This document shows positions 1 through 34,325 of a stretch of 34,325 nucleotides of DNA, piece by piece. The stretch is from positions 1 to 34,325 of the forward strand of contig PLGI01000143.1 of assembly GCA_003139775.1 (NCBI GenBank). The letters are read 5' to 3'. The notes beneath the pieces were generated by a model. It saw only the letters and a list, made by a program, of their open reading frames with translations, was not told the DNA's origin and ran no database searches. This DNA comes from Syntrophaceae bacterium (lineage in GTDB: Bacteria; Desulfobacterota; Syntrophia; Syntrophales; Smithellaceae). Both the position numbers and the translations under genes were made by a program. Position 1 is the stretch's first letter. Every line of letters begins with the position of its first letter.

Positions 1-362
1 TTGTCGACGGACATTGAAGCCAATAAAACTGGGTCAGGCGTTTTTTTTATATTACGACGTCCCAGTTGATTATATAATTCTTCATATTCAGATTTTAGCT
101 TTGTTATCGCTGCTTGACTCTGATGTATTAATTCAATTGAATCATCTTTCCCATTTTTTTCTTGCTTATCGAGTTCCGCCAAGATGGCATTACAAACACG
201 GGCACCTTTGCCAAAGGTTATTTTCATTTCCTCAATATATTTAGCAAGGACTGTCCGCTCATCAAATTCTTGTTTGCGTCGTGAAATAAAGAGACTTAGA
301 AGTGAAATCAGCAGTGCAATAATAGAAATCCACAAGCTAATTGGTTCACCGAAGATAGTCAT
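1..362 (-). CDS. Membrane-anchored small protein, truncated at the window edge
   Basis: I do not recognise this gene. The reading frame is open from an ATG at 362 to the left edge, giving 120 residues without a stop, so the C-terminus is missing. Residues about 8-27 form one strongly hydrophobic segment (ISLWISIIALLISLLSLF), followed by Arg-Arg-Lys, which suggests an N-terminal anchor with a cytoplasmic remainder. The rest is charged and probably helical, with coiled-coil character around residues 85-105. The start is supported by a GAGGT Shine-Dalgarno sequence just upstream. It lies 91 bp downstream of the TIR-like gene on the same strand, so the two may be co-transcribed. The plus-strand frames in this stretch look non-coding by comparison. 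Any function in defence is inferred from position only. Confidence 0.6.
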   Translation of the reverse strand, partial: MTIFGEPISLWISIIALLISLLSLFISRRKQEFDERTVLAKYIEEMKITFGKGARVCNAILAELDKQEKNGKDDSIELIHQSQAAITKLKSEYEELYNQLGRRNIKKTPDPVLLASMSVD

Positions 363-402
363 TTCTTTACCTCATAATAAATTCTAAATATGATAACATC
401 GT

Positions 403-440
403 GGTTGACGGGCGCGGCGTTAGACGCGTACCGTCCAACC
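403..440. repeat. GC-rich imperfect hairpin between TIR gene and membrane-protein gene
   Basis: GGTTG-ACGG pairs with CCGTCCAACC across one bulged base, and an inner CGCG pairs with CGCG around a GCGTTAGA loop. It stands out in an AT-rich spacer. No T-run follows on either strand, so it is not a classical terminator. It contains GTTAGAC and GTCCAAC, which match the integron attC core consensus (GTTRRRY and RYYYAAC), but in the wrong order for a complete attC. Confidence 0.55.
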
Positions 441-453
441 ATCTTGTTGGCAA

Positions 454-1239
454 TTAATCTTTTTCTGCTTCAAATTCTCTCCTCATGCTCGCGATAACAT
501 CACCATACACCTCTCGGATGTTGCCTTTTGAGAACCGAATCTGATTGATGCCAAGTATGTTTGAGAACTCCTTGACGCCTTCCTCCAAAAGGGCAATGGC
601 CCTGGTGAACCCGATATTTCCTTGGAAGAGGCCCAATTCGTGTATGACATTCTCTCGAGCATGAATCTCGCCGTCGGCATGCTCATCCTCACCCGTAAGG
701 ACGAGCAACGCAAATGAAGATTTGTTAAGCATATCTTCGAGGACTTCTTTGATGCTGAGACCTGCACGAGGTCCTATCTCGTAAGCAACTACTTCGAGAC
801 CATGCTGGTCATGAAGATGGTCTTTCAGATCTCGCCATTGAGGGGCTCGTCCGTGCCCGATGAAAACCTTGACGGGTTCTGTCTCGACGACCATTTTGCT
901 GGCGTCGAGGTGTCTCTCAAATACCCGAAAGACATCTTCTACGTCCCGCCTCGAGGAAAGACTGACAATAACGGATGTATTCGTGCCGTAACTTCCCTCG
1001 ACTATGATTCGGTTATCCTGAGAGATATGATCAAACCGGAATGTGTCAGATTTTGGATACTCGGCGAGAAACTCCTCACGGGTGTCAAAAGACCAAGACT
1101 CATTTCCTATGGACACTATCATTTCGTATGGTTTTCCAGCATCCGTATCTTGGTTCAGCTTTGCGAGGAACAGGTTGTATGCCTCCTCTACGACGTTTAC
1201 TGCAAAGAATGTATTATAGTAATACTTACGTTTCTTCAT
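454..1239 (-). CDS. TIR-like (CAP12/Pycsar-type) nucleotide-binding protein
   Basis: This 261-residue protein has two parts. The C-terminal half (about 123-258) matches my recollection of the bacterial TIR-like family often called predicted nucleotide-binding protein, PF10137 type. Visible hallmarks are VFIGHGRAPQWRDLKDHL, YEIGPRAG, SSFALLVLTGEDE, and ENVIHELGLFQG, whose Glu is the likely NADase residue. Members act as effectors in anti-phage systems such as Pycsar and CBASS, depleting NAD+. The N-terminal 120 residues (aromatic- and charge-rich) are unfamiliar and could be a sensor or adaptor. No cyclase or SAVED domain is encoded next to it inside the window. A membrane-anchored protein follows on the same strand. 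Its base composition appears more GC-rich than its flanks, consistent with transfer. The ATG is preceded by AGGGCG. Confidence 0.75.
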   Translation of the reverse strand: MKKRKYYYNTFFAVNVVEEAYNLFLAKLNQDTDAGKPYEMIVSIGNESWSFDTREEFLAEYPKSDTFRFDHISQDNRIIVEGSYGTNTSVIVSLSSRRDVEDVFRVFERHLDASKMVVETEPVKVFIGHGRAPQWRDLKDHLHDQHGLEVVAYEIGPRAGLSIKEVLEDMLNKSSFALLVLTGEDEHADGEIHARENVIHELGLFQGNIGFTRAIALLEEGVKEFSNILGINQIRFSKGNIREVYGDVIASMRREFEAEKD

Positions 1240-1393
1240 TGTTGCGCCCTATGTACTTGTTCTATTCAGTTTCCAACATTGCTTATATGGATCGGCATAA
1301 TATCCCGAAAACTGGGAACGCCATATTGATTTTATATTTGTTTCTTTGCAATTCCAACTTATTATTTTCGATTTTGAACAGTATACGATTTGT

Positions 1394-2590
1394 TTAGTCG
1401 AAATAACTTTTATCGCGGCGGTACCAGTAATTGGGAAGAATGCGGTACATAATTCTGGACAACACGTCTATATATTCTTTCGTTCTTTTATCATACTGAC
1501 AGGCTTGAATAATCATATCTTTGATGGCGTCTTTGTTGCCTGCTTCATTAAATATTTTGTAGGCGCAGGAAAAAAGCGGGCTGTACATGTTTTTCTTTTC
1601 TAAATATTTATAAACATTTCTGATCGTATTGGGGCCTTCGGGAGTTCCATCAATTTGCTCCAACACACGCAAGTTGGTTTCGATGGGATTACCGGCATAG
1701 AGCTCATAAAAATATTTTCCATAGCGGTAGTTTTTACTGGCCAGAGACGAAACAGTTACATACATGTCGCCAACGCCTGCCTGGCTGTGAAAAGCCTGAA
1801 AACTTCCGCCCAAAAGACGGGATAACGAACGAATTTCCACGCCGGAACGGGCAAATATAGTGCCGGGGATTGAATCGCCCAGTTCCAGCGAATCAGCCAT
1901 CCCCTTAATATTCGCCACAATATTTTTTAAAGCGCCGCAGGCTTCCACTCCGACAACGTCAAAGTTATAATATGAATTTATTTCATTGCGGTTAAATTTA
2001 AGTAAATCTTCCCTGATAATATTGGCAATGCGTCTTTTGCCGGCGACTGTTAAACAAACAGGATTGCCCAAAGCTATATCCATGTCAAAAAACGGCCCTC
2101 CAATACACCCCAACTGATATTTATGTTTTAAATTGTATAGATTGCTGTTGATTAGTTGTGAAGGTGTTATCAGCTCCTTGGAAATTTCATCGGAAATCAA
2201 ACCTTTTATCGGAGAAATAAGACATGTATCGCCGGCTTTTTTATCAATCATTGGTTTGAGATAATTGAGCAATTCCGGCAGACGGTTCATGGTTATGGCC
2301 AGAATAATAAAATCATTATTTTCGACGATGTGTTCCAAATCGTTTGTGGCGTATACTTTGGGCGACAGGCGGGGAACGCTTTCCATCCCACCCAATCGTT
2401 TAGCTAAATCTTCTGTTAAGTGGAGGGGGTTTAAATGATCTCTGTTGATCGCTTTGCAAACTTCTGAATCATGGTAATAAATAGCCACGCGTTTGTTATC
2501 ACGGCCAAATTTATAGGCAAAAGATGTGCCCAAACGTCCCGGACCAATAATGGCCACCCGCGTTGCATCTAAATTAGAGGTTATTATCAT
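1394..2590 (-). CDS. NAD(P)-dependent glycerol-3-phosphate dehydrogenase-like protein
   Basis: This 398-residue protein resembles GpsA, which reduces dihydroxyacetone phosphate to sn-glycerol-3-phosphate for phospholipid synthesis. An N-terminal Rossmann motif, IIGPGRLGTSFA (residues about 14-25), is followed by the family's SPIKGL stretch. The C-terminal domain shows GVEACGALKNIVANIKG, with the expected catalytic Lys, then ARSGVEIRSLSRLLGG and the GVGDMYVT motif. It is about 60 residues longer than typical GpsA, and several motifs are degenerate: the usual GAGSWG is GPGRLG and AGLGDL is AGVGDM. It may therefore be a paralogue with a different substrate. Gene order gives no partner. The upstream spacer carries a repeat, and no strong Shine-Dalgarno sequence precedes the ATG. 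Confidence 0.75.
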   Translation of the reverse strand: MIITSNLDATRVAIIGPGRLGTSFAYKFGRDNKRVAIYYHDSEVCKAINRDHLNPLHLTEDLAKRLGGMESVPRLSPKVYATNDLEHIVENNDFIILAITMNRLPELLNYLKPMIDKKAGDTCLISPIKGLISDEISKELITPSQLINSNLYNLKHKYQLGCIGGPFFDMDIALGNPVCLTVAGKRRIANIIREDLLKFNRNEINSYYNFDVVGVEACGALKNIVANIKGMADSLELGDSIPGTIFARSGVEIRSLSRLLGGSFQAFHSQAGVGDMYVTVSSLASKNYRYGKYFYELYAGNPIETNLRVLEQIDGTPEGPNTIRNVYKYLEKKNMYSPLFSCAYKIFNEAGNKDAIKDMIIQACQYDKRTKEYIDVLSRIMYRILPNYWYRRDKSYFD

Positions 2591-2700
2591 ATGTGTTCTT
2601 TACCATAGTTTTAGGCTATTATTATAGGAAATAATGTATCCGGCTGTCAAATTCTAATAGCTTTTTTCCGAAAATAAAATTAAACTACGTTTATTAATAA

Positions 2701-2840
2701 GTGGAACTCCCGCCGGCAGGAGCCGGGGGATTCCAAGTCGCGGGACTCAGTTCTTTTTATTGTTGAAACTCCAATTCCGAAAGCGTAGCGGAATTGGTAA
2801 GTTGAACAATCCCGCGCAGCGGAGGGTTTCATACCCGTGA
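2701..2840. repeat. Mosaic palindromic repeat, copy F
   Basis: This lies in the 416-bp spacer between the GpsA-like gene and the MORN gene, which are divergently transcribed. From 2762 it closely matches a second copy at 16259-16393. Shared modules are a hairpin CCAATTCCG-(aaagcgtag)-CGGAATTGG, then GGTAAGTTGAACAATCCCGC, then AGCGGAGGGTTT and ATACCCGTGA. The first part (2701-2750) is a G/C-rich imperfect palindrome framed by TGGAA and TTCCA. I see no gene in the spacer. Confidence 0.75.
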
Positions 2841-3006
2841 GTTACATTATCATAAATGATTGTTTAAAAAAAGCAATGCCTTAATCGCCTGAAAAAAGTT
2901 GTCCTTTTTAGGGGGCGCTTCAGAAACGATTGGTTATACTGACTATTGGCTTCAGATTTTAAATTAGTTAAAGAGAGTTAAAAACTTTAAACGAGATTAT
3001 ATTTTT

Positions 3007-3672
3007 ATGGCCAAAACAAATGCGGTTCCCGAGGAAAACAAATTGCTTTTCTCCGATGGAACTATAAAAGAAAAAAAATTCCTCCAGGACGGTAAATTAG
3101 AAGGTGAATATACCTCCTACTACAATAATGGCCAAATAATGGCGCATCTGTTTTTTTTCCACGGCAAAAAAAATGGCGCGGCGGTGGCTTATTATAACGA
3201 CGGCCATGTAAGGGAAAAGGTAAATTTTATTAATGGCCGGATGGATGGCGAATATATTTCTTATTATGAAAACGGGCATATCAGAGAACATGAAAATTAC
3301 AAAAATGGTAAGCTCGACGGCAAATATCAAATTTATTATAAAACCGGACAATTAAAAGAAGAAGAAAATTTTAAAAACGGCAAATTTGACGGCGAGTATA
3401 TTTGTTACTATAAAAGCGGGCAAATCAAGGAGAGGGGGTGTTTTAAAAACGATAAACGGGAAGGCGAATATCTTGCGTATTTCAAAAGCGGGAAGATAAA
3501 AGAAAAAGCCACTTATAAAAATGGAAATTGTGTAGGCAAATTTCTTGTTTTCAATGAAGATGGTTCCCATTCCCCGGAAGCAAATACTGACGATGACGGC
3601 GTTCTGGATAATTGGGAAGAAAAAGATATTGCTAATTTGCTTCAGGACTTAAAACACTTCGAAAAAAAATAA
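3007..3672 (+). CDS. MORN-repeat (YwqK-like) protein
   Basis: The 221-residue protein is almost entirely tandem repeats of 24 residues, of the type KNGKLDGKYQIYYKTGQLKE. About six to seven units span residues 18-185, and an acidic tail follows (DDDGVLDNWEEKD). This is the MORN_2 / toxin-antitoxin YwqK-like fold, usually a protein- or membrane-binding beta meander. There is no signal peptide or membrane segment, so a cytoplasmic scaffold is likely. It sits 36 bp upstream of a tandem Usp gene on the same strand and may be co-transcribed with it. The 72-bp DNA periodicity makes the gene prone to expansion or contraction. The Shine-Dalgarno sequence is weak. Its function is unknown. Confidence 0.85.
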   Translation: MAKTNAVPEENKLLFSDGTIKEKKFLQDGKLEGEYTSYYNNGQIMAHLFFFHGKKNGAAVAYYNDGHVREKVNFINGRMDGEYISYYENGHIREHENYKNGKLDGKYQIYYKTGQLKEEENFKNGKFDGEYICYYKSGQIKERGCFKNDKREGEYLAYFKSGKIKEKATYKNGNCVGKFLVFNEDGSHSPEANTDDDGVLDNWEEKDIANLLQDLKHFEKK

Positions 3673-3708
3673 AAGTAATCATGTCTCTAATTTTAGAGGG
3701 AAATCAGC

Positions 3709-4560
3709 ATGATAAATAAAATACTCATTCCTACTGATGGTTCCGCTAATAGTCTCACCGCTTTAGAATACGGAATTTATATCGCCCATAAACTAGGCGC
3801 TGCCTTAATCGGCCTTTATGTTCTGGATGTGAATTTGATTCAGGGGCCGATGCTTACCGACATTTCCGGCTCAGTCGGAATGCCGCCTTACGACGGTTTT
3901 TTTGACGTCATTGAAACAGCTCTTAACGAAAAGGCAGATTGTATCTTGAAAGAATTTCAAGAGCGCTGCCAGAAATCCGGCATTAATGTCGAAGTAAAAA
4001 AAACGATCGGTAAAATCAGCTCAATAATCATCGAAGAAGCCCATGGCGCTGATTTAATTTTGATGGCGAAAAAGGGTGAACACTTTCACTTAAAGGAAGG
4101 CGGGCTTCTTGGTTCTGTTGCTGAAGCTGTTGTCCGTGATTCGGGGAAACCGGTGCTGGTCACTCCCGAAACTTTTCTGGAAATAGAAAGCATGGGGCTT
4201 GCTTACGACGGCAGTGATTCAGCATCCAAAGCTTTAAAGCTTTCTTTGGAATTATCGGACCAAGCTGTCTGGCCGCTGACAGTTGTCATCATCACATCAG
4301 ATGCGGAGAAAGCCGATACTTTATCCACACAGATAGAAGAGATGCACCAAAAAGAATCAATTGCCCCGACAGCTGATTGCGAAATAATAATCCTGTCTGG
4401 AAAAGAACCCGATGAGATTATCAAGTTCATCCGTGAAGGCGCTGTGGAATTAATGGTCATGGGAGCCTATGGGCACAATCGTCTGCGCGAATTACTCTTA
4501 GGCAGCACTACATCTCACGTTATTCGCAAAAGCCCGATTCCTGTTTTGCTGACACGCTGA
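3709..4560 (+). CDS. Universal stress protein, two tandem Usp domains
   Basis: This 283-residue protein contains two UspA domains. Domain 1 (about 1-150) begins INKILIPTDGSANS and includes ADLILMAKKGEH and LLGSVAEAVVRDSGKPVLV. Domain 2 (about 158-283) begins MGLAYDGSDSASKAL and ends with the ATP-binding G-2x-G-9x-G-S/T signature in GAYGHNRLRELLLGSTTSHV. Domain 2 is therefore predicted to bind ATP, while domain 1 has a modified loop. Usp proteins are cytoplasmic stress or energy-status factors with no single reaction. A GAGGG Shine-Dalgarno sequence precedes the ATG. It follows the MORN gene closely. Confidence 0.9.
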   Translation: MINKILIPTDGSANSLTALEYGIYIAHKLGAALIGLYVLDVNLIQGPMLTDISGSVGMPPYDGFFDVIETALNEKADCILKEFQERCQKSGINVEVKKTIGKISSIIIEEAHGADLILMAKKGEHFHLKEGGLLGSVAEAVVRDSGKPVLVTPETFLEIESMGLAYDGSDSASKALKLSLELSDQAVWPLTVVIITSDAEKADTLSTQIEEMHQKESIAPTADCEIIILSGKEPDEIIKFIREGAVELMVMGAYGHNRLRELLLGSTTSHVIRKSPIPVLLTR

Positions 4561-4627
4561 AAGATTATCCTTCTCAGAACCTCACCATGATATTTTGTTA
4601 TATTTTTATATTGCGGGTTGTTTTTTA

Positions 4628-4656
4628 TTGACACATCATGATGTTCTTCTTATACT
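4628..4656 (+). promoter_or_regulatory. Sigma70-type promoter for the UDP-sugar dehydrogenase gene
   Basis: A perfect -35 TTGACA (4628-4633) and a -10 TATACT (4651-4656) are separated by 17 bp. Transcription would start near 4663, so the coding start must lie downstream, which agrees with the ATG at 4710. Confidence 0.75.
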
Positions 4657-4709
4657 GCATTCCGCCAAAAACAAGGTCTTGTACTAAAAATAAATCGATG
4701 GAGGTCATC

Positions 4710-6344
4710 ATGAATCAGCCCATTTCAATCAGTCCTGATGGAGTTAAATACCCGTTACCCAAGGAAGAAGATTACAAAAAGGAAATGGCTCGCATAGAGA
4801 AACTGGTGGCCCATGCCCGAAAAAAGAGACAGGAGATTGTTGTCGTCATGGGAGTAGGCTTTGTGGGCTCTGTTATGGCGGCCATCATTGCCGACACAAC
4901 GGATAAGTCCGGCAAGTCTGGCAAGTTTGTGATCGGAATGCAGCGGCCGAGCAAAAGAAGTTACTGGAAGATACACAAACTTAACGATGGCGTCTCGCCG
5001 GTCAAGGCGGAGGATCCTGAAGTGAACCCCATGATCAGGCGTTGCGTTTTAGAGAAGAAGACCCTCGTGGCGACTTTCGTTTACGATGTTTTGAAGCTTG
5101 CCGACGTAGTGGTTGTAGACATCCAACTAGATTACGCCAAGAACGAGCTGGGTAATGTGAGAAACGGTCATGTAGAGATGACTGCCCTGGAAGAATCCTT
5201 TGATATTATCGCCCATCGCATTCCTGCTCACTGCCTTGTCCTCATCGAAACAACCGTAGCGCCGGGAACCACAGAGCAGGTAGCCTTGCCGGCCATGAGA
5301 AAGGTCTTCCGTCAAAGAGGCATCAAGAGCGATCCGCTGATTGCCCATAGCTATGAGCGCGTCATGCCGGGAAGAGATTACGTAGCATCCATTCGCGATT
5401 TCTGGCGCGTCTGCTCCGGTGTTAACGAAAAAGCCAAGCATAGAGTTGTCAAGTTTCTCAATGAAGTGCTCAATACCAAGAAGTTTCCCCTGACGGTGCT
5501 TGACCGGCCCATTGAATCAGAGACTGCCAAGGTTGTTGAAAACAGTTACCGGGCTACCATTCTTGCCTTTCTTGATGAGTGGAGCCTCTTTGCCGAGAGA
5601 AACGGTGTAGATATCATCAAGGTGATCAAGGCGATAAAAGTGCGACCGACACACTCAAATATGATTTTTCCCGGACCTGGTATAGGGGGTTACTGTCTTC
5701 CAAAAGACGGTGGCCTCGGCGTATGGGCAAACCGTCACATCCTTGGTTTTGAAGACGACACTTTCCGGATGACCCCACTCGCCATTGACATTAATGATAC
5801 ACGATCGCTGCACGCCGCCCAACTCGTCAGAGACGCCTTGCGCAATATGAGCGTGCCCATCGCTAGCGCGGAAGTTCTCATCCTGGGAGCCTCTTATAGA
5901 GAAGATGTAGGCGACACCCGATATAGCGGCTCTGAAATTCTTATCAGAAGACTCACCGAAATGGGTGCCGAGATCAGCGTGCATGACCCCTATGTCGATC
6001 AATGGCTTGAGTTCGAAAATCAGGAAGAGCATTCTACTAACAACAAATCCATCTTCTTCCGCAACCAGAAAAAGTTGAGAGACTTACGGGTTCAAAAGGA
6101 TCTGATCAAATCCTTGAAGAATATCGACGCCCTTGTTCTTGCTGTCCGGCATGAAGCATATCTCAATATGGATCCCTCAAAGGTAATAAAGGCCGCAGGC
6201 CACCCTATTGCCATCATAGATTGCTTTGGCATCCTCGATGACGACCGTATCCGACGCTACCTGGAAAGAGGCTGCGAAGTTAAAGGTCTTGGCAGAGGGC
6301 ATATTAAGCGGCTAAAAGACGAAGTGATCAAAAAGAAAACCTGA
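4710..6344 (+). CDS. UDP-glucose/UDP-ManNAc dehydrogenase family protein, atypical
   Basis: This is a 544-residue member of the nucleotide-sugar dehydrogenase family (Ugd/WecC/VipA), whose members oxidise UDP-hexoses to uronates for surface polysaccharide. Visible features are the Rossmann motif VVVMGVGFVGS near residue 46, ETTVAPGTTEQV in the NAD domain, ESETAKVVENSYRA in the central helix, and the catalytic-cysteine motif GPGIGGYCLPKD. The C-terminal domain includes ILGASYREDVGDTRYS. It is about 100 residues longer than usual, with an N-terminal extension of about 40 residues and a longer C-terminal domain. The acidic residue that normally ends beta-2 and binds NAD ribose is replaced by GMQRPSKRS. 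The start at 4710 is chosen because GGAGG lies at 4700-4704 and a promoter occupies the region upstream. The substrate is not identifiable from sequence. Confidence 0.85.
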   Translation: MNQPISISPDGVKYPLPKEEDYKKEMARIEKLVAHARKKRQEIVVVMGVGFVGSVMAAIIADTTDKSGKSGKFVIGMQRPSKRSYWKIHKLNDGVSPVKAEDPEVNPMIRRCVLEKKTLVATFVYDVLKLADVVVVDIQLDYAKNELGNVRNGHVEMTALEESFDIIAHRIPAHCLVLIETTVAPGTTEQVALPAMRKVFRQRGIKSDPLIAHSYERVMPGRDYVASIRDFWRVCSGVNEKAKHRVVKFLNEVLNTKKFPLTVLDRPIESETAKVVENSYRATILAFLDEWSLFAERNGVDIIKVIKAIKVRPTHSNMIFPGPGIGGYCLPKDGGLGVWANRHILGFEDDTFRMTPLAIDINDTRSLHAAQLVRDALRNMSVPIASAEVLILGASYREDVGDTRYSGSEILIRRLTEMGAEISVHDPYVDQWLEFENQEEHSTNNKSIFFRNQKKLRDLRVQKDLIKSLKNIDALVLAVRHEAYLNMDPSKVIKAAGHPIAIIDCFGILDDDRIRRYLERGCEVKGLGRGHIKRLKDEVIKKKT

Positions 6345-6398
6345 GAGACGATGTCAAAGACGTTTATTGTTTGAAATAATCAGCGGCTGGGGAGGTTA

Positions 6399-7160
6399 TC
6401 AAAGCTTATGATCAACCATTTTTTTCAGTGTGTCCAGCAAATCGTATCTGGTTAAATCGTATTGAATCGGGGTAATCGTGATATAACCCGAAGCCAAAGC
6501 GCCGACATCAGTATCTTTCTGTTCAGGGGCAGATGGGAATTCACCGGAAAACCAGTAATAAATATTTTCTCTCGGATCCATGCGCTTTTCAAAAGTTTCG
6601 ACAATATTTCCCTTTGCTTGCCGGACAACAACCACGCCTTTAATTTCTTCCTGGGGAAGGCAGGGAATGTTAACATTAATTGCACTGCCTTTAAGCTCCG
6701 GACTGCGCAATATTAATCGGGTCATCTTGCGGGCAAATTTTGCGGCATAGGTAAAATCTGCTTCTTTATGAGTATTGAGAGAAACCGCTAAAGCGGGAAC
6801 GCCCATGATTGCCGCTTCGGTTGCGGCGGACACAGTTCCCGAATAAAGAACATTAATGCCGGCATTGCCTCCCCTGTTGATTCCCGAGACAACCATATCC
6901 ACCGGCTTATCCGATAATTCTTTAATCCCTAATTTGACGCAGTCCGCCGGCGTGCCGTATACCGCGTATCCTAAAAAGTTAGCGTTCTTAGTGGCGCGGC
7001 GCACCATCAGGGGACGAAAGATCGTAATAGCGTGTCCTACCGCGCTTTGTTCAATTTCCGGCGCGACAATCAAGCAATCCGCTTCCTGGGAAAGCTCCTC
7101 ATAGAGAGCGCTTAAGCCTTTGGCATAAATTCCATCATCGTTGGTAAGTAAAAATCTCAT
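6399..7160 (-). CDS. surE: 5'/3'-nucleotidase SurE
   Basis: This 253-residue protein matches SurE throughout. The N-terminal metal-binding motif is LLTNDDGIYAKG, and the conserved APEIEQSAVGHAIT, YGTPADCVKLG, VSGINRGGNAG and YSGTVSAATEA motifs follow. Asp8, Asp9 and the Ser/Asn of the later motifs form the metal site in the family. SurE dephosphorylates nucleoside 5'- and 3'-monophosphates and polyphosphate. It is last in a minus-strand run after the PLD-like and binding-protein genes, with a 33-bp gap, and converges with the UDP-sugar dehydrogenase gene. AAGGAAAA precedes the ATG. Confidence 0.95.
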   Translation of the reverse strand: MRFLLTNDDGIYAKGLSALYEELSQEADCLIVAPEIEQSAVGHAITIFRPLMVRRATKNANFLGYAVYGTPADCVKLGIKELSDKPVDMVVSGINRGGNAGINVLYSGTVSAATEAAIMGVPALAVSLNTHKEADFTYAAKFARKMTRLILRSPELKGSAINVNIPCLPQEEIKGVVVVRQAKGNIVETFEKRMDPRENIYYWFSGEFPSAPEQKDTDVGALASGYITITPIQYDLTRYDLLDTLKKMVDHKL

Positions 7161-7193
7161 AAAACTTTTTCCTTTTCGCCTTTTTGCCTGAAT

Positions 7194-8474
7194 CTATTGT
7201 ACCTGCTCAAATTTTCCGTCTTTAACTCTCAATATAAAAGGAATTTTTTGAGCAACTCTATCTGAATCAAAATAAATACTGCCCGTTGCGCCATCGTAAT
7301 TATTCATTTTCTTCAGGGCGGCGGCAAATTGCCCGCGTGTTTTAATTTCTATGTTATCCAAAACACCAATGATCATTCCGGCTGTATCATAAGCCAGCGC
7401 TTCAATATTTTCCGGCTCACGGCTATACTTTGTGTAATAAACATCAACAAAGTTGCTCGTTTCCGGAAAGAAACTATTTGGAAAAAAACTATCAACGAAG
7501 ATGGCTTCCTCCAGATCTTCCGTGCCATTTTTCAACAAATCCGGCGAGTGCCATAAACTTGTACCCAAAAGTTGAAAGCCTTTCACATCATAAAAAGCAA
7601 GTTGCGATGTAATCATTTTTACCCGCGAAGAGGAATCAGGAATAAACAAAGCTTCGAAATCAACGGATATTGTGGTTTTATTTTCCGCTTGATCATCACG
7701 TTTTTTTTGAGGAGCATTAATAATAATGCCGGTTAATTTATTAATTTCTTCTTTAAAATCTGTTTGATTTTTGCTGTAGGAAATTGTTTTCTCCACTTTG
7801 CCGCCTATGCGTATTACTTCCTCACGAAAAATTTTCACCATTTCCTCGCCATAATCATCTTTAGGATATAAGACGGAAAATATCGCGCAATTCAAATCAT
7901 ACAGTGCATATTTTACTAAAGCTCTGATTTGCTGTGTGGGGGTCAAGAAATTCTGGAAGACATATTCGCCGATAGAAGTTACCCCTTCTTTGGGTGTTAT
8001 TAAAATTAAAGGCACTTTCCATTTGTCTGCTTCGCGGGCCGCATCCATGGCTTCCGCGGTTCCGGTAACGGCAACAATCGCCATAACATTTTCAGCATTG
8101 GCCAAATGTGCTATGGCCGCTTTTGTTCCTTCCGGCAATCCGCGGGAATCTTCAACAATAACTTTCCATAAACCTTTATTTTTTTCATCAAATGTCCCCG
8201 TAGCCAACAAGATTGCATCCCGCGCTTTATTTCCCAAATCAGCATACTGTCCGGATAGGGGAAGCACACATCCTAAGGTATTGCGATTGAGCTTGGCAGA
8301 AGGAGGTATAATTGCCGGAAGTCCGGCCTCCGGCGGTTTTACCGGCAATGATTTTACTTCCACGGGTGGAATCGGAACAGGCTTTTCATCAGCAATTGCC
8401 ATTTTTGAAAAGCAGAGGGAAAAAATGACCAGCAACAAAATAAATATTTTGTCAAATATCCGGTAAAAGTTCAT
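7194..8474 (-). CDS. Exported periplasmic-binding (LivJ/LppC-like) protein
   Basis: This is a 426-residue protein with a signal peptide (KIFILLLVIFSLCFSKMAIA, cleavage near residue 28), a Pro-rich linker (28-60) and a type I periplasmic-binding fold. LGCVLPLSGQYADLGNKA and the later AYDTAGMIIGVLDN and YDGATGSIYFDSDG-like stretch (here YFDSDR) are typical of branched-chain amino-acid binding proteins and of LppC/LpoA penicillin-binding-protein activators. No ABC permease or ATPase is nearby, so an envelope role (LpoA-like) is at least as likely as transport. It overlaps the PLD-like gene by 4 bp (ATGA), and AAGGAGG precedes its start. It is co-directional with surE. Confidence 0.8.
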   Translation of the reverse strand: MNFYRIFDKIFILLLVIFSLCFSKMAIADEKPVPIPPVEVKSLPVKPPEAGLPAIIPPSAKLNRNTLGCVLPLSGQYADLGNKARDAILLATGTFDEKNKGLWKVIVEDSRGLPEGTKAAIAHLANAENVMAIVAVTGTAEAMDAAREADKWKVPLILITPKEGVTSIGEYVFQNFLTPTQQIRALVKYALYDLNCAIFSVLYPKDDYGEEMVKIFREEVIRIGGKVEKTISYSKNQTDFKEEINKLTGIIINAPQKKRDDQAENKTTISVDFEALFIPDSSSRVKMITSQLAFYDVKGFQLLGTSLWHSPDLLKNGTEDLEEAIFVDSFFPNSFFPETSNFVDVYYTKYSREPENIEALAYDTAGMIIGVLDNIEIKTRGQFAAALKKMNNYDGATGSIYFDSDRVAQKIPFILRVKDGKFEQVQ

Positions 8475-9064
8475 TTTGCCTCCTTAATAATTTTCAGCAT
8501 ATAGTTACGAGCACGTTTAGCCAAATCGGGCCTGTCCAATAAAATAGAAATCTCATTATTATACTTCAACGCCGCTTGCGTAAGATTGTGGCTGCCCAGA
8601 AGAACCAGCCGTTCGTCAATTACAATAAGTTTTGTATGCGTTGTTCGGAGCGGTGAATCGAAATAGACCGCGACACCTTTCTCTTCAAGAAGTTTCCCGG
8701 TCTGTCTGTTTTGAATATTCAGTTCATCTGAGCGGTTGGCTGTCGTTTCTAAAATTGCGGTAACCTTTACGCCTCTTTTTACCGCTTTCGCCAAATGCTC
8801 CAGAATCCGGTCGGGATAACTGTTTTTGTGCACACCGGCTTTAAAAGAAAAAATCGACAAAAAGATTTCGCTTTGCGCTTCATCAATGGCCTTTAACAAC
8901 GCAGGGAAGTAATCTTCATTGGTCAGAAGAATCGCCGCACATGCGGTATCGGAATTTTGATTGCGCTTTTCCGCGGCGGGTGCCGGAGAATACGCCGCGG
9001 TAATTAAAACAATACTGCCTACCAAGACAATCATTATTTTTTTTCTAAAAGAAAATCTATTCAT
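8471..9064 (-). CDS. Exported phospholipase D-family protein, single HKD (Nuc/EndA type)
   Basis: This protein of about 197 residues starts MNRFSFRKKIMIVLVG and has a clear signal peptide ending near APA-AEK. It contains one HxK(x)4D motif in THTKLIVIDERLVLLGSHN, with the downstream GSHNLT typical of PLD-type nucleases. With one HKD it should act as a dimer, like Nuc or the cardiolipin synthase half-domains. The likely substrates are nucleic acid or phospholipid outside the cytoplasm. The second ATG (9064) is preferred over the ATG at 9070, because AAAGGA is placed correctly only for the second. It heads the PLD, binding protein, surE run and overlaps the next gene by 4 bp. Confidence 0.85.
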   Translation of the reverse strand: MNRFSFRKKIMIVLVGSIVLITAAYSPAPAAEKRNQNSDTACAAILLTNEDYFPALLKAIDEAQSEIFLSIFSFKAGVHKNSYPDRILEHLAKAVKRGVKVTAILETTANRSDELNIQNRQTGKLLEEKGVAVYFDSPLRTTHTKLIVIDERLVLLGSHNLTQAALKYNNEISILLDRPDLAKRARNYMLKIIKEAK

Positions 9065-9107
9065 GGTCATCCTTTATTGTAATACCAAGTTGCATAGAAT
9101 CTGCCGC

Positions 9108-9302
9108 CTTACCGGCGTCAATTCCCGGTAAGGTAAAGGCTGTTTTTATTGAGCTCCTTTTCAGTAGCTCCCCCGGTCAAAGGATCATTTTCGGCAAGGA
9201 GGAAGTTCTGTGTTAGCCAAAGACCGGAGGTGCGTCCCGCAGGGGAGCGCATAGCAAATAAAGTTTTTACCTTACCGGTAATTACCATCTGCAAGATGGT
9301 AA
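9108..9302. repeat. Intergenic inverted repeats between the PLD-like gene and dnaK
   Basis: The 340-bp spacer holds no gene that I can support. It contains a hairpin CTTACCGG/CCGGTAAG (9108-9132) and a perfect 9-bp hairpin TTACCATCT-gca-AGATGGTAA (9282-9302). CTTACCGGTAA recurs at 9271. It may be a repeat remnant, and it must also hold the promoter of the minus-strand PLD operon, which I could not place. Confidence 0.5.
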
Positions 9303-9355
9303 CTTACATGCGATTTGGTGTAAGTATTGTATAATATTTTTCAGCGCTGGTCGAC

Positions 9356-9390
9356 ATAAAAAAGCCCGAAACTTATTTCAAGTTTCGGGC
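9356..9390 (-). terminator. Rho-independent terminator after dnaK
   Basis: On the minus strand GCCCGAAACTT pairs perfectly over 11 bp with AAGTTTCGGGC around a 5-nt loop, followed by TTTTTT. It lies about 20 bp after the dnaK stop codon. Confidence 0.9.
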
Positions 9391-9409
9391 TCTGGGGGTT
9401 AAATATTTG

Positions 9410-11335
9410 CTACTTCACTTCTTCAAAGTCGGCATCGACTACATCGTCGTTTTTTTTGCCTGACGCTTGCTGTTGATCACCTGCCTGTTGCTGTGCTCCG
9501 CCATCTGCCCCCGGCCCACCCTGGCCGCCGGCTGTCTTTGCATACATGGCCTCCGCTAGTTTATGCGAAACAGTCATCAATTCATCTTGAGCCTTCTTGA
9601 TGGCTTCAATGTCGTCACCTTCGAGTGCTTTTTTCGTTTTAGTTATAGCTTCTTCAATTTTAGTTTTCTCCGCAGCATCAACTTTATCGCCGAACTCTTT
9701 GACATTTTTCTCCACGCTGTAAACCAGAGAATCGGCGTGATTTCTTGCTTCGATCAATTCTTTGCGGCGTTTGTCTTCTTCCGCGTGCGCCTCTGCATCG
9801 CGGACTAACTTTTGGATTTCAGCCTCAGATAAACCGCTGGAAGCAGTTATTTTAATGCTTTGCTCCTTACCTGTGCCCAGATCTTTCGCATTCACATGCA
9901 CAATTCCGTTGGCATCAATATCAAAAGAAACTTCAATTTGCGGCACGCCGCGCGGCGCGGGCGGAATGCCCACCAGTTCAAAGCGTCCCAGCGTTCTGTT
10001 ATCAGGAGCCATCTGGCGTTCGCCCTGCAGAACATGAATGCTCACCGCCGGTTGATTGTCGGCAGCCGTGGAGAAAGTCTGGCTTTTTTTGCAGGGAATA
10101 GTCGTGTTTTTCTCGATGAGTCTGGTCATAACTCCGCCTAACGTTTCAATGCCCAAAGAAAGAGGAGTTACATCCAGCAATAAGACGTCTTTGACATCGC
10201 CTGCCAGAACACCGCCCTGAATGGCAGCGCCGACGGCCACAACTTCATCCGGATTAACGCCCTTATGCGGCTCTCTGCCGAAAATTTCTTTGACCTTCTG
10301 CTGCACGCGTGGCATTCTGGTCATACCGCCAACCAGAATAACTTCGTCAATATCCTTCGTTGATAAGTTGGCGTCTTTAATCGCTGTCTGGCAGGGTCCG
10401 ACCACTTTATTAATTAACTCTTCCACAAGCGATTCCAGCTTTGCTCGTGTGAGTTTAATGTTCATATGTTTGGGACCGGAAGCGTCCGCCGTGACAAATG
10501 GTAGATTGATGTCGGTTTCCAGCGCCGTGGAAAGTTCCATCTTCGCTTTTTCCGCCGCTTCTTTCAGTCGTTGTAGCGCCATCTTGTCGTTTCTTAAATC
10601 AATGCCTTGATCTTTTTTAAATTCCGCAACAAGATAATCCATTACGCGTTGGTCGAAATCTTCCCCGCCCAAATGTGTATCGCCATTGGTAGATTTGACC
10701 TCAAAGACGCCATCGCCGAGTTCCAGAATCGAAATATCAAAAGTTCCGCCACCGAGATCAAAAACGGCGACTTTCTCGTCCTTCTTCTTGTCCAAACCGT
10801 AAGCCAGAGCGGCTGCTGTTGGTTCATTGATTATGCGTAAAACATTCAGCCCTGCAACCTTGCCGGCGTCTTTAGTTGCCTGTCGCTGAGAGTCGTTAAA
10901 ATAGGCCGGAACGGTAATAACCGCATCGGTTACTTTCTCTCCCAGATAATCTTCTGCAGTCTGTTTCATCTTTGTCAGAATCATAGCCGATATTTCTGCG
11001 GGAGAATAATTCTTGCCCCGCACCGTTACCTGCGCGTCACCATTGTTCGCTTCAGTAATCTTGTAAGCTGTGATCTTTACATCTTGCTGAATTTCCTTGG
11101 AGCTGTATTTTCTGCCAATCAGTCTTTTGACGGCGTAAACAGTATTTTCCGAATTAGTAATCGCCTGTCTTTTGGCTACCTGTCCCACCAGTCTTTCGCC
11201 ATTTTCCGAGATGGCCACAATAGATGGCGTGGTGCGATTACCTTCCTGATTGGCGATAACAATAGGGTCTCCGCCTTCCATTATAGCTACGCACGAATTG
11301 GTTGTTCCTAAATCGATTCCGATAATTTTTCCCAT
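9410..11335 (-). CDS. dnaK: Chaperone protein DnaK (Hsp70)
   Basis: This is a full-length 641-residue Hsp70. The nucleotide-binding domain starts [20 protein letters not shown] and includes [15 protein letters not shown] and [11 protein letters not shown]. The hydrophobic linker [15 protein letters not shown] leads to the substrate-binding domain, and the Gly/Gln-rich tail ends in [12 protein letters not shown]. It folds client proteins in an ATP cycle with DnaJ and GrpE. It is 12 bp downstream of grpE, with AAGGAGG before the ATG, in a gmhA-grpE-dnaK operon. No dnaJ follows; the operon ends at a strong terminator. Confidence 0.98.
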
Positions 11336-11347
11336 ATTTCTTCCTCC

Positions 11348-11944
11348 TTATTCTCCTATATCCTCATTTTTTTCACATATATCATTTTCTTTATTTGTCT
11401 TTTTACAGACGCAGACCCTTGATGGTCTTAAAAGCCGGCCATTGAGCAAATAGCCTTTTTCCATTTCGCTGACGATTTTGTTATCTTCATGCTGGTCGCT
11501 TCCCATCTGCATTAAAGCTTCGTGAAAGTTCGGATCAAAATCCATACCTGCGGTTTCAATTCTTTCCACACCATGTTTTTTCAAACAATTTAAAAGCTGT
11601 TCTTTAATAAGAGCAATACCCTCTTTAAATGCCTGAACATCGCCGGTGTCATGCTCCAAAGCCCGATCCAGACTGTCTATAAAAGGCAAAATATCTTTGA
11701 TGAGTTCTTCATTGCCATACTTGATTATATCAGTTTTTTCTCTGGCCGCACGCTTTCTGTAATTATCCAATTCGGCAACTGCACGCAGATACTTATCGTA
11801 ATTGGCCGCAGCCTCTTTTTCCTTTTCTTCCAGCTTTTTATTTATATCCACATTTTCTTGAGGATGGTCTTCCGTAACAACTTTGTCTGCATGGGGCTCG
11901 CCGAGTTGCTCATGTTTATCAGTATGTTCTTTTTTAATTTTCAC
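11348..11944 (-). CDS. grpE: Nucleotide exchange factor GrpE
   Basis: This 198-residue protein has the GrpE layout: a charged N-terminal region, a long coiled coil (about 36-90), and the beta-wing domain with GVERIETAGMDFDPNFHEAL and GYLLNGRLLRPSRVCV. GrpE releases ADP from DnaK. It starts with GTG preceded by AGAGG, 25 bp after gmhA, and is followed by dnaK 12 bp later. The tail after the beta domain is slightly unusual, with CVCKKTN instead of the common V-V-S-K, and is Glu/Asn-rich. Confidence 0.95.
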   Translation of the reverse strand: MKIKKEHTDKHEQLGEPHADKVVTEDHPQENVDINKKLEEKEKEAAANYDKYLRAVAELDNYRKRAAREKTDIIKYGNEELIKDILPFIDSLDRALEHDTGDVQAFKEGIALIKEQLLNCLKKHGVERIETAGMDFDPNFHEALMQMGSDQHEDNKIVSEMEKGYLLNGRLLRPSRVCVCKKTNKENDICEKNEDIGE

Positions 11945-11969
11945 CCTTACCTCTGAAAAAAAGTTCTTA

Positions 11970-12554
11970 TTATTTAAAATCAGGCTTTTGGAAAAGTTTT
12001 ATATCTACCAATTCACAAATAGCATGACCGGCTGTAATATGCGTTTCCTGAATACGTGCCGTATTGGAGGAAGATACATGAATAGAAAAATCAACAATTT
12101 TTGCAACATCTCCCCCTTCCTTGCCGGTGAAAGCAATAGTTACCAATCCCATCTTCTTGGCCATTTCTAGGCCCTTCAAAACGTTGGCGGAATTACCGCT
12201 GGTGCTAATGCCCCAAGCGACATCCCCGGGTTGACCGATAGCCCTGATTTGCTTGCTGAATATTTCTGAAAAATCATAGTCGTTGCCAATACTCGTAATA
12301 ATAGAAGTGTCGGTGGTCAGAGCTATAGCTGGAAGAGGCGGACGTTCGATTACGAAACGGTTCACAAACTCCGCAGCAATATGTTGCGCATCGGCAGCCG
12401 AGCCACCATTGCCAAAAAGCAAAATCTTATTGCCCGCTTTTAGCGCGGCAGTCAGAGCCTCAATAACATTAACCAGTTTACTTAGATTTTCATTAATAAA
12501 AGTATCTTTGACGCGACTGCTTTCCTTAAATGTTTTTATTATGTGATCTTCCAT
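11970..12554 (-). CDS. gmhA: Sedoheptulose-7-phosphate isomerase (phosphoheptose isomerase)
   Basis: This is a 194-residue SIS-domain protein. LLFGNGGSAADAQHIAAEFVNR, ALTTDTSIITSIGND, SGNSANVLKGLEMAKK and QETHITAGHAICELVD are diagnostic of GmhA. It converts sedoheptulose 7-phosphate to D-glycero-D-manno-heptose 7-phosphate for LPS inner core, so the cell should be Gram-negative with heptosylated LPS. It heads the gmhA-grpE-dnaK operon and has a consensus promoter 50-80 bp upstream. Coupling an LPS-core gene with chaperone genes is unusual, although both relate to envelope or heat stress. Confidence 0.95.
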   Translation of the reverse strand: MEDHIIKTFKESSRVKDTFINENLSKLVNVIEALTAALKAGNKILLFGNGGSAADAQHIAAEFVNRFVIERPPLPAIALTTDTSIITSIGNDYDFSEIFSKQIRAIGQPGDVAWGISTSGNSANVLKGLEMAKKMGLVTIAFTGKEGGDVAKIVDFSIHVSSSNTARIQETHITAGHAICELVDIKLFQKPDFK

Positions 12555-12603
12555 ACTTATCTATCTGAAGTCCTTTTAAAATTATATCCAGCAAAGCGGC
12601 TTT

Positions 12604-12632
12604 AATATATTTACGGGTGTATCACCTGTCAA
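12604..12632 (-). promoter_or_regulatory. Sigma70-type promoter for gmhA-grpE-dnaK
   Basis: Read on the minus strand, TTGACA (12632-12627) and TATATT (12609-12604) are separated by 17 bp. It is close to the housekeeping consensus. I saw no CIRCE inverted repeat (TTAGCACTC type) and no hrcA gene. Confidence 0.75.
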
Positions 12633-12659
12633 GGGCATGAGGCTGAAATTTCTTATCTT

Positions 12660-12960
12660 TTTAAGGATGATGTTTAATCCCGCGACATGGAAGCCTCCGG
12701 ATTCAGACTAGGTAGGAATGCGCCTTAACCCGCGGGAGATCGCATTATCCTCCGCTTCGTGGGATATCCCCGCTAAGCTACATTTGCGGGATCAATTCCA
12801 TTTGCGCTTCAAATTTCGTTTCACTCATTTTCAGCGAATGTCATTGATTCGACCTGTAAGCTTTAGTCGCAGATGACCTTCAGATTATGCACTTTATTTC
12901 TGAAGATGGGGTCTCATTATTGCAAGGAGCCTCCGGCTTCTGACGGGGGCTCCATTTAAC
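12660..12960. repeat. Mosaic palindromic repeat, copy D
   Basis: This fills most of the 515-bp spacer between gmhA and fdhE. It aligns along its length with copy B (28281-28572), sharing GGAAGCCTCCGG-type ends, AACCCGCGGGAG, CCTCCGCTTCGT, CAGATGACCTTCAG, TGCACTTTATTTCTGAAG, GGTCTCATTATT and a closing AGCCTCYGGCT(C/T)CTGACGG. No gene was found here. Confidence 0.75.
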
Positions 12961-13069
12961 TGCCAGTTACAATATTTATATTAAAGATATTCTAACTGTT
13001 TTTGTGATTTTAAGTTATCCGGGAAAACTAAAATGTTTAAAGAAAGTTATAGACTATGCAGGTTTAAAA

Positions 13070-13921
13070 CTAGTTGTAGCCTTCGTCGTAAGCAATCATG
13101 TCCAGATGCAATGTAGCAATATCTTCAACGTCGAGATTTGGCTCCTCGCTTGATTTAGGCAATTCAACGGTTTTGATATAGCGCCGGCACTTATTGCAAA
13201 CATCCACCCGATAACGCTCTTCGCCTTCCACTTCAAAATAAGCCAAAGAATGCTGTTCCTCGTTGCCACAGAATGGACATTTGATCCGATGAAAATACCA
13301 TTTAAAGCCGCACTGATGACAAAACAGATATCGCTTTCCTTCTTCTTCGCCTCTAATTTCACCAATTTTCGGTTCTTTGCCGCAAACGGGGCAGTATCCT
13401 TCCGACCAGTTCGATTTTTTTACTATTTCCCCGTATTTTTCAGCAATGCTTTCTAATTCCGGTCTTAAGCTTTCTTCAGTAAAAAGATCAATCAAGTCAA
13501 TATTTTCTTCAGCTTCGCGGCCTGCCAGCAATCCTTGTGCATCAGTTTCTTCAGTCTTGCGGTCAAAAGAAGCGCGAATAGTTTTTTCCCAATCAAATTG
13601 TTGACTTTTAATTATGTCGATAATATTTTTCGCTACTTCGGGCATCCTTTTTTCAGCAATAGAAATTAGTGAATTAAAATACTCTTTGGGACGCGTTAAA
13701 TCATACTCTTTTCCCGTGAAATCAATTAAGGGAAGTCCCCCCTCCATTTTTTTGGTGATTAAATTTTCTTCCACATGAAAAATGGGATCTTTCATGCTAT
13801 TGCGGTATTCTTCCCGCAAAATTAAAATATCTGCCATTATATCCAAAAGTTCGGTGTAATGAGGATTAGCTGATTTGTAATCCTCTATTGTTTTTAAAGA
13901 TTTACGCAGTGTTGCGACCAT
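13070..13921 (-). CDS. fdhE: Formate dehydrogenase accessory protein FdhE
   Basis: This protein of about 283 residues ends in the rubredoxin-like FdhE domain with four CxxC motifs: CPVCGKEP, CHQCGFKW, CPFCGNEE and CNKCRRY. The last of these motifs bind iron in the family. The N-terminal half is helical and acidic. FdhE helps maturation or export of formate dehydrogenase, so it belongs functionally with fdhA (28.7 kb) and fdhD (33.6 kb), although it is unlinked from them here. I prefer the ATG at 13921, because AAGGAG is correctly spaced for it and the upstream GTG overlaps that site. It is flanked on both sides by palindromic repeats. Confidence 0.9.
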   Translation of the reverse strand: MVATLRKSLKTIEDYKSANPHYTELLDIMADILILREEYRNSMKDPIFHVEENLITKKMEGGLPLIDFTGKEYDLTRPKEYFNSLISIAEKRMPEVAKNIIDIIKSQQFDWEKTIRASFDRKTEETDAQGLLAGREAEENIDLIDLFTEESLRPELESIAEKYGEIVKKSNWSEGYCPVCGKEPKIGEIRGEEEGKRYLFCHQCGFKWYFHRIKCPFCGNEEQHSLAYFEVEGEERYRVDVCNKCRRYIKTVELPKSSEEPNLDVEDIATLHLDMIAYDEGYN

Positions 13922-14051
13922 ATTCACTCCTTCTAAGAAAATATATCCATATGTAAGTTACGCGGTCTATATCTGCTTTCCATGGTATCTTCAAGAAATA
14001 TTTCCCTGTTCACAATATGGTGATTATTTTTAGAAAATCAAGAGTTTACTA

Positions 14052-14087
14052 AAAATAAAGCTCGCTGCAAGCAGTGAACTTTATTTT
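14052..14087. terminator. Probable bidirectional terminator between the NhaD-like gene and fdhE
   Basis: AAAATAAAG pairs with CTTTATTTT, and the stem continues as TCGCTGC/GCAGTGA with one mismatch. T-rich tracts follow on both strands, with the longer one on the plus strand. On the minus strand it would stop transcription from the NhaD-like gene before fdhE. Confidence 0.55.
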
Positions 14088-14088
14088 T

Positions 14089-14265
14089 TTATTATCCCGA
14101 TACGCTTCGCGTGCGGGATAATTTCCAATAGCTTTTGGCTATTGGATAATTCGACTAACAAACTTTAATACGCTTCGCTTTTAAAGTTTGAGTCTCATTA
14201 CGTCCAGCAAACTTTAGTGCAATTCGTTTCTGAAGCTTGGGTCTCATTATCAGCGAGTCTCATTA
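14089..14265. repeat. Mosaic palindromic repeat, copy A
   Basis: Three hairpins follow one another: ATTATCCCG/CGGGATAAT, TCCAATAGC/GCTATTGGA and AAACTTTAA/TTAAAGTTT. GATAATTCGACTAAC links the last two. The loops contain CGCTTCGC or TTTTG. The motif GTCTCATTA occurs three times (14192-14200, 14241-14249, 14257-14265). The last copy contains the TAA stop codon of the NhaD-like gene on the minus strand. Confidence 0.8.
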
Positions 14266-15726
14266 AAAGAATATAAAAGTCATTATAATGAATAAAACCA
14301 ATAAAATGGGTATGGAGTATTTAAACATGTATCCAAAGAAACTGGGCATCTTCACACCGGCTTCTTCGGCAATAGACTTGACCATAAAATTGGGCGCATT
14401 GCCGATATAGGTATTTGCTCCCATGAAGACTGCTCCGGCTGATACTGCCGTCAGATAAGGAATTTTTTCCACAATCAGTCGGGCAACCGCCTGAGCTTCC
14501 GGCATTCCCGGATAAAACTTACCGATTGCGCTGTTAAAGAAGGTCAGATATGTTGGAGCGTTATCCAGAAAACTGGAAAGAACTCCAGAAGCCCAGAAAT
14601 AATGCGCCGGTGTGTTGATTAATTTTATTAAGAATGCTAACGCTCCATTTTCGCCTGCTTTTATAATGGCCAGCGCCGGTATGATGGTCATAAAAATGCC
14701 CGCAAATAGATAAGCCACTTCTAATATGGGAGCCCAGCTAAACTCATTGCCCTGTCTGACTTCCAGCTTGGTGAAGATAAGGGATAAAAATCCCATAATA
14801 ATCAAAACGGCATCCTTGATTAAATTTGCGATGGATTGATGAATGCCGAAAATATTTACTTCGCCCAGCTTTATATTTCCGCTGAACAACACAGCGGCGA
14901 TGATGCCTGCCAGAAAGATAAAATTGTGAGCGCCTTCTATTTTTAAAGGTTCCATTTCCGGGCTTTGCAGGGCAGGTTTATCTTCTTTTTTGTAATAGAA
15001 TGAATCTAAAATAAAATACATGCCCAGAAGTATAAAACCAGCAAAAACCATCTGGGGTAGTAGTTTTAATGTCCAAAAGAAGGGAACGCCATGCAAAAAT
15101 CCAAGAAATAATGGCGGATCGCCCAGCGGTGTCAAAACGCCGCCGATATTGCTGACCAGAAAAATAAAAAATACTACTGTGTGGACTTTATGCTGACGCC
15201 GGGTATTGGAGCGCAATATTGGTCTGATCATCAGCATGGACGCGCCGGTAGTGCCGATTACGGACGCGAGTATTGTGCCGATAAGAAGCATAACAATGTT
15301 AACAGGGGGAGTTCCTTTGAGTGTGCCTTTAATATAAATGCCGCCCGAGACAGCGAACAATGCCCATAAGAGAATTATGAAAGGTATGTAGTCAACAATA
15401 AAAATGTGGACTATTTCGTAAACGGCGACTCCTTTAAAGAAAAACAAAAAAGGTAAAGCCAGAACCAGAGCCCAGAAGGCAGAAACTTTCGGAAAATGAT
15501 GCTCCCAAAAATGGGGCGCAAATAACGGAATTAATGCTATGGAAAGTAAGATACCGACAAATGGCAGCACAGACCAGATTGGAAGCAGGGCGCCAATATC
15601 GCTGGCCGGTAAGTTTGTCGCGGATGTATTGGCAAAACCGGCCGCCGGAACAAGGAGTGACGAGATTAATATCATGGGTAAAAAACAGCCAAATCGTTTC
15701 CGAAGATTATTTTCAATTTTCCACAT
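14263..15726 (-). CDS. Sodium:proton antiporter of the NhaD / ion-transporter superfamily
   Basis: This is a 487-residue integral membrane protein with an N-terminal signal-like segment and about 12 further hydrophobic segments. It carries the ion-transporter hallmark NIGGVLTPLGDPPLFLG in the first half and SSFLDNAPTYLTFFN plus GAVFMGANTYIGNAPNFMV in the second half, as in NhaD-type Na+/H+ antiporters and related arsenite/citrate permeases. A role in sodium or pH homeostasis at the inner membrane is most likely; the exact ion is not determinable. The gene is 11 bp downstream of a Usp gene on the same strand, so stress-linked co-expression is plausible. Its stop codon lies within repeat copy A. 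Confidence 0.8.
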   Translation of the reverse strand: MWKIENNLRKRFGCFLPMILISSLLVPAAGFANTSATNLPASDIGALLPIWSVLPFVGILLSIALIPLFAPHFWEHHFPKVSAFWALVLALPFLFFFKGVAVYEIVHIFIVDYIPFIILLWALFAVSGGIYIKGTLKGTPPVNIVMLLIGTILASVIGTTGASMLMIRPILRSNTRRQHKVHTVVFFIFLVSNIGGVLTPLGDPPLFLGFLHGVPFFWTLKLLPQMVFAGFILLGMYFILDSFYYKKEDKPALQSPEMEPLKIEGAHNFIFLAGIIAAVLFSGNIKLGEVNIFGIHQSIANLIKDAVLIIMGFLSLIFTKLEVRQGNEFSWAPILEVAYLFAGIFMTIIPALAIIKAGENGALAFLIKLINTPAHYFWASGVLSSFLDNAPTYLTFFNSAIGKFYPGMPEAQAVARLIVEKIPYLTAVSAGAVFMGANTYIGNAPNFMVKSIAEEAGVKMPSFFGYMFKYSIPILLVLFIIMTFIFF

Positions 15727-15737
15727 GTGTTATTATT

Positions 15738-16148
15738 TTAACTTTCAGGAATTATTAAAACAGGCAAATTAATGGCATCAATAATATTTTCATCAGGACT
15801 GTCGAACAATAGAGAATATAATTTATTTTTGTGTTTGTGTCCGGTTATTATCAAATCGATATTATTTTTTTCACAATATTTTACGATTTCTTTATCCAAA
15901 GAGCCTTTAGAAACAGCATATGTGATTTTTTGATTTTCCAATAATTTAGCCGGGACAATTTCTTTTACTCTTAAGGCTACAGCATCCTCATGATCAGCAG
16001 GATGGCGATAACCGGCTTGCATGTCGTTGACGTACAAGATATGTATTGAGCTTTTAAGCGTTTGCGCAAATTCTAAAGCCTTCACTACCGAAGAAACATT
16101 TTTTGAATCCAGATCAATTGGATATAAAATATTCTTGAAATTCAGCAT
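15738..16148 (-). CDS. Universal stress protein, single Usp domain
   Basis: This is a 136-residue Usp-fold protein starting MLNFKNILYPIDLDSKNV. The middle contains VSKGSLDKEIVKYCEKNNID and LIITGHKHKN, and it ends in NLPVLIIPES. The canonical G-2x-G-9x-G-S ATP signature is altered (GHKHKNKLYSLLFDSPDEN), so it probably does not bind ATP in the standard way. GGAGGT precedes the ATG. It lies just upstream of the NhaD-like antiporter gene and likely forms an operon with it. Confidence 0.85.
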   Translation of the reverse strand: MLNFKNILYPIDLDSKNVSSVVKALEFAQTLKSSIHILYVNDMQAGYRHPADHEDAVALRVKEIVPAKLLENQKITYAVSKGSLDKEIVKYCEKNNIDLIITGHKHKNKLYSLLFDSPDENIIDAINLPVLIIPES

Positions 16149-16258
16149 AACTACCTCCGAATAATTATCAGAAATTATATATCATCAACAATTTATGTCA
16201 ACCTTTAAGGCGGGATACGCCGCGAGATAATAATTATTACTTAAAAGCAGATGTTATT

Positions 16259-16393
16259 GTTGACACTCCAATTCCGAAAGCGAAGCGCAGCGGAATTGGT
16301 AAGTTGAACAATCCCGCAAAGCGGAGGGTTTAATACCCCGCAGCTTGCTGCGGAATCTGTTTCCAAAACTTGCTTTGGGGTTAATACCCGTGA
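16259..16393. repeat. Mosaic palindromic repeat, copy G
   Basis: This lies in the 380-bp spacer between the divergent Usp and phosphoesterase genes. It matches copy F (2762-2840): CACTCCAATTCCG, CGGAATTGG, GGTAAGTTGAACAATCCCGC and GCGGAGGGTTT. Relative to F it has an internal insertion of about 50 bp containing a CCGCAGC/GCTGCGG hairpin, flanked by ATACCC on both sides. The stem loop also carries five extra bases (CGCAG). Confidence 0.75.
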
Positions 16394-16549
16394 TTTTCAA
16401 AAATTTGATATTTTAAATTATCAGCGCCGAATTGCTGAAACTGTGTTATCATTATAGACGAAGTTTATATCCCCTTTTAAATTTTCTTACTAGTTGTTAT
16501 ATTAATATTAAATATCATTTATGTTTAAATGGGTGTCCGGTATTCAAAT

Positions 16550-18355
16550 ATGAGAATCATTTATGTGGCCGATATTCACGGTGCCTTTGACCGTGTTAAA
16601 ACTCTGTTGTCCGAAACAGTGGCGGATGTCTATATCATTGCCGGTGATCTCATTGATATCCCCTTCTACAATATGAGTACAGCCATCAATTACCATGAGC
16701 TTCAATCATATTTTCACGGCTTGCGTGTTAGAATGCAAAAAGAAGATATGGTCATCGAAGATTTTGTAGATGAGTTGCTTAATACGCCTAAAAATTCTGA
16801 AGAGATTGAAGAAAAAGGCACAAAATATCAGCGCTACACAATTCGCGCTCGCCGGGTACTTCAACAAAAATACAAGGTTTTGGAAAATATCCTGTCAATG
16901 AAACAGAAATCACAGATATTTGCACTGCCCGGCAATTATGATATGGATTTGAAATATACGTCGCTCCATGAGCACGATCTCCACCTGCACTGGCATGATA
17001 TGCGTGATTTAAGGGTTGCCGGCTACGGTGGAGCGAACATCTGGACTCCGGGGATTCCCGAACGTTACGTAGTGCCTTATGGAGGAAGCGCGGATGTTGA
17101 GAGCGGCCGCAACGAAATGTATAATTTTTTCAAAGCTGCAAGACCCGATATAATTGTAAGCCATCAACCGGCGCACGGCGTTCATGACCGGGTAAACCAA
17201 TTCGGAACATCCGGCTCACCGGCTCTACGCCATTACTGCGATAACAATCCCGTCCTTCTATGTCTGACAGGTCATGTCCATATGGATTGGGGTTTTCAAA
17301 TCAGTGAGGGAACCATCTACCTAAATCCATCTAATTTCGGGGAAGTAACAACCCTGACCGGCGGTGTTGCGGAAGGCGGTTTCTTCTATACTATCGAGCT
17401 GGAAGGCAAGCATGTTTCTAAAATCATCTTCAAGAAGCTTGTTGAAGACCGCATCCATGACATTGCCGATTACTATCCTCAAAACGACGGAAACTGGCAG
17501 GAAACAATTGTTGATGCCGGACGTTACAAAGCCCTCAAGCAGGGCGAAAACTTCGATTCAAAAACCGAAAAATACTCTCATATTCCTGAAGTACGACTCT
17601 ACAATGATATTAAACAGTTTTACCGCATGTTCCAAACGGAAGAAACGGAAGAACGTCTGAACAAGCTCGAAGAGGTTGTTCATCTAATAGAAGAAGGTAT
17701 TCACAATGTTCGTCCGACCGCATACGCGGTCGGACGAACGGAGCTGCGTCTGAAAGTCGCTTGCTCAACCGCCTGCGGTCGGCAGTTCAACCGTGGCTCC
17801 GATATAGCAATGGATATAATGGGTTCCACAAATATGGGACTTTGCGAAAACACTTCCGATATCGATTTTGTGATCTATGTTCGGTGTGATCCTAATTTTG
17901 AAGGAGACATCAATACCTGTAAGCAATACAAGAATGCTGAGAAGATTATAGAGAAGATTTTAGAACCCCGGTATGCTTTTCAGATTTTGGACACTATTGA
18001 TCTCAATATTGTGGAGAAAGCCATCAGGGAAAAAAATTATGAAAATGAGATGATGATGCGCTTTGTTGCTTACCGCTCCATCTGCCGGCCTATCAACTAT
18101 CGCTTCATCGCTCCGCTGGAGGATCTTTTAAACCAGGATATGGAATTCAGGATGGAAATTGAGGGAAGCATTCGTTCCTATTTCCAAATATTCATCAATA
18201 CGTCGCAGCACACCCGTTCATTCAAGAAATATGAAAACCGGATAAAAGACATCGGCATCAAGATCCCCGAAACTGTCCGGCTGAAGATCAAAGAGTACTT
18301 TGAACAGAATACTGATAGAAATGAATGCGCGGTGAAACCAGAAAAAGCCAAGTAA
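16550..18355 (+). CDS. Calcineurin-like phosphoesterase fused to a Pol-beta-type nucleotidyltransferase domain
   Basis: The protein of about 601 residues joins two catalytic folds. The N-terminal half is a metallophosphoesterase: VADIHGAFD (Asp8, His10), IIAGDLID (Asp33), LPGNYDMD (about 127-131), SHQPAHGVHD and TGHVHMDWG. An insertion of about 80 residues sits between motifs 2 and 3. The C-terminal half (about 410-590) has the nucleotidyltransferase signature GSTNMG...SDIDFVIYV with Gly425-Ser426 and Asp437/Asp439. A helical region (about 355-390) and a palindrome-encoded linker separate them. The reaction is unknown; RNA end processing or nucleotide signalling are both possible. The start at 16550 is chosen because the fold begins there; an in-frame ATG at 16529 would add seven residues, and neither has a good Shine-Dalgarno sequence. 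Confidence 0.8.
   Translation: MRIIYVADIHGAFDRVKTLLSETVADVYIIAGDLIDIPFYNMSTAINYHELQSYFHGLRVRMQKEDMVIEDFVDELLNTPKNSEEIEEKGTKYQRYTIRARRVLQQKYKVLENILSMKQKSQIFALPGNYDMDLKYTSLHEHDLHLHWHDMRDLRVAGYGGANIWTPGIPERYVVPYGGSADVESGRNEMYNFFKAARPDIIVSHQPAHGVHDRVNQFGTSGSPALRHYCDNNPVLLCLTGHVHMDWGFQISEGTIYLNPSNFGEVTTLTGGVAEGGFFYTIELEGKHVSKIIFKKLVEDRIHDIADYYPQNDGNWQETIVDAGRYKALKQGENFDSKTEKYSHIPEVRLYNDIKQFYRMFQTEETEERLNKLEEVVHLIEEGIHNVRPTAYAVGRTELRLKVACSTACGRQFNRGSDIAMDIMGSTNMGLCENTSDIDFVIYVRCDPNFEGDINTCKQYKNAEKIIEKILEPRYAFQILDTIDLNIVEKAIREKNYENEMMMRFVAYRSICRPINYRFIAPLEDLLNQDMEFRMEIEGSIRSYFQIFINTSQHTRSFKKYENRIKDIGIKIPETVRLKIKEYFEQNTDRNECAVKPEKAK
17708..17739. repeat. Perfect 14-bp inverted repeat inside the coding region
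   Basis: GTTCGTCCGACCGC, a 4-nt loop ATAC and GCGGTCGGACGAAC form a perfect hairpin. It encodes residues 387-397 of the phosphoesterase-nucleotidyltransferase protein, in the linker between the two domains, and is much richer in G+C than the surrounding gene. Confidence 0.9.
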
Positions 18356-18558
18356 TATTAATTTATATAGAAATATTCCGCCAGCGGTTCATTACTGGGA
18401 TATCACTCATCAGGAAATTGGATTGATAGAGGTCGCTCTAAATGTTTTTCGCATAATATTCTAACTTATTATACTTGACATGTTTTGTATTTTTGTTAAA
18501 GAAAGAAACGCGAAGATGATTTCACTATCATTGTTGCAAAAAAAACAGGAGGATATAT

Positions 18559-19326
18559 ATGGCTTATAATAACATTACCGTTTCAACGAAGGATTTCGTA
18601 ACTACCGTCACACTGAATCGTCCGCCAATGAACTCTGTAAACATTGGCATACGCGAAGAACTGGATCAGCTCGTAACCGAGATAGAGAAAAACAAGGATA
18701 CCAGAGTTGTCATTATTACCGGTTCCGGAGAAAAGGCTTTTTGCGCGGGCATGGATGTTTCTGACATAGCGAACATTGACAAAGGCCCTAACGGCATTGA
18801 TGTTTACAACCGGATCGAACGTTCCACAAAACCTTTCATTGCGGCTATAAACGGACACGCTCTCGGTGGTGGATGTGAACTGGCTATGGCCTGCCATTTT
18901 CGTTACATGACAGATAACCCCAAAGCAGCTATAGGATGTCCGGAACTTAATCTCGGAATTATTCCCGGTTGGGGCGGTGTACAGAGAATGCCGAAAATAA
19001 TTGGCAAATCCAAAGCGTTGGATTTTATTTTTTTCAGCAAGAAAGTCAACGGAGCGGAAGCTCTGGCCCTTGGCCTTGTTGATAAAGTTTGCCCGGCCGC
19101 CGATTTAATGAAAGAAGCCACGGATTACGCGATTGCGATTTCCAAGAGACCACCGTTGGCTGTAAGCGCGGTTCTTGAGGGAATAGCTATTGGTTTGGAA
19201 AAAGGTATGGATGCAGGCCTTGCCTCTGACAAGAAATGGATAGAAAAGCTAAAGACGAGCGCTGACGCAGTAGAGGGAATGACAGCATTCTTTGAAAAAC
19301 GCCAACCGAATTTCAAGGGAGAATAA
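18559..19326 (+). CDS. Enoyl-CoA hydratase/isomerase (crotonase family)
   Basis: This is a 255-residue crotonase-fold protein. The oxyanion-hole and catalytic motifs are visible: AFCAGMDVSDI, INGHALGGGCELAMACHFRY (first catalytic Glu) and IGCPELNLGIIPGWGGVQRM (second Glu). Both Glu residues of syn-hydratases are kept, so hydration of a 2-enoyl-CoA in beta-oxidation or butyrate-type metabolism is likely, but other crotonase reactions cannot be excluded. CAGGAGG precedes the ATG. It is monocistronic, ending in a strong terminator. It may feed the same acyl-CoA pool as the mutase operon 3 kb away. Confidence 0.9.
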   Translation: MAYNNITVSTKDFVTTVTLNRPPMNSVNIGIREELDQLVTEIEKNKDTRVVIITGSGEKAFCAGMDVSDIANIDKGPNGIDVYNRIERSTKPFIAAINGHALGGGCELAMACHFRYMTDNPKAAIGCPELNLGIIPGWGGVQRMPKIIGKSKALDFIFFSKKVNGAEALALGLVDKVCPAADLMKEATDYAIAISKRPPLAVSAVLEGIAIGLEKGMDAGLASDKKWIEKLKTSADAVEGMTAFFEKRQPNFKGE

Positions 19327-19361
19327 CTCCAGCCGGTTGGTTTAATGAGTTAAGTTTTTTC

Positions 19362-19399
19362 ACCTCCGTTCCCTTTTTAATGAAGGAACGGAGGTTTTT
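19362..19399 (+). terminator. Rho-independent terminator after the crotonase gene
   Basis: ACCTCCGTTCC pairs perfectly with GGAACGGAGGT (11 bp, 12-nt loop), followed by TTTTT. It lies 36 bp after the stop codon. Confidence 0.9.
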
Positions 19400-19584
19400 A
19401 ATGAGACTCGCTGAAAACGAATCCCGACGAGTCGGGATGAAGTTTGAAGCGTTAGTCGAATTATCCCCGAAGCGTAGCGGGGTGGGATTTGACACTCGCT
19501 GATAGTGAAACTCGTTGAGAGCGAATGAAGTGGTGCTCGAAGCGTAAGTGGAATTATCCCTGAAGCGGAGCGGAATGGGATTAT
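19399..19584. repeat. Mosaic palindromic repeat, copy E (inverted orientation)
   Basis: Its reverse complement reads through CCCCGCTACGCTTCGGGG, GATAATTCGACTAACGCTTC, a CCCGACTCGTCGGG palindrome and AGCGAGTCTCATTAA, matching copies A-C. A second, diverged GGGATAATTCCACTTACGCTTC unit is present. The TAATGAGAC end abuts the T-run of the crotonase terminator. Confidence 0.75.
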
Positions 19585-19731
19585 ATTAATAGACAGGATT
19601 TGATCTAACAAGTAGCAAGTATCACTTCTTCTGTAAGTGAGCGTTGAGTATTTTTTACGGAGATGCTTTCTTTCAAACGGTAATAAACATAATTCACGCC
19701 TGCCGAACTATCCACATCCCATTAAGATGTC

Positions 19732-19765
19732 CCTCAATATGCTGAGGTTCCACCGCATATTGAGG
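19732..19765. repeat. Perfect 11-bp inverted repeat in a long spacer
   Basis: CCTCAATATGC and GCATATTGAGG flank a 12-nt loop. It lies in the spacer of about 620 bp between the crotonase and the next small gene. The rest of 19585-19940 shows no gene that I can support. Confidence 0.6.
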
Positions 19766-19947
19766 CCAAATAAGTCATTTCATTCATCTCCGTTGCTCTC
19801 TCTTATTAATCTAACCACCTACTATTAAAGGATGAATCCAAACTTATGATTTTCCTTTAGCTATTGGCCTACTAATTGCTGTTACTATTTATATGGTCCT
19901 TTTAACTATATGTATAAATACATTACAAAAAAATATAGGAGAAACTT

Positions 19948-20229
19948 ATGGATGAAATATTTATAAAAAAAGTGCGGGCTGCGGCAGTAGCTGGATGGTG
20001 GACTGTGTTAATCTTCTATTGTATTCTGCTAATCCAATGGTTTGCTTATTGGGTGATCATGAGCAGACAACCGGAGGCAATGCTTTGTATCTGGGGTAAA
20101 GGCTTTACCTGGGTGGAAATTCGGACTATCTGGCTGTGGGCAATGGTGGCCTATAAGCTCTGCTTCGGAGTAATACTATTTGTTGTCGTCTGGCTGACAC
20201 TTTGGGCAAGACAACTGGCAAAAAAATAG
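19948..20229 (+). CDS. Small inner-membrane protein, two hydrophobic segments
   Basis: This is a 93-residue protein that I do not recognise. Two long hydrophobic segments are clear, about residues 15-38 (WWTVLIFYCILLIQWFAYWV) and 62-86, separated by a short loop with EAMLCIWGKGFTW. It is unusually rich in Trp. ATAGGAGA precedes the ATG. It opens a plus-strand cluster of small genes, and whether it is co-transcribed with the SpoIIAA-like gene 74 bp downstream is unclear. Confidence 0.7.
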   Translation: MDEIFIKKVRAAAVAGWWTVLIFYCILLIQWFAYWVIMSRQPEAMLCIWGKGFTWVEIRTIWLWAMVAYKLCFGVILFVVVWLTLWARQLAKK

Positions 20230-20303
20230 AACTGGAAGGTTGAAGGGGTCTGCCATAAATTATCTAAAACAGTATTAGACCGATTAAAGACTGGAGAGTG
20301 TCA

Positions 20304-20672
20304 ATGCTTAAATACGAATTAAATCGCGCGGAGAGTATATTGATTATTATGCCTAGTGGACCCTTGGAATCAGCAGATTTTGAAAAATTAATACAAGAAG
20401 TTGATCCCTATATCAGAGAAAAGGGTAAACTGAAGGGCTTGATGATTTACGCCAAATCCTTCCCGGGATGGGATAATTTTGCGGCCTTCCTTTCCCATAT
20501 AAAATTTGTCAAGAACCATCATCAAAAAATTAAGAAAATTGCGGCCGTAACAGACGGCACCTTTCTATCGATCATGCCGCAGGTTGCCAATCATTTTGTC
20601 AAGGCCGAAGTAAGGCATTTTGATTACGCTGAAAAGGATGCAGCACTAAATTGGCTTAAGGCTGACAAATAA
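20304..20672 (+). CDS. SpoIIAA-like (STAS/CRAL-TRIO-like) small protein
   Basis: This 122-residue protein begins MLKYELNRAESILIIMPSGP and contains the LKGLMIYAKSFPGWDNFAAFLSHI-type core and KKIAAVTDGTFLSIM, which match the SpoIIAA-like family (STAS-like fold) as I know it. Members are cytoplasmic and may bind lipids or partner proteins; no reaction is known. GGAGAG lies 5 nt before the ATG at 20304, which I prefer to an in-frame GTG at 20298. It precedes several small membrane-protein frames on the same strand. Confidence 0.75.
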   Translation: MLKYELNRAESILIIMPSGPLESADFEKLIQEVDPYIREKGKLKGLMIYAKSFPGWDNFAAFLSHIKFVKNHHQKIKKIAAVTDGTFLSIMPQVANHFVKAEVRHFDYAEKDAALNWLKADK

Positions 20673-20745
20673 GAATGATGAACATATTTCTTATAAGGAC
20701 CGATGTCACAATTTACTAAACTTAGAACGTTCCTGGGGTGAATCC

Positions 20746-20952
20746 GTGGACCATAAACAAAAAAAGGACCTACAGAAGAAGACAGAAAGAAAGCGGGATA
20801 ACAAGGATAAGAAGAAAAGCGATAAGACTCGAGAGTTGGAAGAGTCAAAGGGAACACGTGTCATTCATCCCATATGGTTCGCTGTGGCGGGATTCATTCT
20901 TTCGATGGCGGCATTGCTCTCCTGGTTTTTTTTTCGTATCCCACAGCATTAG
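20746..20952 (+). CDS. Small lysine-rich protein with one C-terminal membrane segment
   Basis: This is a 68-residue protein that I do not recognise. Residues 1-36 are extremely charged (alternating Lys/Arg/Asp/Glu), followed by one membrane segment (IWFAVAGFILSMAALLSWFF) and a short tail. GGGGTG lies about 6 nt before the GTG start. The frame shift at its 3' end into another hydrophobic frame is discussed separately. It could be a tail-anchored regulator; no function is assigned. Confidence 0.5.
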   Translation: MDHKQKKDLQKKTERKRDNKDKKKSDKTRELEESKGTRVIHPIWFAVAGFILSMAALLSWFFFRIPQH

Positions 20953-21071
20953 AAGTCATCATTGTAATCGTTGTGTTATTCCTAGTGTTCGGCGGTGGTG
21001 ATGTTTACGGGTGGAGCAGACGCGGGGAGGCGTCATTTCTCGCATTATTTTGGCTCATAAATTCACAATAA
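20874..21071 (+). CDS. Possible tiny hydrophobic protein or frameshifted remnant
   Basis: From about 20949 this frame reads EVIIVIVVLFLVFGGG followed by a basic tail with GWSRRGE, which resembles small Gly-hinge membrane proteins seen in many proteobacteria. The only upstream start in frame (20874) lies inside the preceding gene, and there is no Shine-Dalgarno sequence near residue 26. It may be a decayed gene or the product of a frameshift from the previous frame. Confidence 0.25.
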   Translation: MVRCGGIHSFDGGIALLVFFSYPTALEVIIVIVVLFLVFGGGDVYGWSRRGEASFLALFWLINSQ

Positions 21072-21093
21072 TTTGAACAGAGGATGACAAACT

Positions 21094-21390
21094 ATGGGAA
21101 AATATCCATTGCTTTGGGAATTTGACCAGACAAAAATACCGGTGGATCCAAAAGAGCGTGGGATTGAATTTAATATGCTAATGAAGGTGATTAAGCAAGA
21201 TATTAAAAAAGGTATACTCAAAGACTGGGGATTATTTGTTGGCGAAAGTCACGGATATTCAGTCGTTCAGGGGACTTAGGTAGAAGTTATCAAAGCAATC
21301 CGATGGTACACCCCATTCGTCTATTTTTCGTCTCATCCCATTGCTACAGTAAATCAAGCAGGGGAAATGATAAAAGTCCTGACCAAGTGA
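21094..21390 (+). pseudogene. Small conserved protein interrupted by an in-frame TAG
   Basis: The frame opens MGKYPLLWEFDQTKIPVDPK and reaches TAG at 21277-21279 after SVVQGT. It then continues in the same frame for 36 codons (VEVIKAIRWYTPFVYF...VLTK) to a TGA at 21388-21390. The full 98-codon unit looks like one small soluble domain similar to a DUF family that I recall from deltaproteobacteria, in which the position corresponding to TAG tends to be Glu (GAG to TAG would be one change). It could be a recent nonsense mutation, a sequencing error, or readthrough. I cannot name the family with confidence. Confidence 0.55.
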
Positions 21391-21459
21391 TTTTGGAAAT
21401 AATAGGCATTTGAACTAAAGTTGAAATATTTTGACACTGTCAAGGGGGAGGTACATCCA

Positions 21460-22086
21460 ATGAATACAAGTACCCCGAAAAAACCGTTTTCGATGATTCG
21501 AGAGTTCCACAGGGCAGACTGGTTTACTCTTACAAACGCTATCTGCGGAATGGGTTCACTTTTCTCCATCATAACATATCTCGAATTGCATGATGTTAGG
21601 CACATCTATTTTTCATGCAGTCTCGTCTTAGCTGCACTGATATTTGACTTCTTAGACGGCCGCATCGCCAGGTGGCGGAAAAAGACTTCGATACTAGGTC
21701 AAGAACTCGACTCCCTCGCTGATATTATTTCATTCGGAGTAGCTCCGGCAATCATCGGGTACGGTTGCGGTATGCAAGGTCTATACGATCGCATAGTCTT
21801 GGTTTTCTTCGTTGCCTGCGGGGTCTCACGACTTGCTCGGTACAATGTCACGGCAGAAACACTCTCCCAGGGAACTGACAAAGTGAAGTACTTCGAGGGA
21901 ACACCAATACCGACTTCTATACTCCTAGTCTTTATCCTCTCACTAGCGGCATGGTTTGGTGCAATAAACCGAAACCTATGGTTCGGCGAGATCACACTTA
22001 GCGGCTTCAAACTTCATCCACTTGTTCTCATGTTTGCTCTTTCGGGTTCACTGATGATCAGCCGATTCCGTATCATCAAGCCATGA
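21460..22086 (+). CDS. CDP-alcohol phosphatidyltransferase, phosphatidylserine synthase-like
   Basis: This protein of about 208 residues has the CDP-alcohol phosphotransferase signature DG-xx-AR-x8-G-xxx-D-xxx-D in FDFLDGRIARWRKKTSI and GQELDSLADIISFG. FTLTNAICGMGSLFSI and FGVAPA are typical of PssA. Several membrane helices are present. It would join CDP-diacylglycerol to serine (or another alcohol) at the inner membrane. The ATG at 21460 is chosen because GGGGGAGG lies just upstream; a TTG at 21421 would add 13 residues. It is more GC-rich than the genes immediately before it and converges with the maoC gene across a 125-bp inverted-repeat element. Confidence 0.85.
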   Translation: MNTSTPKKPFSMIREFHRADWFTLTNAICGMGSLFSIITYLELHDVRHIYFSCSLVLAALIFDFLDGRIARWRKKTSILGQELDSLADIISFGVAPAIIGYGCGMQGLYDRIVLVFFVACGVSRLARYNVTAETLSQGTDKVKYFEGTPIPTSILLVFILSLAAWFGAINRNLWFGEITLSGFKLHPLVLMFALSGSLMISRFRIIKP

Positions 22087-22258
22087 GATTGTATAGCAAG
22101 AGAGCGAATCATTTCGGCTAGCATCATGCTGACTTTCAAATGGTTATCATTGATTCTCAGTTATGGTACAAGGTGTGACTTTGTAGGTTTTATCTATTGC
22201 AAGCTAGACTTAAGTTTTTCACTATCCGTTATGTAAAATAATATAGTTCAGATCACTT

Positions 22259-22383
22259 ATACTATTTCTAAATCAAAGATGATATTGAGGCGGCTAGGCG
22301 GAGGCGACGAGGCGTATTAATAATACGTTGAGGAAGCCGACAACGACGCCAACAAAAATAGCGCTTTGATTTAGAAATAGTAT
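22259..22383. mobile_element. 125-bp MITE-like element with perfect 20-bp terminal inverted repeats
   Basis: ATACTATTTCTAAATCAAAG (22259-22278) is the exact reverse complement of 22364-22383. The interior is a G/C-rich tract of GGCGG, GGCGA and GACG units around a CGTATT-aat-AATACG hairpin. No frame of useful length lies inside. The right end shares one base with the TGA stop codon of the maoC gene. No target-site duplication was identified. Confidence 0.8.
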
Positions 22384-22841
22384 CAAATTATAAACATTGC
22401 CAATGATTCAGCAACACAAGCCGGTTTATCCTGTCCTTCAATTTCTATTGTGTGGGTGGTTGTTATAAGAAGTCGTCCAGGTTCTTTTTCCTCAACCGCG
22501 GAGATAACCATTCGGGAGCGTACCCTTGATCCTACAAGAACAGGATCGATAAACCGGACTTTGTTCAAACCATAATTTACGGCCATCTTCATGCCTTCCG
22601 GCAGATATTTTCCCGAACTACTGAACAGGGGGATCAATGACAGGGTTAAAAATCCGTGCGCTATTGTGCTGCCGAAAGGACCATTTTTCGCTTGCTCAAC
22701 ATCCACGTGAATCCACTGATGGTCGTCAGTGGCATCGGCAAAACGGTTGATTCTCTCCTGGTCAATCAGCACCCAATCGCTGGTGCCATTGTCCTGGCCG
22801 ATCATTTGTTTCATCTTTTCTACAGATACTAGTTCGAACAT
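22383..22841 (-). CDS. MaoC-family (R)-specific enoyl-CoA hydratase
   Basis: This is a 152-residue hot-dog-fold protein. The MaoC/R-hydratase motif is visible as RFADATDDHQWIHVD, with Asp40-x4-His45 as the catalytic pair, followed by PFGSTIAHGFLTLSLIP. It should hydrate trans-2-enoyl-CoA to the (R)-3-hydroxyacyl-CoA or the reverse. AAGGAG precedes the ATG. It is last in the mutase-meaB-cobO run, 58 bp after cobO, which suggests a role with the branched or linear acyl-CoA products of the mutase. Its stop codon abuts a MITE-like element. Confidence 0.9.
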   Translation of the reverse strand: MFELVSVEKMKQMIGQDNGTSDWVLIDQERINRFADATDDHQWIHVDVEQAKNGPFGSTIAHGFLTLSLIPLFSSSGKYLPEGMKMAVNYGLNKVRFIDPVLVGSRVRSRMVISAVEEKEPGRLLITTTHTIEIEGQDKPACVAESLAMFII

Positions 22842-22899
22842 ATTAAAATTCTCCTTAGTTATTATTAATCACTCCGTAAAATATCAAAGCCAGGTAGCT

Positions 22900-23508
22900 T
22901 TAATACTCAATGCCCGCGCGATCTTTGATTCCCGCCTTATAATGATGTCTCACTTCCTTAACTTCGCTGACTGTATCGGCAAGCTCAATTATTTCCGGTG
23001 GCGCGTAGCGGCCGGTTAAGATTAGGTCAAGATTTGCTGGTTTGTTCTTAATCAATTCAATGACCTCTGTTAGAGCAATGAGTTTAAAATCCAGCGCCAC
23101 GTTGATTTCATCAAGGATGACCATGTCATATTTGCCGCTGTTGATCTCTTTTTGGGCCGCATCCAATCCTTTTTGCGCCAACTCAATATCAATGGCTGCT
23201 GGATTGTCACGCATGACAAAGCTATCCAGACCGGACATGCGAATGGTTAAATGGGGAAGATATTTCTCCGCGGCAATAAATTCGCCGTACTTTCTTCCCT
23301 TCATAAATTGCAGAACAAAAACCTTATAACCCTGACCGATAGCGCGCAGAGCCTGGCCAAAAGCGGCAGTTGTTTTTCCTTTGCCGTTGCCTGTAATTAC
23401 TATCACCAGTCCCATGGCTGTTTTGACGGTAGTCTTTTTCACTGCTGCAGTTTTCTTTTTTTTGACTGCTTTGAGTGCGGATGTTTTTTTGCTTTTTATG
23501 GTTTTCAT
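22900..23508 (-). CDS. Cob(I)alamin / cob(I)yrinic acid a,c-diamide adenosyltransferase (CobO/BtuR type)
   Basis: This is a 202-residue P-loop protein. TGNGKGKTTAAFGQALRAIG is the signature of the CobA/CobO/BtuR adenosyltransferases, and VLQFMKGRKYGE and LDEINVALDFKLI follow as expected. It makes adenosylcobalamin, the cofactor of the mutase encoded upstream. An N-terminal Lys/Ala-rich tail of about 30 residues precedes the core and is unusual; Met32 could be an alternative start. The start used here overlaps the meaB stop codon by 4 bp (ATGA), which supports translational coupling. Confidence 0.9.
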   Translation of the reverse strand: MKTIKSKKTSALKAVKKKKTAAVKKTTVKTAMGLVIVITGNGKGKTTAAFGQALRAIGQGYKVFVLQFMKGRKYGEFIAAEKYLPHLTIRMSGLDSFVMRDNPAAIDIELAQKGLDAAQKEINSGKYDMVILDEINVALDFKLIALTEVIELIKNKPANLDLILTGRYAPPEIIELADTVSEVKEVRHHYKAGIKDRAGIEY

Positions 23509-24479
23509 TTTTTATCCTGATTTTTAAAAAACCGTTGAGTGATTTCTTCCGCCACGGAATACGGATCGGCCTTTCTGCTTTTTATCTTTTCAGCGAAATG
23601 CTCAAGTTCACCGCTGACGGTAAGAGATTCCAAAACCGGCTCCAGAAGGCAGGCGGCGAGCGCGTCTTTTATTTCCGCCATCGCTTTGCGGTGCATCCTC
23701 TCGGTGAGTTTGCCGCTTTGCTGCAGATATATATGATGCTCTTCGATTTTTTGCGCGAGTTGGGCGATATCTTCGGCAAAAGAGTCCGGCTTAAAAGCAT
23801 CGCCGATAATCACAATAGGCGGCTTCCAGCCGTCAGCGGTTTTAGGCGACAAATTAAGCATGGAGGTCAATTCCGTTTGCAATTGTTTGGCGCCGGCGCG
23901 ATTGGCTTTGTTGATGACGAAAATATCGGCTATTTCCATTAATCCGGCCTTCATCGTTTGAATTTCATCGCCCATTCCGGGAACAAGAACAACTGCAACG
24001 CTGTGCGCGTGATTGATGATGTCAATTTCCTGCTGGCCGATGCCTACGGTTTCGACAATAATAATATCTTTACCCATTGCTTCCATAACGTGAATGGCGT
24101 TGCCTGCGGCATGGGACAGGCCTCCCAGCGCGCCGCGAGTGGCCAGCGACCGGACAAAAACTCCGGTGTCTTCGGCATGGCGCTGCATGCGGATTCTATC
24201 ACCCAAAATCGCGCCGCCGGTAAAAGGGCTGGTCGGATCAACGGCCAGCACACCGATGGTTTTATTTTGTTTTCGCAGCTCGGTGATCAGAGCATCAGTC
24301 AAAGTGCTCTTGCCTGCGCCGGGCGCTCCGGTTATCCCGATGATGAATGATTTGCCGGTGTGGGCGTAAAGTTTTTTGATTTTTGCCCTGGCTTCGGGAA
24401 TCTTATCTTCAATATCCCTGATGAGGCGGGAGGCCGAGCGGACATCGCCCGCGCAGATTTTTTTTATAATAGAATCCAT
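23505..24479 (-). CDS. meaB: MeaB/ArgK-type GTPase, mutase chaperone
   Basis: This is a 324-residue G3E-family GTPase. It has the P-loop GITGAPGAGKSTLTDALI (about 48-65), the family motif VDPTSPFTGGAILGDRIRM, FVRSLATRGALGGLS, VETVGIGQQEIDI (switch region) and FVINKANRAGA (NKxD-type). MeaB loads adenosylcobalamin onto acyl-CoA mutases and protects them from inactivation. It follows the small mutase subunit by 27 bp and overlaps cobO, so the three functions are coupled in one operon. Confidence 0.93.
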   Translation of the reverse strand: MDSIIKKICAGDVRSASRLIRDIEDKIPEARAKIKKLYAHTGKSFIIGITGAPGAGKSTLTDALITELRKQNKTIGVLAVDPTSPFTGGAILGDRIRMQRHAEDTGVFVRSLATRGALGGLSHAAGNAIHVMEAMGKDIIIVETVGIGQQEIDIINHAHSVAVVLVPGMGDEIQTMKAGLMEIADIFVINKANRAGAKQLQTELTSMLNLSPKTADGWKPPIVIIGDAFKPDSFAEDIAQLAQKIEEHHIYLQQSGKLTERMHRKAMAEIKDALAACLLEPVLESLTVSGELEHFAEKIKSRKADPYSVAEEITQRFFKNQDKK

Positions 24480-24506
24480 AGTTTTTTTGCCGTTTTAAAA
24501 AAGCTT

Positions 24507-24908
24507 CTAATGCGGTTTTATGTTTGTTCTAATCCATTCCACAATGGAATCAAGCGATGCTCCGGGAGTGAAAATCGCTTTAATGCCGGAGGAGTAAAGC
24601 GCAGGAAAATCCTGCTCGGGAATTATTCCGCCGCCGATAACGGTAATATCCTGAGCGTCTTTTTCGCGTAAAATTTCCACAACCCGCGGGAAAAGAACAC
24701 GGTGAGCGCCGGAAAGACAGCTCAAACCCACTAAATCAACATCTTCCTGAATAGCTGCCGCCGCGATTTGCTCCGGTGTTTGATGACAGCCCGTGTAAAC
24801 AACTTCAAATCCGGCATCGCGGAAACAACGGGCGAGAATACGAGCGCCGCGGTCATGGCCATCCAGCCCCGGTTTGGCAACCATCACACGAATTTTTCTT
24901 TCCGGCAT
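24507..24908 (-). CDS. B12-binding small subunit of an acyl-CoA mutase
   Basis: This protein of about 133 residues is the B12-binding domain alone. [11 protein letters not shown] gives the DxHxxG motif (Asp16, His18, Gly21), with His18 the lower cobalt ligand. [15 protein letters not shown] and [13 protein letters not shown] complete the cobalamin site. It pairs with the large subunit encoded just upstream, as in isobutyryl-CoA mutase and archaeal-type split mutases. I chose the ATG at 24908 because AAGGAG lies between it and an earlier in-frame ATG at 24929. A palindromic repeat separates it from the large-subunit gene. Confidence 0.93.
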
Positions 24909-24960
24909 ATAAATCTCCTTAAAATGCAATAACAGTTTTAGAATATTAAGGCTATCGAAT

Positions 24961-25043
24961 CTTATCCCGACAGTTTCGCTGCGGGATAATTCGACTAACA
25001 GATCTTGCCGTGCTTCGCTTACAATACCTGAGCCTCATTATTA
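24961..25043. repeat. Mosaic palindromic repeat, copy C, inside the mutase operon
   Basis: TTATCCCG and CGGGATAA form a hairpin with a TTTCGCT loop, followed by ATTCGACTAACA, a GTGCTTCGCTT segment and GAGCCTCATTATTA. It fills the gap between the large and small mutase genes. Its last three bases are the TAA stop codon of the large subunit on the minus strand. Confidence 0.75.
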
Positions 25044-26723
25044 GTATAATCCCGGGTCGCGATATTCTCCATAAACTTCCCGGTATACGTCGCAGATTTC
25101 CTGCAGGGTAGCCAGATTTTTTACCGCTTCTATGCAGTGCGGCATTACGTTTTCACCTTTTTTGCAGGCATTTTTTATATTATCCAACGATTTCATGGCG
25201 GCGCGGCTATCGCGTTTACGGCGCACATCCTGAAGCCTTTTAATCTGTTGATCGCCGATTTCTTCGCTAATCTCCACCAGCGGAATGGGATGTTGCTTAT
25301 TGGTTGAATATTTATTTACGCCTACCATGATTTTTTCACTATTCTCCAACTGCCTCTGAAATTTGTAGGAGGCGTCGGCAATTTCCATCTGCGGAAAACC
25401 TTTTTCTATGGCGGCAATCATTCCGCCCATATCGTCAATTTTATGAATATAGTCCCAGGTGGCTTCTTCGATTTCATTAGTCAGGGTTTCAATAAAATAA
25501 GAACCCGCCAGAGGATCAATGGTATTGGCCACTCCGGTTTCTTCGGCCAGAATTTGCTGCGTACGTAAAGCAAGTTCCGCGGCGTGTTCGGAAGGCAGGC
25601 AGAAAACTTCATCCAGAGAATTGGTATGCAGAGACTGAGTACCGCCCAAAACAGCGGCCAATCCTTCCACTGTTGTACGGACGACATTATTATACGGCTG
25701 TTGAGCGGCCAGAGAACATCCGGCCGTTTGCGTATGGAAGCGCAGCCACATGGAACGGGGATTCTGGGCATGGAAGCGGTCGCGCATAATCTTCGCCCAT
25801 ATGCGGCGCGCCGCCCGCAATTTGCAGATCTCCTCAAAGAAATCTATGTGCGAATTGAAAAAGAAAGATAGACGCGGAGCAAAATCATCAACATTTAAAC
25901 CCTTGTGGCGAATAACGTCTTCCACATATTCTATGCCATCGCGGATAGTGAAAGCCAACTCCTGCACAGCGGTCGAACCTGCTTCGCGAATATGATAACC
26001 GCTGATGCTGATAGTGTTCCAGCGCGGAACAAATTTTGTGCCGAATTCGACTGTGTCGCTGATTAGCTTTACCGAAGGTTCCGGCGGGCACATGAAAGTT
26101 TTTTGCGCTATGAATTCCTTGAGCATATCATTTTGAATGGTGCCGCCTATTTTGGTAAGCGGTACGCCCTTGATATCCGCAACTGCGCAATACATCGCGA
26201 ATAAAACTGTTGCCGGAGGATTGATGGTCATGGAAGTGGTAACCTCATCCAGAGGAATGCCTTCCATAAGAGCCAGAAAATCTTCTAGTGTATCTATGGC
26301 AACGCCGCACTTGCCCACTTCGCCCAGCGCTTTGGACGAGTCGCTGTCGTAGCCCATAAGCGTCGGAAAATCAAAAGCTGTGCTTAAGCCCGTTTGGCCT
26401 TCGCGCAAGAGCATGTGCCAGCGGTGATTGGTGTCTTGCGCGCTGCCCATACCGGAAAACATGCGGAACGTCCAATGGCGTCCCCGGTAGCCGGTGACTT
26501 GATTACCGCGCAGATAAGGAAATTCACCGGGGACACTGATGTCTTCGGCAAAATTAATATCTTTAATATCTTCCGGAGTATAGAGTCTCTTAATTTCCGT
26601 ATCCGAGACAGTGGTAAAGCGTTCTTTTTGGTCAGGATTAGTTTTTAACGATTTTTGAACTTTATCCGCCCATTTTTTGTTGAGTTTCAAAGACGCTTCC
26701 TGCATTTCTTTCGAGAAATACAC
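25041..26723 (-). CDS. Large subunit of a B12-dependent acyl-CoA mutase, isobutyryl-CoA-mutase-like
   Basis: This is a 560-residue TIM-barrel subunit without the B12 domain. Conserved stretches include TAFDFPTLMGYDSD, VTTSMTINPPA, GGTIQNDMLKEFIAQ, ISISGYHIREAGS (His244), FAPRLSFFF, RFHTQTAGCSLAAQQPYNN and GGTQSLHTNSLDE. Residue numbers happen to match Propionibacterium methylmalonyl-CoA mutase. At position 89 it has Phe (FRMFSG) instead of Tyr, and at 207 Gln (IAQKTF) instead of Arg, the residue that binds the methylmalonyl carboxylate. This Phe/Gln pair is the isobutyryl-CoA mutase signature. Ala116 argues against a 2-hydroxyisobutyryl-CoA mutase. It starts with GTG after AGGAGGG, heads the operon, and is divergent from a TetR gene. 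Confidence 0.9.
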   Translation of the reverse strand: MYFSKEMQEASLKLNKKWADKVQKSLKTNPDQKERFTTVSDTEIKRLYTPEDIKDINFAEDISVPGEFPYLRGNQVTGYRGRHWTFRMFSGMGSAQDTNHRWHMLLREGQTGLSTAFDFPTLMGYDSDSSKALGEVGKCGVAIDTLEDFLALMEGIPLDEVTTSMTINPPATVLFAMYCAVADIKGVPLTKIGGTIQNDMLKEFIAQKTFMCPPEPSVKLISDTVEFGTKFVPRWNTISISGYHIREAGSTAVQELAFTIRDGIEYVEDVIRHKGLNVDDFAPRLSFFFNSHIDFFEEICKLRAARRIWAKIMRDRFHAQNPRSMWLRFHTQTAGCSLAAQQPYNNVVRTTVEGLAAVLGGTQSLHTNSLDEVFCLPSEHAAELALRTQQILAEETGVANTIDPLAGSYFIETLTNEIEEATWDYIHKIDDMGGMIAAIEKGFPQMEIADASYKFQRQLENSEKIMVGVNKYSTNKQHPIPLVEISEEIGDQQIKRLQDVRRKRDSRAAMKSLDNIKNACKKGENVMPHCIEAVKNLATLQEICDVYREVYGEYRDPGLY

Positions 26724-26996
26724 AATTAACCCTCCTAATGTTATTGTTCGGAATAATTAAGAATACCTGTGAACAAAAACTGAAAAGCAGTAACTCAAAT
26801 CTTTTGTTTTTGTCAAGATATATTCAAAGGAAAGAAATGTAATCAACGCGGAATTTTCTTCGGAGTTTGCCTTAGTGAATACGGTTTGCCCGGCGCATAA
26901 CATGAAAATCACACATGCCTGGTGGTGAAAATGATAAGAGGATGAATAATATTTTTTAATAGAGAGGGTAAGGAAGTAAAAAATTTTTGATTTTTC

Positions 26997-27025
26997 TTGA
27001 CACAATACTGATATTAATCTATGCA
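26997..27025 (+). promoter_or_regulatory. Probable promoter of the TetR-family gene
   Basis: TTGACA (26997-27002) and TATGCA (27020-27025) are separated by 17 bp, about 80 bp before the start codon. A perfect TTGACA also occurs on the minus strand at 26816-26811, facing the mutase operon, but its -10 is weak. Confidence 0.55.
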
Positions 27026-27105
27026 ATTACAGCTAGGGATGAGGTTTAAATTTAGCATTTGTTTGTATCGGAAATAAATATTAATAACAAATAAGGATAA
27101 CTGAT

Positions 27106-27735
27106 TTGATCTTCGAAGAAAAAAGAAAAAAAGAAAAAGAAAATCGAAAAAATACAATTTTGAGAGCAGCGCGAAGACTTTTTTTTGATCGAGGCTTCAA
27201 ATCCGTAACGGTCGATAATATTGCTGCCAAATCTGAAGTTAGCAAAGGATCAATTTACCTTTGCTTTGAAAGTAAAGAAGAAATATATGCCCAAATCCTG
27301 ATTTCTGATAATATCGCGCTTTATGAAAGAATAAAGAATTTTTCAGCCACAGAAGCATCAGCTTCGCAACTCTTGCTGGAATTTGCTAGGATTTATGTTG
27401 ATTATTTTTTAAATGATAATGAACTTTTTAGAATACTTATGACTTTCATGATGCAAACAGGCCAGATGAATCTAACTGAAAAACAAAACACTGAACTCAT
27501 TCGGTCGACCAATGAAAATATTAAGATTATTTCCGAAATCATTAAAAAGGGCATTGATTCCGGTGAATTCGCTCCAATTGGCAACATCCGGCAGATGCAA
27601 AATGCAATTTGGGGGATGTTAAATGGCGTTATTTCCCTTTATGTCTTCACTGGTAATCCAACGAAACGTACGGAGAGAATCCATTCTACTGTTCGAGATA
27701 GTTTGAATGTTTTTATAGAGGGTTTGAAAGCATAA
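27106..27735 (+). CDS. TetR/AcrR-family transcriptional regulator
   Basis: This is a 209-residue regulator. The N-terminal helix-turn-helix is typical: ILRAARRLFFDRGFKSVTVD, then IAAKSEVSKGSIYLCFESKE. The C-terminal ligand domain is helical and resembles those of acyl-CoA-responsive TetR proteins only in general character. It starts with TTG preceded by AAGGATA. The gene is divergent from the mutase operon across a 380-bp spacer, so control of that operon in response to an acyl-CoA is a reasonable inference. No clear operator palindrome was found. Confidence 0.88.
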   Translation: MIFEEKRKKEKENRKNTILRAARRLFFDRGFKSVTVDNIAAKSEVSKGSIYLCFESKEEIYAQILISDNIALYERIKNFSATEASASQLLLEFARIYVDYFLNDNELFRILMTFMMQTGQMNLTEKQNTELIRSTNENIKIISEIIKKGIDSGEFAPIGNIRQMQNAIWGMLNGVISLYVFTGNPTKRTERIHSTVRDSLNVFIEGLKA

Positions 27736-27807
27736 TTTGGTAGCTTTTTAAACATTTTAAAAGCGCACAGAGATTTCTCTTCGGGTTACGGTTGTTGTAC
27801 TGCAGAT

Positions 27808-28149
27808 TTACTTCCCGCTATTTCGAATCAATTTATGAAAGTCCCGATCAGCCTTGTGTAAGAGTTCTTCCACGTCTTTTTCCAGCTTTTCAAACCGGTC
27901 AATAATGGCCCGTGCTTTTTGTGTCAGTTGCATAGATTTGTCCTCGGCGCCAATCTCAACGAGCTTCATTTCCATACGCTCTTCGGATGCCTTGAGCCTT
28001 CCCCATGCCGCCCGATAGGACATCTCCAGTTTTTTGGCTGCGGCATTGAGGCTGTGCCGCTCATCAATGGCCTTGAGAATGTTGTCGCGTCCCTTGCCGA
28101 AAACCACTTTGCCATTTTTTTCAATCCAGATTTTATACTTGATTTCCAT
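27808..28149 (-). CDS. ModE-type (molybdate-responsive) DNA-binding protein, N-terminal domain only
   Basis: This 113-residue protein matches the winged-helix domain of ModE: KIWIEKNGKVVFGKGRDNIL, then NAAAKKLEMSYRAAWGRLKA, which is the recognition region. There is no C-terminal TOBE/molybdate-binding domain; a short charged helix follows instead. It may sense Mo/W indirectly or act constitutively. It lies between the TetR gene (convergent) and fdhA (divergent), so regulation of the Mo/W-containing formate dehydrogenase is a likely role. AGGGGG precedes the ATG. Confidence 0.85.
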   Translation of the reverse strand: MEIKYKIWIEKNGKVVFGKGRDNILKAIDERHSLNAAAKKLEMSYRAAWGRLKASEERMEMKLVEIGAEDKSMQLTQKARAIIDRFEKLEKDVEELLHKADRDFHKLIRNSGK

Positions 28150-28280
28150 CGGGATCCCCCTCTAAACGCTTGCGTGAATTTGTTTATAGGGAAGATAATC
28201 ATAAAATGTCAATAAAATTTCTCATAGATGTTTTTTATATAACATATTGGTTTTTTCTGATGTTCAGTCAATCCCTCGGT

Positions 28281-28572
28281 TTGGAATCCCCCGGCTTCAG
28301 CCGGGGGAGGAATGCGGTGTAACCCGCGGGAGGTCGCGTTACCCTCTGCTTCGTAGGATAATTTCCAATAACCTTTGGCTATTGGATAATTCGACTAACA
28401 AACTTTAATGCGCTTTGCTTTTAAAGTTTGAGTCTCATTACGACCGGCAAGCTTCAGTCGTAGATGACCCTATAGTGACCTTCAGGTTATTTAGGTTATG
28501 CACTTTATTTCTGAAGCTTGGGTCTCATTATTATAGGGAGCCTCTGGCTCCTGACGGAGGGGGCTCCATTGC
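28281..28572. repeat. Mosaic palindromic repeat, copy B, with an IS605-like terminal hairpin
   Basis: This lies in the spacer of about 570 bp between the ModE-like gene and fdhA. It starts with a perfect 9-bp hairpin TCCCCCGGC-ttca-GCCGGGGGA followed by GGAATGCGG. It then contains the copy A modules almost unchanged (TCCAATAACCTTTGGCTATT, GATAATTCGACTAACA, TTTAAAGTTTGAGTCTCATT) and ends like copy D (GGGTCTCATTATT, GAGCCTCTGGCTCCTGACGG). Confidence 0.8.
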
Positions 28573-28606
28573 ATGCCACTTTTGACACAAGCCACAAATG
28601 AAATAA

Positions 28607-28635
28607 TTGACAAAAGAACCGGTTAACACTATAAA
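28607..28635 (+). promoter_or_regulatory. Sigma70-type promoter for fdhA
   Basis: TTGACA (28607-28612) and TATAAA (28630-28635) are separated by 17 bp, about 80 bp before the start codon. A second TTGACA lies about 25 bp further upstream. The spacer contains GGTTAAC; I could not identify a ModE or FNR site with confidence. Confidence 0.7.
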
Positions 28636-28715
28636 ATCCAGATTTAAAATAATATAACTCTTGTTAATTTTTAGCAAAAACATCGGATATTGAGTTTTTA
28701 AGACTGAAAAAGAAA

Positions 28716-31415
28716 ATGGGAAAAAAGATTATGATTACAATTGATGGACAAGAAGTTTCGGCAAATCCGGGACAAACCATTCTGGATTGTGCCAGAAGCA
28801 TCGGCATTTTCATACCGACCCTTTGCCACTATAAAAACACGACCAACGTTGGGGCTTGCCGGGTTTGTGTTGTGGAAGTGGAAAACGCACGAAGTTTGGT
28901 CGCCTCCTGCTGCATGCCGGTGAGTCCGAATATGGTTGTTCGCACTAATACTCCGGCAGTTCGCGACGCCCAGAAACTGATCGTCGAATTATTATGGTCG
29001 TCCGGCGATCATAACTGTCTAACCTGCGAACAAAACGGTCAATGTGAATTACAAAATCTTGTTTACTGGCTGAAAATAGATAAACCCCGTTTCAATATCG
29101 AACCTCCGGGTTACGCGCCGGATAATAGCAACACCATGATCCAGCGCGATCTGAACAAGTGTATTCTTTGCGGACGCTGCATTCGTGCCTGCAACGAAAT
29201 CCAAGTCAATGAAGTGCTGGATTTCTCCATGCGCGGCTCTTACGTTAAGGTTGGTCCGGCGTTTGATGAAGATTACATTAATTCTTCCTGCGTATTCTGC
29301 GGCGAATGTCTTCAGGTATGCCCTACCGGAGCGATCACTTGCAAACAGGCGAAGTTTGCCGGCCGCCCCTGGGAATTGAATAAAGTCCGCACCACCTGCA
29401 CCTATTGCGGCGTTGGCTGCCAAATGGATGTTTTTGCTAAAGATGGACAAATTGTCAAAGTATCGGGAAACCCCGATTATGGTCAACCCAATGGCGGGAG
29501 TCTTTGCGTAAAAGGCCGCTTCGGCATGGATTTTATCCAGCACCCCGACCGCCTGAAAAAACCTCTTATCCGTTATGAGAAAAATGAAGACTTGAAAGAA
29601 GCCAGTTGGGATGAAGCATTCACTTTTATTGTCGATAAGCTCTCTTCTATCAAGAAAAAAACCGGTTCGGACAGTATTGCCGGGTTATCTTCTGCTCGTT
29701 GCACCAACGAAGAAAATTATCTTTTTCAGAAATTTATACGGGCGGTAATTGGTACCAACAATGTTGATCACTGCGCCCGTCTCTGACACTCAGTAACTGT
29801 GGCCGGTCTGGCCGCATCATTCGGCAGTGGAGCAATGACAAATTCTATCGATGAGTTGGAATATACCGATTTAATTTTAGCAGCAGGAACTAATACTACG
29901 GAAAACCATCCCGTTATCGGCATGAAAGTCAAGCGGGCTGTCAAACAGCATGGTACCAAGCTGATCGTCATCGATCCGCGGGGAATTGATTTGGTCAAAT
30001 ACGCCGACATCTGGCTGTGCCAGAAACCGGGAACTGATGTTGCGGTTTTCAATGGTTTGATGAACGTGATCATTGCGGAAGGCCTTCATGCCAAAGGATA
30101 TATAGCGGAACGCACCGAAGGGTTCGACGCTCTCAAAACAGCAGTTACCAAATACACACCGGAATACGTGGAAAAAATTTCCGGCGTGTCCGCGGAAGAT
30201 TTAAAGAAAGCGGCGCGGCTATATGCAAAGGCAAATAAAGCCAGCATTATTTATGCTATGGGCATAACCCAGCATATCAGTGGCACGGATAATGTGAAGA
30301 GTACCGCCAATCTGGCGATGCTCTGCGGTAACATTGGCATCGAAGGCGGAGGTGTAAATCCGTTGCGCGGTCAGAATAATGTGCAGGGCGCCTGCGATAT
30401 GGGCGGTCTGCCCGATGTCTTCCCCGCTTATCAGCAGGTGGCCAATGAAGACGCCCGCAAAAAATTTGAAACGGCCTGGGGGGCAACTTTATCAGGCAAA
30501 CACGGCCTGACAATAGTCGAGATTATGAACGCCGCCGGTCGCGGAGATATTAAAGCTATCTACATTATGGGTGAAAATCCGCTTATTTCCGATCCTGATC
30601 TTCACCATATAAAAAAAGAACTCCAAAAGCTGGATCTACTTGTTGTGCAGGATATTTTCCTGACAGAAACGGCTGAGTTTGCCGATGTTGTTCTGCCTTC
30701 CGCCAGTTTCGCGGAAAAGGACGGCACCTTCACCAATACGGAACGGCGTGTTCAGCGAATTAGGAAAGTTGTAAACGCTCCGGGAGAAGCCAAGCCTGAT
30801 TGGGAAATCATTGCGGGAATCTCCACAAAAATGGGATATCCGATGAATTATTCTTCGGCGAAGGAAATTTTCGAAGAAATTGCGAAAGTCACTCCCAGTT
30901 ACGCGGGAATTAGTTATGAACGAATTGAAAAAGAAGGCATCCAATGGCCTTGTCCCACGCCGGAACATCAGGGAACCAAATTTTTACATAAAGAAAAATT
31001 TTCACGAGGCCTCGGTCTGTTCCACGCGATTGAATATATACCGCCGGCGGAACTTCCTGATAAAGAATATCCTTTAATACTTTCTACAGGCCGTGTACTT
31101 TATCACTATCATACAGGCACGATGACACGCCGCGCAGTGGGACCGAGCGAGCGTTGTCCGGAAAGCCTTATTGAAATACATCCGGATGATGCCGTCAAAT
31201 TCGGCGTAAACGACGGTCAAATGGTTAAAGTAACATCAAGACGCGGCACAGTGGAAGCCAAAGCCCAAATAACTCAAAAGAGTCCGCAAGGAACAATATT
31301 TATGAACTTCCATTTTGCAGAAGCAGCGGTTAATCTGCTGACCAATCCAGTTTTGGACCCCATAGGGAAAATTCCCGAATATAAAGTTTGCGCGGTCAAG
31401 CTGGAAGCCGCATAA
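28716..31415 (+). CDS. fdhA: Selenocysteine formate dehydrogenase, catalytic subunit with NuoG-like N-terminus
   Basis: The gene encodes 899 residues when the TGA at 29784-29786 is read as selenocysteine 357. N-terminal domains in order are a [2Fe-2S] ferredoxin fold (Cys37, 48, 51, 65/66), a NuoG-type His-Cys3 cluster (His99, Cys101, 104, 110) and two 4Fe-4S clusters (Cys149/152/155/159 and 192/195/198/202). The catalytic molybdopterin domain then starts with its own 4Fe-4S site (Cys228, 231, 235, 264). The Sec context DHCARL-U-HSVTVAGL matches the family. The molybdopterin-binding parts include IYIMGENPLISDPD and STGRVLYHYHTGTMTRR. It oxidises formate or reduces CO2 in the cytoplasm. No NuoE/F or hydrogenase partner is adjacent. 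The Shine-Dalgarno sequence is weak; Met6 is an alternative start. Confidence 0.95.
29784..29816 (+). promoter_or_regulatory. UGA selenocysteine codon and SECIS element of fdhA
   Basis: After the UGA, TGTGGCC (29798-29804) pairs with GGCCGCA (29810-29816) with one G-U pair, leaving the loop GGTCT. E. coli fdhF has the same GGUCU apical loop at a similar distance from its UGA. The frame stays open for 542 further codons with conserved family sequence. Confidence 0.9.
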
Positions 31416-31456
31416 CCATCATCAGCATCACTACGGTAACCATACATAATAAAAAA

Positions 31457-31486
31457 ATATGCCTCTGAAAAGGGGTATATTTTTTT
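31457..31486 (+). terminator. Rho-independent terminator after fdhA
   Basis: ATATGCCTC pairs with GGGGTATAT (two G-U pairs) around a 6-nt loop, followed by a T-run. It lies about 40 bp after the stop codon. Confidence 0.75.
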
Positions 31487-31787
31487 GTATAAGCCTGATT
31501 ATCCTTAAAATGGATAGGAATCATCTTCAGGAATCGATAAATTTACTTCCCCCAGTCGAATCACCTGATCAAGATCGCGGAACGCCCACCCTGCGTCCTT
31601 ATCTGCGCTTTGTGAATTTGATAGTTAGGTAATTAATAATATAAGGTGCTGTCCATATTTATCAAATTGCATCTTTCACATACAAAGGCTCAACCTGTTT
31701 GAGTCAGCAAGATTGAAGATTACCATTTGAATTGTGGTATCCTATATCGCTAATGAGTCAAACAAAGACTTGACTCCAAGCACTAAA
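31487..31787. other. Gene-free spacer with a possible coding remnant
   Basis: No intact gene was found. On the minus strand, about 31510-31625, one frame reads KDAGWAFRDLDQVIRLGEV and ends in a TAA, but it has no start codon and an upstream stop. This could be the end of a decayed gene. Confidence 0.3.
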
Positions 31788-32405
31788 TCATCCCAATGAT
31801 TTTATGTCTTGCTGAAGATGACTGCGATCATCAAACGTTTCGATGAACATACCATCCTTTTGAAAGTTGACGATCGTCTTGGAAGCATTGCCTACACAGG
31901 AACTTTGGAATTCGTTGAGGCTGATGCTTCTTATACGGCAGATAATAGCCGCAATGGTGAAGTTGTGGGCAACTACCAATGCATTTTCTTCTTTGTTAAT
32001 AATTCTTTCCATAGCGCGCCATGCACGCTCCTGAAGTTGAGTCAATGATTCTCCGTTGGGCATTTTGACGGAAGCCGGGTCAGCAATCCATTTGTTCAGA
32101 AAATCTTTTTCGCAGGTTACAAGTTTCTTATAGTAAACACCTTCAAAGTCTCCCGGGTCTATTTCCATTAGTTCATTATGAATGTGAATTTCCTTTCGAT
32201 GGAACTCGTTGATAACCTCCGCTGTTTTCAGCGCCCTTTTCAGCGGGCTGGTATGGATCACTCTGATGGGGTGATCCTTCAGGGATAATGCCAGAAGCCG
32301 TGCCTGTTCGATTCCGACAGAGCTTAACTCAACATCACTTATTCCTTGAACCCGTCCCTCTTTATTCCAAAGCGTTTCACCGTGTCTGATGATAATCAGC
32401 TGCAT
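31788..32405 (-). CDS. Histidine phosphatase family protein (phosphoglycerate mutase-like)
   Basis: This is a 205-residue protein with the catalytic LIIIRHGETLWNKEGRVQG motif at the N-terminus (His7), TSPLKRALKTAEVI, ELMEIDPGDFEG (acid residue) and LVVAHNFTIAAI (second His). This is the branch-2-like histidine phosphatase layout shared by CobC, GpmB and sugar or nucleotide phosphatases. A CobC-like alpha-ribazole phosphatase role would suit a B12-dependent organism, but nothing in the context proves it. It is on the same strand as the GNAT gene 161 bp upstream. Confidence 0.9.
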   Translation of the reverse strand: MQLIIIRHGETLWNKEGRVQGISDVELSSVGIEQARLLALSLKDHPIRVIHTSPLKRALKTAEVINEFHRKEIHIHNELMEIDPGDFEGVYYKKLVTCEKDFLNKWIADPASVKMPNGESLTQLQERAWRAMERIINKEENALVVAHNFTIAAIICRIRSISLNEFQSSCVGNASKTIVNFQKDGMFIETFDDRSHLQQDIKSLG

Positions 32406-32566
32406 AGTGTCCTTATGTTAAGTTAAATTTCAGCTTTCCTTGATAGTTAACGTTTGTAATGTTGCATAACTCTCAGAATTCGTCAATTAACACTCACAGA
32501 AAGTTGTCAATAAAAAAACCCTTTAAAAATTTTCAAGATCTCCATACACTAAAAACACTTAGCCAT

Positions 32567-33217
32567 TTATTGATGGATTTTGAGATAATAAATCAGCGCA
32601 GTGAAGGATTTGTCCGGGATGGAATATTTATAAGATCTTTGGACGAAGCTCTTTTCTAATTCAAAGCCGTAAGCTTCGTAGAACCGGTAGGAAAGCGCTG
32701 TATCAGTGCATACGGATGTCCCTTCATAGCCTCGAGCGTGAACGGTATCTACAAATTTATCCATAAGACTCCTGCCCAAGCCACGACTCCGATACTTATT
32801 TATCGAGGTAAATAGCTCCACCTCGCACATGGGCCATCGATTGGGATGGAGAAAGAAAAAGGGGAGATATCCATAGATCAACTGAAAAAAATGTCTATAG
32901 GCCAACCAATTCATCCCATAACCGTTGACCAGTCCCTTGGGAATAATATATAACAAATAAAACAGTATGGCATTGATCAAGCCTTTTATCTTAAGAGGAG
33001 CTGCGCCAAAGATAATACCGCAGATCTCCCCGTCCACCTCCGCAACAAAACAGTCCGTTGACATTTTATAAAAAAACTTTACAAGGTACTCATGGAAGCT
33101 CGGCTTTGCATGTCGTATAGATGGCCACAAGATATGTTCAAAGCCTTCGTTAAAACACCGTACTGCTCCTTCCATGTCCTTATTTTTATTAAAAGCCCTG
33201 ATATTTGTTTTTATCAT
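32567..33217 (-). CDS. GNAT-family N-acetyltransferase
   Basis: This 216-residue protein shows the GNAT core at its C-terminal half: VELFTSINKYRSRGLGRSL is the acetyl-CoA-binding loop (R-x-x-G-x-G/A), followed by TDTALSYRFYEAYGFELEKS. The first half contains CFVAEVDGEICGIIFGAAPL and a hydrophobic insert (about 80-130, AILFYLLYIIPKG) that could contact the membrane or form a hydrophobic pocket. The acceptor substrate is unknown. It is co-directional with the histidine phosphatase gene. Confidence 0.85.
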   Translation of the reverse strand: MIKTNIRAFNKNKDMEGAVRCFNEGFEHILWPSIRHAKPSFHEYLVKFFYKMSTDCFVAEVDGEICGIIFGAAPLKIKGLINAILFYLLYIIPKGLVNGYGMNWLAYRHFFQLIYGYLPFFFLHPNRWPMCEVELFTSINKYRSRGLGRSLMDKFVDTVHARGYEGTSVCTDTALSYRFYEAYGFELEKSFVQRSYKYSIPDKSFTALIYYLKIHQ

Positions 33218-33551
33218 CCGGTTATTATCGCATACTTTTCTTTCAGCTCATACAATATCTGAATGATTCAACTTTGTCATTCCACTGTCTATTTGATAAG
33301 ACATCGCTTCTAATGGATGGGAGTATAAGAAGAACGGGTTTGTATGTCAATGAAATATAGATCTGAAAATTTGAGATATAATGTTTGTCGGGCGTGAATA
33401 GTTTTTATTACGGATCGAAAGGTTGCATCAAGAATGAAATTTTAAAAAACAACGTTACAGGAAGAACTTCACAAAATTAATGCTGACGACGGTGATAAAA
33501 TCAAAGTAAAATTGTGGCCGGCTATTTCTCGGGAGGAAAAATAAGGGGTAG
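33218..33551. other. Gene-free spacer with a possible coding remnant
   Basis: No intact gene is supported. From about 33452 to 33544 a plus-strand frame reads LQEELHKINADDGDKIKVKL and ends in TAA, but there is no start codon. The minus-strand fdhD ends at 33552. Confidence 0.3.
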
Positions 33552-34325
33552 TCAGGGAACTAATCTTTCCGGGCAGCTGTAAATATATCCGCCGCTGGCG
33601 TGAACGTATCCCAGCAATGTCACGTTGTGCTGCTGGGCGAGCTTTACAGCGGCGGTTGTAGGTGTTGATTTGGAAACCAGAACCGGAACGCCCATCCGGA
33701 TAATCTTCGTCATGATTTCGGAAGATATTCTTCCCGATACAAAGACAATTGCCTGACTGAAAATATCCAGCTTGTTTTCCTTCAGCATCAGCCCGGTTAT
33801 CTTGTCAAAGCAATTATGCCTGCCGATATCTTCAATCAGTATTTCATAATTAGCGGTATGCAGCAGCACACTGTGCACACCGCCGACGTCGATATATATT
33901 TCCGATCTGGTGATAAAATCATTCATCAAATTCAGGATGGTATTAATGGAATAGGTTGCGCTGCTCTCAACTGCTTTGTATTGGCTTTGTTTGAGGGGAT
34001 TGATATAGGTATAACATTTGCCGCAGCCGGAGGTGAGGCTTCTTAAACTTTCCTGCCGATCAATTATTACTCCCGCTTTGAAGTTGATGATAACCGCCAG
34101 CATCTTGTCATTGAAAGAAATATTTTCGATGTCCGACCAGGAATTAATAACTCCCTCGTTATAAAGGAAACCCAGCGCCAGTTCTTCCTGATACTGGTTC
34201 AGACAAAGCACTGAGACAAGTTCCGCTCCGTTGACAATCACTTTCAGGGATATTTCAGCAATCACTTTTTTGGTGATGTCAGAAACGTGACAACCATTTT
34301 TGTCTCTGGTGATCTCACCCACATT
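33552..34325 (-). CDS. fdhD: Formate dehydrogenase sulfurtransferase FdhD, start cut by the window edge
   Basis: At least 256 residues are present. FdhD features include LCLNQYQEELALGFLYNEGV, the sulfur-relay motif TSGCGKC with its conserved Cys pair, GGVHSVLLHTANYEI, EDIGRHNCFDKITG and VSGRISSEIMTKIIRMGVPV. FdhD moves sulfur from a cysteine desulfurase to the Mo/W-bisPGD cofactor of formate dehydrogenase. The first possible start (GTG at 34322) touches the edge and the frame stays open to 34325, so a short N-terminus is probably missing. It serves the fdhA encoded 2 kb away, although the two are not in one operon. Confidence 0.93.
   Translation of the reverse strand, partial: NVGEITRDKNGCHVSDITKKVIAEISLKVIVNGAELVSVLCLNQYQEELALGFLYNEGVINSWSDIENISFNDKMLAVIINFKAGVIIDRQESLRSLTSGCGKCYTYINPLKQSQYKAVESSATYSINTILNLMNDFITRSEIYIDVGGVHSVLLHTANYEILIEDIGRHNCFDKITGLMLKENKLDIFSQAIVFVSGRISSEIMTKIIRMGVPVLVSKSTPTTAAVKLAQQHNVTLLGYVHASGGYIYSCPERLVP

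Follow-up and report, generated by a model that had tools for sequence, protein, structure and literature searches.

Composite repeats in the window

The window, by which we mean the whole 34,325-nt stretch of DNA that was analysed, comes from a Smithellaceae-like MAG (3.4 Mb, 206 contigs) whose mutase is 88-89% identical to those of Smithella and related deltaproteobacterial MAGs. Genes were called as simple long ORFs. An earlier note had described related palindromic repeats in five spacers, at 12660-12960, 14089-14265, 19399-19584, 24961-25043 and 28281-28572 (copies A to E, respectively), and direct reading, comparison and a covariance model place such repeats in all five (Table 1). The TAA of the second unit of copy B is the stop codon of a citrate-transporter-like gene (14263-15726), and an enoyl-CoA hydratase-like gene with its terminator directly precedes copy C.

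With respect to composition, the same modules had been claimed for every copy. This description fits B, D and E, whereas A and C carry divergent modules (CAAT...ATTG, CGCT...AGCG and GACC...GGTC units) in the same architecture. The copies do occur in both orientations, C alone being opposite to the other four, and the gain and loss of whole modules can be followed down to an exact 20-nt insertion in a loop. The count of five was too low, as two more related copies, at 2757-2836 and 16254-16338, had been overlooked.

Table 1. Parts of the repeat copies located in the window, with strand and basis or remark
Feature	Position	Strand	Basis or remark
Copy B core, 54-nt unit TAAT-GA-GACTC-stem-GCGAAGC loop-stem-TTAGTC-GA-ATTA	14147-14200	-	covariance model 80.9 bits, pairing rule
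Copy B second unit, GACC/GGAC type, fused to first, plus outer CGCTGA piece	14201-14265	-	reading, covariance model
Copy B optional module CCAATAGCTTTTGGCTATTGG, GATAATT duplicated	14117-14150	-	in B and E, missing from D
Copy B second hairpin ATTATCCCG..CGGGATAAT	14090-14122	-	
Copy A, composite of about 280 nt	12679-12956	-	not in G001 spacer
Copy A CAAT-type unit	12793-12846	-	covariance model
Copy A GACC-type unit with 21-nt loop insert	12847-12921	-	
Copy C CGCT-type unit, CCCGACGAGTCGGG in loop	19399-19463	+	covariance model
Copy C second unit	19503-19556	+	pairing rule, covariance model
Copy D unit, between methylmalonyl-CoA mutase and B12-binding subunit genes	24987-25040	-	covariance model
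Copy D second hairpin ATCCCG..CGGGAT	24964-24987	-	reading
Copy E, composite of about 298 nt	28273-28570	-	empty site intact in five relatives
Copy E 54-nt unit	28387-28440	-	covariance model 79.7 bits
20-nt micro-hairpin CTATAGTGACCTTCAGGTTA at GACC^TTTAGG inside another loop insert (copy E)	28470-28489	+	
Related unit ATTGTT-GA-AACT...AGTT-GA-ACAAT, not in earlier note	2763-2809	+	comparison, covariance model
ATTGTT-type unit, second copy	16260-16311	+	comparison, covariance model

Several other sequences were seen near these parts. A hairpin, AAAATAAAGCTCGCTGCAAGCAGTGAACTTTATTTTT (14052-14088), adjoins copy B, is missing in relatives' spacers and may be another inserted module, and GGAATCCCCCGGCTTCAGCCGGGGG hairpins (2710-2745, 28272-28307 and 12676-12766) form a further GC-rich module found in and outside composites. 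The repeat ATCACGGGTATGAACCCCAAAGCAAGC...GCAGCAAGCTGCGGGG (16320-16390; loci L014, L015, L025 and L036) often adjoins units and looks like another mobile palindrome family. Within the ORF at 3007-3672, direct repeats about 144 nt apart (3245-3529) resemble those of proteins built from internal repeats.

The 54-nt unit and its covariation

The core of the repeats, a unit of fixed 54-nt layout, reads most clearly on the strand complementary to the one given in the earlier note, in the order TAAT-GA-GACT-(c)-10-nt inner stem-GCGAAGC-type loop-10-nt inner stem-2 nt-AGTC-GA-ATTA. Among copies found by letters alone, most units are exactly 54 nt long, and others measure 65/66 or 74/75 nt with extra loop hairpins; a second hairpin, TCCC...GGGA, frequently comes after the 54-nt unit. 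The pairing rule combined with GA/GA gave 53 matches in own-genome loci versus none in shuffles. The covariance model, which was trained partly on the window copies that it then scores, returned units in copies A to E at 12793-12846, 14147-14200, 19399-19463, 19503-19556, 24987-25040 and 28387-28440 with E values from 2e-16 to 4e-6.

Compensatory changes were found in 18 of 20 pairs among 41 distinct copies of the own genome (covariation 0.505, versus 0.198 when shuffled) and in 17 of 20 among 54 distinct copies from other genomes (0.496 versus 0.166), values that are inflated to some degree since both structural sets were selected partly by the model or by pairing. In the own-genome set the score was lost when pairing partners were slid. 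Because of this selection, two less biased tests were run. Specifically, among windows chosen by pairing with no letters required, 74 of 120 from own-genome loci and 43 of 73 from relatives had GA/GA as their internal loop, and in 947 kb of more distant (outgroup) DNA it falls outside the 12 commonest of 62. The outer 4-nt pair, left out of the selection, is fully paired in 126 of 161 units, whereas 2000 shuffles averaged 94 and never exceeded 104. These tests limit the inflation of the covariation by selection, without removing it. Structural covariation of the stems, which the earlier note had proposed as a check, is thus strong and well above shuffles.

The unit ends also vary with compensation (TAAT/ATTA, TAGT/ACTA, CAAT/ATTG and CAGT/ACTG). 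Taken together, a mismatch that is conserved while the stems around it covary speaks for a fold that is under selection or is recognised. A simple palindrome correction is disfavoured because GA/GA stays mismatched; were correction alone the source of the covariation, GA/GA would have become a perfect palindrome, yet it persists. The GA strand is presumably the active one, a reading that draws on general knowledge of tandem G.A pairs and of the GCGAAGC mini-hairpin.

Orthologous sites, nesting and distribution

At the site of copy B, beside the citrate-transporter-like gene, five congeners (G008, G001, G012, G011 and G015) carry no element, and G009 has a short spacer that contains a possible remnant. 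The own genome (G000) and G014 carry different elements beside this gene, both starting exactly at its stop codon. For copy E the insertion point GGTCAAT^GTATGCC is intact in five relatives, versus AGTCAAT-(about 298 nt)-GCATGCC in the window. Copy A is missing from the orthologous spacer of G001 and no copy C lies behind the orthologous gene in G008, L049 and L119, absences that refer to the orthologous spacer and not to a base-exact empty site, whereas the insertion points of B and E are clear. No clear and constant target duplication was found at the sites compared; ATTAAT stands on both sides of one G008 copy.

The spacer between the mutase and B12-subunit genes does not exceed about 16 nt in outgroup relatives. 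It holds different family members in G000, G009 and L048, and in G008 and L051 another palindromic repeat (TGTCATTCCGAG...; L223:5554-6065 in G008, and L051 after 11680), which encloses a small GIY-YIG reading frame; several unrelated repeat families have used this spacer in different species. One further spacer is occupied by just one element in G008, and by a nested mosaic of about 380 nt with the same outer ends in G011. Composites resembling A and E recur elsewhere in the own genome at 79-91% identity; those like copy E are 84-91% identical at three other loci, with a fourth, more partial one at 79%.

Because relatives' orthologous spacers lack A, B, C and E, these comparisons, all of them between species, indicate that the repeat family has spread since the species separated. 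The "active or recent" spread proposed earlier is therefore upheld in this sense, and not as present activity, since the genomes compared are those of other species and the composites of about 290 nt are only about 84-91% identical.

Nesting is most easily read from a 20-nt micro-hairpin, CTATAGTGACCTTTAGGTTA, which with its variants gave 58 matches in the own genome versus 2 for the reversed control. In 30 loci that were read, C precedes it in all 30 and TT follows in 29, defining the site C^TT. The host loops, again by reading, are GCGC^TTCGC of the 54-nt units and AAAC^TTCAC of the CGCT type, and the micro-hairpin is also found at GACC^TTYAGG, which is its own loop, with self-nesting in L249. 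Independent insertions number fewer than 30, because composites give some of the loci a common ancestry; by eye, seven or more host contexts can be told apart. An automatic arm-complementarity score had a median of 4, equal to the null, but 30% of cases reached 8 or more versus 1.3% in the null; overall the score was not decisive, since the GA/GA loop breaks up many of the host stems.

All genomes compared are species representatives, mostly MAGs, and the copy counts are lower bounds. BLAST with copy B gave 53 matches in the own genome and the covariance model at least 150 units, while contigs picked blind to matches held 16 units in 231 kb, or about 240 when extrapolated to the whole genome. 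Further copies elsewhere are thus plentiful, and the estimate of hundreds per genome made from the window is borne out. Units occur in all 16 congeners and in 14 of 19 other family members, from 1 to more than 90 in each, with zero in five. Across the other families of the order, one of 24 genomes had a single match. A phylum-wide sample of 297 genomes gave matches in three, all of the same genus, although only 19 candidates per genome were scored, so that single copies could be missed. No match to any curated Rfam model was obtained at gathering or relaxed thresholds, nor any to the repeats in the phages, plasmids and viral contigs searched, and no description of the family was found in the open-access literature, all of which agrees with the suggestion that the repeats are undescribed, a description elsewhere being possible.

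These data also bear on whether the units could be structured host RNAs, such as terminators, attenuators, or leader or 3' UTR elements. The predicted RNA folds are stable, with folding energies that differ only modestly between the two strands, and some copies lie within operons or at 3' ends. Orientation relative to flanking genes is nonetheless unbiased (25 versus 19), Rfam gave no match, the units are missing from congeners' orthologous spacers, and copy number ranges from 0 to more than 90 within one family, which leaves a host RNA role highly improbable. The elements look selfish, and no host function was seen.

Possible routes of mobilisation and known systems

No ORF-bearing copy and no gene associated with units emerged from a split-half search or from clustering the 448 ORFs next to units, which returned only ordinary neighbouring genes. 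In the genomes tested for each, none of the Y1/RAYT, reverse-transcriptase or GIY-YIG genes tracks copy number. A GIY-YIG mobiliser was rejected, as the short own GIY-YIG gene has no flanking repeats and such genes are present in 20 of 20 genomes tested.

REP superfamilies are defined by a GTAG or CGTC tag and by association with RAYTs (PMC3733652), and REPtron-like mobilisation, with a RAYT/Y1 (HUH) transposase, would suit hairpins of 20-60 nt that are grouped in hundreds of intergenic copies, the more so as Y1 genes occur in 27 of 36 family genomes. Y1 gave no match, however, in the unit-rich genomes G008 (10 contigs, 98% complete, at least 87 units) and G026, nor in G011 and G012, whereas G020, G024 and G028 have 4, 2 and 1 Y1 genes, yet no units. 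The two own Y1 genes carry unrelated inverted repeats of their own in place of the family repeats, and the unit alignment contains no conserved GTAG or CGTC tag, although some top-strand copies read CGTC. Since the tag and the RAYT association were both tested and neither was found, we do not file the units as REPs, and this route is improbable; earlier mobilisation by a since-lost Y1 enzyme may have occurred. As regards the Y1 loci themselves, L034:6535-7497 (G000 C119) holds a gene for a RAYT-like Y1 transposase (about 333 codons) that has inverted repeats of its own, GGGGTCAAGTCTACTCTTGAC, and is of the TIR-flanked type, and L033:8512-9050 (G000 C135) an IS200-like TnpA gene between TACCCCG(C/T)CCACAGG(G/A)CGGGGTA-like hairpins.

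Classical MITEs, that is, deletion derivatives of insertion sequences moved via terminal inverted repeats, would likewise be short and numerous, with inverted-repeat ends and AT-rich targets. The ends observed here vary with compensation rather than forming a fixed terminal repeat, and no full-length parent appeared among the 448 unit-adjacent ORFs, the genome's transposase survey having covered Y1; we regard this origin as unlikely. RNA-mediated copying by a reverse transcriptase, for which structured RNA folds and the proposal made for yeast mitochondrial GC clusters (PMC4478555) offer a basis, is very improbable given that RVT_1 found no match in G000, G006, G008, G010, G021 and G026, each with at least 87 units.

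The failure of any candidate enzyme to track copy number would suit a process with no dedicated enzyme, in which replication template switching or slippage at hairpins makes, copies and nests palindromes, as would the finding that insertions occupy a 3-nt motif within hairpin loops. Against this stand the composites of about 290 nt at unrelated sites and the GA/GA mismatch, kept though template correction would give a perfect palindrome. We therefore consider template switching on its own rather doubtful.

In terms of target choice, the left motif of copies B and E (TAA and CAAT) is already present in the empty sites, with the far end of the element as its complement, and in the mutase spacer ACTA occurs where the stop codon is TAG, and ATTA where it is TAA. 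This match fits target recognition by pairing with the element end, although an ordinary stem would give the same picture. A test of whether the target tetranucleotide is repeated at the right end, following IS200/IS605 logic, gave no support.

Overall, the repeats are probably a new family of small, non-autonomous, nesting palindromic mobile DNA elements of Smithellaceae, whose folded hairpins would be inserted by a trans-acting enzyme or by replication. Units would enter AT-rich intergenic sites, typically after AAT and in many cases at stop codons or immediately past terminators, as well as beside and inside one another, and whole composites could then move as one piece. A folded single strand may be recognised through the GA/GA loop and the GCGAAGC-type mini-hairpin; a short element end (ATTA/ACTA/ATTG) would pair with the target (TAAT/TAGT/CAAT), and the trans-acting enzyme or replication machinery would join the hairpin to the target or to another hairpin's loop. 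Trans-mobilised or replication-driven insertion of folded strands is the most likely reading because no gene tracks copy number, target pairing fits although an ordinary stem would look the same, and the right-end test failed. More tentatively, a chromosomal system that recognises folded strands could let hairpins of 20-60 nt enter AT-rich targets via end pairing and the loops of other hairpins (the 20-nt form at exactly C^TT, its own loop included), with recursive growth and an enzyme unlike known Y1 repeat transposases.

These repeats reshape operon spacers and supply stop codons. For the question of how short bacterial palindromes spread without a transposase of their own, as with CGTC REPs and BOX, the elements leave readable records, namely stems that covary round a mismatch kept constant, an end covarying with the target motif next to it, and an exact C^TT loop site in 30 loci, so that the recognition rule is directly testable.

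Presence or absence at orthologous sites and high copy number without coding capacity, both found here, mark the broad class of small non-autonomous mobile palindromes. Rickettsia palindromic elements, Correia/NEMIS and ERIC are short palindromic interspersed bacterial repeats, which we liken to the Smithellaceae repeats by general description and not by sequence; to our knowledge, nesting of this kind is not known in them. BOX elements consist of tandem boxB copies between boxA and boxC. Pneumococcal BOX is modular, structured, confined to a narrow taxon and thought parasitic (PMC3049150), a likeness shared by the present interspersed repeats, whose modules, in contrast, nest within hairpin loops. 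REP/BIME elements resemble them as small palindromes in hundreds of grouped, intergenic copies, and CGTC REPs also have no known transposase (PMC3733652), whereas the Smithellaceae unit has no GTAG/CGTC tag or REPtron and is set apart by its 54-nt length, GA/GA internal loop and loop nesting. In the way they work, the repeats resemble REPs and BOX elements as well as mitochondrial GC clusters. The last, together with double-hairpin elements, are palindromic and mobile, and in yeast mitochondria GC clusters merge and shuffle into composites with no known enzyme, copying by reverse transcription having been proposed (PMC4478555). The Smithellaceae repeats differ in lying on a bacterial chromosome and not in an organelle, and in their covarying GA/GA architecture and C^TT loop target; judged by behaviour and not by sequence, GC clusters appear to be their nearest match.
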